Shown: one piece after another, positions 1 to 64,000 of the stretch | Numbering within the stretch: position 1 is the stretch's first letter | Layout of the letters: the number at the start of each line of letters is the position of its first letter | Assembly: GCF_012848855.1 (NCBI RefSeq) | Contig: NZ_CP051630.1 | Coordinates: 1,157,501-1,221,500 of the forward strand | Source of the DNA: Pyruvatibacter mobilis | GTDB taxonomy: Bacteria > Pseudomonadota > Alphaproteobacteria > CGMCC-115125 | Length of the DNA: 64,000 nucleotides | Reading direction: 5' to 3' | Notes under the pieces: model-generated | What the model was told of the DNA's origin: nothing | What the model saw: the letters and a program-made list of their open reading frames with translations, nothing else | Database searches by the model: none | Position numbers and translations under genes: made by a program

Positions 1-1674
1 CGTGAGAATTCGGTTGATGTGGCCGGGTTTGACCACTGCGCCCCGCGGCAGGTTCAGATCAAGCGTCTGGAGAAACTCGGATAGGGCAGTGAGCTTCTCC
101 GGGGAAGGGGCATCGTGGACGCGATAGACAACAGGGGCGTTCTTCGCTTCCAGGCTTTCCGCTGCGCAGACATTGGCCGCAATCATGAAAGTTTCAATCA
201 GCCGCATGCTGTCGAGGCGCTCAACCTCCCGGATGCGCGAGATGTGCCCGTCTTCGCCGATCTCGATCTTCCGTTCCGGCAGGTCCAGGGCAAGCGGCGC
301 GCGCTTGCCCTGCGCCTTCAGCACGGTCTCGTAGGCCTTGAACAAGGGGATAATCACGTCTTCGGTGATCTGCGCCGGCACATCGGGTGCCTTGCCGTCA
401 TAGGCTGCCTGGGCCTGCTGATATGACAGGCGGGCGGCAGAGCGCATGAGACCACGCATGAATTCGTGCGCGACCTTGTTGCCATCCTTGTCGAACACCA
501 TCCGCACTGCGATGCAGGGGCGGGGCTTTCCTTCCACCAGAGAGCAGAGATCGTTTGAAATACGCTCCGGCAGCATGGGAACCACGCGGTCCGGGAAGTA
601 GGCCGAATTGCCCCGTTTGCGTGCTTCGCCATCGAGGGCCGATCCGGGGCGGACATAGCCTGCGACGTCCGCGATCGCAACAATCACCTGGTGGCCGCCC
701 GGGTTCTTCGGGTCGTCATCGGCGGCTGCCCACACCGCGTCGTCATGATCGCGGGCGTCAGCCGGATCTATGGTGATGAGCGGCACGTCTCTCATATCCG
801 TCCGTCCACGGACGGTCGCGGGCTTGATTGCGTCAGCTTCGGCTGTCACCTCTTTCGGAAACTCAACCGGAATGCCCTGTTCGTGAATGGCAATGAGGCT
901 GATTGCATGGACGTCGTCCATCGTACTCAGTGCCTTGACGACACGTGCCGCGCGGGGTCCGTGGCGGGTAGGGGAGAGCAGTTCTGCCTCAACCAGGTCG
1001 TCGGGCTGCGCTTTGCCGATATCCGCGTTTGCAACTCGGTAATCGCCGCGCTCGCGCTTGTCGACGGGTTCAAGTGTCCAGTCCTTGCCCGGTCCGGCTC
1101 GCAATACGCCGATCACGGTTTTTGCGCCCATACCAAGCTTCTTGATGACGCGAGCTTCGTAGTCGAAGTCTTCCTCGGCCTTGCCTAGCCGCGCCAGCAC
1201 ACGGTCACCGATACCGAAGGACGCGTTGTCCTTGTGACCGGCTGGCGCGAGCACAATGGTCGGCGGCGCCATGTCAGACTGCCAATTGACCGGACGTGCC
1301 AGTAATTCGCCATCGGCATCCTGCTCTGTGATTTCGATCACACCGACGGGCGGAAGTTCTCCCGGCTTCGAGAACTTCTTGCGCGGGCCGCGCTCAAGCA
1401 GGCCGTCTTCTTCCATCTCACGCAGCAGGCCCTTCAGGGCAACTCGCTGGGGACCTTGCACGCGGAAGGCCCGGGCAATCTCGCGTTTGCCCGGTGTGCC
1501 CTCGTAGGTGGAGATGAACTCCAGTACCTGGTCCCTTGTCGGGAGGAAATTGGCCGATGCAGCCTTGGCTTTGCCGCGCTTTGGCGCCTTGCCGGCCCTG
1601 GATGCGCGGGCAGGTGGCTTGGAGCGGTTGGCTTTCGCGCGCTTGGGGCGGGGGCTGCCGGGTTTCTTGCTCAC
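1..1674 (-). CDS. rnr: Ribonuclease R, 3' end beyond window
   Basis: 3'-5' exoribonuclease of the RNB family, which degrades structured RNA in the cytoplasm. The frame is open from a GTG at 1672-1674 to the left edge, giving 558 codons. The C-terminal part of the RNB domain and the S1 domain lie outside the window. The basic start (SKKPGSPRPKRAK) leads into a winged-helix-like region and cold-shock domains. The RNB active-site signature DPADARDHDDAVW is clear at about residue 295, with the acidic residues that bind metal, and YRVHDAPSPEKL follows near residue 520. The GTG directly follows the topA stop codon (TAAGTG), so the two genes are very probably co-transcribed and perhaps translationally coupled; no strong Shine-Dalgarno is visible. 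Function is firm; the exact start is less so. Confidence 0.93.
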   Translation of the reverse strand, partial: MSKKPGSPRPKRAKANRSKPPARASRAGKAPKRGKAKAASANFLPTRDQVLEFISTYEGTPGKREIARAFRVQGPQRVALKGLLREMEEDGLLERGPRKKFSKPGELPPVGVIEITEQDADGELLARPVNWQSDMAPPTIVLAPAGHKDNASFGIGDRVLARLGKAEEDFDYEARVIKKLGMGAKTVIGVLRAGPGKDWTLEPVDKRERGDYRVANADIGKAQPDDLVEAELLSPTRHGPRAARVVKALSTMDDVHAISLIAIHEQGIPVEFPKEVTAEADAIKPATVRGRTDMRDVPLITIDPADARDHDDAVWAAADDDPKNPGGHQVIVAIADVAGYVRPGSALDGEARKRGNSAYFPDRVVPMLPERISNDLCSLVEGKPRPCIAVRMVFDKDGNKVAHEFMRGLMRSAARLSYQQAQAAYDGKAPDVPAQITEDVIIPLFKAYETVLKAQGKRAPLALDLPERKIEIGEDGHISRIREVERLDSMRLIETFMIAANVCAAESLEAKNAPVVYRVHDAPSPEKLTALSEFLQTLDLNLPRGAVVKPGHINRILT

Positions 1675-4347
1675 TTAGGAGGCATCCGTATCCGCCGGGG
1701 TGGCGGTCTTGGCCTTGGCTTTTGTTTTGGTTTTCGCCTTGGTTTTGGCCTTTGTCTTGGTCTTGGCTTTCGCTTTGGCCTTCGTCTTTGCCTTGGCTTT
1801 GGTTTTCGCCTTGGCCTTCGACTTAGTCGCGGTCTTTTTTCCGGACTTGGCGGCCTTCGCGGCCACAAGCTCGACCGCACGTTCCAGGGTCAGATTGTCG
1901 ATGTCTTCCGACTTGGGAATCGTGGCGTTGATCTTGCCGTGCTTGATATAGGGGCCGTAACGGCCATCGAGCACCTGCACCGGGCCGCCATCGTCGGGGT
2001 GTTCGCCCAGTTCCTTCAGAACGGTGGCCTGGTTGCGACCACGTCCTCGCTGGGCCTTCTGCGCAATGGCATCCACAGCGCGATTGATGCCGACGGTAAA
2101 GACTTCCTCGATGCTGTCGAGGTTTGCGTATTTGCCGTCGTGCAGCACGAAGGGCCCATAGCGGCCGAGACCTGCGGTGATCATCTTCCCCGTTTCGGGG
2201 TGTTCCCCCACATCTCGTGGCAATGACAGAAGCTTCAAGGCGTAGTCGAAATCGACGTCGTTCTTGTCCATTCCCTTGGGAATGCCGGAGCGCTTGGGCT
2301 TCTCATTCTCTTCGGTCTTCTCCCCGAGCTGAATATAGGGGCCGAAGCGGCCAGACTTGAGAAGCACAGGCATGCCTGTCTCCGGATCCGTTCCGAGTTC
2401 CTTGTCGCCGCCCGCGGCCTGCTCGGCACCGTCACCTGCCATGGGGCGGGTGAACTTGCATTCGGGGTAGTTCGAGCAGCCGATGAAGGCACCATAGCGG
2501 CCGGTCTTGATTGAAAGCTGGCCGACGCCGCAGGTCGGGCAGAGGCGCGGATCTGATCCATCTCCCTTGTCAGGAAATACGTGCGGGCCAAGCACATCGT
2601 TCAAGGTGTCGAGCACCTCGGTGATGCGCAATTCCTTGGTATCGTCGATGGCCGCGACGAAATCCTGCCAGAAGTCCCGCAGCAATTCGCGCCAGTCCAC
2701 TTCGCCTGCGGACACTGCATCGAGTTTTTCTTCCAGGCCGGCTGTGAAGTCGTACTGGACGTAGCGGTTGAAGAACTTCTCCAGGAAGGCCGTTACCACG
2801 CGCCCCTTGTCCTCCGGCACGAACCGGTTGCGATCCATATGCACGTACTCACGATCCCTCAGGGTGCTGAGGGTCGAGGCGTAGGTGGAGGGGCGGCCGA
2901 TGCCGAGTTCTTCCATGCGCCGCACCAGCGAGGCTTCCGTGAAGCGGGGCGGGGGCTCGGTGAAATGCTGATCTGCGTTGACGGTCACTGTCTTTGGTGT
3001 ATCGCCCTGCGTGAGCTTCGGCAGGCGCTTGCTGTCGTCGTCGCCGTCCGGGTCGTCGACTCCTTCCTGATACAGGGTCAGAAAACCATCGAAGACGAGC
3101 ACGGAACCGGTCGCGCGCATGCCGACTTTGCCGTTGGCATCTGCGAGTTCGACGGTTGTGCGCTCGAAGCTGGCGCTCTCCATCTGGCTGGCAATCGCCC
3201 GCTTCCAGACAAGTTCATAGAGCTTCAGCTGTTCATCGCTGAGATAGCGGGCCACGTCCTGCGGGGTGCGGGCAAGATCAGTCGGACGGATGGCTTCATG
3301 CGCTTCTTGCGCATTCTTTGCCTTGGTCTTGTAGATCCGCGGACTGTCCGGCAGGTACTTGCCGCCGAACTGATGAGCAATGGCATCACGGGCTGCGTCA
3401 ATCGCCTCAGGCGTCATCTGCACGCCGTCCGTACGCATATAGGTGATGAGACCCACTGTCTCACCGCCAATGTCCTCACCCTCATAGAGGCGCTGGGCGA
3501 CCTGCATCGTCCGTGAGGCATTGAAGCCGAGCTTGCGGGAGGCTTCCTGCTGCAGCGTTGAGGTGGTGAAGGGCGGCGGCGGATTACGGCGGGCCGGCTT
3601 TGCTTCGACAGAGGCGACGGAGAGGGCCGCAGCTTTTACTGCTGCTTCTGCATCCCGCGCCAGGGCTTCGTTGCCCAGGGAAAACTTGTCGAGCTTCTTG
3701 CCGTCCAGCGTTGTCAGCCGGGCCGTGAAGCTGTCGCCTTCGTTGTTCTGGAGCCCGGCTTCGATGGTCCAGTATTCCTGCGGCTTGAACTGCTCAATCT
3801 CCATCTCGCGGGAGACGATGAGGCGGAGGGCAACGGACTGTACGCGCCCTGCGGAGCGCGAGCCTGGCAGTTTGCGCCAGAGCACGGGTGAGAGGTTGAA
3901 GCCAACGAGATAATCAAGCGCGCGGCGGGCCTTATAGGCTTCCACGAGGTCGTCATCGAGACCCCGGCCATTTTCCATCGCTTCGAGGATCGACTTCTTT
4001 GTGACGGCGTTGAAGACGACGCGTTCAACGGGAATGCCGAGCGGCTTCTTCTTCTGGAGGATATCCAGGACGTGCCACGAGATGGCTTCGCCTTCGCGGT
4101 CCGGGTCAGTTGCCAGGATCAGCTTGTCGGCCCCTTTTACCGCCGATTCGATTTCGCGAATCTGCTTCTTTGAGCTCGGTGAGACCTCCCAGGTCATGTC
4201 GAAATCATGCTCAGGGTCCACGGAGCCGTCCTTGGGCGGCAGGTCGCGGACGTGGCCGTAGGAGGCGAGGACCTTATAGTTGCTCCCCAGATATTTGTTG
4301 ATCGTCTTGGCCTTGGCCGGGGATTCCACAATGACAACGTTGACCAC
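1675..4347 (-). CDS. topA: DNA topoisomerase I
   Basis: Type IA topoisomerase that relaxes negative supercoils. I chose the GTG at 4345-4347 (MVNVVIVESPAKAK), because the Toprim domain begins right there and GAGG sits about 8 bases upstream; the frame is open further upstream but without family-like sequence. This gives 890 residues. The Toprim motif (ESPAKAKTINKYLG) is at the N-terminus, the active-site tyrosine is in LITYMRTDGVQM, and a C4 zinc ribbon (CPTCGVGQL...CSNYPEC) comes later, followed by topoisomerase C-terminal repeats with GRYGPF/GRYGPY motifs. The last 60 or so residues are a low-complexity Lys/Ala/Thr tail resembling histone H1. It is followed without a gap by rnr. Confidence 0.97.
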   Translation of the reverse strand: MVNVVIVESPAKAKTINKYLGSNYKVLASYGHVRDLPPKDGSVDPEHDFDMTWEVSPSSKKQIREIESAVKGADKLILATDPDREGEAISWHVLDILQKKKPLGIPVERVVFNAVTKKSILEAMENGRGLDDDLVEAYKARRALDYLVGFNLSPVLWRKLPGSRSAGRVQSVALRLIVSREMEIEQFKPQEYWTIEAGLQNNEGDSFTARLTTLDGKKLDKFSLGNEALARDAEAAVKAAALSVASVEAKPARRNPPPPFTTSTLQQEASRKLGFNASRTMQVAQRLYEGEDIGGETVGLITYMRTDGVQMTPEAIDAARDAIAHQFGGKYLPDSPRIYKTKAKNAQEAHEAIRPTDLARTPQDVARYLSDEQLKLYELVWKRAIASQMESASFERTTVELADANGKVGMRATGSVLVFDGFLTLYQEGVDDPDGDDDSKRLPKLTQGDTPKTVTVNADQHFTEPPPRFTEASLVRRMEELGIGRPSTYASTLSTLRDREYVHMDRNRFVPEDKGRVVTAFLEKFFNRYVQYDFTAGLEEKLDAVSAGEVDWRELLRDFWQDFVAAIDDTKELRITEVLDTLNDVLGPHVFPDKGDGSDPRLCPTCGVGQLSIKTGRYGAFIGCSNYPECKFTRPMAGDGAEQAAGGDKELGTDPETGMPVLLKSGRFGPYIQLGEKTEENEKPKRSGIPKGMDKNDVDFDYALKLLSLPRDVGEHPETGKMITAGLGRYGPFVLHDGKYANLDSIEEVFTVGINRAVDAIAQKAQRGRGRNQATVLKELGEHPDDGGPVQVLDGRYGPYIKHGKINATIPKSEDIDNLTLERAVELVAAKAAKSGKKTATKSKAKAKTKAKAKTKAKAKAKTKTKAKTKAKTKTKAKAKTATPADTDAS

Positions 4348-4683
4348 GCAAACCTCGAAAGTCTGGCCGGAAAGAAGGGAAGCCGCGAATTCACAGGAAA
4401 TTCCGGCGATTCGACGGCACAACATGATCGCTCTGGCCGCAGAGTGTCAAATCCGCTGCGGCCAGACCAGACAGTTCGACATGGAATAGTTGATTGAAAT
4501 AACCTTGCGTTAGCTTGAGCTTGTTAAGTTTTAGGAGGACACGCGTAGAATGCGCGTTAAACGTGTGTTGTAATGGTTTTGACCAACCACGTATGTACGT
4601 CCTTAAAGTTGTGAACGTTCCAGTAGCTCAAGTTGGACGGTTGCTGCGGCAGCAGGGCCGACCAGATAACCAAGACAGAAAGT
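4348..4683. other. Intergenic region upstream of topA
   Basis: This 336-base gap separates topA from a small gene on the other strand and should hold both promoters. Its clearest structure is the perfect 11-bp inverted repeat at 4432-4466, listed separately. A purine-rich AGGAGG lies at about 4534-4539, but the ATG that follows it (about 4551) opens only a 7-codon frame. I could not assign promoter boxes with confidence. Confidence 0.5.
4432..4466. repeat. Perfect 11-bp inverted repeat
   Basis: TCTGGCCGCAG and CTGCGGCCAGA flank a 13-base loop. Neither strand has a T-run after the stem, so it is unlikely to be an intrinsic terminator. It lies 85-119 bases upstream of the topA GTG, where it could be an operator or a hairpin in the topA leader RNA. 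Confidence 0.6.
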
Positions 4684-4911
4684 TTGGCTTTGAACGATAA
4701 TTCCAACCTCACTGGAGGAGATGACCAGCAGCAGACTGCTGCTTACATCTTCGATATGCTGATCGGCCTTAGTTCGGCCGCCCGGCAGACTGACCTTACG
4801 TTCCTGGCTTATCTGCTCGAAATGGCGGGCAGCGAAGCCTCGCGGGTTTCTGAAGGCAAGGCGCCCAGCGGCGCGCAGGACGTACCCGCATCCAAACGCG
4901 CCGCCCGCTAG
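4684..4911 (+). CDS. Small conserved-looking hypothetical protein
   Basis: I do not recognise a named family. The frame encodes a short acidic protein with an amphipathic helical core (AAYIFDMLIGLSSAARQ, then LTFLAYLLEMAGSEAS) and a small polar tail. That composition and the AYLLEMA segment resemble small uncharacterised alphaproteobacterial proteins, and codon use matches neighbouring genes. No ATG is available: TTG at 4684 or 4690 (LALNDNSN) or the outermost TTG at 4633 are the possible starts, none with a good Shine-Dalgarno. It converges on dprA. An ATG at 4721 with a good ribosome site is in another frame and stops after a few codons. Confidence 0.5.
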   Translation: MALNDNSNLTGGDDQQQTAAYIFDMLIGLSSAARQTDLTFLAYLLEMAGSEASRVSEGKAPSGAQDVPASKRAAR

Positions 4912-4985
4912 GCGCTTTTGGCTTCCCGTGTATGACGGTGCCTCCCTTATGGGGAGATGAGGCTGACAATCGGGGTCGGCCGCCG

Positions 4986-6113
4986 TTACACGGATGAGAC
5001 CACCCCTCCAGGATGACGCTTGGCTTTGCCGGCGAGTTCGAGTTCGAGGATTACGGCTGACAGCGTAGAGATGCTGATGCCGCTCAATCGAGCAAGATCG
5101 TCCAGCGGAACCGGAGACGGTCCCAGCAGTTCCAAGACCTTTTCATATCCAGCTTCAGTTGGCGCGGTTTCGTCGTCTGGTACCTGCCGTGAAGCTGAGC
5201 CATGATCGAAAAGGTCTGCCGCCGGCATTGCAAACCGCCCATCCAGCCCTTCGAGTACGTCTTCGGCAGACTGGACAAGAACAGCACCGTTGCGGATGAG
5301 GTCGTTGGTGCCCCGCGCGCGCTGATCGAGGGGAGATCCCGGCACTGCAAATACATCGCGGCCCTGCTCGGCTGCGAAGCGGGCTGTGATAAGAGAGCCG
5401 GAGCGCTGGGCCGCCTCAATCACGACGATGGCGACAGACATGCCCGATATCAGCCGGTTCCTGCGCGGGAAGTAGCGCGCCACTGGCTCCGCTCCGAAGG
5501 GCATTTCGGTTATGACCGCGCCCCGTTCCGCGATTGCGCGATACAGGCTTTCGTTCTCGCGCGGGTAGATGTGATCAATGCCGCCCGCCATGACGGCGAT
5601 CGTGCCGGACGCAAGGCTTGCGTGATGGGCTTGGGTGTCGATACCTCGCGCAAGGCCGGACGCAATTGTGATGCCCTGCGCCCCGAGCCCTTCCGCCATC
5701 ATCGTTGCCATCTTGCGCCCGGCAGCTGAAGCGTTTCGCGCGCCGACAATGCCGACGGTGTTTGTGCCCGCAATGGCCGATGATCCAAGGCAGGTAAGAA
5801 TGGGTGGGGGGGCATCCACTTCAGCAAGGAGGGTGGGATAAGCGGGGTCGCCAAGGGGGACGAGGCTGGCACCGTAACGTGCAACACGATCCCGCTCGCG
5901 TTCAGCGTCTTTCTCAGGCGTGAGACGGAGTGGCTTTCCGCCGCGCACCCGAGCCGCCAGGCTGGGTGCATTTTCGATTGCCTTGGCCGCTGAACCGTAG
6001 CGTGAAAGCAGAGACCAGAAAGTCTGCGGGCCGATATTCGGCGTGCGGATGAGGCGCAGCCAATCGATCAGGTCTCTGTCATCGGCGGGCGGGCCAAAGG
6101 AGACCGAAGCCAT
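4986..6113 (-). CDS. dprA: DNA-processing protein DprA
   Basis: Single-stranded-DNA binding protein that loads RecA on incoming DNA during natural transformation. Start ATG at 6111-6113 (MASVSFGPPADDRD) lies 4 bases past the plsY stop, so the two genes are probably co-transcribed; the product is 375 residues. An N-terminal helix-hairpin-helix/SAM-like region (about 15-75) precedes the Rossmann-like domain with GIVGARNASAAGRKMA, SGLARGIDTQAHHASL, GGIDHIYPREN, RRNRLISGMS and GSLITARFAAEQGRDVF. The C-terminus carries the DprA winged-helix domain (LDDLARLSGISISTLSAVIL). Many non-competent bacteria keep dprA, so this does not by itself show competence. Confidence 0.96.
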   Translation of the reverse strand: MASVSFGPPADDRDLIDWLRLIRTPNIGPQTFWSLLSRYGSAAKAIENAPSLAARVRGGKPLRLTPEKDAERERDRVARYGASLVPLGDPAYPTLLAEVDAPPPILTCLGSSAIAGTNTVGIVGARNASAAGRKMATMMAEGLGAQGITIASGLARGIDTQAHHASLASGTIAVMAGGIDHIYPRENESLYRAIAERGAVITEMPFGAEPVARYFPRRNRLISGMSVAIVVIEAAQRSGSLITARFAAEQGRDVFAVPGSPLDQRARGTNDLIRNGAVLVQSAEDVLEGLDGRFAMPAADLFDHGSASRQVPDDETAPTEAGYEKVLELLGPSPVPLDDLARLSGISISTLSAVILELELAGKAKRHPGGVVSSV

Positions 6114-6117
6114 GGGA

Positions 6118-6756
6118 TCAGCCCTCGCCGGCTTGCTTCTTGGCAGCACCGATACGTGGTTCTTCTCCCGCGAGCAGGCGACGGATATTGTCTTTGTGCC
6201 TGATGAAGATCAGCACTGCGAAAAACACCGAGAAGGGGATGACCAGCCACTGGTCATCCAGCCAGAAGTAGACTGGTGCAAGCGCTGCTGCCACCAGCGC
6301 GGCCAGCGAGGAGAAACGGAAGATCGCGGCTGTTAGCAGCCAAGTGGCACAGGCGGCCAATCCGATGGGAAAGCTCAGCGCGAGGGTAAGGCCCAGGAAG
6401 GTGGCAACACCTTTTCCGCCCTGAAATCGGAGCCATACCGGAAAGATATGCCCAACAAAGGCAGCCGTACCTGCAAGCACGGCCATGGTATCTCCGGCGA
6501 AGTATCGAGCAATCAGAACAGCTGCCGCCCCCTTGCCGCCATCGGCGATCAGCGTTGCCAGAGCCACCCATCGGTTGCCGGTGCGCAGCACATTGGTGGC
6601 GCCGATATTGCCTGAGCCGACATTACGAATGTCGCCAAGGCCAGCCATTTTGGTGAAGAGGAGGCCAAAGGGGATGGAGCCCAACAGGTAGCCAAAGATG
6701 ATGGCTGCCGCGTAGTAGGGGGCTGAATATTCGATGGAAATGGGGTCAATGAACAT
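6118..6756 (-). CDS. plsY: Acyl-phosphate glycerol-3-phosphate acyltransferase
   Basis: Inner-membrane enzyme that transfers the acyl group from acyl-phosphate to glycerol-3-phosphate, the first step of phospholipid synthesis. From ATG 6754-6756 (MFIDPISIEY) the protein is 212 residues, normal for PlsY; a longer open frame upstream overlaps the preceding gene and is not family-like. The signature loop SGNIGATNVLR, the GGKG segment after it (IADGGKGAAAVL) and FQGGKGVATFLG match the three cytoplasmic motifs of the family, set among hydrophobic segments. It sits between the pyrC-like gene and dprA on the same strand. Confidence 0.95.
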   Translation of the reverse strand: MFIDPISIEYSAPYYAAAIIFGYLLGSIPFGLLFTKMAGLGDIRNVGSGNIGATNVLRTGNRWVALATLIADGGKGAAAVLIARYFAGDTMAVLAGTAAFVGHIFPVWLRFQGGKGVATFLGLTLALSFPIGLAACATWLLTAAIFRFSSLAALVAAALAPVYFWLDDQWLVIPFSVFFAVLIFIRHKDNIRRLLAGEEPRIGAAKKQAGEG

Positions 6757-6809
6757 GGCGGCAGTCCCTGGACAGGCGCTTGGGCGCATTGTCCCGTCGC
6801 GTGAGTGGC

Positions 6810-8093
6810 TCAAGCGGTGTGGACTGTCTCTCCGGCCACGACCGTGCGTATGGCGCGGCCCTGGAACCTGCGGGATTCGTGAGCCGTGTTCTTCGATTTT
6901 GACCTGAGTGCGTCGGCGTCGACAACCCATGGGGTGCCCGGGTTGATAAGCACCATGTCTGCCGCGGCACCCGCCTTGAGCCGGCCCGAGGGCAGGCCAA
7001 GGATATCTGCCGGCTTGCATGTCACAGTCGCCAGGGCTTCCGTGAGCGAAAGCTCCTCATTGTGGACGCGCTCCAGAACCACCGGGAGCAGTGTTTCCAA
7101 CCCGACGGCTCCGTAGGCCGCTTCGGCGAAGGGGCGCCGCTTGGCGTCTGTGTCCTGCGGATCATGGCCGGACACCACCACATCGATGGTTCCGTCTGCG
7201 AGACCTCGCAGCAAAGCCTGCCGGTCATCCTCACCGCGCAGGGGCGGGGACAGCTTGAAGAAAGTCCTGTACTCGCCGATGTCCCCCTCGTTGAGGGAGA
7301 TGTGGTCGGCGCTGGCTCCGCAGGTGACAGGAAGGCCCTCGGCCTTGGCTTGGCGAATGACATCCAGGGTTTCGCCACAGGAGACCTGGCTTACATGGTA
7401 GCGGCCGCCCGTCAGCTCCACGAGACGCAGATCCCGTTCAACGATGATCGTCTCCGCCTCACTGGGAATCCCGGCAAGGCCCAGGCGGGTAGAGAGTTCG
7501 CCTTCATTCATGACGCCGGCAGCGGCAAGGGTTGGATCCTCCGCATGCTGAACGATAAGGCCGTTGAACAGTTTCGAGTATGTCAGCGCGCGGCGGAGAA
7601 GCTGAGCATTCATGACCGGCCGTGTGCCATCGGTAAAGGCAACTGCACCGGCTTCGCGCAACAGGCCAAACTCGGTCATCTCCTGGCCGGCCAATCCCTT
7701 TGTGAGGGCCGCCATGATTTCCACCCGGACGCGGGCTGTGTCGCGGGCGCGCCGGGTAATGAAATCCACCAGCGCTGCGTCGTCGATGACCGGGCTGGTG
7801 TTGGGCATCACCACCATGGTGGTCACGCCGCCGGCGGCTGCCGCTTCGCTGGCGCTGGCAAGGCTCTCACGATGTTCCTCGCCAGGCTCGCCGGTAAAGA
7901 CCCGCATGTCCACCAGGCCGGGTGCAAGGACGTGGCCCTCGCAATCCACGACTTCTATGCCGGACGGGACGCCGGCCCCGAAAAGGTGGCTGCCGAGATC
8001 AAGTATCTGGCCGTTCTCAACCAGCACCGCGCCATGTACGTCGAGGCCTGAGGCGGGGTCGACGATGCGGGCATTTATGTAGGCTGTGGACAT
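6810..8093 (-). CDS. Dihydroorotase-like protein, likely non-catalytic (PyrC'/PyrX)
   Basis: Amidohydrolase-superfamily protein of 427 residues, related to class I dihydroorotase and encoded 6 bases downstream of pyrB. The usual zinc-binding HxH and substrate arginine of the first strand (DIHVHLR in active enzymes) are replaced: here the sequence reads PGLVDMRVFTGEPG. The later metal histidine is also lost (YHVSQVSCGE), and the TDHAPH aspartate is replaced in VSGHDPQD. The MPNT and HAED segments remain. In Pseudomonas an inactive DHOase-like partner is needed to assemble aspartate transcarbamoylase, and I infer the same scaffold role here. A catalytic dihydroorotase should then lie elsewhere in the genome. 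Automated annotation will probably call it pyrC. Confidence 0.88.
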   Translation of the reverse strand: MSTAYINARIVDPASGLDVHGAVLVENGQILDLGSHLFGAGVPSGIEVVDCEGHVLAPGLVDMRVFTGEPGEEHRESLASASEAAAAGGVTTMVVMPNTSPVIDDAALVDFITRRARDTARVRVEIMAALTKGLAGQEMTEFGLLREAGAVAFTDGTRPVMNAQLLRRALTYSKLFNGLIVQHAEDPTLAAAGVMNEGELSTRLGLAGIPSEAETIIVERDLRLVELTGGRYHVSQVSCGETLDVIRQAKAEGLPVTCGASADHISLNEGDIGEYRTFFKLSPPLRGEDDRQALLRGLADGTIDVVVSGHDPQDTDAKRRPFAEAAYGAVGLETLLPVVLERVHNEELSLTEALATVTCKPADILGLPSGRLKAGAAADMVLINPGTPWVVDADALRSKSKNTAHESRRFQGRAIRTVVAGETVHTA

Positions 8094-8099
8094 GTGGCT

Positions 8100-9083
8100 C
8101 TATTGGTTGGGCAGATGGCGGGAGAGGGCGTCGAGCACGGCCATGCGGACTGACACGCCCATCTCTACCTGATCGCGGATGAGGCTGCGGTCGACGTCAT
8201 CGGCCACGAGGCTGTCAATCTCGACACCTCGGTTCATTGGGCCGGGATGCATGACCAGCGCATCAGGTTTGGCATAGGCCAGCTTTTCGTAGTCGAGGCC
8301 GTAATAGCGGAAATATTCCCGGGTCGAGGGAATGAAGGATCCGGACATGCGTTCCATCTGGATGCGGAGCATCATCACCACGTCGCAGCCGTCCAGGCCC
8401 TCTTTCATGGAGGTGAAGGCCTGGGCACCCATGGTTTCAATGCCGATCGGCATCAGGGTGGGTGGCGCGATGACACGGACACTCGCTCCCATTGCCAGCA
8501 ACAGGTGAATATTCGACCTGGCCACGCGGCTGTGCAGGATGTCGCCGCAGATGGCGACGCGCAGGCCTTCAATTCTGCCGAGGCGGCGACGGATCGTCAG
8601 GGCATCCAGCAGCGCCTGTGTCGGGTGTTCGTGGGTGCCGTCACCAGCATTGACGACGCCGCAATCCACTTTCTGAGACAGAAGGGCAACAGCACCGGAG
8701 TCAGGGTGGCGAACGACCAGCAGGTCCGGCCGCATGGCGTTCAATGTGACCGCGGTGTCGATGAGCGACTCGCCCTTTTTGATGGCGGAGGTCGAGACCG
8801 ACATGTTCATGACATCCGCGCCGAGCCGCTTGCCGGCAAGTTCGAAGGAGCTCTGGGTCCGGGTTGATGCCTCAAAGAAGAGGTTGATCTGGGTTCGGCC
8901 CCGCAGAACTGCGGACTTCTTGTCGACTTGCCGGTTCTGCTCGACATATTCGTCGGCGAGGTCCAGCAACGCGTTGATATCAATAGGGGTTAGGCCCTGG
9001 ATCCCCAGCAAATGCCGGTGGGGAAAAAGGGGCGTTGCAGCACCGTCGGGCTGCGTCTTGGCGGAGGTCTGGGGCGCGGTCAT
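8100..9083 (-). CDS. pyrB: Aspartate carbamoyltransferase catalytic subunit
   Basis: Joins carbamoyl phosphate and aspartate in the second step of pyrimidine synthesis. The 327-residue protein has the carbamoyl-phosphate loop [19 protein letters not shown] (residues about 70-90), the [12 protein letters not shown] motif and [12 protein letters not shown] near the C-terminus. Start ATG is at 9081-9083. It is followed 6 bases later by the degenerate dihydroorotase-like gene, and no pyrI-type regulatory gene is present, which fits the class A arrangement of ATCase with a DHOase-like partner. Confidence 0.97.
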
Positions 9084-9124
9084 TAAAGCCGGAGTTTATA
9101 GGGATTGGGCAGGCTCGCGGCAAG

Positions 9125-10051
9125 CTAGTTAAGCAGCCAGATCATGGCTGGCATCGTGGCCATCGCGCAGATGGTTGAGGCGGTGATCAGGCTGGCCATC
9201 AGGGGGGCGTCACCGCCCAGCTGGCGGGCCAGGACGTAAGATGCGGTTGCCCCGGGCACCGCGCCGCAAATGATCGCCACCATGCGGGCAATGCCTTCCA
9301 CATCGAAGACCCAGCACCAGCCGGCCATGAACAAAGGCATGGCCAGAAGTCTCAGGGCAGTGGTTAAGATGATTGGGCCGCGCTGGGCTGTGAACTGGGA
9401 CAGGTCCAGCCCCGCGCCGACGGCCAGCAGGCCGAGCGCAAGGGCGGCGCGACCCAGAATGTCCACCGCTGCCAGCACAGGCTCCCACAAGCCAATGCCT
9501 GAAGCATTTAGGAAGATGCCGACGGCGCAGGCGATCACCAGGGGATTGCGGATGAGTAGCTTGCCCAGTGCCATCAGCCGGGCCGGCTCGTCACCGGCGT
9601 AGCGCATCAGGATGAAGACACAGAGCACATTGACCGTGGGCACGAGTACGCCAATGCCGACGGCGGCCAGCGCAAGGCCCTCATTTCCAAACAGGGCGAA
9701 GCTTGCTGCGAGGGCAACAAAGCTGTTCCAGCGTGTAGCCCCTTGAAACATGCTGGTGAAGGCCGGGCCCGACTGACCCATGGGTCCGGCGATGAGGGGC
9801 CTTAGCGCCATCATGACCAGCGACATGGTGATCAACCCGGCAAACAAGGCTGTTGCCATGTTGGGGACGGGCAGGTTCTCGAAATCGGCGGCGACAAGCG
9901 AATGAACCAGCAGGGCAGGGAACAGAATGAAGTAAGTGACCCGGTCCAGGGGCGGCCAGAATTCCTCGCCGGGAAATCCGATCCGGCGAGCGCAGGCACC
10001 CAGGGCGATGACCAGAAAGACAGGGATCAGGGCATAGATAATGGGAAGCAT
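9125..10051 (-). CDS. AEC family transporter (auxin efflux carrier-like permease)
   Basis: Integral inner-membrane permease of 308 residues with about ten hydrophobic segments spread over its whole length (for example LIPVFLVIALGACARRIGF at the start and ASLITASTICAMATMPAMIW at the end). The overall pattern, including ADILGRAALALGLLAVGAGL-like central segments, matches bacterial AEC proteins, some of which move malate or other small carboxylates; the substrate here is unknown. It lies 41 bases upstream of pyrB on the same strand, which may only reflect read-through. Confidence 0.85.
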   Translation of the reverse strand: MLPIIYALIPVFLVIALGACARRIGFPGEEFWPPLDRVTYFILFPALLVHSLVAADFENLPVPNMATALFAGLITMSLVMMALRPLIAGPMGQSGPAFTSMFQGATRWNSFVALAASFALFGNEGLALAAVGIGVLVPTVNVLCVFILMRYAGDEPARLMALGKLLIRNPLVIACAVGIFLNASGIGLWEPVLAAVDILGRAALALGLLAVGAGLDLSQFTAQRGPIILTTALRLLAMPLFMAGWCWVFDVEGIARMVAIICGAVPGATASYVLARQLGGDAPLMASLITASTICAMATMPAMIWLLN

Positions 10052-10158
10052 GGCACCGCCTTTACCTGGCCTTGGATGTCCCGCCGGCCGGCAGGTCCTA
10101 TTCTGGCCGTGTTTCCACGCCGGAGTGGGCGTCTGATTTCCTCTAATAGGAGAATTCC

Positions 10159-10629
10159 ATGGGGACTACGAGTCACTCCGGCGCCTCTGATGCTGGCGTG
10201 GGCGATACCCATTGGCGGCAGCGCCTTACGGATCTGACCGGTGGGAAGGCCTTGCTCCCGCCTGTGGTGCACCGGTTGTCCCTGGGCGCACTGGCGGAAT
10301 GGGAACCGGGTTTCGTTCGCAAGAAATGGCCGCTCGACCCGGAACTGCTCAATCCCGAAGGCTTTCTGTTCGGCGGCTACTACGGAGTTTTGGCCGACCA
10401 GGTCGGGACATTTGGTGCGATGACGGTGCTCTCGAATGACGAGATGATGCGGACTACCAGCCTCGAGCTGGACTATTTCCGTCCCATTGGTGACGGTCCG
10501 CTCATTCTCGAAGGCCGCGTCAGCAACAAGTCGTCATCGCTGCTTCACACGGAAGTGGACTTTATCCTGCCGGACAGCCGGAAAGCCGCACGGGCGCGGG
10601 TGGTGTTTGCCTTGCGGCGGCTCAGCTAG
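10159..10629 (+). CDS. PaaI-like hotdog-fold thioesterase
   Basis: Small hotdog protein of 156 residues, likely an acyl-CoA thioesterase. The segments NPEGFLFGGYYGVLADQVGT and TTSLELDYFRPIGDGPLILE correspond to the helix with the catalytic acid and to the following strands of the 4HBT/PaaI fold, and ARARVVFALRR forms the last strand. The start ATG follows a good ribosome site (TAGGAGAATTCC). Its last 8 bases overlap the end of ruvX on the opposite strand. Substrate cannot be told from the sequence. Confidence 0.85.
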   Translation: MGTTSHSGASDAGVGDTHWRQRLTDLTGGKALLPPVVHRLSLGALAEWEPGFVRKKWPLDPELLNPEGFLFGGYYGVLADQVGTFGAMTVLSNDEMMRTTSLELDYFRPIGDGPLILEGRVSNKSSSLLHTEVDFILPDSRKAARARVVFALRRLS

Positions 10630-11116
10630 CGAGTGCTTGCAGACGATCCAGTGCGCCCTGCAGGATGAAGTTTGCCGCCATTTCGTCGATAACCTCAGCT
10701 CGCCGGCGGCGAGAGGTGTCGAGGCTGATCAATTCGCGCTCCATTGCTGCTGTCGAAAGCCTCTCGTCCCACAGCAGGATCGGCACATCCAATTCCCGAG
10801 CCAGATTGCGGGCAAATGTGCGGCTGGATTGGGCCCTGGGGCCGGACGTGCCGTCCATGTTGATGGGCAAGCCAAGCACGAGGCCCGCCGTGGCCCTTTC
10901 CGCCATGAGGGCTTTCAACTCAACAAGATTGGCTGAAAATTTGCCGCGTTTGAGCGTGGTAACTGGCGACGCGATCCGCCGGTCAGGGTCACTGGTGGCG
11001 ATACCGATGGTCTTGGTGCCGAGGTCGAGGCCAAGCAGTCCCCCGCGCGGAGGAAGGGCAGCAGCAAACTCCTCAGCGGCTTCGGTGGGGGATTTGGGCG
11101 AAACGGGCGCTGTCAC
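10622..11116 (-). CDS. ruvX: Putative pre-16S rRNA nuclease / Holliday junction resolvase-like protein
   Basis: YqgF/RuvX family, RNase H-like fold, implicated in maturation of the 16S rRNA 5' end. The protein is 164 residues from a GTG at 11114-11116. Family motifs are GLDLGTKTIGIATSD (first catalytic Asp), LVLGLPINMDGTSGPRAQ, LLWDERLSTAAMER and DEMAANFILQGALD. The N-terminal ~25 residues are extra and low in complexity; a shorter start is possible. It lies divergent from gatC, separated by 171 bases that should contain both promoters. Confidence 0.94.
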   Translation of the reverse strand: MTAPVSPKSPTEAAEEFAAALPPRGGLLGLDLGTKTIGIATSDPDRRIASPVTTLKRGKFSANLVELKALMAERATAGLVLGLPINMDGTSGPRAQSSRTFARNLARELDVPILLWDERLSTAAMERELISLDTSRRRRAEVIDEMAANFILQGALDRLQALAS

Positions 11117-11287
11117 GCTTGTGAATTCCCTGTGCCGTTAGGCTTCTGGTTAAGGTTGAAGGGTCTTGTACGTTACGGCTATGGTCCGCGCCACTCTTAC
11201 TCCCTTTCAGGACCCCAAAAGGCGAGTCGGTGACGTCTTCTCCGGAAGACAGTTCCGGCCAGCCTGAGAAGTTGGATAGCAGGTTTC

Positions 11288-11575
11288 ATGTCAGTCGATG
11301 CGGCTACTGTCCGGCGGATCGCCACGCTCGCGCGGATCGCCATCACGGACGAGGAAGTGCCCCCTCTGGTGGGCGAATTGAACCAGATACTGGATTGGGT
11401 CGAACAGCTGGGCGAGGTCGACACGGACGGCGTGATGCCGATGACGTCCGTGGCCGATATCACAGCGCCGCTGCGGACCGATGAGGTGACTGACGGTAAC
11501 AAGGAAGCCGAAGTGCTGAAGAATGCACCGGACGCACGCGAAGGGCATTTCACCGTGCCGAAGGTGGTGGAGTGA
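11288..11575 (+). CDS. gatC: Asp-tRNA(Asn)/Glu-tRNA(Gln) amidotransferase subunit C
   Basis: Small subunit (95 residues) of the GatCAB amidotransferase, which makes Gln-tRNA(Gln) and/or Asn-tRNA(Asn) by transamidation. Family pattern: [17 protein letters not shown], then [20 protein letters not shown] and the proline-rich end with [12 protein letters not shown]. It stabilises GatA and links it to GatB. The stop codon overlaps the gatA start by one base (TGATG), indicating an operon with translational coupling. Confidence 0.96.
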
Positions 11576-13053
11576 TGAGCGAGCTGACGACACTCGATAT
11601 TGCCGCTGCCCGTGATGCGCTGGCCAAGGGCGAGTTTACGTCCGAAGAGCTGACCGCGGCCTATCTCGAAGCCATTGATGCCGCCAAGGTTCTCAACGCC
11701 TACATCACGGTACTGCCGGGCAAGGCCATCGAGATGGCGAAGGAAAGCGATGCCCGGCGCAAGGCCGGTGAGGCGGGCGCGCTCGAAGGCATTCCGCTTG
11801 CTATCAAGGATCTGTTCTGCACCGAGGGGGTTCAGACGACGGCAGCCAGCCACATTCTGGATGGGTTCACCCCGCCGTATGAAAGCACGGTCACCGGCAG
11901 TCTCTGGCAGCAGGGTGCGGTGATGCTGGGCAAAACCAACCTTGATGAATTTGCCATGGGGTCGTCGAACGAGACGTCCTATTACGGTGATGTGCGCAAT
12001 CCCTGGCGTGCGGATGGCTCTGAGGATGCACTGGTGCCGGGCGGATCGTCTGGCGGATCGGCCGCGGCTGTGGCGGCGCATCTGTGTGCGGCTGCAACGG
12101 GCACGGATACCGGCGGATCGATCCGTCAGCCGGGCGCGCTGACCGGTACGGTTGGTCTCAAGCCGACCTATGGCCGCTGCTCGCGCTGGGGCATCATCGC
12201 CTTCGCGTCGTCTCTGGACCAGGCAGGTCCCATGACCCGTACGGTTCGTGATGCCGCCATCATGCTCGGTGCTATGGCAGGGCATGACGCAAAGGATTCC
12301 ACCTCCATCAATACGCCTGTGCCGAATTACGAGGCGGCGCTGGATGGGGGCGTGAAGGGGCTCAAGATCGGTGTCCCCGAGGAATACCGTGTCGACGGCA
12401 TGCCAAAGGAGATTGAAGATCTCTGGCAGCAGGGCGTGGATTGGCTGAAGGCGCAGGGGGCGGAGATCAAGACCGTTAGCCTGAAGCAGACCAAGAACGC
12501 GCTGCCGACCTATTACATCGTGGCTCCGGCGGAAGCTTCGTCCAACCTGGCGCGCTATGACGGTGTGCGCTACGGATTGCGAGTGCCGGGTGATGACATT
12601 ACCGATATGTATGAGAAGACCCGCGCGGCGGGTTTCGGCGCGGAAGTGAAGCGCCGCATTCTCATCGGAACCTATGTGCTGTCGGCAGGCTACTACGATG
12701 CCTACTACCTCAAAGCGCAAAAGGTCCGCACACTGATTGCCCAGGACTTCAAGGCCGCATTCGAGGATGTGGACCTGATCCTGACCCCGACGTCGCCTGA
12801 ACCCGCTTTCGGCATCGGTGCCAAAACGGACGACCCGCTGAGCATGTATCTCAATGACGTGTTCACGGTGCCGGCGAGCCTAGCCGGGTTGCCGGGCATA
12901 TCGGTGCCGGCCGGTCTGTCGGCGAATGGGTTGCCGCTTGGCTTGCAGCTGATTGGCAGAGCCTTTGATGAAGAAACAGTACTGCGCGGCGCCTATGCGC
13001 TGGAGCAGGCCGCGGGCTTTGAGCATAAGCCCAGCCCATGGTGGAGGGCCTAA
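11575..13053 (+). CDS. gatA: Asp-tRNA(Asn)/Glu-tRNA(Gln) amidotransferase subunit A
   Basis: Amidase subunit that releases ammonia from glutamine for the transamidation. The protein is 492 residues from ATG 11575; a GTG three bases upstream is the alternative. The Ser-cisSer-Lys machinery is visible: Lys78 in [12 protein letters not shown], the [13 protein letters not shown] loop and [14 protein letters not shown] with the nucleophile. [12 protein letters not shown] and [16 protein letters not shown] are further amidase-signature segments. Its TAA overlaps the ATG of gatB. Confidence 0.97.
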
Positions 13054-14516
13054 TGGCGGAAGCAGAATCCAAGCTTGTCGAGGGCGCAACGGGCCCGTGG
13101 GAAGTCATCATCGGCATCGAATGCCATGCGCAGGTGGCGTCCAAGTCAAAGCTGTTCTCGGGTGCGGCGACCGAGTTTGGCGCTGATGCCAATACGCAAG
13201 TGAGCCTTGTCGATGCCGCCATGCCGGGCATGCTGCCGGTGCTAAATGAGTATTGTGTTGAGCAAGCGGTGCGGACCGGACTTGGGTTGAACTCCAAGAT
13301 CAACAAGCGGTCCGTCTTTGCCCGGAAGAACTATTTCTATCCGGATTTGCCGCAGGGTTATCAGATTTCCCAGTTCGAACTGCCGATTGTCGGCGAGGGC
13401 GAAATCGTGCTCGACCTGGCGGAAGGTGTACAACGCACTGTCGGCATCGAGCGGCTGCATCTGGAGCAGGATGCGGGCAAGAGCCTGCATGATCAGGACC
13501 CGGCATTGTCGTTTGTGGACCTCAACCGGTCCGGGGTGGCGCTGATGGAAATCGTGTCAAAGCCCGACATGCGGTCCGCGGAGGAAGCGCAGGCCTTCCT
13601 CAAGAAGCTGCGGACGATTGTGCGCTATCTGGGCACATGTGACGGCAACATGGAGCAGGGCTCCATGCGTGGGGACATCAACGTCTCTGTGCGGCGACCG
13701 GGCGGTGAGCTTGGGACGCGCTGTGAGATCAAGAACGTCAACTCGTTCCGTTTTGTCGGTCAGGCTGTCGAGTATGAAGTCGGCCGCCAGATTGACCTGA
13801 TCGAAGATGGCGGTGAGGTCCTGCAGGAGACGCGGCTGTTTGACCCGAAGACCGGGCAGACCAGGTCCATGCGCTCGAAAGAAGAGGCGCATGATTATCG
13901 CTACTTCCCGGATCCGGATTTATTGCCGCTTGAACTGACAGATGAGTTTATTGACAGCATCCGCGCAACTCTGCCGGAAATGCCGGACCAGAAGAAGGCA
14001 CGCTTCGTTGAGCAGTTCGGGCTCAAGCCCTATGACGCCGGCGTGCTAGCCGGGGACAAGGCCTCTTCCGATTTCTTCGAACAGGTGGCGGAGGGCCGCG
14101 ATGCGCGTGTTGCTGCCAACTGGGTGACCAGCGAACTCTTCGGGGCGCTCAACAAGCTAGGCAAGGATATTGACGAGAGCCCTGTGTCTGCTGAGCAGCT
14201 GGGCGAACTCATCGACCTCATCTCTGACAACACGATTTCCGGCCGCATCGCCAAGGATGTGTTTGAGATCATGCTGGAAACGGGCGATGCGCCCGGCAAG
14301 ATCGTCGAAGACAAGGGTCTCAAGCAGGTGACCGACACGGGCGCTATCGAGGCAATCGTTGACGAGATTCTTGCGGCCAATCCTGACAAGGTGGCGGAGG
14401 CGAAGGAGAAGCCCAAGCTAGCCGGCTGGTTTGTCGGCCAGGTAATGAAAGCCAGCCAGGGCAAGGCTAACCCGGCCATGGTCAACGAAATCCTGGCCAA
14501 GAAGCTCGGCGGATGA
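13053..14516 (+). CDS. gatB: Asp-tRNA(Asn)/Glu-tRNA(Gln) amidotransferase subunit B
   Basis: Kinase and tRNA-binding subunit of GatCAB: it phosphorylates the misacylated aminoacyl group before amidation. The protein is 487 residues from ATG 13053, which overlaps the gatA TAA and follows a GGAGGG ribosome site. Family motifs include [47 protein letters not shown] and [19 protein letters not shown]; the C-terminal GatB/YqeY domain ends in AKLAG-type and [13 protein letters not shown] helices. The presence of gatCAB suggests the organism may lack glutaminyl- and/or asparaginyl-tRNA synthetase. Confidence 0.97.
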
Positions 14517-14606
14517 TCGGCTGGCCTCTTTAGGGCCGCAAGGTCCGGCATGCTATATTGTCCGCAAGAAATCTGTCTCGGCCCCGCGGATTATCGGAGA
14601 AGTGCC

Positions 14607-14951
14607 ATGCGTAGTCTTGTTGGTGGTGTTGTGGCGGCTCTGCTGCTTGCGGGGCCCGCTCAGGCCGGAATTGCGAAGATAAAGGGCCTTCATGATGACC
14701 ATGAGCGCATCGAACCACTGATCAAGGCGCCTATGACGAAGGTCGAGGGCCAGGGCACCGTCTTTGCCGTCATTGGCGGTGACTACGGGTTTACTCTCTA
14801 TGATGCGTCGGGTGCAGAAGTCGTCGAGTATGAGGACAGTCAGGAAGCTGTAGGCCTCACCCTTGCGCCGGGAAGTTACAGGGTCATTCCCAGCATTGAT
14901 GATGACGTGCATCACCACCAGTTCATTGAAATTCTGGTGAAGACGGATTGA
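14607..14951 (+). CDS. Small exported hypothetical protein
   Basis: Unrecognised 114-residue protein. It starts with a standard Sec signal peptide (MRSLVGGVVAALLLAGPAQA, cleavage after AQA), after GGAGA at a normal distance from the ATG. The mature part is a small, probably beta-rich domain (VEGQGTVFAVIGGDYGFTLY, then LAPGSYRVIPSIDD) ending with a His-rich DDVHHHQF stretch that might bind metal. It stands alone between gatB and a GST gene and is closed by a strong intrinsic terminator. Confidence 0.8.
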   Translation: MRSLVGGVVAALLLAGPAQAGIAKIKGLHDDHERIEPLIKAPMTKVEGQGTVFAVIGGDYGFTLYDASGAEVVEYEDSQEAVGLTLAPGSYRVIPSIDDDVHHHQFIEILVKTD

Positions 14952-14978
14952 GTGGATACGGCACCGCGACCATATGAA

Positions 14979-15005
14979 CCCCGCAGCACGCGCTGCGGGG
15001 TTTTT
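14979..15005 (+). terminator. Rho-independent terminator after the small exported protein gene
   Basis: A perfect 9-bp stem, CCCCGCAGC with GCTGCGGGG, encloses a 4-base loop and is followed directly by TTTTT. It lies 27 bases after the stop of the exported-protein gene and just before the GST gene. Confidence 0.92.
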
Positions 15006-15033
15006 CATGAGCGATAGACAGGGTTTGGGGTCG

Positions 15034-15666
15034 ATGATCGATCTTTATACGTGGACGACACCGAATGGGCGCAAGGTGTCCATCATGCTGGAGGAAACCG
15101 GGCTTGATTACGCAGCCCATCCGGTCAATCTCCAGATGCAGGAGCAATTCAAGCCGGAGTTCCTCCTTATCAGTCCCAATAACCGCATCCCGGCCATTAT
15201 TGATCAGGATGCGGAAGGCGGGCCGGTCTCCGTGTTCGAATCCGGTGCGATCCTGATCTATCTGGCGGAGAAGACCGGTCAATTTCTGCCTGCAAGCGGC
15301 GCTGCGCGGGCAAAGGTTCTGGAATGGCTTATGTGGCAAATGAGTGGCGTGGGGCCGATGATGGGGCAGGCCAGCCACTTCATCAATTCGGCACCTGAAC
15401 AGATTCCCTACGCAATCAACCGTTACCTCGAAGAGAGCGCGCGGCTGATCAGGCTCTTGGATGATCAACTCGCGGAACGTGAGTTTGTGGCCGGGGAATA
15501 CTCCATCGCCGACATGGCCATTTATCCCTGGGTCTCGGCAGGCTTTGAGGCAATCCGCAATGCGAAACCCGACATGGTTGGGGACGCGGCCAATTGCGTG
15601 CGCTGGATCGACGCTCTGAAGGCGCGCCCGGCGGTTGCCAAGGGTATGGCGGTACCTGAAGTGTGA
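15034..15666 (+). CDS. Glutathione S-transferase family protein, YfcG-like
   Basis: 210-residue protein matching E. coli YfcG (Nu-class GST with disulfide-bond reductase activity). The thioredoxin-like domain has MIDLYTWTTPNGRKVSI, where Thr-Pro-Asn replaces a catalytic cysteine, plus ISPNNRIPAIIDQD and FESGAILIYLAEKTGQFLP; the helical domain has WLMWQMSGVGPMMGQASHF and EYSIADMAIYPWV. I chose ATG 15034 because homologues begin at this residue; ATG 15007 is in frame but overlaps the terminator tail. It ends immediately next to the convergent ABC-like gene. Confidence 0.92.
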   Translation: MIDLYTWTTPNGRKVSIMLEETGLDYAAHPVNLQMQEQFKPEFLLISPNNRIPAIIDQDAEGGPVSVFESGAILIYLAEKTGQFLPASGAARAKVLEWLMWQMSGVGPMMGQASHFINSAPEQIPYAINRYLEESARLIRLLDDQLAEREFVAGEYSIADMAIYPWVSAGFEAIRNAKPDMVGDAANCVRWIDALKARPAVAKGMAVPEV

Positions 15667-16548
15667 TCAGTCTGCCTTGTCGGCATTGCTGATGCGGCTT
15701 CGTATATCGATCAGGTGCATGACGTTCTGCACGGTACCCGGGATCTCATCCATGCTTTCGATGACGCGCAGTACATAAGCGATGCTGGCGAAAATGGTGC
15801 CGGCCAGCACGCCAGGCTGAGAGGCGACCTGAAACAGGACGAGGACGGTCGCAATAAGGGCCAGGCCTTCCGCCAGCGTCCAGCTGGCGGCATCCGCGTT
15901 TGACAACCGGATGCGCCATTGGGCTAGCCGCCCGAAATGCAGCAGAACGGGCCGGCGCCGTCCTTCGTCAATGATGTCCACCTGACGTTCGAATTCGTTA
16001 TTGAAGTTGCGGCTGAAGCGAAGAGCCTTGCTGCCCATGACGGCGTTTATGATGCCAACAGGCACCAGCAGAAAGGCCATGATGGCGCCTGCCACAAGGT
16101 CATAGAAGAACAGCATGGCGACGCCGCCGAGAAGACCCGCCATTGCGGCCATGATCCGCGGCACGTCTTCTTCCATGAAGTCCGCGATTTCGTAGGCCAT
16201 ATCTACGCGGGCGGAGATTTCGCTGACTTCCTCGCCCTGGGCCTTCTGCACCATCACGATGTCGGAGGCGATGCTCGCATATAGGCGGGAAAACAGGTTC
16301 GTGTCGTAGACCTGCCGGAGGCCGCCAACAGCTATGTGGGTGATCCAGATCACCACGAGCGGGGCGATCATCTCGTGGGCATCGGTAATCAGGCCATTGA
16401 TGGCCAGACCAATTGCCCATGGATAAACGAGCGTGAAGCCGTTTTCGAGCAGGGTGAGGAAATAGGTGAAGGCGATCTGCCAGCGGCGGGCTTTTATGCG
16501 CCCGAGGATGAGTTCAGATCGGTCCGCGACTGGGCCGACGACGGTCAT
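15667..16548 (-). CDS. ABC transporter six-transmembrane domain protein without ATPase
   Basis: 293-residue inner-membrane protein resembling the membrane half of an ABC exporter: hydrophobic segments WQIAFTYFLTLLENGFTLVY, MIAPLVVIWITHIAVGGL, IMAAMAGLLGGVAMLFFYDL, GAIMAFLLVPVGIINAV and LALIATVLVLFQVA. A cytoplasmic stretch EEVSEISARVDMAYEIADF fits the coupling region. The frame ends soon after the last membrane segment, with no Walker A, signature or Walker B sequence here or next door. It therefore belongs to the ABC_membrane_6 type of stand-alone membrane domains, whose function is unknown. Start ATG is at 16546-16548. Confidence 0.85.
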   Translation of the reverse strand: MTVVGPVADRSELILGRIKARRWQIAFTYFLTLLENGFTLVYPWAIGLAINGLITDAHEMIAPLVVIWITHIAVGGLRQVYDTNLFSRLYASIASDIVMVQKAQGEEVSEISARVDMAYEIADFMEEDVPRIMAAMAGLLGGVAMLFFYDLVAGAIMAFLLVPVGIINAVMGSKALRFSRNFNNEFERQVDIIDEGRRRPVLLHFGRLAQWRIRLSNADAASWTLAEGLALIATVLVLFQVASQPGVLAGTIFASIAYVLRVIESMDEIPGTVQNVMHLIDIRSRISNADKAD

Positions 16549-16882
16549 GAGGCACCTGGAGTACCAGTTGAAACTGCCGCTTTCAGATGGGGGGCGGCGA
16601 CATGCGCACAATTCACATGCACTTCATTTTACCATGGAGAATGTGAAGGGAGGGAGCGCGAAATGGCAGATCAGCAGTGTGGCAAAAACACACCCAGTCC
16701 CAAAAAGACCCGCAGTTTGAATCGCATTTTAGTCATTTAACTTATTGTTTAGACGCGCTGGGCAGCATCGCCTTGCAAGCATGCCACAGAAGTGGTGTGG
16801 GCAGCGCAGGGGCGCTGCGGTTCCAGGCTCAGAATGGGCTGCGGGGCCTTGTTTGGTTCAAGGGCGACGGTAGGAGGGACCT
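16549..16882. other. Gap between ABC-like gene and Sel1 gene
   Basis: 334 bases between divergent genes. A possible 25-codon small ORF (16663-16740) with a strong ribosome site is listed separately. The rest has no clear repeat, RNA gene or promoter I could defend. Confidence 0.5.
16663..16740 (+). CDS. Possible 25-residue small protein
   Basis: ATG 16663 follows a strong, well-spaced purine stretch (GGGAGGGAG, 6-7 bases upstream) and opens 25 codons before TAA. The peptide is basic and polar in the middle (SPKKTRSLNR) and ends in ILVI. It matches no family I know. The strong ribosome site is the only positive evidence, so this is tentative. Confidence 0.25.
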   Translation: MADQQCGKNTPSPKKTRSLNRILVI

Positions 16883-17155
16883 ATGGCCCGTGTGGAACTG
16901 GACGACCTGAAGCGGTTTGAACTGGCTGCCGAGAAAGGCACTAGCGGAGCGCTTTATAATCTCGGGCTCATTTTTTCTGTGGGCAAGGGTGTAGAGCCGG
17001 ATTTTGTAACGGCGCATAAATGGTTCAATCTGGCTGCCATGCGCGGTTCGGTGGAAGCCAAGGCGCAGCGCAAGGAACTGGCGAACATGATGTCCCCGGC
17101 GGAGATCGCCGAGGCTCAGCGGCAGGCCCGTGAATGGATGGCCTGCCACGCCTGA
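16883..17155 (+). CDS. Short Sel1-repeat protein
   Basis: 90-residue cytoplasmic protein made of little more than one Sel1-like repeat: GALYNLGLIFSVGKGVEPD followed by AHKWFNLAAMRGS, the usual Ala/Leu/Gly pattern of the alpha/alpha repeat, and a helical tail rich in Ala and Glu. Such repeats mediate protein contacts. It has no signal peptide, unlike many Sel1 proteins. A TAGGAGGGACCT ribosome site precedes the ATG. Partner unknown. Confidence 0.88.
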   Translation: MARVELDDLKRFELAAEKGTSGALYNLGLIFSVGKGVEPDFVTAHKWFNLAAMRGSVEAKAQRKELANMMSPAEIAEAQRQAREWMACHA

Positions 17156-17403
17156 CGTGCCTGACCGGCGCGGCGTAATCGTGCCATTGCGGGGGAATTG
17201 CGGAACGGTGGCCTTCCGGGGCCGGTGTTTGGACCGCATCCTCGCGTTTTTCCCTTTTCCAGTGCATTCATGCTGCATGGCTGCGGTCGTGGATCGTCTG
17301 TTGACCGATCCCGCGCGGCTGGGGCAAGAGAACGACGCTCGCAGGTGCGGCACGGGTGCGTGCGCGCCTGCGTCGTTGTTTGACACAGCCGACGAGGACC
17401 ACC

Positions 17404-18261
17404 ATGCCGGATCAGGTCGAAGACCTACTCAACCTGCTCGATCTCGAGCCCATCGAGGTCAATCTCTTCCGCGGGCAGAGCCCGGCGGATTCCTGGCAGC
17501 GTGTGTTCGGGGGACAGGTGATTGGCCAGGCCCTGGTGGCTGCTCAGCGTACCGTTGAGGAAGACCGGCATTGCCATTCGTTGCATGCCTACTTCATCCG
17601 GCCGGGCGATCCCAAGGTTCCCATCGTCTATGAGGTGGATCGATCGCGCGATGGCCGCAGCTTCACCACGCGGCGTGTCATTGCCATTCAGCACGGCAAG
17701 CAGATCTTCAATATGGCGGCCTCCTTCCAGGTGAGGGAAGAAGGGTTCGATCATCAGTTTCCCATGCCGGACGTTCCGGGTCCGGAGGACCTGCCGACCG
17801 AACTATCCATGCGTGAAGCCGTGGTAGACCGAGTGCCCAAGAGCATGCGGGACCGCTTCCTGCGGCCGCGGCCGATTGAACTGCGCTTTGTAGAGCCGCC
17901 CAGCTACTTTGATGCCGAGAAGCGGGACCCCATCAGCCATGTCTGGTTCCGCGCTGTGTCGCCGATGACGGACAACGTCGCGCTGAACCAATGCGTGCTT
18001 GCTTACGCGTCGGACATGACCTTGCTGGATACGTGCATCAACCCGCATGGCGTGACGTGGATGGACGGCAAGGTCCAGTCTGCATCGCTGGACCACGCCA
18101 TGTGGTTCCACCGGCCGTTCAAGGCGGATGAGTGGATGCTGTATGCCCAGGACGCGCCGTCAGCCTCGTTCGCACGCGGGTTTAATCGCGGCAACATCTT
18201 CACCCGCGATGGGACCCTCATTGCATCGGTGACGCAGGAAGGGCTCATCCGTCCGCGCTAG
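17404..18261 (+). CDS. tesB: Acyl-CoA thioesterase II
   Basis: Double-hotdog thioesterase of 285 residues that hydrolyses medium- and long-chain acyl-CoA. ATG 17404 (MPDQVEDLLNLLDLEPIEVN) follows GAGGA and matches the family start. Typical TesB segments: WQRVFGGQVIGQALVAAQRT, SLHAYFIRPGDP, DRSRDGRSFTTRRVIAIQ in the first half; LDHAMWFHRPFKADEWMLY and RGNIFTRDGTLIASVTQEGL in the second. The catalytic Asp/Thr/Gln set appears intact in the second half (SLDHAMW, TQEG). It stands alone and converges on the GbsR-type regulator. Confidence 0.95.
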   Translation: MPDQVEDLLNLLDLEPIEVNLFRGQSPADSWQRVFGGQVIGQALVAAQRTVEEDRHCHSLHAYFIRPGDPKVPIVYEVDRSRDGRSFTTRRVIAIQHGKQIFNMAASFQVREEGFDHQFPMPDVPGPEDLPTELSMREAVVDRVPKSMRDRFLRPRPIELRFVEPPSYFDAEKRDPISHVWFRAVSPMTDNVALNQCVLAYASDMTLLDTCINPHGVTWMDGKVQSASLDHAMWFHRPFKADEWMLYAQDAPSASFARGFNRGNIFTRDGTLIASVTQEGLIRPR

Positions 18262-18319
18262 GGCGCCGGCAACCAGTATCAACGTGCGTGAGCAACGTGG
18301 CGGTTTGCTACAATCCGGG

Positions 18320-18355
18320 AAAAGGCAGCTGAGGGACTAGCGTCCGTCAGCTGCC
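18320..18355 (-). terminator. Probable intrinsic terminator overlapping the end of the GbsR-type gene
   Basis: GGCAGCTGA (18324-18332) pairs perfectly with TCAGCTGCC (18347-18355), and inside it GGAC pairs with GTCC around a TAGC loop. On the minus strand the stem is followed by TTTT and then C-rich sequence. The regulator's stop codon (18337-18339) lies in the loop region, so the gene's last codons form part of the hairpin. The short T-run makes it a weak or imperfect terminator. Confidence 0.6.
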
Positions 18356-18858
18356 TCCGGAAGAGGGGGCGTCGCGTCCTCGGCCGCGTCGTCTTCCTGC
18401 TCCGACAGTTCGAATTCCTTGATCAGGTATTCGGTCTTGTCGATGGCGAACGAATAGAAACGATCCAGACGGTCCAGCCTCTCATGGGCCTTGCCCCAAT
18501 TCTCCGGCAGCGCGGATGCAGCCCGGCGGATGGTGTCAACGGCTCGGGACATGCGCTCAAGGTGACGTGTGAGCAGAGGGCTCAGCGAGTCATTCACCAT
18601 CTCAAAATAGTATTGCCGGTCGCCGGGGCGGGTGGTGCGCCGGATGACGCCCATGCGCTCAAGTTCGCGCGTGTTGGTCGAGACGCCGGAGCGGCTCACC
18701 TGTAGATAGTCGGCGATTTCATCCAGGCCGGCGGGGCGGTCCATCAGGACCAGCATCGCCATGATTCTACCTGCTGTGCGTGAAAGGCCATCCCCCTGCA
18801 GGACGAGTCCCATCACTTCGACGAATTCCTCCGCCGCGTTCTCCTTATCGGATGTCAC
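18337..18858 (-). CDS. GbsR/MarR family transcriptional regulator
   Basis: 173-residue winged-helix DNA-binding protein. The HTH lies at about residues 30-90: AGRIMAMLVLMDRPAGLDEI, then LQVSRSGVSTNTRELERMG with the wing RRTTRPGDRQYYFEM. A helical dimerisation region follows and the C-terminus is acidic. It resembles GbsR-type regulators, which control osmoprotectant or envelope genes in some bacteria. The GTG start (18856-18858) follows GGGGAGCG. It is divergent from the DUF1302 outer-membrane gene across 321 bases that contain a palindrome, so it may regulate that gene and itself; this is inference. Confidence 0.88.
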   Translation of the reverse strand: MTSDKENAAEEFVEVMGLVLQGDGLSRTAGRIMAMLVLMDRPAGLDEIADYLQVSRSGVSTNTRELERMGVIRRTTRPGDRQYYFEMVNDSLSPLLTRHLERMSRAVDTIRRAASALPENWGKAHERLDRLDRFYSFAIDKTEYLIKEFELSEQEDDAAEDATPPLPEAADGR

Positions 18859-19179
18859 AATTCGCTCCCCTCGAATCGTAATATGTCGTCTTGGTCGTCT
18901 TTTTTTGGTGTCGGCAGGCTGTTTTGATCGTTTGATACTTTCAGCTCAAACCGAAACGACAGTTTACGTGTGCAACCTTATCGCCACAACTCCTAAGTTT
19001 TCCGCCGGAACTCACTCAGAATGACGTTGACGTCATCTTTTTAATTCCGTACGCCCTGTGTGTTCAGTATCAATTGAACGTTCTGACATAAGTAAAGTTA
19101 TGCGTCAGGCTGCGTACCAGCCGTCGCGACATCTAGAGCGTACCGGACCCGACACAGGGCCGGGATGGAGGGAGTTAAG
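18859..19179. other. Divergent promoter region between GbsR-type regulator and DUF1302 gene
   Basis: 321 bases, relatively A+T-rich in the middle, expected to hold two divergent promoters. The palindrome at 19021-19036 is the most regular element. A TTGAAC at about 19074-19079 could be a -35 box for the DUF1302 gene, but the -10 candidate 17 bases further on (GTTATG) is poor. Confidence 0.5.
19021..19036. promoter_or_regulatory. Palindromic operator candidate ATGACGT-TG-ACGTCAT
   Basis: A perfect 7+7 inverted repeat with a 2-base spacer, roughly midway between the divergent regulator and DUF1302 gene starts. Its size fits one binding site for a dimeric winged-helix regulator such as the neighbouring GbsR/MarR protein. 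No binding evidence exists in the sequence beyond symmetry and position. Confidence 0.5.
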
Positions 19180-21201
19180 ATGACACTGAGGGGCAGGGGC
19201 ATCCCGACGCGCCGCGTCAGTGCCTGGATCCTGGGGGCCGCCATGGTGGCCGCGCCAGGGATCGCACAGGCCGCCAACTTCGAGGTTGGCGATGTATCGG
19301 TTTCCACGTCCACGACGTTTTCGCTGGGTACCAGCTTCCGCGTCAGTGGTCAGGACTGTGAATATATTTCAGCGCCGAATGGTGGTTGCGCCAACAGCCT
19401 CGGTGTGACCAACAGCGTCAACAACGATGACGGCAACATCAACACCGAAGGCGGGCAGACGATCTCCCGCGTCGCCAAGGTGACCGCTGAAGCCGACATC
19501 TCCTGGCGCAACATGGGCGCGTTCGTGCGTGGCACGGCTTTCTTCGATTTCTGGGCTGATAATCAGCTCGGCAAGACCAACACCCGCTTCGGCCGCCGTC
19601 CGCTCAAGGACTCGGCGCGTGGTGACGATGCCCGCGATGCGGCACGGTCCGACGCGGAAATCCTGGATGCCTTCGTTTACGCGAATTTTGATGCCGGCTC
19701 CGTGCCCGTGTCGCTTCGCGTCGGCAACCAGGTGGTCAACTGGGGTGAGAGCCTCTTCATCCCCGGTGGTGTCAATGCTTACCTTCCGGTGGACGTGGCA
19801 GCGCTTCGCACGCCGGGCTCTGAAGTGAAGGAAGCCCTGAAGCCGCAGCCGTCGGTCTATGCCTCTCTCGGTCTGCCTTATGACCTGAGCCTGGAAGGCT
19901 TCTACGTCTTCGGTTTCGAGAAGTCCGATCTCGATCCGTGCGGCACTTTCTTCGCGGGCCATGATGGCTACTGCGATGGCGGCGCCTATGTTCAGCTGAC
20001 CGGCGAGTTCCCGAACCCCGTCACCGTGCCTCGTACCTTTGACCGGGATGCGGACGACCAGGGCCAGTTCGGTGTGGCTCTGCGTTACTATGCTGACTGG
20101 CTGAATGACGGCACCGAGCTTGCCTTCTACTTTAACCGCTACCACTCCAAGCTGCCGATCGCGACCTTCACGGCCGCTGCGGATACGCTGAACCTGGGTG
20201 CGGTCACCGGCAACCCGGGTCTCAATGGCGTGAATGTTTCTTCCGCCAGCCAGTTCTGTGGTGCGCTGCTCGGTCTGATCGCGCAAGCAAACACCTTTGC
20301 CAATTGTGCCAATCCTGCCAACGGTCAGGCGCTTGGTCTGTCTTCGTCGATCCTGACGGCCAGCGTTGGTGCGAGTGCCCTGACGAAGGAGAGCTATGCG
20401 GTTTATGTCGAGGACATCGAGTCCTGGGGCATGAGCTTCAATACGCTGGTGAATGTGCTCGGCGGTACGGCTCTGGCCGGTGAGGTGTCCTACACCCCGA
20501 ACATGCCGTTCCAGCTCGCTGATCCGGAAATCAACGCAAATGACGTCGAGAAGAATGCTCTCGATGACTATGCCGCGGGCCTTCCGGACGGCACACTGCC
20601 GGACAATACGATCGTGCGCAGCTTCGGTACGCTGGTGACCAATGGTGGCCAGGAAATCCGTGGCTATGACGAGTACGGCGCAATGACGGCGCAGCTGCAG
20701 ACCACCAGCACCTTCCCGTCATCTGATCCGATCACCTCGTTCATCGAGGCTGATACGATCATTTTCCTCAGCAATGTGGGTGCACAGTACCTGCCGGATC
20801 TTGGTGACAATTCCCGTCTCGGCGCTGCCCGTTCGGGTGCCGGCCATGACGTGGCGCTGGCCGACTCGATCCTTGGCCAGGGCGTGGGCTTCACCAACTA
20901 CGCGGACGATTTCTCCTGGGGTTACCGCCTCGTGGCGATCGCCCAGTACAACAACGCGTTCAACACCTCCTGGACCGTCTCTCCGTCGATCCAGTTTGGT
21001 CATGATGTAAAGGGCAACTCCGCCGGTCCGATTGGCCCGGGCTTCCTGGAGCACAAAAAGGCCCTGACGCTTCGCGTGAACGCGGACCTCGAGGACACCT
21101 GGCAGGTTGGTGTGGCTTACACCAACAACTTCGGTGCCCGCGAGTACAACCAGCTCAACGATAAAGACTTCCTGTCGGTGAACGCCTCCTACTCGTTCTG
21201 A
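19180..21201 (+). CDS. DUF1302 family outer-membrane protein
   Basis: 673-residue exported beta-barrel-type protein. A signal peptide with RRVSAWILGAAMVAAPGIAQA leads to the conserved DUF1302 start (ANFEVGDVSVSTSTTFSLGT). Family landmarks are DDGNINTEGGQTISRV, WRNMGAFVRGTAFFDFWAD, AEILDAFVYANFD, VSLRVGNQVVNWGESLFIPG and SLEGFYVFGFEKSDLDPCGT. It ends in VNASYSF, with the terminal Phe typical of outer-membrane barrels. ATG 19180 follows GGAGGGAG; an ATG at 19165 lies inside that ribosome site. DUF1302 genes are often next to a DUF1329 gene, absent here. Substrate unknown; the strong terminator and clean ribosome site suggest high expression. Confidence 0.93.
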   Translation: MTLRGRGIPTRRVSAWILGAAMVAAPGIAQAANFEVGDVSVSTSTTFSLGTSFRVSGQDCEYISAPNGGCANSLGVTNSVNNDDGNINTEGGQTISRVAKVTAEADISWRNMGAFVRGTAFFDFWADNQLGKTNTRFGRRPLKDSARGDDARDAARSDAEILDAFVYANFDAGSVPVSLRVGNQVVNWGESLFIPGGVNAYLPVDVAALRTPGSEVKEALKPQPSVYASLGLPYDLSLEGFYVFGFEKSDLDPCGTFFAGHDGYCDGGAYVQLTGEFPNPVTVPRTFDRDADDQGQFGVALRYYADWLNDGTELAFYFNRYHSKLPIATFTAAADTLNLGAVTGNPGLNGVNVSSASQFCGALLGLIAQANTFANCANPANGQALGLSSSILTASVGASALTKESYAVYVEDIESWGMSFNTLVNVLGGTALAGEVSYTPNMPFQLADPEINANDVEKNALDDYAAGLPDGTLPDNTIVRSFGTLVTNGGQEIRGYDEYGAMTAQLQTTSTFPSSDPITSFIEADTIIFLSNVGAQYLPDLGDNSRLGAARSGAGHDVALADSILGQGVGFTNYADDFSWGYRLVAIAQYNNAFNTSWTVSPSIQFGHDVKGNSAGPIGPGFLEHKKALTLRVNADLEDTWQVGVAYTNNFGAREYNQLNDKDFLSVNASYSF

Positions 21202-21226
21202 TCAGGCAGCATTCCTCAACACCTGT

Positions 21227-21265
21227 GGCGGGACCCTTGCGTATTTTGGGTCCCGCCTTTTTTTT
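21227..21265 (+). terminator. Strong rho-independent terminator after the DUF1302 gene
   Basis: GGCGGGACCC pairs perfectly with GGGTCCCGCC over 10 bp around an 11-base loop and is followed by eight T residues. It begins 26 bases after the stop codon. Confidence 0.95.
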
Positions 21266-21314
21266 GCGCTCAGGCGGGCGAAGGGCACCACCCCTGCTTG
21301 CCTTGGTTCGCTAG

Positions 21315-21737
21315 CTAGCTTCGCTGTGTTTTCAGAAGATCCCGGATTTCTTCAAGCAGCACCTCGCTGCGAGGCGGCGCAGCCAGCTCGGCGGGCTTTT
21401 CTTCTTCCTTCCGTTTCATTTTGTTGATCGACTTTACGATCAGGAACACGACGAAAGCGACAATCAGGAAGGAGATGACCGCATTGATAAAGAGCCCGTA
21501 ATTCAGTGTCGCCGCCCCTGCTTCCGTGGCCGAGGCGAGGGACTCGTATGTCTTGCCGTCGAGTGGGACGAAGAGGTTTGAGAAATCGACCCCCGCCAGA
21601 ATGAGGCCTATAGGCGGCATCACGACGTCATTGACGAGCGATTTCACGATTGCAGTGAATGCACTGCCGATCACGATACCCACGGCTAAATCAATCACGT
21701 TACCGCGGGAAATGAACTCCCGAAATTCCTTGAGCAT
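21315..21737 (-). CDS. mscL: Large-conductance mechanosensitive channel
   Basis: Homopentameric emergency-release channel of the inner membrane, opened by membrane tension on osmotic downshock. From ATG 21735-21737 the protein is 140 residues, the usual MscL size. Features: amphipathic N-terminal helix [20 protein letters not shown], first membrane helix [38 protein letters not shown] loop start, second helix [18 protein letters not shown] and a charged C-terminal bundle helix ([13 protein letters not shown]). A GGGGGA ribosome site precedes the start. Confidence 0.97.
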
Positions 21738-21914
21738 GGTGGTCTCCCCCTGGTGCTCGTTGAAGGTGCATGCCGAATCGAGCTGCACGTGACGAGTATG
21801 CACAGGGTGCGGGGAAAGGCTGAAACCGGCAGGACGGTGTGCCGCGGCGGATCAATTGGGGATAACTGCATTTGTGGGTTGAAATCGCAGGATTTCCCGC
21901 GTATCCCCGGCGGC

Positions 21915-22005
21915 GGAGAGGTGGCCGAGTGGTCGAAGGCGCTCCCCTGCTAAGGGAGTATACGTCAAAAGCGTATCGAGGGTTCGAATCCCTTCCTCTC
22001 CGCCA
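21915..22005 (+). tRNA. tRNA-Ser (anticodon GCU)
   Basis: A class II tRNA of 91 bases. The acceptor stem GGAGAGG (21915-21921) pairs with CCTCTCC (21995-22001), followed by encoded GCCA. The anticodon arm is CTCCC-CTGCTAA-GGGAG, giving GCU, which reads AGC/AGU serine codons. A long variable arm (TATACGTCAAAAGCGTA) and a T arm with GGTTCGAATCC complete the fold. There is no integrase gene or duplicated 3' end nearby. Confidence 0.97.
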
Positions 22006-22111
22006 CCACCTTCCAAAATTCTACTTGAGGCTCCACACGCTTGTCCCAGCGTGTCTGTGCGCGGCTGTGGTGCGCCACGGGCTCTTTTTCATCGGCCCCT
22101 GTTGGTGTAAT

Positions 22112-22126
22112 CGATAATCATTCGTA
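22112..22126. promoter_or_regulatory. Fur-box-like site upstream of the HmoA-like monooxygenase gene
   Basis: CGATAATCATTCGTA fits the 7-1-7 Fur consensus TGATAAT-N-ATTATCA at 10 of 14 positions, mostly in the left half and the first bases of the right half. It lies 79 bases upstream of the monooxygenase ATG, a sensible operator position, and close to a TonB/ExbBD cluster. Only one such site was found by eye. Confidence 0.45.
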
Positions 22127-22204
22127 TCTAGGTTTCGGGTGATGCCGAGTAGCATTGATTGTTGGAATTCGCCGCCTCGTGGCGAGCGTTGAGGGAGTGC
22201 GCTG

Positions 22205-22534
22205 ATGTTTGTGGCTATGAACAGGTTCAAGATCCGTCCGGGCCGGGAACAGGATTTCGAGACGATCTGGCGTGAGCGGGAAACGTTCTTGGAGGAATTG
22301 CCTGGCTTCAAGGCTTTCCATCTGCTGCGTGGTCCGGCAGATGATGAGCACACGCTCTACGCGTCTCACACCGTCTGGGCATCGCGGGCCGACTTTGAGG
22401 CCTGGACCAAATCGGAAGCCTTCCGTCAGGCTCACAAGGGCGCAGGCGGGCATGAGGACATCTATGTTGGCCGCCCGATTTTCGAGGGCTTCGAAGAGGT
22501 GGAAGGCACAGAGGCACTGGCCAAAGCCGGCTGA
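22205..22534 (+). CDS. Antibiotic biosynthesis monooxygenase-type protein, HmoA/IsdG-like
   Basis: 109-residue ferredoxin-like alpha+beta barrel protein of the ABM superfamily. The start MNRFKIRPGREQDFETIW and the later VWASRADFEAWTKSEAFRQA and HKGAG segments line up with the IsdG/HmoA heme-degrading group, including the Asn (residue 6), Trp and His set used by those enzymes. Together with the Fur-like box upstream and the convergent tonB gene 3 bases away, this suggests a role in heme iron release. Other ABM proteins are quinol monooxygenases, so heme as the substrate is inference. Confidence 0.8.
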   Translation: MFVAMNRFKIRPGREQDFETIWRERETFLEELPGFKAFHLLRGPADDEHTLYASHTVWASRADFEAWTKSEAFRQAHKGAGGHEDIYVGRPIFEGFEEVEGTEALAKAG

Positions 22535-22537
22535 GGC

Positions 22538-23215
22538 TTACTGCAGTTTGTAGATCATGGGCACGACGATAGTCAGGCTATCGCCGTCATAGTCTTCGGG
22601 CAGGGCGGGGACAGGTGACGCTCTATTCGCAATGCCGAGGGTCGCTTCATCCAGCCGTGGGTGGCCTGAACTCTTTGCGAGGCTGCTCTTGGTAATTGTG
22701 CCGGAGCGGTCGATCGTCAGGGCCAGATATGCCACGCCTTCTTCCCGGCGTAGCCGCGAGCTTCTGGGATAGTCCTTGTGACGTTCAAGCCATGAGCGGA
22801 GTCGACCAAGGTAATCCGGAGGCGGAGGACTTTTAGGGACGCCCACCGCAGGTGCCTGTGCTTTTGGTTTCTCAGCCGCTTTCCTTGTGGGCTCCGGCGG
22901 ACGTGGTGCCTGAACCGGCGCGGGGGTGCTCACCTTCGGCGTAGGTCTGACAATTGGCTTGGGTTTCTGTTTCTGCGGTACCGGCTCCGGTTCAGGCTTT
23001 GGCTCTGGCTCCGGTTCAGGCTCTGGCTCCGTTTTTGGCTCCGGCTCCGGTAATGCGTCTACAACTTGCGTCAGATCCATCACAATGCCGTCGTTTCCCT
23101 GGTCGCGTGACGGCGCCTGACGGTCTGCACTCAGCCACGCGACCGCGATGCCGGCGTGGGCGATTACGGCAATCCATATTGCAACCAGCCAGTGCTTGCG
23201 GGTGATGCTGCTCAT
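22538..23215 (-). CDS. TonB family energy-transducing protein
   Basis: 225-residue inner-membrane protein spanning the periplasm and passing proton-motive energy to outer-membrane receptors. An N-terminal membrane anchor (WLVAIWIAVIAHAGIAVAWL) is followed by a long Glu-Pro/Lys-Pro repeat rod (about 55-125) and a C-terminal TonB domain: YLGRLRSWLERHKDYPRSSR, EGVAYLALTIDRSGTI, SGHPRLDEATLGIANRASPV. The gene overlaps the upstream exbD by 4 bases (ATGA) and is the last gene of an exbB-exbD-exbD-tonB operon. No TonB-dependent receptor is encoded in the window. Confidence 0.93.
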   Translation of the reverse strand: MSSITRKHWLVAIWIAVIAHAGIAVAWLSADRQAPSRDQGNDGIVMDLTQVVDALPEPEPKTEPEPEPEPEPKPEPEPVPQKQKPKPIVRPTPKVSTPAPVQAPRPPEPTRKAAEKPKAQAPAVGVPKSPPPPDYLGRLRSWLERHKDYPRSSRLRREEGVAYLALTIDRSGTITKSSLAKSSGHPRLDEATLGIANRASPVPALPEDYDGDSLTIVVPMIYKLQ

Positions 23216-23628
23216 TGCGGTGCCTGGCGCGCAACAAGTTCTACGCGCTTGATGCCGGCGTCACGCAGGAGGGCCATGACTTCAATCACGCGCACGGCCT
23301 CGGCCCCGCCATCCGCTTTCACCCGCAGGGGAGGGGTTGCTTTTTCCTGTGCCTTGTTGGCGATGAGGCGACGCAGGTCATCGTCGCTTACACGGGTGCC
23401 TTCAAAGGCAATTTCACCTGAAACTGAGATTTCGATGGTGCCTGTGCGGAGGCGGTCGATGCCCTCGGCCTCGGAAAGGGGCGGAGCCACGTTGAATTCT
23501 TCCTGCTGGACCATCTGTCCGGCGATCATGAAAAAGATCAGCAGCAGGAACACGACATTGACCAGCGGGAGAACACGGTCGTCTTCGTTCTGCCGGTAGC
23601 GATGTCGCGGTTTGAGGGATGGCTGCAT
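23212..23628 (-). CDS. ExbD/TolR family protein with Asn in place of the conserved Asp
   Basis: 138-residue protein with a short cytoplasmic start, one membrane helix and a periplasmic domain (GTIEISVSGEIAFEGTRVSD, then LRVKADGGAEAVRVIEVMAL). In ExbD the single essential aspartate lies at the start of the membrane helix (PLIDVVF-type). Here the sequence is LPLVNVVFLLLIFFM, so Asn24 takes its place (codon AAT). It is encoded directly after a second exbD that keeps the Asp. I infer that it forms mixed ExbD dimers in which only one chain carries the proton site. Confidence 0.9.
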   Translation of the reverse strand: MQPSLKPRHRYRQNEDDRVLPLVNVVFLLLIFFMIAGQMVQQEEFNVAPPLSEAEGIDRLRTGTIEISVSGEIAFEGTRVSDDDLRRLIANKAQEKATPPLRVKADGGAEAVRVIEVMALLRDAGIKRVELVARQAPQ

Positions 23629-23648
23629 AATCGTGGCTGATGTCCGGG

Positions 23649-24068
23649 TCAGTTCACTGTGTTGACGAGTGAGACATCCGCACGGGCGATGGTGTTGAGC
23701 TCATCGAGGACCGTTACGGCGCGCTGGAATGAGACACCGGGTGCCGGCTGCAGGAGAATACGCGGTGAGGCGCTTTGCTGTTGCGCCGGAGCGAGGCGCT
23801 TCAAGGCTGAAGTCAACGGCATGCTGTCGCCGCCGATTTCGACATGGTCCTGATGCACGATGATGACCACCAACTCGTCCAGTACCGGCTGCCCTGACGT
23901 CTCCGCGGGGCCACCCATCGGGATTGACCGGTACTGCTGCAGGCTGGATGCCAGCATGAAGAAAACAAGCAAAATGAAAACCACGTCGATCAACGGCGTC
24001 AGGCTTATGATCGAGCGTCGGCGGGCGAGCTTACTCGCCAGCGGCTGCGGCGGGAAAGCTTGTGTCAT
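23649..24068 (-). CDS. exbD: Biopolymer transport protein ExbD
   Basis: 139-residue ExbD with the canonical proton-carrying residue: SLTPLIDVVFILLVFFMLAS, Asp28 in the membrane helix. The periplasmic part ends with ALKRLAPAQQQSA and AVTVLDELNTIARADVSLVN. It works with ExbB to drive TonB using the proton gradient. The gene overlaps the end of exbB by 38 bases and precedes the Asn-variant exbD by 20 bases. Confidence 0.93.
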   Translation of the reverse strand: MTQAFPPQPLASKLARRRSIISLTPLIDVVFILLVFFMLASSLQQYRSIPMGGPAETSGQPVLDELVVIIVHQDHVEIGGDSMPLTSALKRLAPAQQQSASPRILLQPAPGVSFQRAVTVLDELNTIARADVSLVNTVN

Positions 24069-24783
24069 TACGGGCCTGTGGCTGCTGGGTTGAAGGCGTC
24101 GGGCTCACGAACAGACGATTAAGTGCACTGTCCATGGAGTGGGCTGCCCGCTCGATCCGCCGCTCAAGCCAATTGAGCATGGCGACGACAGGCATGGCGA
24201 CTCCGATGCCGACTGCTGTTGTCAGCAATGCCACCCAGATGCCGCCGGACAGGATGGAGGGATCCACATTGTTGCCTGCGGCCTCGAGAGCGCGGAAGGC
24301 ATCGATCATGCCCAGCACGGTTCCAAACAGGCCGAGGAGCGGTGACAGGGCGGCAATCACCTCCAGCGGCCGCAGATATGTACGCATGTCCTCAATGAGA
24401 TCCGAGCCGAGAGCCATTGCATCCGCCCGCGCCAAATCCGGCGAGTGACCATCAGCGAGCCGTTTGATGCCTCGGGCGACCACATCCTGGACGGGACTGC
24501 GGATTCGGCTGGCTTCCGCGAGGGCTTCTTCTGTCTTTCCGGCAGTGAACAGAGTAACCGCCTTTTCAGCCATGCGGGTACGCCCGACCCCCAGCCGCCA
24601 GAACTGCCAGCTCTTGAGAAGCACAATGGCCAAGGCGAAAACGGACATGGCCAGCAGGATGAGTACGACCGGCCCCCCGAGATCAAGCAAAGCCAGAAGA
24701 TCGAGGGCGGTTTCATCAAGGCCAGGTGCCGCAATGGTTTCCGCCGGGCTGCTGTCTGCTTCAGGGCCGGTGATTTCATCCAT
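24031..24783 (-). CDS. exbB: MotA/TolQ/ExbB proton channel family protein
   Basis: 250-residue inner-membrane protein, first gene of the exbB-exbD-exbD-tonB operon. Three membrane segments are visible: LGGPVVLILLAMSVFALAIV near residue 40, PLEVIAALSPLLGLFGTVLG near 145 and GGIWVALLTTAVGIGVAMPV near 180. SPLLGLFGTVLGMIDAF and the TAVGIGVAMPV stretch are the conserved channel helices with the Thr residues facing ExbD. It pentamerises around the ExbD dimer. The 218 bases upstream show no clear iron box. Confidence 0.94.
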   Translation of the reverse strand: MDEITGPEADSSPAETIAAPGLDETALDLLALLDLGGPVVLILLAMSVFALAIVLLKSWQFWRLGVGRTRMAEKAVTLFTAGKTEEALAEASRIRSPVQDVVARGIKRLADGHSPDLARADAMALGSDLIEDMRTYLRPLEVIAALSPLLGLFGTVLGMIDAFRALEAAGNNVDPSILSGGIWVALLTTAVGIGVAMPVVAMLNWLERRIERAAHSMDSALNRLFVSPTPSTQQPQARNDTSFPAAAAGE

Positions 24784-25001
24784 GATCGGTTACTCAGGCT
24801 CGTACTGTTGTGGCGGCGTGATCGTTAGATATCAGTATCGGGTGACAGCAAGCCGTGCCGGCTGGCATGGCGGTCACAAGCGGGCGTACCCGATTTGGTG
24901 AAAATGTGTGTTCGCCTGCATTGTCGGGGCAGCGGTGTCTCACGGCAATACACAAGGACGCGTCACATTGTCTATCGCCGGTCACGCGATACGTTTTGCC
25001 A

Positions 25002-25850
25002 TCACTTAATACTTTCGGCGATTGTTGTCCGGTGCAAGAGACGGTCATGCCCGTCATAGCCGCCGCTCGCCTTGTGCAGCACGGCACGATTATCCCACAT
25101 GACCAGCATGTTGGGCTGCCACTTGTGCCGGTAGACGAACTGGTCCTGAGTTTGGTGATGATAGATGCGGAGCAGCAGGTCATCGCTGGCAGTCTTGTCC
25201 ATGCCCTCGAAGCCCTGGATGTATCCAACGGTTGAATAGAGTGCCGGTTTGCCGGTTTCGGTATGGGGGCGGACCATTGGGTGTCTGGTCTTCAGGCGCG
25301 CTTCGTCCGAGCTGCGGATCCGCATGCTGCGGCCCTGTTCTTCATCCTTGCCCTGGCCGTACATACCGTCAGGCGCATAAGCGGTTTCCGCTGAATGAAT
25401 GGCGATGGCGCTGTCTGCCTCGGCCTTGAGGGGGGCCGGCATCTGTTCATAGGCCAATTGCTGGTTGGCGAAGAAGGTGTCGCCCCCCTGGGGAGGTATG
25501 GTCAAACCGAGCAGGCAGGTGCCGATTGGGGGCGTTTCCTGGAAGCTCCAATCGGTGTGCCAGTTTTCCGCGAAGAGGGGCGTTGTTTCATCGGCATTAC
25601 GCTGGATGGCTGCGATGTTGGTGCGGTCGTCGATGGGGTCGAAGAAGGGGTCGTGGCCGAATTCGCCGAAGTAGAGGGTAAAGCGCTCGAGGTCGTCGTC
25701 ACTCATTGGCTGATCCGGGAACACCAGGACCAAATGCTTCAGCCAAGCTTTTCTGATGGCTTCCACGTCGCCAGACGAAAGCGGCTGGGTCAGATCGACC
25801 CCGGTAATGGTAGCGCCGCAGGGTGCGTCGATGGGGGTGACGGTGACCAT
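25002..25850 (-). CDS. TauD/TfdA family Fe(II)/2-oxoglutarate dioxygenase
   Basis: 282-residue enzyme that hydroxylates an unidentified substrate using 2-oxoglutarate and oxygen. The facial triad is visible as HTD in NWHTDWSFQETPP and the distal His in HDRLLHRTTIAE; the Arg of HRTTI would bind 2-oxoglutarate. Other family features are PCGATITGVDLTQPLS at the start and MLVMWDNRAVLHKASGGYDG. The ATG has an ideal ribosome site (GGAGG). Members cleave taurine, 2,4-D, alkyl sulfates or carnitine precursors; nothing nearby points to one of these. Divergent from a DUF1801 gene. Confidence 0.92.
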   Translation of the reverse strand: MVTVTPIDAPCGATITGVDLTQPLSSGDVEAIRKAWLKHLVLVFPDQPMSDDDLERFTLYFGEFGHDPFFDPIDDRTNIAAIQRNADETTPLFAENWHTDWSFQETPPIGTCLLGLTIPPQGGDTFFANQQLAYEQMPAPLKAEADSAIAIHSAETAYAPDGMYGQGKDEEQGRSMRIRSSDEARLKTRHPMVRPHTETGKPALYSTVGYIQGFEGMDKTASDDLLLRIYHHQTQDQFVYRHKWQPNMLVMWDNRAVLHKASGGYDGHDRLLHRTTIAESIK

Positions 25851-25974
25851 GAGAGTTCCTCCACTGTTTGTTTTGCGGCAAGTCTGCCTGTCTTGACGCC
25901 ATTTGTCAGGAGGTCATCCGTGTATCGTTGCCCGACCCAATACCATCGGCAAAATCTGAGGCTGGAGGCGGTTG

Positions 25975-26403
25975 ATGGCAGGGAAAGTTCGACAGCAGGG
26001 CAAAGCTACGGCTGGCAACGGTGCGGCCTGCCAGCGCGCAATTGACGTGATTTGTGGCCTGATCCGAGAGGAGGCTGCCTTGCTTCCGGAGACCGGAGGG
26101 CTCGAAGAAACACGTAAATGGGGACAGCTTGCCTTCCTGCCGCGAAACAAATGCGTCGGGACCACTTTGCGGGTCGCTGTCGCTAGTGAGACGCCGCCGC
26201 GTGTGGGGCTTTACGTGCACTGCCAGACCTCCCTCATCGCAACGTGCCGTGACCTTTTCGGCGGCCGGCTGACATATGAAGGCACGCGAGCCGTTGTCTT
26301 CGATGCGGGCAAACCTCTGCCGGTGGATGAACTGCGGCACATATCCCGGATGGCATTGACCTATCACATTGCGAAAAAGCGTCTTTCCGCGAAATCTCAA
26401 TAG
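25975..26403 (+). CDS. DUF1801 domain-containing protein
   Basis: 142-residue cytoplasmic protein of the YdhG/DUF1801 type. Recognisable segments: LEETRKWGQLAFLP, GTTLRVAVASE, VGLYVHCQTSLIATCRDLF, LTYEGTRAVVFDAGKPLP and ISRMALTYHIAKK. The fold is small and its biochemical role is unknown. ATG 25975 follows GGAGG. It is 29 bases upstream of the lactate permease gene on the same strand and may be co-transcribed. Confidence 0.82.
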   Translation: MAGKVRQQGKATAGNGAACQRAIDVICGLIREEAALLPETGGLEETRKWGQLAFLPRNKCVGTTLRVAVASETPPRVGLYVHCQTSLIATCRDLFGGRLTYEGTRAVVFDAGKPLPVDELRHISRMALTYHIAKKRLSAKSQ

Positions 26404-26432
26404 CAGGGAAATCCGGCAGCGGAGCTTTGGTG

Positions 26433-27977
26433 ATGGGTTCGGACTGGCACGCGATATCGGCGGTTATGCCGATCGCCGTCATTCTGGTGCTGATGATCCT
26501 GCGCGGGTGGCCCGCGTCACAGGCTGCCCTTGTGGGCCTTGCCATCGCATTGCCGCTAGCGATCTTCGTTTTCGGCTTCGGCGTAGGGGAAGAAGGAATT
26601 GCGATGCGGTTTACCGGAGTTGTGCTGGAAGCAGGCACAACGACGGCAACTATCCTCTGGATCATTTTTCCCGCGCTCTGCATTTTCGAGTTGCTGAGGC
26701 GGCATGACGCGTTCGACACCATCAAGCAGGCGTTGGGGCGCATCACAGACGATCCCCGCCTGCTGGCGCTGCTGGTGGCGTGGTTTTTTGCTCTGTTTCT
26801 GGAAGGTGCTGCCGGGTTTGGTACGCCCGTTGCGTTAGCGGCGCCTCTTCTGGTGAGCCTTGGCTTTCCGCCCGTTCGTGCCGTGACAATCGTGCTCATC
26901 GGTCACGCGACAGGTGTGTCGTTCGGGGCGATTGGGACACCCGTATTTGCACAGGTCAGCATCACCAACCTGCCGCCGTTGGTGCTGGCGGCGCAGACCG
27001 CGCTTCTGCATGTGGTGCTCTGTATCGTGCTTGTAGGGGCTGTTTACTGGCTTGCAGTTCCGGGCGGTCGCAGGAACGGAGCGTTGCGTGCGCGCGTCTG
27101 GCCATTACCTGCTGCTGTGCTGTGTTTCATCGTACCTTTCTATGGGCTTGCCGCTTTCGTTGGGCCTGAGTTGCCCACACTTCTGGGCGCACTGATCGGT
27201 GGTGTTCTGTTTTCAGGTCTTCTGGCATTGGTTCGGCTGTCTCACCCGATTGCTGAGAAGGCTACTGTGGTCGTTGAGGGGCATGGCTGGCTTGAGCTGT
27301 CACGCAGCCTTCTGCCCTATGGTATTCTAATCTTGCTGATCCTATTCACGCGACTGGTCGAGCCTGTGCGCGTTCTTGCGGGCAGTGTTGTCTGGTCATG
27401 GCATTTGGGTGATCAGTTTAGCGGACAGGTCCTTCCGCTCTCTCATCCAGGAACGTTGCTCTTCCTGAGCTTTGTGGTCGGAGGGATAGTGCTGGGTGAG
27501 CGGGGGAACGGATTGGTGCGTTGTGCATCCCTGGCTCTTCGCCGACTGATGTCAGTGGTTCTGGCATTGCTGGGCATGCTGGCCTTGGCACGCCTGATGG
27601 TCCATGCAGGCATGGTGGATGCGCTGGCAATGCTAGTTGCCGAAGCGGCGGGGCCGTCATGGCCTGTCTTTGCGCCAATGATTGGTGTGCTGGGCACCTT
27701 CGTTACCGGGTCCGCAACGGCATCTAATATTCTGTTCACGGACTTTCAGGCGGAAACGGCGGGTATTCTGGGGCTGCCGCTCCTGATGATGGTGGCAGCT
27801 CAATGCTTCGGCGCGGCCATAGGCAACATGGTTTGTCCGCACAATGTCATCGCGGGGGCTGCCACCGTCGGGTTGGAAGGGAAGGAAGGTGATGTCCTGC
27901 GCCGGACTACACTCGTTGGTGTTGTTTATGGCCTTGCGGGCGGCGGCCTCGTCTGGCTGTTGGTTGCGGGTCTCTAG
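26433..27977 (+). CDS. L-lactate permease family transporter
   Basis: 514-residue inner-membrane carrier of the LctP/GlcA family, which imports L- or D-lactate and glycolate with protons. Family landmarks are the TTATILWIIFPALCIFELLR region, AWFFALFLEGAAGFGTPVAL, IGHATGVSFGAIGTPVFAQV, and near the end FVTGSATASNILFTDFQ and NMVCPHNVIAGAATVGL. More than ten hydrophobic segments span the protein. GGAG lies 8 bases before ATG 26433; GTG and TTG just upstream are less likely. Its last 4 bases overlap the end of the convergent NSS gene. No lactate dehydrogenase gene is adjacent. Confidence 0.92.
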   Translation: MGSDWHAISAVMPIAVILVLMILRGWPASQAALVGLAIALPLAIFVFGFGVGEEGIAMRFTGVVLEAGTTTATILWIIFPALCIFELLRRHDAFDTIKQALGRITDDPRLLALLVAWFFALFLEGAAGFGTPVALAAPLLVSLGFPPVRAVTIVLIGHATGVSFGAIGTPVFAQVSITNLPPLVLAAQTALLHVVLCIVLVGAVYWLAVPGGRRNGALRARVWPLPAAVLCFIVPFYGLAAFVGPELPTLLGALIGGVLFSGLLALVRLSHPIAEKATVVVEGHGWLELSRSLLPYGILILLILFTRLVEPVRVLAGSVVWSWHLGDQFSGQVLPLSHPGTLLFLSFVVGGIVLGERGNGLVRCASLALRRLMSVVLALLGMLALARLMVHAGMVDALAMLVAEAAGPSWPVFAPMIGVLGTFVTGSATASNILFTDFQAETAGILGLPLLMMVAAQCFGAAIGNMVCPHNVIAGAATVGLEGKEGDVLRRTTLVGVVYGLAGGGLVWLLVAGL

Positions 27978-29320
27978 AAGTCGATGAATTTGGATGCGAT
28001 CAGCAGCAGGATGCCGATTGGGGCAATGTAGCTCAGGCAGATATTGAGATAGCTCTTCAGTGGGCCGTCCTGCATGTCCGGAACGACAGCGCGTGCAACG
28101 AAGAGTGCCATGCCCAGGCCGCTGGCGGGCAGAAGCCAGGCAGAAGTCAGCTCATCAAAAAAGTCCAGAAGGCCTAATCCGAACAGGGTGAGGTGATCCC
28201 ACATGTTCAGGGAGAGTGTGACGATGGTGCCGCTGACCCAGGTTACGCCAACGGTCAGGAGCGTTGCCCCGCTGCCGCTGAGGGGGGTGGACTCCTCTAT
28301 CCAGTGGCGGGCGATAATGAGCAGCGCTATGAGGGAGGAAAAGGCTGCCAGGAAGGTGGCTACGAAAAAGCTCAGTCCAAAGAGATTGCCATAGGGCAGC
28401 AGGGTGAACCCTTTCGGGAGGGCGATGAACAGAAGGCCGGGGCCCGCGCCCTGCTCGAGATCGAAGGCGAACACGATCGGGAAGATGATGAGCGCTGCCG
28501 CGATGGCAATGCCGGTATCGAGGGCAGCGACAGCAAAGCCCAGCCGAGGAATGTTTGCCCCGTCATCCAGATACGCGCCGTAAATCAGCATGCCGCACAT
28601 GCCGACGCTGAGGGTGAAGAAGGCATGGCCGAGGGCTTCACCAAAAGCTGCCGCGGATAGCGCTGAGAAATCAGGCCTGAACATGTAGACAAAAGCATCC
28701 ACGAATTTGCCCGTGGTGCCGGCAACCATCAGCAGCATGGCTACCAGGAGGATAGCGAAGAAGGGCGCCACATAGCGCATGACTTCCTGGATACCGCCTG
28801 TGACGTCGTAGTAGATGACTGTGCCCGCGACGAGAAGAATAAGGCTGACAGCAACAAGCTGTGCCACCGGGTCAGCCAGCATTGCGCTGAAGGCGTCGGC
28901 GCCGGAGCGGGCGGCCTCACCGCCCATGGCGGCGACTGCGAAGTCCGCAGCGTAGATCCCCACCCAGCCGGATACGACGCTGTAGAAAGCAAGAATTAGC
29001 AGCGCGATGGTGGCACCAAGCGCACCGAGACCGCCCCACGCACGTGTACGGCCTTTGGCCAGGGCTACCTTGATGAACGCACTGGCAGGGTAGGCACCGC
29101 CTTTGCGCCCAACAAAGACCTCACCAATAAGCAGAGGAGCACCGAGGCCGATCAGGCAGGCGAGGTAGAGCAGCACGAACGCGCCGCCACCGTTTTCGCC
29201 TACGATATAGGGAAACTTCCAGATATTGCCGAGACCGACGGCGGAGCCGGAGGCGGCAAAAATGAACATCAGCCGCGACGACCAGTGCGGCTGGACGGAC
29301 GACATGGTGGTGTCGGTCAT
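27974..29320 (-). CDS. Sodium-dependent transporter, SNF (NSS) family
   Basis: 448-residue sodium symporter for amino acids or related small molecules (LeuT fold). The family start is clear: HWSSRLMFIFAASGSAVGLG with NIWKFPYIVGENGGGAFVLL, holding the unwound TM1 that binds sodium and substrate. Further helices include GEALGHAFFTLSVGMCGMLI (TM6 region) and SFFVATFLAAFSSLIALLI (TM8). The upstream in-frame extension was left out because the ATG at 29318-29320 has a GGGGA site and the extension is not family-like. Divergent from the amidohydrolase gene. Substrate unknown. Confidence 0.93.
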   Translation of the reverse strand: MTDTTMSSVQPHWSSRLMFIFAASGSAVGLGNIWKFPYIVGENGGGAFVLLYLACLIGLGAPLLIGEVFVGRKGGAYPASAFIKVALAKGRTRAWGGLGALGATIALLILAFYSVVSGWVGIYAADFAVAAMGGEAARSGADAFSAMLADPVAQLVAVSLILLVAGTVIYYDVTGGIQEVMRYVAPFFAILLVAMLLMVAGTTGKFVDAFVYMFRPDFSALSAAAFGEALGHAFFTLSVGMCGMLIYGAYLDDGANIPRLGFAVAALDTGIAIAAALIIFPIVFAFDLEQGAGPGLLFIALPKGFTLLPYGNLFGLSFFVATFLAAFSSLIALLIIARHWIEESTPLSGSGATLLTVGVTWVSGTIVTLSLNMWDHLTLFGLGLLDFFDELTSAWLLPASGLGMALFVARAVVPDMQDGPLKSYLNICLSYIAPIGILLLIASKFIDF

Positions 29321-29429
29321 GTAGTGGAATCCCCGGTGAACTTTTGCGTTCTTGTGTTTCTCACGCCATCCCAAGCGTGGCACATTCCTGCATGAGCATA
29401 ACCAGAAAAAGCATCAAGGGGGCAAGGCA

Positions 29430-31286
29430 ATGGCTGAAACAATCTCGGAGGCACGGCGCTGCGACAACGCAGGTCACGATGCCTGTTCGGAAGGCACTTG
29501 CCGTGACGATGATCATACGCAGGCGGATGACCGCTTTGGGTGCCCATGTTGTGCGCCGGTCATGGGTGAATTGGGGATGCTCTCGCTGCCACATATGGCA
29601 GCAGCTGCCAATCCGGCGGCCTGGTCGAGTGAACGCTTGGGTGAGCCCAAGCGTCCGGTTGGTCTTACAGTTTTCGCGAATGCCACCATCATAACGGCTG
29701 ACGCCGGATTTTCTGTTGCAGAAGCCATGGCCATTGATGGTGACCGCATTCTTGCGGTCGGCACGTTGGAGGAAGTACGGGCGGCAGTTCCTGATACCGC
29801 GACCATCCTTGACGCTGGCGGCCGCACGATCCTGCCAGGCTTCATCGAGCCGCACATGCATTTCTTCCCCATCGCCATGTTGAGCAGAATGGAGAATGTG
29901 GGAGCGCTGGAATGCGGGAGTGTTGACGATGTCATCGCGCGCATGGGTCTGCTGGCGTCGCAGGCGGCTCCGGGGAATTGGGTTATGGGCCGCCAGTTCG
30001 ATCCATCGTTGCAGGACGGGCCGGATGTCCTCACACGCGACATGTTGGACCCGGTGACAGGAGATGTTCCCGTCTTCATCTTCAACGCCTCGCTTCACAT
30101 TGCGTATTGCAATACCGCGGCACTGACCATCGCAGGGCTGGACGCGTCCACGCCTGACCCCGATGGCGCAGCCTTTGGGCGGAACGCGGACGGATCGCTC
30201 AACGGGGTGATGCAGGGCGGCGCGGCATTCAGCCAGGTGATGGTGCACAATCTGGCGGCGATGGCGCTTGATGACGTGCCGACGGCATGCAAGCACGTAT
30301 GTGATCGCGCCAATGAAGTGGGTATCACCACTTTCTGCGATCAGGCGACCGGAGGCTTCCAGGGCCCCAATGAGCTTGCGGCCTTCAAGGCATTCTCCGA
30401 GTCCGGACATATGACTGCGCGGTTGCGCTACTCGTTGTTCGATGCACTGGAGAGCCATTGGGACAGTGGCGATGTGAATGTCAGCTTTGGAACCGGCAAT
30501 GCCTTTGCACGCGCGACGGGTTGGAAGATCGTTTCAGACGGCTCGAACCAGGGCCGCACCGGTCTGCAACGTGAACCCTATCTGGGGCGTGAGGACAGGG
30601 GGCTCGCCTATGTGGCGGCTGACGATCTGAAGGAGAAGGTGACGCGAAGGGCCAAGCAAGGCTGGCAAGTAGTTGTCCATGCAAACGGGGACCAGGCCAT
30701 CGACAACGCTCTGGATGCCTTCGAGGCCGCGTTCGAGGCCGGTGCGCCGCGGCACATGCGTCACCGCATAGAGCATTGCTCGATCCTGCACGACGAGCAG
30801 ATCGCACGCATCAAGGAGATGAACCTGTCACCGAGTTTTCTCATTGGTCATGTGCATTATTGGGGGCAGGCATTCCGGGATGAGATTTTCGGGCCTGAGA
30901 AGGCGAGCCTGCTTGGGCGTGCGAAGTCGGTTCAGCAGGCTGGTATTCCCTGGACGATGCACTCGGATGAACCGGTGTCAGAGATGGGGCCATTGCGGTG
31001 CATTGAAAATGCGGTGACCCGCCGGATGTGGAAGGCCCCGGACCACCGCCTCAATGGCGATGAATGCGTCACGGTCGAGGAGGCCATCCTGTCCCTCACG
31101 CGCGTGGCCGCATGGCAGTGTCATTCGGACCATGAGGTTGGCTCGCTGGAGCCGGGCAAACTTGCAGACTTCGTGATCCTTGAAAAAGACCCCCGCAAGG
31201 TGCCGGAGGATGAGATTGGTTCTATCCGGGTGCTGGAGACCTGGTCCGCTGGGCGTAAAGTGTTCAGCGCAGGGGTGAATGAATAG
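29430..31286 (+). CDS. YtcJ-like amidohydrolase with Cys-rich N-terminus
   Basis: 618-residue metal-dependent hydrolase of the amidohydrolase superfamily (amidohydrolase_3/YtcJ type). Metal ligand motifs: HMH in PGFIEPHMHFFP, His in VVVHANGDQAIDN, His in HRIEHCSILHDE and the Asp in MHSDEPVSEMGPLR. TVFANATIITADAGFSVAEA forms the start of the composite beta-sandwich. The first 45 residues are unusual, with cysteines at 11, 19, 24, 38, 40 and 41 (ending FGCPCCAP), suggesting a metal or Fe-S site or a disulfide-rich tag. ATG 29430 follows AGGGGG. The carbonic anhydrase gene follows 75 bases later on the same strand. Substrate unknown. Confidence 0.9.
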   Translation: MAETISEARRCDNAGHDACSEGTCRDDDHTQADDRFGCPCCAPVMGELGMLSLPHMAAAANPAAWSSERLGEPKRPVGLTVFANATIITADAGFSVAEAMAIDGDRILAVGTLEEVRAAVPDTATILDAGGRTILPGFIEPHMHFFPIAMLSRMENVGALECGSVDDVIARMGLLASQAAPGNWVMGRQFDPSLQDGPDVLTRDMLDPVTGDVPVFIFNASLHIAYCNTAALTIAGLDASTPDPDGAAFGRNADGSLNGVMQGGAAFSQVMVHNLAAMALDDVPTACKHVCDRANEVGITTFCDQATGGFQGPNELAAFKAFSESGHMTARLRYSLFDALESHWDSGDVNVSFGTGNAFARATGWKIVSDGSNQGRTGLQREPYLGREDRGLAYVAADDLKEKVTRRAKQGWQVVVHANGDQAIDNALDAFEAAFEAGAPRHMRHRIEHCSILHDEQIARIKEMNLSPSFLIGHVHYWGQAFRDEIFGPEKASLLGRAKSVQQAGIPWTMHSDEPVSEMGPLRCIENAVTRRMWKAPDHRLNGDECVTVEEAILSLTRVAAWQCHSDHEVGSLEPGKLADFVILEKDPRKVPEDEIGSIRVLETWSAGRKVFSAGVNE

Positions 31287-31361
31287 GGGCTGGCCAAGCG
31301 GCAGCAGGGTGGGTCATATAGTTTCGTACATCACATGACATGACGGATTATTGACAGAGAC

Positions 31362-31994
31362 ATGACGCAGATCGAAGACCTGTTTGCGCGCAACCGCCTT
31401 TGGGCGCAGCGTATCAAGGAGATCAATCCCGAGTTCTTCAGCACGCTGGCAAAACAACAGTCGCCTGAGTTCCTCTGGATCGGTTGCGCGGACAGCCGGG
31501 TTCCGGCCAATGAAATCATTGACCTGCCCCCTGGCGGTGTCTTCGTCCACCGCAACATCGCAAATGTCGTGGTGCCGTCTGACCTCAACTGTCTCTCGGT
31601 TATTCAGTATGCGGTTGAAGTGCTCGGCGTGAAACACATCATCGTGTGCGGGCATTATGGCTGCGGCGGCGTCAAGGCGTCGATGGAGGACGTCAATCAC
31701 GGTCTCATTGACAACTGGCTCGTGCATATCCGCGACGTCGCGCGTTTGCATGACGATGAGTTCAAGAAGGCGATGACCGAGGAAGAGAAGACGGATCGCC
31801 TGTGTGAACTCAACGTGATTGAGCAGGTGCGGAACGTTGCCAATACCACCATCATGCGGAATGCTTGGGCCAGCGGCTCCAAGGTGCAGGTGCATGGGTG
31901 GGTTTACTCGATTGCCGACGGTGTGGTGCATGGGTTGTGCACTCACACGAGCGAGGGCTTTCAGGAAAGCGTCGGCTCCAAGGCTGCCGAGTAG
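31362..31994 (+). CDS. can: Beta-class carbonic anhydrase
   Basis: 210-residue zinc enzyme interconverting CO2 and bicarbonate. The ligands fall at the same positions as in E. coli Can: Cys42 and Asp44 (IGCADSRVPANEI), His98 and Cys101 (VCGHYGCGGVKA). Start and end also fit (IEDLFARNRLWAQRIKEINP; VYSIADGVVHGL). It has no signal peptide and so supplies cytoplasmic bicarbonate. A bestrophin-like channel gene follows after 45 bases on the same strand, which suggests a shared job in bicarbonate or chloride handling. Confidence 0.97.
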   Translation: MTQIEDLFARNRLWAQRIKEINPEFFSTLAKQQSPEFLWIGCADSRVPANEIIDLPPGGVFVHRNIANVVVPSDLNCLSVIQYAVEVLGVKHIIVCGHYGCGGVKASMEDVNHGLIDNWLVHIRDVARLHDDEFKKAMTEEEKTDRLCELNVIEQVRNVANTTIMRNAWASGSKVQVHGWVYSIADGVVHGLCTHTSEGFQESVGSKAAE

Positions 31995-32039
31995 ACGGGT
32001 TCACCATTTTTCTTCTGACTGATCCGGAGCGGGTTCTCC

Positions 32040-33068
32040 ATGTATGTCCGCCGTAACATCCGTGCTTCTCATGTCTTCAATGATTCATGGCGTTTTCTGC
32101 TGGCTGTGGGTTTTTGGTCAGGGCTGATTGTCTATCTGTTCAAGTTCCAGGATGCCGAGTTCCTCGCGGTTCCCTTTCTGCCGGTGTCGACAATCGGCAT
32201 TGCGGTTGCGCTCTATCTCGGCTTCAAGAGCAACTCGTCCTACGGGCGCTGGTGGGAAGCGCGTCAGATCTGGGGAGCGATTATCAATGACAGCCGCAGC
32301 TGGGGAAACATGGTCTGCCATCTCGTTCATGACGAGAGCGGGCGGGTTGACCACGGGGCGCAGCGCGACTTGATCCGGCGCCACATCGCCTGGGTGAACG
32401 CACTGGCCTACCAGCTGCGCATCACCACGCGGCTCAAGGTGAAGCAGGAAACCCGCATCTTCGATTACCGCCGCGATATGGAGCATCACGACTTTCATCA
32501 GCGCAAGGAAAGCTATCTGCGCTATCTCGAGAGTGAAGAAATCGAGATCGTTGAGAAGTGCACCAATCCGGCGACACAGATTCTTCGACTCCAGGGAGCG
32601 GAGATTCGTGATCTCACTCTGGATGGTCAGCTTGATACCTATCGGGAAGTTGCCATGACTGACATGATCAGTCGTTTCTATGACAGTCAGGGCAAGTGCG
32701 AGCGTATCGACAAGACGCCGTTTCCGCGCCAGATCGCCTTTTTTGGAACTGTCTTTACCTGGCTCTTCGTGGTGCTGCTGCCGTTCGGATTTCTGGATGC
32801 CTTCCAGAAAGAGGTCGGCCAGCACAATCTGGTGGGGTGGATCGCAGACGATTACATGTTCGCCCTTGTTCCTTTTGTCATGCTCATCTCCTGGGTTTTC
32901 TACATCATGGAGAAGGTGAGTGACTCGACGGAAGATCCGTTTGAAGGCGGCGTTCACGACGTTCCGGTCTCGGCTCTGTCGACTACCATCGAAATCGATC
33001 TCAAGCAGATGATTGGGATGGATGATGTACCGGAACCGCTGAAGCCGATAGGCGACGTCCTCTACTGA
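32040..33068 (+). CDS. Bestrophin-family (UPF0187/YneE-like) ion channel
   Basis: 342-residue membrane protein of the bacterial bestrophin family. Family features: VFNDSWRFLLAVGFWSGLIV, LYLGFKSNSSYGRWWEARQIW (the conserved GFRTN/YxRWWE-type segment), ISRFYDSQGKCERIDKTPFP and the later PFGFLDAFQKE and SDSTEDPFEG, where the acidic DPFE stretch corresponds to the conserved calcium-clasp region of eukaryotic homologues. Four membrane segments are visible. Bestrophins form pentameric anion channels; eukaryotic ones pass chloride and bicarbonate, while a bacterial one passes cations. The carbonic anhydrase upstream favours an anion role here; this is inference. Confidence 0.93.
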   Translation: MYVRRNIRASHVFNDSWRFLLAVGFWSGLIVYLFKFQDAEFLAVPFLPVSTIGIAVALYLGFKSNSSYGRWWEARQIWGAIINDSRSWGNMVCHLVHDESGRVDHGAQRDLIRRHIAWVNALAYQLRITTRLKVKQETRIFDYRRDMEHHDFHQRKESYLRYLESEEIEIVEKCTNPATQILRLQGAEIRDLTLDGQLDTYREVAMTDMISRFYDSQGKCERIDKTPFPRQIAFFGTVFTWLFVVLLPFGFLDAFQKEVGQHNLVGWIADDYMFALVPFVMLISWVFYIMEKVSDSTEDPFEGGVHDVPVSALSTTIEIDLKQMIGMDDVPEPLKPIGDVLY

Positions 33069-33195
33069 TTTTATTTGCTCCGAAGACGGACGGTTTTCCC
33101 CGGGAGGCGTGGAAATTTACCTTTCGGAAACCATTCGGGCGCATCCTTTTGGAACGGTTTGTCGGGAACCGGCTTCAGCAGGATGCGAGGCGAAA

Positions 33196-33585
33196 ATGGC
33201 TCTCTGCCAGCTAGCATATGTCAGTGATATTGATCGGCCATGCAGCCCGGGTGATATCTCTAACCTGGTGCAAGCCGCCCGCCGCAACAATGTTCGCGAC
33301 AATATTACAGGCATTCTACTTGCCGGCCGGGGCGGGTTCATCCAACTCGTCGAGGGCCCACGTATGGCGGTGATTGGCCTTCTTGATCGGCTCGAAGCTG
33401 ATCCGCGTCATCACAACATGGTTGTTCTGCATCGTGGGGACGCGCATTTGCGTGCTTATCCGGACTGTCCGATGACATTTCAGTATGCGGATAGCGACAG
33501 CTTGAACCGGTTGGAAATGTCCGTGCCGGCCCTGTCATCAGGCCTGTGCTCCAAGCTGACAGCCGAGGCTGTCGGCCTGATCTGA
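33196..33585 (+). CDS. BLUF-domain blue-light photoreceptor, stand-alone
   Basis: 129-residue protein consisting of a single FAD-binding BLUF domain and a short C-terminal tail. The flavin-contacting residues have the exact spacing of AppA: Tyr8 (QLAYVS), Asn32 (AARRNNVRDNITGILL) and Gln50 (FIQLVEGP), with Met93 matching the conserved Met. The position of the semi-conserved Trp is Cys91 (DCPMTF). RLEADPRHHNM is the usual RH-containing segment. ATG 33196 follows GCGAGG; an in-frame extension to 33109 lacks family sequence. There is no output domain, so it must act through a partner. It lies 127 bases after the bestrophin gene on the same strand. Confidence 0.94.
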   Translation: MALCQLAYVSDIDRPCSPGDISNLVQAARRNNVRDNITGILLAGRGGFIQLVEGPRMAVIGLLDRLEADPRHHNMVVLHRGDAHLRAYPDCPMTFQYADSDSLNRLEMSVPALSSGLCSKLTAEAVGLI

Positions 33586-33602
33586 CCTTCTATCCCTTGA
33601 TC

Positions 33603-34715
33603 TTATCTTGAAAGCGGAATGCAGGCTGCGCCTGCGCCCTTAATGGCGGTACAGATGCGCCGGGCCGTTGCTTCATCCACCCCCTTGTATTGGGCGCGAT
33701 AGAGCGTGCCCGACGGGCGGGACAGGGGCGAGACAACAAGGTTGGCCTGTGCCAATTCCGGTGCTGTTTGCAGCGCTGCTGTGAGCTGTGCTCGGGCAGC
33801 AGCTTCGGTAGAGAAAGCACCAAGCTGGATGCCCCAATTGCCCGCTACGAGTGTGCCTCCGGCCGGCGTGGGAGCTGCGATGGCCGGGGCGGGAACGGCT
33901 TTCCCCGCCTGCGCCGCGGTGAGAGATGCCACGATCATGCGATCTGCATCTTCCGGTGAATTTGCGTTCCAGACGACGGCGATCACATCACGGTCGCCAC
34001 TGCGCGTACTTTTGGCGCGATTGACCGTGGGGGCGGGCTGGGTACCGCCCAGATTGGCGGAACTGTTGCCCGACAGTGCGCTGAGGAAACTCTGCGGGCC
34101 CTGATAGGTGCGCCCCTTCCAGGCAAAGCTGGTGCCGACAAGTCCCTTGGCGCGCTCAGGATGGGTGCGCATCAGGGCAAGGGAAAACAGGATCATGTCA
34201 CGCGGCGTCGAGAATTGCTGTGGGTGCGGTGCGCCGGAGATATTGGCGAAACGGGTCTGGGTAAGGCCGAGCTCCTTGGCCTTGGCGTTCATCTGAGCGA
34301 CGAAGCGCGCTTCCGAACCTGCCAGGAACTCAGCCAGTACAGCGGCCGCATCGTTGGCATTGACCGTGACTAGAGCATTGAGGGCATCACCCGCACTGAT
34401 CGTGTCAAAGTGGTTGAGGCCCAGGGTCGGCTGAGGCTGGCGGATAGCTGTGCCGGAGACGAAGATGTTTGTTTCGGGTTTGACGGTGCCGGCTTCGAAA
34501 GCTTCGAACATCAGGAAGATGGTCATCAGCTTTGGCAGAGCGGGGGCATTTTGGCGCGTGTCGGCGTTGTCGGCGTGCAGCACACTGCCGCTCCGCGCAT
34601 CGATGACCACAGCAGAAGCGGCCGCATGAGCGGGGCCCGACAGAGCGGAGCCGAAGATGGCTGTGCCCGAAAGAGCCAGCAGGCTTGCCAGGGCGGCTGT
34701 CACCAGAACGCGCAT
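33603..34715 (-). CDS. Penicillin-binding-fold (S11, DacA-like) protein with SPOR domain; catalytic Ser lost
   Basis: 370-residue exported protein. Signal peptide at 1-31 (MRVLVTAALASLLALSG...GPAHA), then a D-Ala-D-Ala carboxypeptidase-like domain (AVVIDARSGSVLHADNADTR; GLTQTRFANISGAPHPQQFS), then a C-terminal SPOR domain (WGIQLGAFSTEAAARAQLTA) that binds denuded peptidoglycan. The active-site SxxK is AxxK: Ala59-Leu-Pro-Lys62 in NAPALPKLMT. The SxN motif is Asn119-Ala-Asn121, and no KTG motif is visible. It is therefore probably not a peptidase but a structural or regulatory envelope protein. ATG 34713-34715 follows AGGGGAA. Divergent from another SPOR gene. Confidence 0.88.
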   Translation of the reverse strand: MRVLVTAALASLLALSGTAIFGSALSGPAHAAASAVVIDARSGSVLHADNADTRQNAPALPKLMTIFLMFEAFEAGTVKPETNIFVSGTAIRQPQPTLGLNHFDTISAGDALNALVTVNANDAAAVLAEFLAGSEARFVAQMNAKAKELGLTQTRFANISGAPHPQQFSTPRDMILFSLALMRTHPERAKGLVGTSFAWKGRTYQGPQSFLSALSGNSSANLGGTQPAPTVNRAKSTRSGDRDVIAVVWNANSPEDADRMIVASLTAAQAGKAVPAPAIAAPTPAGGTLVAGNWGIQLGAFSTEAAARAQLTAALQTAPELAQANLVVSPLSRPSGTLYRAQYKGVDEATARRICTAIKGAGAACIPLSR

Positions 34716-34911
34716 GAGGGTTTCCCCTGAAGTCGAGATCTCACCGAAGGTTGGCAAAGGATTTACCGCGTAACCTTACAATCAGTTTAATGGCAGGGAC
34801 AGGGTGTGTGCAGGGGCGGGGCAGCCTGCGAAATGTTTCTAATCCGGCAACACTTCCTTTACCCCGTTGGCTGAGCATACAGGCCAGACTTCCATATCGG
34901 GGAGAGGCCCC

Positions 34912-35526
34912 ATGTTCGCCCAGTTGCACACCATCCGGTTCGGTCGCCTTGTTGCGTCCCGTGAGGCACTCAACACGGTGCTCGCGGCGATGCTTCTTGT
35001 TGCATTGATCCTGTCGATGTCGACTGTGGCCAAGGCTGAAGACATCGCGGCCAACAGTCTTGAGAGCTATGATCGGGAGATGCTGACTTCGCTCATTGAA
35101 GCTGTGATTGCTGTTGATGAGGGCGATGCGGTCATCACCGCAGCCATTCCGCCGAGCGCCACCCGTCAGCCGGTGCCGGCCATGGGCCCCAAGAGCATCT
35201 TGCCGGGCCGAAATGCCGCCGTGGCGGATGCCCGCTCGGACATCGCGCCAGTGGCGCTTCAGGCAGATCCGGGCTTTGCCTTGCAGCTCGGCTCGTTTTC
35301 GTCTGCAGAAAACGCTCAGCGTGGATTTGAGCAGGCCAACCAGCAATATGCATCCGCCCTGTCGGAGCATACCCTTTATGTGCAGCCGGTCGATCTGGGC
35401 ACGCGGGGCGTGTTCCATCGCCTGCGCATTGGCGGGTTCGAAAGCCTGCCGCAAGCGTCCGCTGCCTGCACGTCGCTGGGCATAAGCGCTGCTGATTGCA
35501 TGATCGTGTCTGCTGCCCAGCAGTAA
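34912..35526 (+). CDS. SPOR domain-containing envelope protein
   Basis: 204-residue protein with one N-terminal hydrophobic segment (NTVLAAMLLVALILSMSTVA followed by KAED, either a membrane anchor or a long signal peptide), a low-complexity linker rich in Ala and Pro, and a C-terminal SPOR domain (FALQLGSFSSAENAQRGFEQ; VFHRLRIGGFESLPQASAAC). SPOR domains bind glycan strands lacking stem peptides, usually at division septa. ATG 34912 follows GGAGAGG. Divergently paired with the inactive DacA-like SPOR protein, 196 bases apart. Confidence 0.85.
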   Translation: MFAQLHTIRFGRLVASREALNTVLAAMLLVALILSMSTVAKAEDIAANSLESYDREMLTSLIEAVIAVDEGDAVITAAIPPSATRQPVPAMGPKSILPGRNAAVADARSDIAPVALQADPGFALQLGSFSSAENAQRGFEQANQQYASALSEHTLYVQPVDLGTRGVFHRLRIGGFESLPQASAACTSLGISAADCMIVSAAQQ

Positions 35527-35643
35527 TGATCTGGCGCATGGCGCCGGGCTGACCCTCCGTTAGACTTGTCCATGTCTGTGAAGCAGGCTCCACATCAATG
35601 GCGCTTGCATTTGCTGCGTTGACAGGTCGCCGGGGGGTACTGC

Positions 35644-36894
35644 ATGACCGACCATCATCCTCATCTTAAAAGAGCAATCGGCCCCTATCTCCTGTCGCTT
35701 TATGGGGTGGGCGTCACAATTGGCGCGGGCATTTACGTGCTCGTGGGAGAAGTGGTCGCGGTTGCCGGCATGGCAGCACCGGTGGCCTTTCTGCTTGCTG
35801 GTGTTCTTGCCGGGTTGTCAGCCCTTTCTTATGCAGAGCTTGGGACGCGCTACCCCATGGCGGGCGGCGAGGCGACTTATGTCGATGCTGCCTTCGGCAC
35901 CGCGGGTGCAACGACGGCAGTGGGCCTGTTGGTTGCTTTCTCCGGCATTACATCGTCGGCAGCGGTGCTCCTTGGATTTGTGGGATATCTCAATGAGCTG
36001 GTTGCCGTTCCGGGGTGGATGGCCCTTGTCGGGATTGTCGGATTACTTGCTCTGATCACCTTCTGGGGCGTTGCGGAGTCCATGCGCATTGTCGCGGTGA
36101 CCACGTTGATCGAGGTCGGTGGCCTGGTGCTGGTTATCGGTGCGGCAGCACCTTCATTGGCGGAGTTTCCTGCGAGCCTTCCTGACATGTGGCCCGGGCT
36201 GGACAGTGTGGTCTGGCTTGCGGTGATCTCCTCAAGCGTCCTGGCCTTCTTCGCATTCATCGGCTTCGAGGACATCGTCAATATGGCGGAGGAAGTGCGG
36301 CGACCGCACCGGAATTTGCCGATGGCCATTCTGGTAACACTTGTCGTCAGCACGCTGCTCTACATCACTCTGACTGTAGTTTCGATCCTCAGTGTAGGGA
36401 CGGAAGCTTTGGGAGCGAGCGATGCGCCCCTGGCCTTGGTGTTCAGTGTGGGAGGCGGCGATCCGGCCATACTCAGTTCGATTGCGATACTGGCTGTGGT
36501 CAATGGGGCGCTGATCCAGATGATCATGGCATCGCGGCTGATTTACGGAATGGCCAATCTGGGTCGGCTGCCGCGTTGGCTTGCCCATGTGAATGAGCGG
36601 ACCTGCACTCCGGATCATTCGATCCTGTGCACGGGGGCAATCATTCTCGTGTTTGCGCTGTTACTGCCTATCGAGACGCTTGCGTCCTATGCCAGCCTCG
36701 CGGTTATGCTGGTCTTTGCGTCGGTCAACATCGCGCTGTTGGTCTTGCGACGGCGTCATGCGCGTGCGGCGGTCGAGGGAGGCTCGGTCGGGTTCCGAGT
36801 CCCCCTCGTTGTTCCGCTGCTGGGCGTTCTGGCCAGTCTCGCGCTCTTCGTGTTCGGCGTGGCCGAGCGGTTGGGGCTGATAGGCCCCGTTTGA
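35644..36894 (+). CDS. APC family amino acid permease
   Basis: 416-residue inner-membrane transporter. The N-terminal RAIGPYLLSLYGVGVTIGAG and IYVLVGEVVAVAG segments correspond to TM1 with the conserved GxG break, and FAFIGFEDIVNMAEEVRRPH to TM6 and the loop after it, both hallmark APC elements. About eleven hydrophobic segments are visible. The substrate cannot be told; cationic or branched-chain amino acids are common for this shape. Its stop abuts the stop of the convergent slt gene with no gap. Confidence 0.9.
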   Translation: MTDHHPHLKRAIGPYLLSLYGVGVTIGAGIYVLVGEVVAVAGMAAPVAFLLAGVLAGLSALSYAELGTRYPMAGGEATYVDAAFGTAGATTAVGLLVAFSGITSSAAVLLGFVGYLNELVAVPGWMALVGIVGLLALITFWGVAESMRIVAVTTLIEVGGLVLVIGAAAPSLAEFPASLPDMWPGLDSVVWLAVISSSVLAFFAFIGFEDIVNMAEEVRRPHRNLPMAILVTLVVSTLLYITLTVVSILSVGTEALGASDAPLALVFSVGGGDPAILSSIAILAVVNGALIQMIMASRLIYGMANLGRLPRWLAHVNERTCTPDHSILCTGAIILVFALLLPIETLASYASLAVMLVFASVNIALLVLRRRHARAAVEGGSVGFRVPLVVPLLGVLASLALFVFGVAERLGLIGPV

Positions 36895-39075
36895 TCAGCG
36901 TTCGTTCGTGTCTCTTGCCGGGTCGGCGGGTGTCGTACTGGGCACAGGCACTGCATCAGGCGCAGGGGCAGGGACTGCGCGGGCGCGGTTGAGGTCTTCC
37001 ACCAGTTTCAGGTCAACAGGTTTGCCCGCGAGACGTGATCGGTAAACCTGTGTGTTCTCCAGCACCCGCTGTACATAGTTGCGGGTTTCCGAGAACGGTA
37101 TCTGCTCTACCCAGTCGATGGGATCGATGCCCGGTGTGCGCGGATCACCGTAAGTGTTGATCCATTCGGCAACACGGTGGGGGCCGGCATTGTAGGCGGC
37201 GATCGTCAGCACATAAGAGCCGCCGAACTCATCCAGGAGGTCGCCCAAATGGGTGGTGCCGATTTGGGCGTTGTAAGCCGGGTCAGTCAGGAGGCGGGAT
37301 CCGTCGTAAGGCAGGCCATAGGCGTTGGCGGTGCGTTTGGCCGTTCCAGGCATAAGCTGCATGAGGCCGCGCGCACCGGCACGGGATATGGCTGCCGGGT
37401 TGAACTCGCTCTCCTGCCGTGAAATGCCGAACACCAGCGCGCGCTCGACCGGAGAACCGGCGGAACTCACATTGGGCAGGGCATTAGTGGGATAGGCGTG
37501 CTCTGGCAGCTCGATACCGCGCTGGGCGGCAATCTTGGCCGTGCGGACCGACAGGTTGGGCCGACCAGCAGTGCGCAGCCATTCCGCCATGGCGGCCAGG
37601 TCGGCCGGGTCCTCGAAGTAGCGGGCCAGGTGATAGAAGAACGACGTCACCAACCGTTCCTCACCCAATGCGTGGAGCATCTTCATGGCCGCGACCGCGG
37701 AGGAGGATGTGAAGTTCTGGGGCGCTGACGTGGGCGTCCCGGAGACATGGATGACCGGGTTGCCGCCAATCAGCGACTGGCGGGCGAGCTGGCCGTAATA
37801 TGTCGTGTCGTACTCCGAGGCACGCTGGTAGTAGAAGGCGGCATCCTCCTTGCGGCCGTCGACCTGGGCGGCGCGGCCTGCCCAATAGGCAGCGCGGGCC
37901 TTGCTGATGGGCGATGAGACGTTGTTCATCAGCGTGCGGAAGTGGAAATAGGCGCTTGTGGGGTCTTTGAGAAACCTCAGGGCGAGCCAGCCTGCCAGCC
38001 ATTCGCCTTCGGCGAAAGCCACGCCGGAAGACATGCCGTGATTTCGCACGAGGTCATAGGCGGTCCTGTAGTCGCCTTCCTTGATGAGGCGGCGGGCATG
38101 GAGGTGCCGTTCGCGCCAGAATTCTTCGGGCCGCTTCATCTCTTCGGCTGTGGTTGGTGCCTTGAGAATGAGGGGGACGGCGGTTTCAGGCGTCCCGTTG
38201 CGGCGGCGCCAGCGGGCGCGTTCAAGAAGCAGGCCCGGGTCGTTTACAAGACTGGGCGGCACGGCGGCGATAGCGCCGTCCACTCCGCGGCTGCGTTTCA
38301 CGAGGCTGATACGGGCTTCGGCGAGCGCCGCATGTTCCTGGCCAACCAGCCTAGCCATCTGGCGGGCGTCGGTTGCGTCATTGTCCCACAACAGGCGATC
38401 GAGGCGCGCGACATGATCTTCGTGGCGGAGGGTGTTGCCGTGCTGCCGGACAATCTGGGCTTCCCGCGTTCGGTCGAAGTCGTGGCTGATCCAGCCGTCA
38501 CGGATCAGGTCGCGGCCGCGTTCGGTCTCGCCGGCTTGGATCAGGGCTTCGCCGAAGCGGATCTTGCCTTCGCCGGTAACCGGCGGGTTGAGGTCAAACC
38601 AGGCCAATACCGATGCGGCATCCGGCGTTTCCTCCAGCATGGCCTCTTCGGCCCGGCGCTCAAGGCGTGCCCTGCGTGGCCAATCAGGATTGTCGCCAAG
38701 AAACCTGAGAATTTCCGTATATGTTGCGCTGCTGTTGCGGTCTTGCAGGCGGAGCCAATGAATGACGCGGGTGGCCACCGGGTCCGTGATGCGTGCGGCA
38801 GCTTCATTTGCCTCTGTCCAACGGTCAGCCTGAGCGTCAGCCAGGGCCGACTGGATCAAGGAGTAGTCGGCATAGGTGAGCGTAAGACCCGGCAGAGGAA
38901 CGGTTGCATTTGGATCGATGGCCGGGCTAGCGGGGCGCGCGGATGGGACGGCCTGAGACTTGGCAGGCACCGCAGCGAGCGACGTGGCAGCCAGGACGGC
39001 ACACGCGGTCATCGTGAGGGCTGCCCGACGCAGGGCAGAATGAAAAAGGGGGCGGGGGGCTGTCGCCGGATACAA
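36895..39075 (-). CDS. Soluble lytic murein transglycosylase
   Basis: 726-residue periplasmic enzyme that cuts peptidoglycan glycan strands with formation of 1,6-anhydro ends. A signal peptide (RRAALTMTACAVLAATSLAA) is followed by a long helical superhelix domain as in Slt70. The C-terminal lysozyme-like domain (about residues 540-690) has FGISRQESEFNPAAISRAG with the catalytic Glu, then ARGLMQLMPGTAKRTA and YVLTIAAYNAGPHRVAEWIN. The start is the TTG at 39073-39075 with an AGGA stretch upstream; ATG within the signal sequence is an alternative. Its place before dapA is common in alphaproteobacteria. Confidence 0.93.
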   Translation of the reverse strand: MYPATAPRPLFHSALRRAALTMTACAVLAATSLAAVPAKSQAVPSARPASPAIDPNATVPLPGLTLTYADYSLIQSALADAQADRWTEANEAAARITDPVATRVIHWLRLQDRNSSATYTEILRFLGDNPDWPRRARLERRAEEAMLEETPDAASVLAWFDLNPPVTGEGKIRFGEALIQAGETERGRDLIRDGWISHDFDRTREAQIVRQHGNTLRHEDHVARLDRLLWDNDATDARQMARLVGQEHAALAEARISLVKRSRGVDGAIAAVPPSLVNDPGLLLERARWRRRNGTPETAVPLILKAPTTAEEMKRPEEFWRERHLHARRLIKEGDYRTAYDLVRNHGMSSGVAFAEGEWLAGWLALRFLKDPTSAYFHFRTLMNNVSSPISKARAAYWAGRAAQVDGRKEDAAFYYQRASEYDTTYYGQLARQSLIGGNPVIHVSGTPTSAPQNFTSSSAVAAMKMLHALGEERLVTSFFYHLARYFEDPADLAAMAEWLRTAGRPNLSVRTAKIAAQRGIELPEHAYPTNALPNVSSAGSPVERALVFGISRQESEFNPAAISRAGARGLMQLMPGTAKRTANAYGLPYDGSRLLTDPAYNAQIGTTHLGDLLDEFGGSYVLTIAAYNAGPHRVAEWINTYGDPRTPGIDPIDWVEQIPFSETRNYVQRVLENTQVYRSRLAGKPVDLKLVEDLNRARAVPAPAPDAVPVPSTTPADPARDTNER

Positions 39076-39409
39076 GATGGGTGGTCCTGTGGGTTTGGGG
39101 GAAATCCCCGGTTCAAGGGGCGCTGGAGCGGTTTTTCTGTGGGGTGTGCTGACCGGTCCAGCCGGTGATTCTTAACCTAAGATTGTGGCCGCTGCTTGAT
39201 GCATTTTTGTGATGGGGCACTCTCCGCAGCGGGGACGGTTTATTTGTGGGCGGCGTATGGAAGGCGGCCTGCTCCGGCACGACCGCATAGGTGATCTCCC
39301 GTTGCAGGCCGCGGCGCGTTCCCATAATGTCCGCGCCTTCACCTTGCACAGGGTGCTATCAGCGCAGACATAACCGCGCGCATACCATTTTGTTCCAGGA
39401 ACCAGACAG
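39076..39409. other. Divergent promoter region between slt and dapA
   Basis: 334 bases with no gene I can support. It must hold the promoters for slt and dapA. A weak candidate for dapA is TTGCAC (about 39344) with GACATA 17 bases later. No terminator, operator symmetry or RNA gene is evident. Confidence 0.4.
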
Positions 39410-40288
39410 ATGTTCAAAGGCTCTATTGTTGCTCTCATCACTCCTTTTGACGGGGAGAATGTGGATGAGAAAAAGCTGCGTGATCTGGTGGACTGGCACG
39501 TAGAAGAAGGCACTCACGGCATCGTGCCCTGCGGCACCACCGGCGAAAGCCCGACGCTGAGCCACGCGGAACATATGCGTGTGGTGGAAGTTGTTGTGGA
39601 ACAGGCAGCTGGCCGCATTCCGGTGATGGCGGGTGCCGGCTCCAACTCGACCACCGAGGCAATCAAGTTCACGCAGCATGCCCAGTACACCGGCGCAAAT
39701 GCGGTTCTCGTGGTGACGCCCTATTACAACAAGCCGTCGCAGGAAGGGCTCTACCAGCACTACATGACCATTGCCGACAGCGCGGATATCCCGCTCTACA
39801 TCTACAACATCCCCGGCCGCAGCGTTATCGACATGAGCGTCGAGACGATGAGCCGGCTCGCGCGTCACGACAACATCGTTGGTGTGAAGGATGCAACGGC
39901 AAAGCTGGAGCGCGTTGCGTTCACCCGGGCAGCCATCGGCAAAGACTTCATCCAGCTTTCAGGCGAGGATGCAACCGCACTGGCCTTCAATGCAATGGGC
40001 GGTGTGGGGTGCATTTCGGTAACGGCCAACATCGCGCCGGCGCTGTGTGCGCAGATGCAGAATGCCAGCCTCGAAGGCGACTACGCGAAGGCGCTGGAGA
40101 TCCAGGATCGGCTGATTAATGTGCATACGGCGATGTTCTGCGAAACCAGCCCGGCCCCCGTTAAGTTCGCTGCAAGCCTGCTTGGCAAGTCGGCTGAAAG
40201 TGTTCGTCTGCCGCTCGTTGCGGCGTCAGAAGAGGCCCGCATGACAGTGCGTGAAGCGCTCGCCGAAGCCGGTCTGTTGAACGGCTGA
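39410..40288 (+). CDS. dapA: 4-hydroxy-tetrahydrodipicolinate synthase
   Basis: Condenses pyruvate with aspartate semialdehyde, the first committed step to diaminopimelate and lysine. TIM-barrel protein of 292 residues, normal length. Motifs: [10 protein letters not shown], the [14 protein letters not shown] loop (Thr-Thr pair), [12 protein letters not shown], the catalytic Tyr in YIYNIPGRS and the Schiff-base Lys in [14 protein letters not shown]. Start ATG follows AGGA. smpB comes 22 bases later, as in many alphaproteobacteria. Confidence 0.98.
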
Positions 40289-40310
40289 GAAAATCAGGAA
40301 TTTCAGAGGC

Positions 40311-40799
40311 ATGGCACCGTCGAACAAGAAGAAGGGCGCGGCAGCTCAGATCAAGATTGCTGCCGACAACCGCAAGGCGCGCCATGCCTATGAGATCGGT
40401 GATACGCTCGAGACAGGTATTGAGCTGAAGGGCACCGAGGTAAAGGCGCTGCGCGAAGGGCGCGCTAATATCGGCGAAAGCTATGCGTCGATCGAGAATG
40501 GCGAGCTCTACCTCATCAACAGCTACATCCCGGTCTACGAAGCAGCCAACAGGTTCAATCATGCGCCACGCCGTCCGCGCAAGCTGCTTGTGCACGCGCG
40601 CGAACTGGCGAAATTGCACGCCGCTATTCAGCGTGACGGCATGACGCTCGTTCCCCTGAAGATCTACTTCAATGACCGTGGCCGGGCAAAGCTCGAGCTG
40701 GCGGTTGCACGCGGGCGCAAGGCGCATGACAAGCGCCATGAACAGAAAAAACGGGACTGGCAGCGCGACAAGGCCAGGCTCATGCGTGAGCGTGGTTAG
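40311..40799 (+). CDS. smpB: SsrA-binding protein
   Basis: 162-residue partner of tmRNA in trans-translation rescue of stalled ribosomes. Family motifs: [71 protein letters not shown], and the C-terminal basic tail ([16 protein letters not shown]) that enters the mRNA channel. Co-directional with dapA. It ends 3 bases before the convergent UDG gene. The tmRNA gene itself is not in this window. Confidence 0.98.
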
Positions 40800-40802
40800 G
40801 CC

Positions 40803-41480
40803 TCAGCGGCTTGCGTTCATATCATCCGTAATCTGAGCAAATACGGCCTCGAACATCTCGGTCGTCAGGCGACCGGTATTCGTGTTGTAGCGGGAGCAGT
40901 GGTAGCTGTCGAAAAGAGTAACCCCACCCAGCTCGTGACGCGCGCCGTGGGCAAACGGGTGATCCTTGAGCTTTCGGCCATACATGCGCAGGACGCTTTC
41001 ATGGGCGATACGGCCCAGGGCCAGCATGTGGGTGAGTGACGGGAGTGCATCGATGCGTCCCCGGAGGAAGGCGCGGCACGTATTGATTTCTGCCGGGGTC
41101 GGTTTGTTCTGTGGGGGGACGCAGCGAACTGCGTTTGAAATCATCGCGCCCCGGAGCTTGAGCCCGTCGTCTGGTCGGGCCTGGTAAGTACCCTCGCTGA
41201 AGCCGAATTTTTCGATGGTCGCATAGAGGAGGTCGCCGGCGTAATCGCCGGTGAAGGGCCGCGCCGTCTTGTTGGCCCCCTGTAATCCGGGAGCAAGGCC
41301 CACGATCAGCAGGCGGGCCCCGTCATCTCCAAATGAGACGACAGGGCCGTTGTGCCCGTCCGGAAACTTGGCCTGATTGTCCTGCCGGAACGCAACAAGG
41401 CGCGGACAGTGGGGGCAGTCCGCTGGTGGTTCCGGGGCAGGGGGGATGTCAGGGGCGATGGATGCTGATCGGCGACTCAT
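40803..41480 (-). CDS. Uracil-DNA glycosylase family protein, family 5 (UdgB-like)
   Basis: 225-residue repair enzyme that removes uracil and other deaminated bases. Motif A is GLAPGLQGANKTARPFTGD and motif B is SYHCSRYNTNTG, both of the family 4/5 type. Cysteines in DCPHCPRL, AVRCVPP and INTCRAFL fit the four-cysteine 4Fe-4S cluster of these families. It overlaps the end of the NYN-domain gene by 4 bases, so the two are probably co-transcribed. Assignment to family 5 rather than 4 rests on motif A. Confidence 0.9.
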   Translation of the reverse strand: MSRRSASIAPDIPPAPEPPADCPHCPRLVAFRQDNQAKFPDGHNGPVVSFGDDGARLLIVGLAPGLQGANKTARPFTGDYAGDLLYATIEKFGFSEGTYQARPDDGLKLRGAMISNAVRCVPPQNKPTPAEINTCRAFLRGRIDALPSLTHMLALGRIAHESVLRMYGRKLKDHPFAHGARHELGGVTLFDSYHCSRYNTNTGRLTTEMFEAVFAQITDDMNASR

Positions 41481-42106
41481 GCCGGATCATAGTCAGCATC
41501 CACGTCATCCTCATAGTCGTAGTATTCGTCATCATCGTCGTCTTCGTCGTCATCGACGGGCGTCTGCTGACGGGCTGAAGCATTCCGGCCGATGGCATCC
41601 TGCAAGGTGAGCAATTCAACGAAGCTGTCGGCCTGCCGGCGCAACTCGTCGGCAATCATCGGCGGATGCGACTTGATGGTGGAGACGACCGTTACCCGGA
41701 CGCCTTTGCGCTGGACGGCTTCGACGAGAGAACGGAAGTCGCCGTCACCAGAGAACAGGACCATATGGTCGATGTGTTCCGCCATCTCCATGGCGTCCAC
41801 TGCGATCTCGATGTCCATATTGCCCTTGATGCGGCGGCGGCCCTGGCTGTCGGTGAATTCCTTGGTCGGTTTGGTGACCATGGTGTAGCCGTTGTAGTCC
41901 AGCCAATCGATCAGCGGGCGCAGGGGCGAGTAATCCGCTTCCTCGTTGAGGGCCGTGTAGTAAAAGGCGCGGATAAGCGTTCCCTTGGAGGTGAATTCAG
42001 CGCGAAGCTTTTTATAATCAATATCAAAATCAAGTGCCTTGGTGGCTGAGTATAGATTTGCGCCGTCGATGAAAAGCGCAACGCGCTCGGTGGGGCGAAT
42101 GATCAA
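41477..42106 (-). CDS. NYN domain (LabA/DUF88) protein with acidic tail
   Basis: 209-residue protein with a PIN-like NYN domain, predicted to be a metal-dependent RNase. Conserved acidic residues are seen in VALFIDGANLYSATKAL, KGNMDIEIAVDAMEMA and MVLFSGDGDFRSLVEAVQRK. The last 25 residues are almost entirely Asp, Glu and Tyr. The start is a TTG (42104-42106) with GGAGAG just upstream. This gene type is conserved near rpoZ in alphaproteobacteria; its physiological RNA targets are unknown. It is divergent from folK by 71 bases. Confidence 0.92.
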   Translation of the reverse strand: MIIRPTERVALFIDGANLYSATKALDFDIDYKKLRAEFTSKGTLIRAFYYTALNEEADYSPLRPLIDWLDYNGYTMVTKPTKEFTDSQGRRRIKGNMDIEIAVDAMEMAEHIDHMVLFSGDGDFRSLVEAVQRKGVRVTVVSTIKSHPPMIADELRRQADSFVELLTLQDAIGRNASARQQTPVDDDEDDDDDEYYDYEDDVDADYDPA

Positions 42107-42177
42107 AAGTCTCTCCGTTGAAATGGATTCATCCAGTCAAAGGCCGCACGCCGGGATGAATCTCTAACTGGGGGCGA

Positions 42178-42744
42178 ATGAAAAAGATCAAAGATCAAAC
42201 AAAGTCAATGTCCTACCAACGAATTTTTATTGCCTATGGTGGCAACCTGTCCGGGCCGGCTGGTACACCTCGGGCTACCTTCGAGGCTGCGCGCCTGTTG
42301 CTGGCCCGGAGGGGCATCTGTGTCGTGGCCGGATCACAGCTCTATGAAAGCGATCCCTGGGGTGGTGTGCGGCAGCCAAAGTTCCTCAATGGTGTCTGGG
42401 AAGTCAGAAGTCCGTACGCGCCGCAGGTGCTCATGGATCACCTTCTGAACGTTGAGTGGGTGCTTGGACGCCGGCGGCGCCTTCGCTGGGGCCCGCGCGT
42501 GCTTGATCTCGATCTTCTGAGTTTTGGAGAGGTCAGAGGCAGCTGGCAGGAGACAGAAGGGCTGCCGGCCGTGATGCTGCCGCACCCGCGGATGCATCTC
42601 CGGGCCTTCGTGCTGGAACCATTGGCGGATATTGCCCCGGCATTCCGGCCATGGGGGAGCGCGGGCCCCACGGTGGGAGAAGCCCTGCACGGTCTCGCAC
42701 TGCCAGAAAGGTCCGCAACCCGCTGCGTCCGGCTGTCGCTGTAA
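42178..42744 (+). CDS. folK: 2-amino-4-hydroxy-6-hydroxymethyldihydropteridine diphosphokinase
   Basis: HPPK, which transfers pyrophosphate from ATP to the pterin in folate synthesis. 188 residues from ATG 42178; ATG 42208 (MSYQRIFIAYGGNLSG) is a good alternative because family similarity begins there. Motifs: IAYGGNLSGPAGTPRATFEA, YESDPWGG, the signature WGPRVLDLDLLSFG with the magnesium-binding Asp pair, and LPHPRMHLRAFVLEPLADIA. It lacks folB and folP neighbours. Confidence 0.93.
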   Translation: MKKIKDQTKSMSYQRIFIAYGGNLSGPAGTPRATFEAARLLLARRGICVVAGSQLYESDPWGGVRQPKFLNGVWEVRSPYAPQVLMDHLLNVEWVLGRRRRLRWGPRVLDLDLLSFGEVRGSWQETEGLPAVMLPHPRMHLRAFVLEPLADIAPAFRPWGSAGPTVGEALHGLALPERSATRCVRLSL

Positions 42745-42978
42745 GCCGCCGGTAGGCTTAGGTTTTTCTTGCTTTTGTGCGGTGCAGCGGCTACGTATTT
42801 CGGTCTGACATCAGCTGATCCCGCCGGATGCCTGAAGGTCGAGCGTCCTGGTGCGGGTTTTTGCGTCTGTTTCATCCGGTGCTAGGAATCGCGGTTTTCC
42901 GCCGAACCGGCTGGTTGAAACGCCCTATCAGGCCGTTCCCACCAGGGGCCTGACCATGCGCCAAGCAGGAGACGATAC

Positions 42979-43416
42979 ATGGCTCGCGTGACTGTTGAAG
43001 ATTGCATCGACAAGGTGCCGAACCGCTTTGAGCTGGTGCTGCTGTCCGCGCGCCGCGCGCGTGCGATGTCGTCCGGGGCGGCCCTGACGGTTGATCGCGA
43101 CAACGACAAGAACCCGGTTGTTGCCCTGCGTGAAATCGCTGAAGAAACGGTGGACTGCGAGGATCTGCGCGAGGATCTGATTGCCGGTCTGCAGCGCCAT
43201 TCGATGTTTACTGAAACTGACGAAGATCTGCCCGAGGACCCGTCTGCGGCGCCGCTGCAGCTTGGTACGGAATCGCGCGCCGATGACGTGCCCGCAGGCG
43301 ACAGCTTCGGCAGCCGTGAAATGAGTGACGAGGATCTGCTGCGCGCCCTGCATGATGCAGGCGACAAGACCGCAGAGCGCCAGCCTGGCAAAGATGAGGA
43401 ATACCCGGACCTCTAG
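42979..43416 (+). CDS. rpoZ: RNA polymerase omega subunit
   Basis: 145-residue omega subunit, which helps assemble beta' into core RNA polymerase and in other proteobacteria forms part of a ppGpp site. Conserved start [20 protein letters not shown] and [13 protein letters not shown], then [14 protein letters not shown]. The C-terminal half is acidic, as in other alphaproteobacterial omegas ([14 protein letters not shown]). AGGAGA lies before the ATG. The rsh gene starts inside or soon after its end, linking omega with the ppGpp synthetase. Confidence 0.97.
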
Positions 43417-45838
43417 GCCCAGCAAGCCGCCGGCCAGGAGCCGCGCGCTAGAAGCTGATGCAGAGGTGGCTGATCCTGCAGCCGCCGGTGGTTCTGCCAC
43501 ATCCGACATCACGAACGGCAGTGGTGCCGGACCGTCCGGAGTGACCCCCAGCGAGGGCCATGCGCCTTTTGCTCAGGTCCCCGAGATTCTCCCTGATCCG
43601 TTGAAAGCGGGCGCTGACCGCCCGAACCGCCCGATGATCCGCCAGTATGAGCTGGTTGAGCGCGTGAAGTCCTATTATCCGACTGCGGATGAAGGCCTGC
43701 TCAACCGGGCCTATGTGTACGCGATGAAGATGCACGGTTCGCAGAAGCGTGCCTCGGGTGATCCTTATTTCTCGCATCCGCTCGAGGTGGCCGGCATCCT
43801 GACGGACCTCAAGCTTGATCCTGCCACCATCGTGACCGCGCTGCTGCACGACACGATCGAGGATACGGATGCCACCCACAATGAGATCTCCGGCCTTTTC
43901 GGAGAAGAGATTGCCCAATTGGTGGATGGCGTCACGAAGCTGACGCGACTGGAACTCACCAGTGAGGAAACGAAGCAGGCGGAAAACTTCCGTAAACTGA
44001 TCCTCGCGATCTCCAAGGATGTGCGTGTGCTGCTGGTAAAGCTGGCTGACCGGCTGCATAACATGCGCACCCTTGAGCACATCAAGAAACCTTCCAGCCG
44101 GCGCCGCATTGCCCAGGAAACCATGGATATCTATGCGCCGCTTGCCGGGCGCATGGGGATGCAGAACTTTCGTGACGAGCTCGAGGACCTGTCCTTCGCC
44201 GAGCTTTATCCTGAGGCTCGGGCTGCCGTTAAATCGCGACTGGACCTCAAGCAGGAGAAAAGCCGCGAGCTTGTGGTGCGCATTGCGGATGAAATCCGCC
44301 GCAGGCTGGCAACTGTCGGTATCGAGGCCTGGGTATCAGGCCGAACCAAAAAACCGCATTCGATATGGCGGAAGATGGAGCGCAAGTCCATCTCGCTTGA
44401 ACAGCTGTCGGACATCTACGGCTTCCGCGTGATCGTCGAGAATGTTGATGATTGTTACCGGGCCCTTGGTGTCCTTCACTCGGCGTGGCCGGCGGTTCCC
44501 GGACGGTTCAAGGATTACATTTCGACACCCAAGGGCAACAATTACCGGTCGATCCATACGACTGTGGTGGGGCCCGAGCGCGAACGCGTGGAGATGCAGA
44601 TCCGGACGCTGGAAATGCACGAGGTGGACGAGTACGGCGTGGCCGCGCACTGGTTCTACAAGGACTATGTCGAGAACGGCCCGAAAAAGAATATTGCCGC
44701 TTCGGACGAACTTGTTGCGCCGTTCCGCTGGCTGCGCCGGGTGGTTGAGATGCTTGACCAGGCAACACCTGAGGAGTTCCTCGAGCATACGAAGCTCGAA
44801 ATGTTCCAGGACCAGGTCTTCTGCTTCACGCCTAAGGGGCGTCTGATTGCCTTGCCGACTGGGGCGACGCCGATCGACTTTGCCTATGCGGTCCATACGG
44901 ACATTGGTGATCGCTGTGTTGGTGCGCAGGTGAACGGCAGGCACGTGCCATTGCGCTCAGAGCTGCACAATGGTGATGAAGTCGAGATCATTACCACCGA
45001 GCAGCAGGTGCCGCCGCGCGGGTGGGAAGACATTGTGAAGACCGGCAAAGCGCGGCTGGCAATCAGGGCTCATCGCCGCCGGGCCGAGCGGGATGAACAC
45101 ATCCGCCTGGGTCGTGGGCTGGCTGAGAGCGCCTTGCGGGCAGAGGGACTGCCTTGTGATGAAGCCGCCCTCGAAGTGGCCTTGCACGATCTGCCATCGA
45201 CAACGCTGGACAACCTGCTTGAACAGCTCGGGCGGTCCAGCCTGACCGTGGACGCTGTTGTTCAGGCGATGATGAAACACTTCAAGCCGGAAAAGCGCTC
45301 CCGCCGACCGCGCATGAAAGGTGCGCCGGTAGCTGCCGCGGCGGGCAAGGCGCGGGCTGAGGGCCAGATGCCGCGCCGGCGTCCGGATGCTGTGCCCATC
45401 ACGGGAGCCGGGCCCGGAACCGGGGTGATCCTGTCACCTATTTCCATGCCCATTCCGGGAGACCGGATTGTTGGTATCTCTCAGCCGGGCAAAGGTGTGG
45501 AAGTCTTCCGGATCGATAGTCCGTCACTTGCCGAGTTCGACGAACAGCCGGAGCGCTGGCTGGACATGTCCTGGGATATCGACCCGGACGATCATCGCCT
45601 GTTTCCGGCGCGTGTGGTGCTGACGCTTGCCAACTCTCCCGGTGCGCTGGGGGATGTCGCGACGGTGACCGGCAAGCATGGCGCCAATATCGAAAATCTC
45701 ATCACCACCGACCGAAAGCCCGACTTCTATGAAATGGTTGTCGATATCGGGGTGGAGAATGCCAAGCATCTCGAGCGGCTTCTGACAGCGCTGCGTGGCC
45801 TGAAGACCGTGTCGGCTGCCAAGCGCGTCTATGGGTAG
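43394..45838 (+). CDS. Bifunctional (p)ppGpp synthetase/hydrolase (Rsh)
   Basis: Long RelA/SpoT homologue controlling the stringent response. HD hydrolase domain: [42 protein letters not shown]. Synthetase domain: [33 protein letters not shown] and [20 protein letters not shown], where RFKD is the RxKD loop of bifunctional enzymes. A TGS domain ([19 protein letters not shown]) and a C-terminal ACT domain ([18 protein letters not shown]) follow. Homologues usually begin at [12 protein letters not shown] (ATG 43634, 734 residues). The frame stays open with plausible codon use to ATG 43394 inside rpoZ (814 residues); neither start has a good ribosome site. Confidence 0.95.
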
Positions 45839-45883
45839 CGGATGCTATTTGCAGGTCCTGCACGGTTTGCTATTGAGCGCTTC

Positions 45884-46486
45884 ATGACAGATTCAGCCCT
45901 CAGCCTCGACCAGGTTCTTGACGAGTTCCGCGCTGCCGGCGCCTTGCTCGAAGGTCACTTCATCCTGTCGTCCGGACGGCATTCGGATACCTACCTGGAA
46001 AAGAACAAGGTCTTTATGGACCCGGCACGCACGGCGAAGCTTGCTGCCGCGCTCGCTGGCAAGGTGCGGGCGCAGCTGGGTGATGGCATTGATGTCGTTG
46101 TCGCGCCGGCGGTCGGGGCGATTATCCCGGGGTACGAGATGGCACGTCAGCTGGGGCTGAGGTCCATGTTCACGGAGCGTGAAGACGGCAAGTTCGTGTT
46201 TCGGCGCAACTTCGTCCTGGCGCCCGGCGCGCGGGTTTTGATGGTCGAGGATATTGTCACGACCGGCCTGTCCTCGCGTGAGTGCCTGGCAGCGATCCGC
46301 GAAGCTGGCGGAAATCCTGTTGCGGCGGCTTGTTTTGTTGACCGGTCAGGAGGCAAAGCGGATCTGGGCGTGCCGATGATCCCGCTGGCACAACTGGATG
46401 TGCCGAGTTATGCCCCGGACGAGTTGCCTGATGCACTTGCCGCGATTCCGGCGATCAAGCCGGGAAGCCGGAACCTGAAAGCCTGA
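45884..46486 (+). CDS. pyrE: Orotate phosphoribosyltransferase
   Basis: Adds PRPP to orotate in pyrimidine synthesis. 200 residues from ATG 45884 ([20 protein letters not shown]); the in-frame ATG at 45842 adds 14 residues not seen in the family. Motifs: [52 protein letters not shown] and the PRPP loop [16 protein letters not shown]. It follows rsh by 45 bases on the same strand. Confidence 0.96.
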
Positions 46487-46573
46487 CACAGGTCCAAGGG
46501 GCAGAATGGCCCCGGTGCAATTGGCGGCGTCTGGCTGTTTACTTCCACATGGCGGCGCACCACATTTCCCACC

Positions 46574-47338
46574 ATGAGCACTTCATCCTTGCGCCTTGGC
46601 GTCAACATAGATCACGTGGCCACCATCCGGAATGCTCGGGGCGGCCAGCACCCGGACCCTGTGCGCGCAGCTGAAATGGCTGCGAAGGCTGGGGCAGACG
46701 GGATCACTGCGCATCTGCGCGAAGATCGCCGTCATATCTCGGACGGTGATATTGATCGTCTGATGGGTGCGATCACTTTGCCGCTCAATCTTGAAATGGC
46801 GGCTACGGATGAAATGCTGGCCATTGCCTTGCGGCACCGGCCGCATGCGTGCTGCCTGGTCCCCGAGCGCCGGGAAGAACTGACAACAGAAGGCGGCCTC
46901 GATGCCGCCGCTCAGCACAACCATCTGGCACCCTATGTCGGGCAGCTGGTGGATGCGGGCATCCGCGTGTCTCTCTTCGTCAACCCCGACAGGATCCAGT
47001 TGGCCGTCGCCAAAGCCATGGGGGCCCAGGTGGTGGAGCTGCATACCGGTGCCTTTTGTGACGCGGTCAACGAAGGCCGTGCCGAAGATGCAGCCTCAGA
47101 GCTTGAGCGCCTCAGGATTGCGGCGCGGGAGGGACGCGAGATGGGGCTTGAGATGCATGCGGGTCATGGCATCACCTTCGAGAGCGTGGGACCGGTTGCC
47201 TCGATCCCGGAATTCGTTGAGCTCAATATCGGCCACTTCCTGATTGGTGAGGCCATTTTCGGAGGACTCGATTCCACCATCCGGCGCATGCGGGCTCTGA
47301 TGGACCAGGCCCGGTCTTCGTCCACGCAGATTGCCTGA
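46574..47338 (+). CDS. pdxJ: Pyridoxine 5'-phosphate synthase
   Basis: TIM-barrel enzyme of the DXP-dependent vitamin B6 pathway that forms pyridoxine 5'-phosphate from 1-deoxyxylulose 5-phosphate and aminoacetone phosphate. 254 residues. Motifs: LGVNIDHVATIRNARGG at the start, HPDPVRAAEMAAKAGADGIT, HLREDRRHISDGDI, CCLVPERREELTTEGGLD, HAGHGITFES and NIGHFLIGEAIFGGL. acpS follows after 12 bases, a conserved pdxJ-acpS pairing. Confidence 0.98.
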   Translation: MSTSSLRLGVNIDHVATIRNARGGQHPDPVRAAEMAAKAGADGITAHLREDRRHISDGDIDRLMGAITLPLNLEMAATDEMLAIALRHRPHACCLVPERREELTTEGGLDAAAQHNHLAPYVGQLVDAGIRVSLFVNPDRIQLAVAKAMGAQVVELHTGAFCDAVNEGRAEDAASELERLRIAAREGREMGLEMHAGHGITFESVGPVASIPEFVELNIGHFLIGEAIFGGLDSTIRRMRALMDQARSSSTQIA

Positions 47339-47350
47339 GGAGGGGTGCTG

Positions 47351-47782
47351 ATGATCCTTGGCATCGGCAATGACCTGATCGACATCCGCCGTATCGAGAA
47401 TACACTTGAGCGCTTCGGTGACCGGTTCATCCAGCGGGTGTTTACCGAGGTTGAGCAGGCCAAGAGCGAGCGTCGACGCAATCGGGCAGCATCCTATGCG
47501 AAGCGTTTTGCTGCCAAGGAAGCCTGCTCAAAGGCGCTGGGGACCGGACTGCGCCAGGGCACATTCTGGCGCGACATGGGGGTTGCCAATCTGCGGAGCG
47601 GAAAACCGACGATGGTGCTGACCGGCGGTGCCTTGGGCCATCTGGAGCGGATGACACCCTCAGGCATGGTTGCGCAGATCGACCTGACGATAACGGATGA
47701 CATGCCCCTGGCTCAGGCGATTGTGATCATTTCAGCCGTACCGGCAGATGTGGCGGAAATGTCCGGTTTGACCGGGCGATAG
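47351..47782 (+). CDS. acpS: Holo-[acyl-carrier-protein] synthase
   Basis: Transfers 4'-phosphopantetheine from CoA to acyl carrier protein. 143 residues from ATG 47351, which follows AGGAGGGG; GTG 47345 is less likely. Motifs: [20 protein letters not shown] with the metal-binding Asp, then [20 protein letters not shown] with the catalytic Glu/Lys, and [20 protein letters not shown]. Sits between pdxJ and lepB as in many alphaproteobacteria. Confidence 0.97.
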
Positions 47783-47928
47783 AGCTCTGAGGGCCGCTCA
47801 ACGTTGCATGGGCGGGCGTATGAGGCTATCAGCGCCATATATGTGGCAATTCTTCATGATATCCGACCTATAGGTAAGCATTGCCGCGCGTGCAGACGCT
47901 TTGGCGGCCACAGGTGGAAAGCAGCAGA

Positions 47929-48684
47929 ATGTCCGAGAAGACGAATACGGTGGAGCAGTCCAGCGGGACGATCGAGACGGTCAAAACCATCGGCTATGCG
48001 CTTCTCATTGCGCTGGTCATTCGGGCGCTTCTGTTTCAGCCGTTTTCCATCCCGTCCGGCTCGATGCTCTCGACCCTGCTGATCGGCGATTACCTGTTTG
48101 TCTCGAAATACGCCTATGGCTATTCCAAGCATTCGCTACCCTTCAGCCCGCCGTTGTTTTCGGGTCGTGTTTTCGCGGGGGAGCCGGAGCGGGGTGACGT
48201 CATTGTCTTCAAGCTGCCTCGTGACGGGCGCACGGATTACATCAAGCGCCTGATCGGGTTGCCGGGTGACAAGATCCAGATGCGTTCCGGACAGCTTTTC
48301 ATCAACGGGGAAGCCGTGCCTCGCGAGCGGGTCGAGGATTTCCTCGAGGAAGACCGCTACGGCAATATCAGTCGCATCCCGCGCTACCGGGAGACATTGC
48401 CGAACGGCAAGACCTATTTGACGCTGGACGAGCTGCGCAATGGTCCAGGGGACAACACTGGCGTGTTTACCGTGCCGGCTGGCCATTACTTCATGATGGG
48501 TGACAACCGCGACAACAGCCAGGACAGCCGCATTCCCGGTGCTGTGGGTTATGTTCCCTTCGAGAACCTGGTCGGGCGCGCGGAGTTCATTTTCTATTCG
48601 ACAGATGGCTCCGCCAGTTTCTGGGAGTTCTGGCGTTGGCCGTCGGTGACCCGATGGGGCCGTATTGGACAGGGTGTCAATTGA
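47929..48684 (+). CDS. lepB: Signal peptidase I
   Basis: Membrane-bound serine/lysine protease that removes Sec and Tat signal peptides. 251 residues from ATG 47929. An N-terminal membrane helix (TIGYALLIALVIRALLF) precedes the catalytic Ser45 in PSGSMLSTLLIGDYLFV and the general-base Lys106 in DYIKRLIGLPGDKI. GHYFMMGDNRDNSQDSR and GYVPFENLVGRA are box D/E elements. Its stop codon overlaps the TTG start of rnc. Confidence 0.97.
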   Translation: MSEKTNTVEQSSGTIETVKTIGYALLIALVIRALLFQPFSIPSGSMLSTLLIGDYLFVSKYAYGYSKHSLPFSPPLFSGRVFAGEPERGDVIVFKLPRDGRTDYIKRLIGLPGDKIQMRSGQLFINGEAVPRERVEDFLEEDRYGNISRIPRYRETLPNGKTYLTLDELRNGPGDNTGVFTVPAGHYFMMGDNRDNSQDSRIPGAVGYVPFENLVGRAEFIFYSTDGSASFWEFWRWPSVTRWGRIGQGVN

Positions 48685-49430
48685 CGCGGCAGCCCAAGAC
48701 GAAGACCAGACGCGCCGGTGGGAAAACCGGGCGTGGAGCCGGGCAGGGGCAGTCGCCTGCCGCGCTTGCACAGGTCCTCGGCCACGAATTTACCGATCCC
48801 ACTTTACTGGAACGTGCGTTGACCCATGCCAGTGCAACGGCACCTGGCGGCGTGGACAATGAGCGCATGGAGTTTCTCGGTGACCGGGTGCTGGGTTTGG
48901 TAATTGCCGATGCCCTGATCGAGCGGTTTCCGTCCGCGACAGAAGGGGAGATGGCGCCCCGCCTCAACAAGCTGGTGCGACGGGAGACCTGTGCACAGGT
49001 AGCCCGGGGCCTGGAGATTGGCGCGTTCCTCCGGCTGGCACCAAGCGAGGAACGTCAGGGCGGGCGTGACAAGACGGCGATCCTCGCCAATGCAATGGAA
49101 GCCGTGATTGCTGCCCTCTATCTGGATGGTGGCCTTGAGGTGGCGCGGCAGTTCATCCTCAAGAACTGGAGCGGGCCGTTCGATGCGGTTGCGCAGGTGC
49201 CGCGGGATTCCAAGACCGTGCTGCAGGAGCTGTTGCATGCCCGTGGTCTGAGCCATCCCGCCTATCGCACCATCGCGCGGGCCGGCTCTGATCATGCGCC
49301 GGTTTTCACCGTCGAGGTGGATGGGGGCGAAGCAGGTATTGCGCGTGCTGACGGTGCGTCAAAGCGGGCTGCTGAGCAGGCCGCAGCGGCAGCCCTGATT
49401 GCTGATCTGGAAAACACGAATGACAACTGA
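48681..49430 (+). CDS. rnc: Ribonuclease III
   Basis: Double-strand-specific endoribonuclease that processes rRNA precursors and some mRNAs. 249 residues from TTG 48681, which overlaps the lepB TGA (TTGA) and follows AGGG; the overlap suggests coupled translation. The signature ERMEFLGDRVLGLVIADALI carries catalytic acids, KTAILANAMEAVIAALYLDG the second set, and the C-terminal dsRNA-binding domain spans DSKTVLQELLHARGLSHPAY to the Ala-rich end. The first ~25 residues are basic and variable. Confidence 0.97.
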   Translation: MTRQPKTKTRRAGGKTGRGAGQGQSPAALAQVLGHEFTDPTLLERALTHASATAPGGVDNERMEFLGDRVLGLVIADALIERFPSATEGEMAPRLNKLVRRETCAQVARGLEIGAFLRLAPSEERQGGRDKTAILANAMEAVIAALYLDGGLEVARQFILKNWSGPFDAVAQVPRDSKTVLQELLHARGLSHPAYRTIARAGSDHAPVFTVEVDGGEAGIARADGASKRAAEQAAAAALIADLENTNDN

Positions 49431-50343
49431 CACGACCGAGACGACCCGCGCTGGATTTGTTGCACTGATCGGTGCTCCCAACGCGGGCAAGTCCACCCTG
49501 CTGAATCAACTGGTGGGGCAGAAGGTGGCAATCGTCACCCATAAGGCTCAGACCACCCGGGCACGCATTCGCGGCATTACGATGGAAGGCAACAGCCAGA
49601 TCGTTTTCGTGGATACACCAGGCATCTTTACGCCCAAGCGGCGTCTGGACCGGGCCATGGTCGCGGCTGCGTGGGGTGGCGCAGAAGAGGCCGATGCCAC
49701 GGCTCTGATCGTGGATGCGAAGCGCACATCGCCCGAACATGAGGGTTTCCAGGCGATACTTGCGTCGCTGCAGGACGCAAAGATGCCGCTGGTGCTCGTC
49801 CTGAACAAGGTGGATGAGGCGCCGAAGGAACGGTTGATGCAGCTTGCTGCAGTCGCAAATGAGGCGGTTCCCTTTGCGCATACCTTCATGATTTCAGCTC
49901 TGTCAGGATCCGGCGTGGACGACCTGCGAACATGTCTGGCGGAGATGATGCCTGAAGGGCCTTATCTCTATCCCGAGGATCAGGTGGCGGATCTGTCGCA
50001 GCGCGTGCTTGCGGCGGAAATCACCCGGGAGAAGCTGTTTTTGCGCCTTCATGAAGAATTGCCCTATGCCACTACGGTGGAGACTGAAGCCTGGGAGCCG
50101 CGGAAAGACGGGTCCGTGAAGATCAGCCAGGTGATCTACGTTGAGCGGGACGGGCAGAAGGGCATCGTGCTGGGGAAGGGCGGGGCGACCGTCAAGGATA
50201 TTGGCGAGGCGGCCCGCAAGGACATCGAGGAAGCACTCGGGATCAGGGCGCATCTCTTCCTGTTCGTGAAAGTTCGAGAAAACTGGGCAGATGATCCTGA
50301 GCGCTATCGTATGATGGGGCTCGATTATCCGGGGCGGGCCTGA
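49420..50343 (+). CDS. era: GTPase Era
   Basis: Essential GTPase for 30S subunit assembly, binding 16S rRNA near its 3' end. 307 residues from ATG 49420, overlapping the rnc end by 11 bases. G1 is GAPNAGKSTLLNQLVG, G2 is in TRARIRGIT, G3 DTPGIFTP and G4 LNKVDEAPKE; the KH domain at the C-terminus contains IVLGKGGATVKDIGEAAR. rnc-era overlap is widely conserved. Confidence 0.98.
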   Translation: MTTDTTETTRAGFVALIGAPNAGKSTLLNQLVGQKVAIVTHKAQTTRARIRGITMEGNSQIVFVDTPGIFTPKRRLDRAMVAAAWGGAEEADATALIVDAKRTSPEHEGFQAILASLQDAKMPLVLVLNKVDEAPKERLMQLAAVANEAVPFAHTFMISALSGSGVDDLRTCLAEMMPEGPYLYPEDQVADLSQRVLAAEITREKLFLRLHEELPYATTVETEAWEPRKDGSVKISQVIYVERDGQKGIVLGKGGATVKDIGEAARKDIEEALGIRAHLFLFVKVRENWADDPERYRMMGLDYPGRA

Positions 50344-50508
50344 CGACCGGACCGGTTCCGATATGTCCACATGAGTGGATAAGCCCGTGCACAGTTACAA
50401 TTCCGTTGTCGAATTGTTGCAACCCTCGGGGTGAAATTGGTGACGCTCAACCTGAATTTGCCGACTCAACCACATCAACTTACGTCAAAACGGGCGCTGT
50501 AACCCGCG

Positions 50509-51240
50509 ATGGAGTGGACTGATGACGGCATTGTCCTGCATGTGCGCCCATATGGTGAGTCATCTGTCATTCTGGAGGCTCTGACGCGAGACCATGGTCG
50601 CCATCTTGGCCTTGTGCGGGGCGGCTCTTCCAAGAAAATGCGTGGGATCCTGCAACCTGGCAATGGCTTGCGGCTGGTGTGGCGGGCGCGGCTTCAGGAG
50701 CATCTCGGCAATTATGCTGTTGAACCGGCCCGGGAGCGCGTGGGTGTCGCGCTGGGCGACAGGGCTGCCCTGGCGGGGCTGACGGCTGCGGCGTCGGTTG
50801 CCAGCGCACTGTTGCCGGAGCGGGAAGCGCATCCGAAGGTCTTTGACGGGCTGATGATTGTCCTGGAGGCGCTTGAAGACCTTGAAACATGGCCGGTATT
50901 GCTGGTGCGCTGGGAGCTTGGGCTGCTTGAGGATCTCGGGTTTGGGCTTGACCTGCAGGCCTGTGCTTTGACGGGTGAAACAGAGAACCTCGCTTATGTC
51001 TCTCCCCGATCCGGGCGGGCGGTCACCGCTGAAGCAGCGGGCCAGTACAAAGAGCGGCTGCTGGTCCTGCCTGCCTTCCTGACAGGAGCCATGGAGGCCA
51101 GTGTGGGGGATGTGCTTGCCGGGCTCAGGCTGACGGGTTTTTTCCTGGAGAAACGGGTGCTGGCCCCTAACGACAAGGTCCTTCCGGCTCCCCGTATGTC
51201 ACTACCCGACCAACTTGAAAAGCTGATGCGCAGGGCTTGA
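50509..51240 (+). CDS. recO: DNA repair protein RecO
   Basis: Helps RecR load RecA on single-stranded gaps. 243 residues. N-terminal OB fold: MEWTDDGIVLHVRPYGESSV, ILEALTRDHGRHLGLVRGGS. The helical C-terminal part includes WELGLLEDLGFGLDLQACAL. The zinc-finger cysteines of some RecO proteins are largely absent (one Cys in QACALTG). It lies 165 bases after era; no clear promoter was assigned in the gap. Confidence 0.95.
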   Translation: MEWTDDGIVLHVRPYGESSVILEALTRDHGRHLGLVRGGSSKKMRGILQPGNGLRLVWRARLQEHLGNYAVEPARERVGVALGDRAALAGLTAAASVASALLPEREAHPKVFDGLMIVLEALEDLETWPVLLVRWELGLLEDLGFGLDLQACALTGETENLAYVSPRSGRAVTAEAAGQYKERLLVLPAFLTGAMEASVGDVLAGLRLTGFFLEKRVLAPNDKVLPAPRMSLPDQLEKLMRRA

Positions 51241-51390
51241 ACCGCCACGCCAGGCCCCATTCCCGGCCATATTTGATCGCTTGACCGGTATGGTCCAGCG
51301 GGCGACCAACAAGCCTTGGCTTATGGGATTGATTCGTAATCCCGCAGCCCGAAATCTTCCTTCCGACGGATCTGATCTGCGACCGACCCG

Positions 51391-53652
51391 ATGAGTAAAC
51401 CGACCACCCCTCCGGACAATGCCCAGCCTCTTGCCCTGCGCGAGGCGCTTGAAGAGCGCTATCTTGCCTATGCGCTGTCGACGATTACCCAGCGGGCGCT
51501 GCCGGATGTGCGGGACGGCCTGAAACCTGTGCAGCGCCGGCTTCTGTTCGCCATGCGGCAGTTGAAGCTGGATCCGAATACGGGCTTCAAGAAATGCGCC
51601 CGCGTCGTAGGTGAAGTGATCGGCCGGTACCATCCGCATGGCGACCAGTCGATCTATGATGCCCTGGTGCGCCTGGCCCAGGACTTCGCACAGCGCTATC
51701 CGATGGTGGAAGGCCAGGGGAACTTCGGCAATATCGACGGTGATAATGCGGCCGCCATGCGGTACACGGAAAGCCGCATGACCGAGGTCGCGCGGCTCAT
51801 GCTCGATGGGCTGGATCAGGATACTGTCGATTTCCGGGCGACCTATGACGGCGAGGATGAAGAGCCGGTGGTGTTGCCGGCGGCGTTCCCCAACCTCCTG
51901 GCCAATGGCACGACGGGTATCGCCGTCGGCATGGCGACATCCATTCCGCCGCACAACGCAGCTGAGCTGGTGGATGCGTCGCTGCATCTCATCAAGCAAC
52001 CCAACGCGCGGGACGATACGCTTCTCAAATATGTTCCGGGCCCGGACTTTCCGACCGGCGGCGTTCTGATTGAACCTGCCGAGGAGATTGCCAAGGCATA
52101 TCGCACCGGGCGCGGGTCATTCCGTCTGCGTGCGAAATGGGAGCGTGAGGATATCGGGCGGGGGGGCTATCAGGTTGTTGTCACCGAGATGCCCTATCAG
52201 GTGCAGAAGGCCAAACTGATTGAGCGGGTTGCCGACCTGCTGCAGGCAAAGAAACTTCCATTGCTGTCGGATATCCGCGATGAATCCGCCGAGGACATCC
52301 GGCTGGTGCTCGAGCCAAAGACACGCACCGTGGAGCCTGAGGTCCTTATGGAGAGCCTGTTCCGTGCGACGGACCTGGAAGTGCGGATTCCGCTGAATAT
52401 GAATGTGTTGAGTGGCGGACAGGTCCCTCAGGTGATGAGCCTCAAGGACAGTCTGCAGGCCTTCCTTGATCATCGGCGGGATGTGCTGTTGCGCCGGACG
52501 CGGTTCCGTCTCGACAAGATCGCGCACCGGCTGGAGGTGCTTGAAGGCTACCTGATCGCCTATCTCAATCTTGATGAGGTCATCCGTATCATCCGTGAGG
52601 AGGATGAACCGAAGAAGGAGCTGATCAAGACCTTCAAGCTGACCGACGTGCAGGCCGAGGCCATTCTCAACATGCGCTTGCGGTCCCTGCGCAAGCTGGA
52701 AGAGATGGAAATCAAAGGTGAGCACAAGGACCTGACTGCAGAGCGGAAAACACTGAATGCGCTGCTCAAGTCCGAAGGCAAGCAGTGGGATACAATTGCC
52801 GGTGAGCTTAAGGAACTGAAGGGGAGCTTTGGGCCCAAGTCGACGCTTGGCAAACGCCGAACGACTCTGGCCGACGCGCCTGATGTGGATGAAGCGGCCG
52901 TTGTCGAAGAACTGACGGTCAAGGAGCCGATTACGGTGGTCTGCTCTGAGAGTGGCTGGGTGCGGACGCTCAAGGGCCACACGGACGATACGTCGTCGCT
53001 CAAATACAAAGCCGGTGACGGCCCCAAATTCGCGATTCATGCTCAGACCACGGACAAAGTCATCCTGTTTGCCACCAATGGCCGGTTCTACACGCTGGAT
53101 GCTGGCAAGCTACCCGGCGGACGTGGGTTCGGTGAACCTGTATCCGTGATGGTGGATCTTGGCGACGGGGAGAGCGTGGTTGCGATGTTCGTCCACCAAC
53201 CGGGGCGGTCGTTGCTGGTAGCCTCGCAAGGCGGCCATGGGTTCGTGGTTGATGAGGATGACATCATCGCCATGACCCGCAAAGGCAAGCAGGTTCTGAA
53301 CGTGGCTGCCGGCGATGAGGCTCTTATCTGCACCGTTGCGGATGGAGACACGGTGGCGGTTATGGGCGAGAACCGGAAACTGCTCCTGTTCCCGCTGGAC
53401 CAGGTGAACCGCATGGCGCGGGGACGTGGTGTCCGACTGCAGCGCTACAAGGATGGCGGCCTTCGTCACGCCAAGGTCTTCAAGTTGAAGGACGGGTTCC
53501 AGTGGCGCGATGGAGGCGGCCAGAAGTCGCTTGATGCCAAGGTACTCAAGGACTGGCGCGGGGAACGAGCCCAGGCAGGACGCTTGCCACCCAACGGTTT
53601 CCCCAAGCGCGACTGGGCACCTCGTGACGGGTCGATTCAGACGGATCTCTAG
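51391..53652 (+). CDS. parC: DNA topoisomerase IV subunit A
   Basis: Type IIA topoisomerase subunit that unlinks daughter chromosomes. 753 residues. Features: [40 protein letters not shown], the quinolone-region [20 protein letters not shown], the catalytic Tyr in [15 protein letters not shown], and the C-terminal beta-pinwheel blades ([32 protein letters not shown]). Position after recO and the sequence pattern fit ParC rather than GyrA. Confidence 0.96.
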
Positions 53653-53664
53653 CCCGTCTGAACT

Positions 53665-54150
53665 CTATTCGGCTTCGAAGACGTGCACTTTGTCGTAGCC
53701 CCAGAAGCGGACCATCAGCTGATACTGTTCGCCTGCCTTATAGCGGGCGGCATCCAGCATGATCTCGTTTGAGTCCTCGACAAAGGAGCTTGGCGTCAGG
53801 TCGGCATTCATGACCACCTGGGCGCAGGTCTCCTCCGGCTCGCCCTGCACGAAATTGCCCCCGGCATCTGCGACGAACCACCGGTGAATGCGGCAGGGGT
53901 TCGCGACTTCGAGGACAACGGGTTCCTTGGTATTGTTCTTCAGATTCACGGTGTAAGTGAGCGGGACATCGCCGCGGGTGGGCAGGATGACCTTTTCGGG
54001 CGCTGTGAGCGTAAGCTGGATCGGGTCTTCGTCGAACTCGATCCATCCCTGGGTGATCGCAATCGACGCGATGCCGACCACGGCAAAGATCGCAAGCGTT
54101 GAGGCGAGGGGATTTGGTCCGGTCGCGCCGGACTTGCTCTTTTCACTCAT
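53665..54150 (-). CDS. Membrane-anchored periplasmic protein of unknown function
   Basis: 161-residue protein with a short cytoplasmic start, one membrane helix (LASTLAIFAVVGIASIAIT) and a periplasmic beta-rich domain. The pattern LTYTVNLKNNTKEPVVLEV, then WFVADAGGNFVQG and ARYKAGEQYQLMVRFWGYD, resembles the Ig-like BsuPI fold, but the match is weak. Two cysteines (NPCRIHRW, EETCAQVV) could form a disulfide. It follows the TRAP large permease gene by 19 bases and is the last gene of that cluster, so it may assist the transporter. Confidence 0.75.
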   Translation of the reverse strand: MSEKSKSGATGPNPLASTLAIFAVVGIASIAITQGWIEFDEDPIQLTLTAPEKVILPTRGDVPLTYTVNLKNNTKEPVVLEVANPCRIHRWFVADAGGNFVQGEPEETCAQVVMNADLTPSSFVEDSNEIMLDAARYKAGEQYQLMVRFWGYDKVHVFEAE

Positions 54151-54169
54151 GGATCAACTCACTTTCGGA

Positions 54170-55810
54170 CTATCCGAAGACAGTCTCGGGCAGCCATGTG
54201 GCGATTTCGGGGAACAGCGAAAGAATGATCAGCGCCAATAGCTGAATGGCCACAAACGGCAATGCGCCCTTGTAGATGTGGGTCGTCTTGACTTCAGGCG
54301 GGGCAACGCCGCGGAGGTAGAAGAGTGCAAAACCGAAAGGTGGGGTCAGGAATGATGTCTGGAGGTTGATTGCCATCATGACTCCCAGCCACACGGGGTC
54401 GACCCCCATCATCAACAGCACCGGCGCAACGACCGGGACCACCACAAAAGTGATCTCGATGAAATCGAGGAAGAAGCCGAGAAAGAACATCACGGCCATC
54501 ACGATGATCATTGCCCCCACGACACCGCCGGGCATGGCATTCAGGAATTCGTGGACCGTGTCATCACCGCCCAGACCCCGAAAGACAAGGCTGAATAGGG
54601 CTGCACCAACCAAGATCACAAACACCATGGACGTGATCTCGGTGGTCGTCCGCACGACCTGGGTAAGACAATTGTTTGCCAGTGTGCGCAGCAGGCAGAC
54701 CAGCAGCCCCCAGGCTATGACAGTACACAGGATGAATGCCGTGATGCGGGCAACCTCCGTGCCTTCAGGTACCGTTTCAAGTCCGAGGCGGAGGTCGTAG
54801 AGGGCAGTCAGAACGAACAGGCCGGCAAGTGCCAGCGCTGCCAGCGTTGGTGGCAGGAGGCCGCGCATATGCACGGCGCCGAGCACCCTCAGCGTCAGGC
54901 GGCGCGTTGTCCCGTGATCTTCAGATGCCAGGACCGGCTGTGGCTCGCGATAACCTGCTAGGAGCGTGGCACCGACTGCACCGACGGCCGCCGCCTCTGT
55001 CGGAGTGGCGATGCCGGCGAGGATCGACCCCAGCACGGCGACGATGAGGAGGATCGGGGGGACGAGTGCCTGAAGAATAACGCCCAGGCCGGGGCGTGTT
55101 TCGCCCGGCTCCAGTTCCATCGCCGGTGACGAAGTAGGCTTCACGATGGCCATCACGAGTTGGTAGGCGATGTAAAGGCCCACCAGCATGAGGCCGGGCA
55201 GCAAAGCGCCGGCAAACAGGTCGCCCACGGACAGGGCGTCCGGCGAAAAGTTACCCATGGAGAGTTGCGCGTTCTGATAGGCGCTGGACATCACGTCGCC
55301 CAGCAATACCAACACGATTGACGGCGGGATGATCTGGCCGAGTGTGCCGGCAGCGGCAATCGATCCGGTAGCGAGGGCAGGGTCATAGCCGCGCTTGAGC
55401 ATGGTCGGCAGTGACAGGAGCCCCATGGTCACGACAGTGGCACCAACGATGCCGGTGGATGCGGCCAACAGCGCGCCAACCAGCGTGACCGATATGCCGA
55501 GGCCGCCGCGCATAGTGCCGAACAGGCGGCCCATGTTTTCGAGCAGTTCTTCGGCGACGCGGCTGCGTTCCAGCATCACGCCCATGAAGACGAAGAGCGG
55601 GACGGCAATCAGCGTCTCGTTCGTCATGGTGCCGAAGATGCGTTGCGGGAAGGCACCCAGGAAGGAGAGATCGAAGACGCCCAGCGCAGCTCCGAGAATG
55701 GCGAAGATCAGCGCCGTGCCTGCAAGCGTGAAAGCCACAGGAAAACCTGCGAGCAGAAACAGGCAGGCCGTCGCGAACATGGCGATGTCGAGAATGTCAG
55801 CAATGGCCAT
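54170..55810 (-). CDS. TRAP transporter large permease (DctM/TakM type)
   Basis: 546-residue membrane subunit that carries the transport path, driven by sodium. Family segments: ACLFLLAGFPVAFTLAGTAL, TLIAVPLFVFMGVMLERSRV, LVGALLAASTGIVGATVVTM, GTLGQIIPPSIVLVLLGDVM, GILAGIATPTEAAAVGAVGA-like centre, and FFLDFIEITFVVVPVVAPVL near the end. At 546 residues it is longer than the ~430-residue minimum, because of an extra hydrophobic region in the middle, as is common for the large permeases that serve 2-oxoacid systems. The start overlaps the dctQ stop by one base. Confidence 0.95.
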   Translation of the reverse strand: MAIADILDIAMFATACLFLLAGFPVAFTLAGTALIFAILGAALGVFDLSFLGAFPQRIFGTMTNETLIAVPLFVFMGVMLERSRVAEELLENMGRLFGTMRGGLGISVTLVGALLAASTGIVGATVVTMGLLSLPTMLKRGYDPALATGSIAAAGTLGQIIPPSIVLVLLGDVMSSAYQNAQLSMGNFSPDALSVGDLFAGALLPGLMLVGLYIAYQLVMAIVKPTSSPAMELEPGETRPGLGVILQALVPPILLIVAVLGSILAGIATPTEAAAVGAVGATLLAGYREPQPVLASEDHGTTRRLTLRVLGAVHMRGLLPPTLAALALAGLFVLTALYDLRLGLETVPEGTEVARITAFILCTVIAWGLLVCLLRTLANNCLTQVVRTTTEITSMVFVILVGAALFSLVFRGLGGDDTVHEFLNAMPGGVVGAMIIVMAVMFFLGFFLDFIEITFVVVPVVAPVLLMMGVDPVWLGVMMAINLQTSFLTPPFGFALFYLRGVAPPEVKTTHIYKGALPFVAIQLLALIILSLFPEIATWLPETVFG

Positions 55811-56343
55811 CAGACGATATCCGGCGGGGTTTCATCACTCGGCGTTTCCTGGCCAGACAGGATGCGCAGACTGTGGAGGGCCAGTGAGACGCCTTGCAGG
55901 GCCACGAGTACCGCAAAGGCGATGATGACGCTCTTGAGAAGATAGACGCCATGGATGCCGCTGGTTTCCTTCGACCCTTCGAGGATGGACCATGAGCTGG
56001 ATACATATGGCCAAGCGAGCCAGATGATCGCGGCACACATGGGCAGCAGAAAGAACAGGGAGCCGAACAGATCCGTCAGGGCTTTCCGCCGCGGGGTTGC
56101 TTCACGGTAAAAAACGTCCACGCGTACATGTCCGTTGTGAAGCAAGGTGTAACCCGCCGCCAGCATGAACAGCATGCCATGCATGTAGACGATGGACTCC
56201 TGCATCCAGATCGAGCCGATGCCGAAGACATAGCGCTGGATGACGACGATGAACTGGACGACTACCATCAGCAGGGCGAGCCACGAGACCACACGGCCCA
56301 GGCGCTCGTTCAGGCCATCAATGAAACCGGTGAGACGGGTCAC
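55810..56343 (-). CDS. TRAP transporter small permease (DctQ type)
   Basis: 177-residue four-helix membrane subunit that joins the large permease in TRAP transporters. Hydrophobic segments: VVSWLALLMVVVQFIVVIQR, IVYMHGMLFMLAAGYTLLHN, LFGSLFFLLPMCAAIIWLAW and SVIIAFAVLVALQGVSLALH; IWMQESIVYMH and GHVRVDVFY are family motifs. A GTG start (56341-56343) lies 12 bases after the binding-protein gene stop. Confidence 0.94.
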   Translation of the reverse strand: MTRLTGFIDGLNERLGRVVSWLALLMVVVQFIVVIQRYVFGIGSIWMQESIVYMHGMLFMLAAGYTLLHNGHVRVDVFYREATPRRKALTDLFGSLFFLLPMCAAIIWLAWPYVSSSWSILEGSKETSGIHGVYLLKSVIIAFAVLVALQGVSLALHSLRILSGQETPSDETPPDIV

Positions 56344-56355
56344 GGACGCTCCTGC

Positions 56356-57498
56356 CTAACCTGCATTGGCGGTGCGCATGTTGACGTAGGCTTCTTCAGA
56401 GATGCGCGTCCAGCGGATCGAGTTTTCGAGGTTTTCCTTGAAGCTGGAATAGATCCGTCCGGCGATTTCGCTTTCCTGCGAGACGTCAGCCAGTACGGCA
56501 GCTGACGCTTCGCGCATGCCCGCAAAGACATCGGCCGGGAACTTTTCAAGTACCACGCCGTGATCCTTGATCAGCGTATCCAGTGCACCGGCGTTCTTCT
56601 GGTTGAATTCTGCGAGCGTGTAATCGTGTTCCGTATGGCAGACAGTCTGGATGATCTGCTTCTGGCCTTTGGTGAGGCTCTCATAAACATCCTTGTTGAA
56701 CACGGTAGCGAGGGCGGCACCCGGTTCATGGAAGCCCGGCCAATAATAATACTTCGTGACCTTGTAGAAGCCCTGGGCGAGATCATTCCACGGGCCGACC
56801 CACTCTGTTGCGTTGATGGCACCGGTTTGCAAGGCCTGGTAAATGTCCGGACCCGGAAGACTGACAGCGGCGGCGCCAAGACGGCGCATCACTTCACCAC
56901 CGAGCCCCGGCATGCGGATCTTGAGGCCTTTCAGGTCTTCCAGTGACGTGATCTGCTTGTTGAACCAGCCGCCCATCTGAACGCCCGTATTGGCGGACAG
57001 GAAGCCCTTGAGATTGAAGCGGGCGGAGAGTTCATCCCACAGTTCCTGACCGCCACCATGGTAGATCCAGGCGGTCAGTTCGTTGGCGGTCATCCCGAAG
57101 GGGACGGCGGTGAAGAATGAAAATCCGACCGACTTGCCTTGCCAGTAATACTCAGCGCCATTGTAGCAATCTGCCGTACCATTGGAGACGGCGTCGAAGC
57201 ATTCGAAGGCCGGAACAAGTTCACCGGCAGCATATACCTTGATCGAAATCTGGCCGTCCGTCGCGTCCTCGATGCGCTTGGCCACGCGCTCCGCAGAGGT
57301 GCCCAGGCCAGGGAAGTTCTTTTGCCATGTGGTCACCATCTTGAGCTTGCGCTTGTTGGTGACGATGGCGGGGCTTGCGGGCTCGGTTCCGGGAGCGCAA
57401 TCCGCCGTGTTCTGGCCGCTGTCGCAGCCGGCAACGGCAAGAGTCGCGGCGGCGGCACCGGTCACGGCGGCGCCGGTCAGGAAATCCCTGCGTTTCAT
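56356..57498 (-). CDS. TRAP substrate-binding protein, TakP-like (2-oxoacid type), Tat lipoprotein
   Basis: 380-residue periplasmic binding protein that delivers substrate to the DctQM permease. The closest family is TakP, which binds pyruvate and other 2-oxomonocarboxylates with sodium: NFPGLGTSAERVAKRIEDAT, GELVPAFECFDAVSNGTADC, GMTANELTAWIYHGGGQEL, NTGVQMGGWFNKQI and INATEWVGPWNDLAQGFYKV. The start MKRRDFLTGAAVTG is a twin-arginine signal, and LAVAGC is a lipobox with Asp after the cysteine, so it may be a Tat-exported, inner-membrane-held lipoprotein. ATG 57496-57498 follows GGGGAGA. First gene of the TRAP operon. Confidence 0.94.
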   Translation of the reverse strand: MKRRDFLTGAAVTGAAAATLAVAGCDSGQNTADCAPGTEPASPAIVTNKRKLKMVTTWQKNFPGLGTSAERVAKRIEDATDGQISIKVYAAGELVPAFECFDAVSNGTADCYNGAEYYWQGKSVGFSFFTAVPFGMTANELTAWIYHGGGQELWDELSARFNLKGFLSANTGVQMGGWFNKQITSLEDLKGLKIRMPGLGGEVMRRLGAAAVSLPGPDIYQALQTGAINATEWVGPWNDLAQGFYKVTKYYYWPGFHEPGAALATVFNKDVYESLTKGQKQIIQTVCHTEHDYTLAEFNQKNAGALDTLIKDHGVVLEKFPADVFAGMREASAAVLADVSQESEIAGRIYSSFKENLENSIRWTRISEEAYVNMRTANAG

Positions 57499-57628
57499 GG
57501 TCGATTGTCTCCCCGGAGATATTTGAGCCGCAGTATAGGGATGGACCGCCCCGGTGCAATAAAGCCGTGGGAGCACCCTGAGCCAGCTAGGAGAGAGCAA
57601 AAGGTGGGGGGAGGCAGCCAGCCCGGTC

Positions 57629-58402
57629 TCAGGCTCTGGCCTTTTCGGACGGCAGCCGCATCCAGCCTTCCATTGTGAGGGCTTCAAGCGGCCGGTAGCG
57701 GGCCTTGTAGGACATCTTGCGGCATCCCTCGATCCAGTATCCCAGATAGACGTAGGGGAGGCCCAGCTCACGGGCCTTCGCCACGTGGTCCAGGATCATG
57801 TAGGTGCCGAGGCTGCGGGCGTGCTCCTGCGGATCAAAGAAGCTGTAGACCATGGACAGGCCGTCGTCGATCACGTCGGTCAGGGCCGTTGCGATAAGCC
57901 GGTCCCGGCCAAGGGGTTCCGCTGCGTCATCGTCAGGGTCCGGCTTCGTCCAGTACTCGAACATGAGCGTAGAGACAGTCGTTTCTTCCACCATCGCAGC
58001 GAAATCATCGTCGTCCATGTCGGACATGCCACCATTGGCATGGCGCTGATTGAGATATTTATGGAGCAGCTCATACTGTGGCTCGGTGGCCATGGGTTCG
58101 CGCGGGATGCGCACAAGATCGCGGTTCTTGCGCAGGATGCGGCGATAGGAGGTCGTCAACTCGAAAGCATCTACCGGGATGCGGACCGAGACGCAGGCCG
58201 AGCAGCCGTCGCAGGCCGGTTTGTAGGCAATGGTCTGGCTGCGGCGAAAGCCCGCTGTGGTCAGCATGGAGTTAATGGCGTCCGCGTCTGCATCCAGCAG
58301 GTGCGTGAAGACCTTGCGCTCCATCTTGCCCTCCAGATAGGGACAGGGCGTCTCGGCGGTGAGATAGAAGCGCGGGGCGGTCTTGCCTGCGTGGTGGGTC
58401 AC
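57629..58402 (-). CDS. bpt: Aspartate/glutamate leucyltransferase (Bpt/Ate-like)
   Basis: N-end-rule enzyme that adds Leu from Leu-tRNA to proteins with N-terminal Asp or Glu, marking them for ClpS/ClpAP. 257 residues from a GTG (58400-58402). Motifs: FYLTAETPCPYLEGKMERKV, AYKPACDGCSACVSVRIPVD with the conserved cysteines, YRRILRKNRDL, and LGYWIEGCRKMSYKARYRPL near the end. Bpt rather than eukaryote-type Ate1 is normal for alphaproteobacteria. Confidence 0.94.
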   Translation of the reverse strand: MTHHAGKTAPRFYLTAETPCPYLEGKMERKVFTHLLDADADAINSMLTTAGFRRSQTIAYKPACDGCSACVSVRIPVDAFELTTSYRRILRKNRDLVRIPREPMATEPQYELLHKYLNQRHANGGMSDMDDDDFAAMVEETTVSTLMFEYWTKPDPDDDAAEPLGRDRLIATALTDVIDDGLSMVYSFFDPQEHARSLGTYMILDHVAKARELGLPYVYLGYWIEGCRKMSYKARYRPLEALTMEGWMRLPSEKARA

Positions 58403-58435
58403 CTTGGTCTCCGGCTCGGGACGGGCAATTGTGGC

Positions 58436-60298
58436 TCAGAAGCCATAATACCACGGGGCGAAGAGCGAAAAAGCAAGCCAGAGAATGATCACCAGCGGCG
58501 CCCCGGCACGCATGAAATCGGAAAACCGATAATGCCCGGGACCCATTACCAGAAGGTTGGTCTGATAGCCCATGGGCGTGGCGAAAGAGCAGTTCGCCGC
58601 AAAGATCACCGCATACACGAACACCATGGGATCAATGCCCAGCTGACTGGCAGTGCTTACCGCGATGGGTACGAAGAGCACTGCTGTCGCGTTGTTCGAG
58701 AGCACATTGGTGAGGATCGCGGTAAGGAGGAAGAATACCGAGAGCACCACCGCCGCGCCGAACCCGTCGAACACCAGGATGACCTGCTGCGCCAGGAAGG
58801 TTGCCCCGCCGGTCGCCTCAAGGGACGTGCCGAGTGCCAGCGCCGCGCCGACGAGCAGGAATATCTGCCGGTCGATGGCGCGTGAGGCCTGACGGATGTT
58901 GAGACAGCCGGTGAGGATCATCGCCAGAGCACCGGCGACAGCTGCGATGCTGATGGGCACAATGCCCAATGCCGCGGAAACGACCGTGCCGCCGAGGATG
59001 ATCTGGGCGGTGCGGGCATTGCTCAGATGCGGAATTTCTGTCGCGGACCATTCGAGCAGCAGCAAGTCGCGGCTGGTGCGGAGGCCGCGAACGCTTTGGC
59101 GGTTGCCTACGATCAGCAGCACATCACCGGCTTCGAGGCGTATATCGCTCATTTGCGTGCGGATCATGCGGCTGCGCCGTTGCACGCCGAGGACGATGCA
59201 GTCCGTCTCCATGCGGAAGCCGGCCTGTTCGATGTTGCGGCCGATCATTCGCGAACCGGGGGCTACGATGGTCTCCGCCAGCATCAGGTCGCGGACCGGG
59301 CGTTGCTCATCATCGCTGTCGGGGTCGCTTGGTCCACCGTCCTGGTGGATCAGGCCCTGGAAGATATCCGGCTCCTGCTTGAGAGCCTCCATCAGCGTGG
59401 CGCGAGTGGCTGCGATGATGAGTGTATCACCGGGCCGTAGAACCATGTCCTCAAAGGGTGGCAGGAATGGCCGCTCACCGCGCTGGACCATGCGGACGGT
59501 GATGTTCTTGAGGGACGGGAACATACCCCCGGTTGCCTTGCTGCCCACCAGCGGGTGGCCGTAGCCGAGTTGGAGCTGCGCAATGAACTGCTTGCCGGAA
59601 CCACCCATTTCCTCGGTGAGATTGGCGCGCGCAGGCATAAGGCGGGGCAGGATGAAGGCGACGTAGACGATGCCAATGGCTGCCAGAAAGACACCGGGGA
59701 TCGTGAAATCGAAGAAACCGATCCGGTCGAGACCTGCGCGTGAGGCTGCACCGGATGCCAGCAGGTTGGTTGATGAACCGATTAGTGTGGTCATACCCCC
59801 TAGGATCGACGCGTAGGAGAGGGGGATCATCATCTTTGACGACGAGATGGAAGCCTTGGCCGCCAACGCCGAGACGACGGGAATAAAGATCACCGCGACC
59901 GGCGTGTTGTTCATGAAGCCTGAAACGACCAGTACAACTACCAGCATAACCCCAAGGGTGAGGTACGGAGCACGGATTGCGTTGGCGTTTGTCAGCTGCG
60001 CCACGTCTTCCAGGGCACCGCTCTGGAACAGTCCCTGGCCGACCACCAGCAGGGCCAGGACCGCGATCAGGGCCGGGTCGGCGAAACCTGCTAGCAGGTT
60101 CTCGGGGTTCAGGAGATTTCCCGAGCCTGCCTCAACCGGAAAGAAGTGGAAAAAGGCGAGGAGCCCCGCGACCAGCGCCAGCGAGGTTACTTCGAGCGGA
60201 ATGTCTTCCGACGCGTAGGCGGCGATGGCTGCGATGATCGCGCCAAACACCACCCACATCTGCCAGACGTGGGAAAAATCGGCCTCCATGGCGTGCAT
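58436..60298 (-). CDS. SLC13 family permease with two TrkA-C (RCK_C) domains
   Basis: 620-residue inner-membrane carrier of the divalent anion:Na+ symporter superfamily. Two hydrophobic halves (about 10-215 and 430-620) flank a soluble insert with two TrkA-C domains (PPFEDMVLRPGDTLIIAATR; IRLEADDVLLIVGN-like EAGDVLLIVGNRQSVR). Transport motifs: FMNNTPVAVIFIPVVSALAA, LIGSSTNLLASGAA in the first half and LSNNATAVLFVPIAVSTASQ, MGYQTNLLVMGPG in the second. Substrates of this group include sulfate, silicate-like anions and dicarboxylates; unresolved here. The start is ATG 60296-60298 or ATG 60289 region three codons later. Confidence 0.92.
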   Translation of the reverse strand: MHAMEADFSHVWQMWVVFGAIIAAIAAYASEDIPLEVTSLALVAGLLAFFHFFPVEAGSGNLLNPENLLAGFADPALIAVLALLVVGQGLFQSGALEDVAQLTNANAIRAPYLTLGVMLVVVLVVSGFMNNTPVAVIFIPVVSALAAKASISSSKMMIPLSYASILGGMTTLIGSSTNLLASGAASRAGLDRIGFFDFTIPGVFLAAIGIVYVAFILPRLMPARANLTEEMGGSGKQFIAQLQLGYGHPLVGSKATGGMFPSLKNITVRMVQRGERPFLPPFEDMVLRPGDTLIIAATRATLMEALKQEPDIFQGLIHQDGGPSDPDSDDEQRPVRDLMLAETIVAPGSRMIGRNIEQAGFRMETDCIVLGVQRRSRMIRTQMSDIRLEAGDVLLIVGNRQSVRGLRTSRDLLLLEWSATEIPHLSNARTAQIILGGTVVSAALGIVPISIAAVAGALAMILTGCLNIRQASRAIDRQIFLLVGAALALGTSLEATGGATFLAQQVILVFDGFGAAVVLSVFFLLTAILTNVLSNNATAVLFVPIAVSTASQLGIDPMVFVYAVIFAANCSFATPMGYQTNLLVMGPGHYRFSDFMRAGAPLVIILWLAFSLFAPWYYGF

Positions 60299-60357
60299 CT
60301 AGGCATGGTGCCGGTAAATTGCCAAGCGGCTTTTTGATGCGATTTTTCGCAGTTTTC

Positions 60358-60891
60358 CTAGCCGGAAATCACACGCGCGTCAGGTGGAATCTGGTCCGGC
60401 GTGTTGATGACGATTGTGCCGATCAGATAGTCGTGCAGGCAGCGGCGGCGCTGGTTGAACAGGGGGACGAGAACGACAAAAACGGTAACGGTCCAGCTCA
60501 GCCAGAACAGGAGGGACTGCAGGGCTCCCTGCACCATGCCCGGCCGGGCGCCGTCCCATGTGCGAACTTCGATGCCGGTGAAACGCATACCAGGCGTCGC
60601 CGATGTCGGTCCGCCGATTGTGACGGCGAAGTAGCCGAGCCACATCAGGGCAGCCAATGGGCTAATCAACGGCCAGAGCAGCCCGAGGGTGAAAATGCCC
60701 AGTATTGCCAGAATGATGGTGAGGAAAACTGTGGCTACGGCGAGCAGGGCCCAGTCCACAAGGAATGCGATGACGCGTTTGCCCAAGACACCTTCAAAGA
60801 GTTCCGGGTAGCGATCAGCGTCGATATGGATCGGATCATCGCCCTTTGCCTCGCGCCAGTGCACGCCGTCCGGGCGGTCGAGCGCTGCCAT
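60358..60891 (-). CDS. RDD family membrane protein
   Basis: 177-residue membrane protein with the RDD domain: GKRVIAFLVDWALLAVATVF gives the Arg and Asp of the family, then LGYFAVTIGGPTSATPGMRF, IEVRTWDG, and RRRCLHDYLIGTIVIN with the final Asp. Three hydrophobic segments are visible. RDD proteins are poorly understood; some act in sodium or proton exchange. ATG 60889-60891 has GGGAG six bases upstream, better than the ATG at 60895-60897, which abuts it. Confidence 0.92.
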   Translation of the reverse strand: MAALDRPDGVHWREAKGDDPIHIDADRYPELFEGVLGKRVIAFLVDWALLAVATVFLTIILAILGIFTLGLLWPLISPLAALMWLGYFAVTIGGPTSATPGMRFTGIEVRTWDGARPGMVQGALQSLLFWLSWTVTVFVVLVPLFNQRRRCLHDYLIGTIVINTPDQIPPDARVISG

Positions 60892-60988
60892 GCGCATCTC
60901 CCATAATTCACGGTGTTGGGAGTAAAATGGGGAGTTCAGACAGACGGTGCAATAGGGCAGGTTGTTTGCTGCGATCCGGTGTGCCGGA

Positions 60989-61933
60989 TCAGCGGTTGCG
61001 GCTGGGCGGCAGTACCGGGGCTTCGCGCAGCAGCACTATGGAGATTCGCCGATTTGCGGCCATGAACGGATCCTCGGGGAACAGGGGTTCAGAGTCAGCC
61101 TTGCCGGCGACCTGGTAGATCCTGTTTTCCTTGAGACCGCCATCCATCAGCACACGGCGGGCGGCATTCGCCCGGTCCGAGGTGAGTTCCCACTTGGAGT
61201 AGTCGTCGCCGGATGACATGGGCCGTGAGTCCGTATGACCGCCGATGGTGATGCGGTTCGGCAGCTGGCGGAGGGTTTCACCGATCTTGTTGAGCAGCAC
61301 GCGGGTGCGCTCATAGGGGATGGCGCTTTCCGTCGGGAACATTGACCGCCCCTCCTGGTCCACGAGCTGGATGCGCAGGCCTTCAGGGGTTTCATCGATG
61401 ATAATGTGCTTGGAGAGTTCAGCGAGTTCGGGTAGGTCCTGCAGGGACTGACGGATCGACATTTCGGCACGGGCAAAGGAACGGGCTTCCTTTTTCGCCT
61501 TGCCTTCATCGATCAGGGATTTGTCCTCGTGTTCTGTTTCGGCGCCGTGGGCTGTCTTGTCATTGACACTGCCGTCGCCCGGAGTCTTGCCCTTGTTGTC
61601 GCCTTCTTCTTCTTCTTCCGCAGGCGGAGAAAGAGACATGACGATGGCAGTGATGGCGCCGCCTTCACGGGCACCGCTTGAATCATGTGCCGTGCCGCCG
61701 AGCACACCGCCAGACCCGGAGGTAGACCGGGAGATGTTAGGCGGGGCGAAATAGTCGGCAAGACCGTCCTTCTGTTCCGGTGTAGTCATGGAGATGAGCC
61801 ACATCAGCAGGAAGAACGCCATCATCGCGGTCACGAAGTCGGCATAGGCAATCTTCCACGCACCACCATGGTGGCCGTGGGCTGCCTTCTTCACCTTCTT
61901 GATGATGATCGGCTGTTCGTTAGTGACTGCCAT
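60989..61933 (-). CDS. motB: Flagellar motor protein MotB
   Basis: 314-residue stator subunit that anchors the motor to peptidoglycan. The membrane helix AYADFVTAMMAFFLLMWLIS holds the essential proton-binding Asp and starts at the usual distance after KKAAHGHHGGAWKI. A long acidic linker (EEEEEGDNKGKTPGDG) leads to the OmpA-like peptidoglycan-binding domain: ITIGGHTDSRPMSSGDDY, SDRANAARRVLMDGG. Follows motA by 60 bases on the same strand, the usual stator operon. Confidence 0.97.
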   Translation of the reverse strand: MAVTNEQPIIIKKVKKAAHGHHGGAWKIAYADFVTAMMAFFLLMWLISMTTPEQKDGLADYFAPPNISRSTSGSGGVLGGTAHDSSGAREGGAITAIVMSLSPPAEEEEEGDNKGKTPGDGSVNDKTAHGAETEHEDKSLIDEGKAKKEARSFARAEMSIRQSLQDLPELAELSKHIIIDETPEGLRIQLVDQEGRSMFPTESAIPYERTRVLLNKIGETLRQLPNRITIGGHTDSRPMSSGDDYSKWELTSDRANAARRVLMDGGLKENRIYQVAGKADSEPLFPEDPFMAANRRISIVLLREAPVLPPSRNR

Positions 61934-61993
61934 GGACGCGGTTGCCTGTACCTTGCGGTTAGTGTGACTTCACCCGAAGCCTCGGGCCGGTGC

Positions 61994-62857
61994 CTAGGCC
62001 GGCTGGGGCAGGGAGCCGGTCTTCTCTTCGAGTTCGGCGAATGTCGGGCGCGTGTCGCTGAGCAGGGCCTTGCGACCGAACTCAACAGAGACCGCCGGCG
62101 GGTAGCCAGACAGATGCGCCAGGATCGCAGCCTTGATGCACTGATAGTATTTGGCTTCCGCGTCATAGGTTGCTTTGAGCGAGGCCGTCATCGGCGCGAA
62201 GAACCCGTAGGCCACGAACACGCCGAGGAAGGTACCGACGAGGGCGCCACCGATCAGCTTGCCGAGCACTTCCGGCGGTTCGTTGATCGAGCCCATCGTC
62301 TTGATCACGCCCAGCACGGCGGCAACGATGCCAAGAGCGGGCGTGCCGTCGGCAAGGGCCTGCATGGCGTCGACCAGCTGGTGGCGTTCATTGTGATGGG
62401 TCTCCAATTCCTCATCCATCAGCGCCTCCATCTCGTGGGGGTTTTCCGTACCCAGCGTGATCAGGCGGATGTAGTCGCAGATGAAGTCGACGGCGTGGTG
62501 GTCAGAGGCCACGGAGGGGAACTGCTTGAAGATTTCGGAGTCGTGCGGGTTCTCGACGTGGGCTTCCAGCGCTAGGTTGCCCTTGGCTTTGGCGAGCTTG
62601 AAGAACTGGAACAGGCAGGACAGCAATTCGAGATAGCTGTCCTTGTTGTAAGGCGAACCTTTCATGAGGGTGCCCATGGCACCCCCCATCTGCTTAATGA
62701 CGGTTCCGGGGTTCGCAATAATAAAGGCGCCCAGCGCGGCACCCAGAATGATGACGCCTTCGAAGGGCTGCCACAGCACGCCCAGCTTGCCGCCCATTGC
62801 CGCGTAGCCGCCAAGCACGCAGACAAAAACAGTAATAATGCCGACAATAAGCTTCAT
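61994..62857 (-). CDS. motA: Flagellar motor stator protein MotA
   Basis: 287-residue stator subunit with four membrane helices that, with MotB, forms the proton channel and turns the flagellar rotor. Family motifs: MKLIVGIITVFVCVLGGYAA, FEGVIILGAALGAFIIANPG, GTPALGIVAAVLGVIKTMGS, and IGGALVGTFLGVFVAYGFFA. Cytoplasmic residues for rotor contact lie in the middle. ATG at 62855-62857 was chosen because the family start matches exactly. No other flagellar gene is in the window. Confidence 0.97.
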   Translation of the reverse strand: MKLIVGIITVFVCVLGGYAAMGGKLGVLWQPFEGVIILGAALGAFIIANPGTVIKQMGGAMGTLMKGSPYNKDSYLELLSCLFQFFKLAKAKGNLALEAHVENPHDSEIFKQFPSVASDHHAVDFICDYIRLITLGTENPHEMEALMDEELETHHNERHQLVDAMQALADGTPALGIVAAVLGVIKTMGSINEPPEVLGKLIGGALVGTFLGVFVAYGFFAPMTASLKATYDAEAKYYQCIKAAILAHLSGYPPAVSVEFGRKALLSDTRPTFAELEEKTGSLPQPA

Positions 62858-63156
62858 CGCACGGAAGGCCCCGAATTGGTCGCAAGTCCGCGCGCCGCAG
62901 GGCAAGGGACTTTTCTGACGTTATCTGACCGGAACTTTCCCCCAATCGCGTTAACACGCGGTTGAGGTTGACGAGCGTGGTTAATGCTTTGCAAATGCAC
63001 AAGCGTCTGCTGGCCTGGGTACGTGGTGGTCTTGCAGCTGCGTTCATACTCTCCGGTGCACCGGGCCAATTCCGCCATTGTGCCGGAGGGGGGAACCACA
63101 CTAGAAGTGCCGGGCGGGGCCACTCCACGATCCGACCTTCGCCGGGGCTAGACTTG

Positions 63157-63639
63157 ATGACAGAAAATTCTCGCGAATTCCGTAACGCGCTCGGCTGCTT
63201 TGCCACCGGTGTGACCGTTGTGACAACACGCCGGCCGGACGGTGCGCCGGTCGGGATCACGGCGAATTCATTCTCTTCAGTGTCTCTGGACCCGCCGCTC
63301 GTGCTGTGGTGCATCGACAAGTCGTCGGATTGCTTTGATGATTTTCAGGCTGCGGATCGTTTCGCGATCAACGTGCTTGCTGCTGACGACATGAATGTCA
63401 GTAATGACATGGCGCGGACCGGTCGGGACGGTGTCGGAGACCATGGGTTCAGCGACGGGCCGGTGCTTGGTTTGCCGGTTCTTGAACGGGCACTTGCGCA
63501 TTTCGAATGCGAGGTCGAGCACCGCCACGCAGGCGGTGATCACGTCATTCTGGTGGGCCGTGTGAAGGGCATGCAGTCGCGGCAGGACGGAGATCCGTTG
63601 CTCTACTTCCGCGGGAAATACGCGGCGATCACCGGCTAG
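63157..63639 (+). CDS. Flavin reductase family protein
   Basis: 160-residue FMN-binding split-barrel protein of the flavin reductase (HpaC/ActVB-like) family, which reduces FMN or FAD with NAD(P)H and supplies it to a monooxygenase. Family segments: EFRNALGCFATGVTVVTTRR, VGITANSFSSVSLDPPLVLW, DRFAINVLAADDM and HVILVGRVKGMQ followed by PLLYFRGKYAAI. ATG 63157 is the family start; the open frame reaching back to 62962 is not family-like. Its end overlaps the MarR gene by 4 bases. The oxygenase partner is not evident. Confidence 0.92.
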   Translation: MTENSREFRNALGCFATGVTVVTTRRPDGAPVGITANSFSSVSLDPPLVLWCIDKSSDCFDDFQAADRFAINVLAADDMNVSNDMARTGRDGVGDHGFSDGPVLGLPVLERALAHFECEVEHRHAGGDHVILVGRVKGMQSRQDGDPLLYFRGKYAAITG

Positions 63640-64000
63640 GCGCCGCCGGTCTCTTCCTTCAGAGCCTTCACGTTGTCCCGCATGCGCGAGAGGACCTTCA
63701 GCGCATGGGCGTAATCGTCCGGTGAGATACCTTCCTTGGCGCGGGCGTGGATCATGGTGAAAACGCCCTGGCCGAGAAACTTGACGCTGTGGAAGTAGTC
63801 GGTGAGCCAGATCTGCTTGGATCGCCGGTCTGTCGGGTGGGGACGTCTTTCCACCAGCCCGCTTTTCTCAAGCTCGTCGACATGGGGACCGACCGACACT
63901 TTGTGGATGCCCATATCCTCGGCCAGTTCGGTCTGGGTCCTGCCGTCACGTTCCATGAGCAGCCCGAGGATCTGTGAGCCGGATCGGCTCATCGGCATGC
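63636..64000 (-). CDS. MarR family transcriptional regulator, 5' end beyond window
   Basis: Winged-helix repressor-type protein seen for about 120 residues. The recognition region is GRTQTELAEDMGIHKVSVGP with HVDELEKSGLVERRPHPTDR and RSKQIWLTD, the usual MarR helix-turn-helix and wing. A start at 63996-63998 (MPMSRSGSQILGLL) exists, but MarR proteins usually have 30 or more residues before this point and the frame is open to the edge, so the gene probably begins outside. Convergent with the flavin reductase gene. Confidence 0.9.
   Translation of the reverse strand, partial: MPMSRSGSQILGLLMERDGRTQTELAEDMGIHKVSVGPHVDELEKSGLVERRPHPTDRRSKQIWLTDYFHSVKFLGQGVFTMIHARAKEGISPDDYAHALKVLSRMRDNVKALKEETGGA

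Follow-up and report, generated by a model that had tools for sequence, protein, structure and literature searches.

The analysed window, a stretch of 64,000 nucleotides of the Pyruvatibacter mobilis genome, carries on its minus strand an open reading frame that starts with an ATG at 34715, ends at 33603, and codes for a protein with a penicillin-binding fold followed by a SPOR domain. We refer to this gene as pseudo-S11/SPOR. A second SPOR gene is transcribed divergently from it, and the features of the pair are as follows:

33603..34715 (including the stop), minus strand: pseudo-S11/SPOR coding sequence, 370 aa (translation and Pfam)
34620..34715, minus strand: predicted signal peptide, residues 1-32, ending ...GPAHA-AA (sequence reading)
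33936..34619, minus strand: Peptidase_S11 (penicillin-binding) fold, residues 33-260 (Pfam 1.7e-38; AF2 match to 4k91)
34530..34541, minus strand: degenerate SxxK, Ala59-Leu-Pro-Lys62, with the Lys kept (alignment)
34353..34361, minus strand: degenerate SxN, Asn119-Ala-Asn121, with Asn121 kept (SAN in three orthologues)
34026..34070, minus strand: segment that replaces the KTG strand, residues 216-230, with predicted disorder (pLDDT <50 at 218-227; conserved-position map)
33945..33947, minus strand: Ala257, replacing an invariant Arg of active relatives (conserved-position map)
33618..33842, minus strand: SPOR domain, residues 292-366 (Pfam 2e-6)
34716..34911, no strand: intergenic region separating the two divergent SPOR genes (sequence reading)
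34912..35526, plus strand: divergent partner, a small protein of 204 aa that begins with a signal or anchor sequence and ends in a SPOR domain (Pfam SPOR 4.1e-10)

The signal peptide predicts a periplasmic protein. The Pfam Peptidase_S11 profile (PF00768, curated cut-off 27.6 bits) matches residues 26-252 with an E-value of 1.7e-38 and 132.9 bits, placing the protein within this family, and the closest solved structures by sequence are those of Pseudomonas PBP5 and E. coli PBP6. An AlphaFold model (mean pLDDT 84) has a PBP5-like fold, matching Pseudomonas PBP5 (4k91) with a Z of 24.8 and an rmsd of 3.3 over 231 residues at 29% identity. The Pfam match of the SPOR domain is modest, at 28.5 bits against a profile cut-off of 21. 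These matches bear out two claims of an earlier note on this DNA, namely that the fold-defining segments of a D-Ala-D-Ala carboxypeptidase are retained and that the protein ends in a SPOR domain.

Syntenic orthologues, 72-74% identical, are present in all four genomes sampled from the order (G000-G003), which represent four species of a single marine alphaproteobacterial genus (the Ca. Phaeomarinobacter / Pyruvatibacter group). The nucleophile serine of the SxxK motif is Ala59 in each of them, so that the AxxK whose conservation the earlier note had proposed to look for is found, as ALPK, in all four species. Outside this clade, every S11 sequence readable at the nucleophile column has a Ser there (110/110, from a comparison set of 113 other distinct sequences), which speaks against a chance occurrence of the alanine. 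An in-register KTG is likewise absent from the four orthologues; in the comparison set a KTG or KSG is missing in only a few of the 113 sequences, all of them cut or interrupted frames except L078, which has KNG. Column 257 holds R in 38/38 active rows and A in 4/4 pseudo rows, and two further residues that are near-invariant in active relatives, Asn208 and Gly219, are also lost. Lys62, Asn121 and Asp122 are retained, and NAN at the SxN position occurs in the window's species alone, the three other orthologues having SAN. The statement that all catalytic motifs had been lost is therefore a slight overstatement: it stands for the nucleophile serine and the in-register KTG, but not for Lys62, Asn121 and the SAN that is whole in three of the four orthologues. 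Judged by its residues, the protein almost certainly has no DD-carboxypeptidase activity.

The genome encodes three S11 proteins: pseudo-S11/SPOR, an active S11-SPOR protein, and one of the DacA/PBP5_C type. In the phylogenetic tree the four pseudo-S11/SPOR proteins form one clade (support 100/100) on a stem branch of 2.41, and this clade lies nearest to the S11-SPOR proteins of families f98 and f124 (96/86). The tree separates it from the resident active S11-SPOR gene, but an AU test does not reject a topology in which the two are joined (p = 0.38), so that pseudo-S11/SPOR may have come from a recent duplication of that gene or from elsewhere. No further dead S11-SPOR proteins of the class were found among the retrieved sequences, in which the motif-less cases were truncated or interrupted frames (L131, L141). 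These two S11-SPOR genes, L141 (in genome G005) and L131 (in G030), each have one in-frame stop, TAA and TGA respectively; both genomes are drafts, and the stops may reflect either faulty assembly or genuine decay.

Purifying selection on pseudo-S11/SPOR is strong. The dN/dS ratio is 0.026 for the G001/G003 pair, the sole pair with unsaturated dS, and 0.018 for the S11 domain alone in the same pair; the remaining pairs give rough values of about 0.06-0.10, since their dS is saturated. Within the genus, pseudo-S11/SPOR and the active S11-SPOR paralogue show comparable levels of protein identity. The gene order is also conserved within the genus, with genes for a carbonic anhydrase, a bestrophin and a BLUF protein followed by pseudo-S11/SPOR and the divergent SPOR gene and, on contigs that extend far enough, by a permease and Slt; around seven relatives beyond the genus, no conserved gene order was found. 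These data bear on the reading that the lost motifs merely reflect a decaying pseudogene or a sequencing error. The low S11 profile score (133 bits, compared with 201-229 bits in the active copies) and the long stem branch are what such a reading would predict, but its probability is negligible: an error is excluded because the same ALPK occurs in all four species, whose proteins share 72-74% identity and whose gene order is the same, and decay is ruled out by four open, syntenic frames with dN/dS far below 1.

Comparison of structure models points to a change in the cleft itself. In pseudo-S11/SPOR residues 218-227 have pLDDT values below 50 and are followed by just two strands (231-239 and 242-251), whereas in the model of an active relative used as control (L098), for which the same 42 sequences served as input, an additional strand bearing K214-T215-G216 is confidently predicted at 210-218, ahead of the same two strands. 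Because the low-confidence segment stands where the control has its KTG strand, the models indicate that the strand walling one side of the cleft is either absent from pseudo-S11/SPOR or disordered there. In penicillin-binding proteins the KTG strand holds the substrate in two ways, by backbone pairing and by binding of the carboxylate. The Arg of active relatives at column 257, replaced by Ala in all four orthologues, is one that we take to be Arg248 in E. coli PBP5 numbering.

It could still be imagined that the protein senses peptides or beta-lactams, with non-covalent binding of D-Ala-D-Ala stems or penicillin in the dead cleft and a signal that reports its occupancy. The cleft is in part under constraint, given that it retains Lys62, Asn121 and Asp122 and, in three of four orthologues, a whole SAN. 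However, the wall that grips the ligand and binds its carboxylate is gone, which makes sensing through the old active site less likely: the KTG strand is absent from the model, the putative Arg248 equivalent is Ala throughout, and the replaced KTG segment is among the least conserved stretches of the S11 domain. The loss of midcell placement in the E. coli PBP5 S44G mutant (PMC2909392) also speaks against a sensor, and we consider this possibility unlikely. The earlier suggestion that the protein uses its penicillin-binding fold to sense or bind peptidoglycan is weakened accordingly, as the peptide-gripping strand and the presumed arginine are both missing; peptidoglycan binding is more likely the task of the SPOR domain than of the S11 fold.

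A KTG tripeptide (VNRAKTGKAGDR) does occur in three of the orthologues (L005, L006 and L007), out of register and aligned with the following strand; this is perhaps a coincidence and perhaps a shifted strand. A hydrolase with a rebuilt site, in which for example Lys62 and an AKTG or AKST of the neighbouring strand replace the lost KTG, would make use of this tripeptide, which lies in what is now the edge strand of the sheet (the 235-237 region). Such a re-purposed enzyme is nonetheless very improbable, as no other serine takes over as nucleophile, KST rather than KTG is found in this region in the window's species, and the total length of the segment favours in-register replacement. The fixed Ser-to-Ala change, the lost KTG strand, the strong purifying selection and the conserved gene order instead uphold the description of the protein as a pseudoenzyme.

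The SPOR domain has kept what it would need for binding glycan. SPOR domains bind denuded (peptide-stripped) glycan through a conserved Gln, backbone contacts of an A-F pair, and a basic patch (PMC6895207). Comparison with the contacts of the RlpA SPOR domain described there shows that the glycan-contact signature of pseudo-S11/SPOR is kept, as a match of sequence only, in Q297, G299, A300, F301 and the basic-patch Arg R340. Both SPOR cysteines, C355 and C365, are also kept; a sequence search for a solved SPOR homologue gave no match. E. coli PBP5 with the S44G change is no longer placed at midcell (PMC2909392), and a dead S11 domain is therefore not expected to localise alone; the SPOR domain would have to do so. 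Placement of pseudo-S11/SPOR by its SPOR domain is probable, and a septal or peptidoglycan location is plausible.

The kept SPOR signature would also suit a purely structural wall binder that is tethered by SPOR, serves as a spacer or shields the glycan, owes only size and stability to its S11 domain and has no partner protein. The divergent pairing with a SPOR protein that lacks any enzymatic domain fits such a role, but the strong constraint on the S11 domain (dN/dS of 0.018 for G001/G003) suggests that the surface of this domain matters, and we regard a structural role as improbable, if somewhat less so than sensing.

The divergent partner (34912-35526) has no other known domain besides SPOR and adjoins pseudo-S11/SPOR in all four genomes of the genus. 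Among the genomes sampled, its full-length relatives are confined to the genus, and elsewhere only its SPOR end finds matches. A search of the region between the two genes (34716..34911) for sigma-70-type promoters and terminators found nothing beyond chance. The genome encodes six SPOR proteins, including the divergent pair, and one Amidase_3 protein, a source for making denuded glycan. The proposed partner enzymes are genetically unlinked to pseudo-S11/SPOR, except for an slt gene 2.2 kb away; this gene is part of a dapA-smpB housekeeping run, and its proximity was set aside as functional evidence. On the other side, the window holds at 31362-33585 (plus strand) a carbonic anhydrase gene, a bestrophin-like channel gene and a BLUF blue-light sensor gene in series, in an order conserved in the genus, which possibly form a light- or bicarbonate-linked cluster.

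Taken together, we favour, at a probability of roughly 0.6, the reading that pseudo-S11/SPOR is a dead relative of the alphaproteobacterial S11-SPOR carboxypeptidases of CrbA type, held on denuded glycan by its SPOR domain and acting as a competitor or adaptor in wall remodelling. The protein would be exported and would dock through its SPOR domain, at the septum or in the growth zone, on glycan denuded by amidase, and there the dead S11 domain may serve as a protein-binding module or a placeholder. It could then tune wall remodelling by competing with active enzymes or by recruiting them, the resident S11-SPOR carboxypeptidase being one candidate, in parallel to the degenerate LytM proteins (DipM, EnvC) that tune autolysins. 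By this analogy, the chances that it regulates by protein contact are about even. We only tentatively suggest the more specific role of an S11 counterpart of the dead LytM regulators, dedicated to peptidoglycan remodelling and working, where the cell divides or grows, as a pair with the small SPOR protein encoded divergently.

Among LytM-domain proteins, it is established that dead relatives control wall enzymes. If the role proposed here is confirmed, control by pseudoenzymes would extend to the main fold targeted by penicillin. In any case, the automatic label of D-alanyl-D-alanine carboxypeptidase is wrong for this protein. In a narrow search of the open-access literature we found no relevant report of dead S11 or PBP pseudoenzymes, dead S11-SPOR proteins included; one Mycobacterium paper describes motif exceptions, which are ascribed there to length differences.

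Among known systems, E. coli PBP5 and PBP6 and Pseudomonas PBP5 (4k91) share the S11 fold with pseudo-S11/SPOR, but they are active and carry a C-terminal PBP5_C domain and a membrane helix in place of SPOR. The active S11-SPOR protein of the same genome (G000:C1:1134326-1135072, in a 598-aa frame) has the same combination of S11 with a C-terminal SPOR domain; it differs in its intact SLTK, SAN and KTG motifs, in a far longer linker, and in being only about 33% identical. The degenerate LytM proteins DipM, EnvC and NlpD resemble the proposed regulator in having a peptidoglycan-hydrolase fold with a dead site and a regulatory role (PMC10336132), whereas their fold (M23) is unrelated, making this an analogy of mechanism only. 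CrbA of Caulobacter crescentus, compared here by its published description, is likewise a putative D,D-carboxypeptidase with a SPOR domain, associated with the divisome or the stalk; unlike pseudo-S11/SPOR, which is without the nucleophile and the KTG strand, it behaves as an active carboxypeptidase. Deletion of crbA leads to more pentapeptides, and CrbA influences the pattern of wall growth (PMC6373972). Its SPOR domain is bound by DipM, itself a dead LytM protein that activates or regulates autolysins (PMC10336132).
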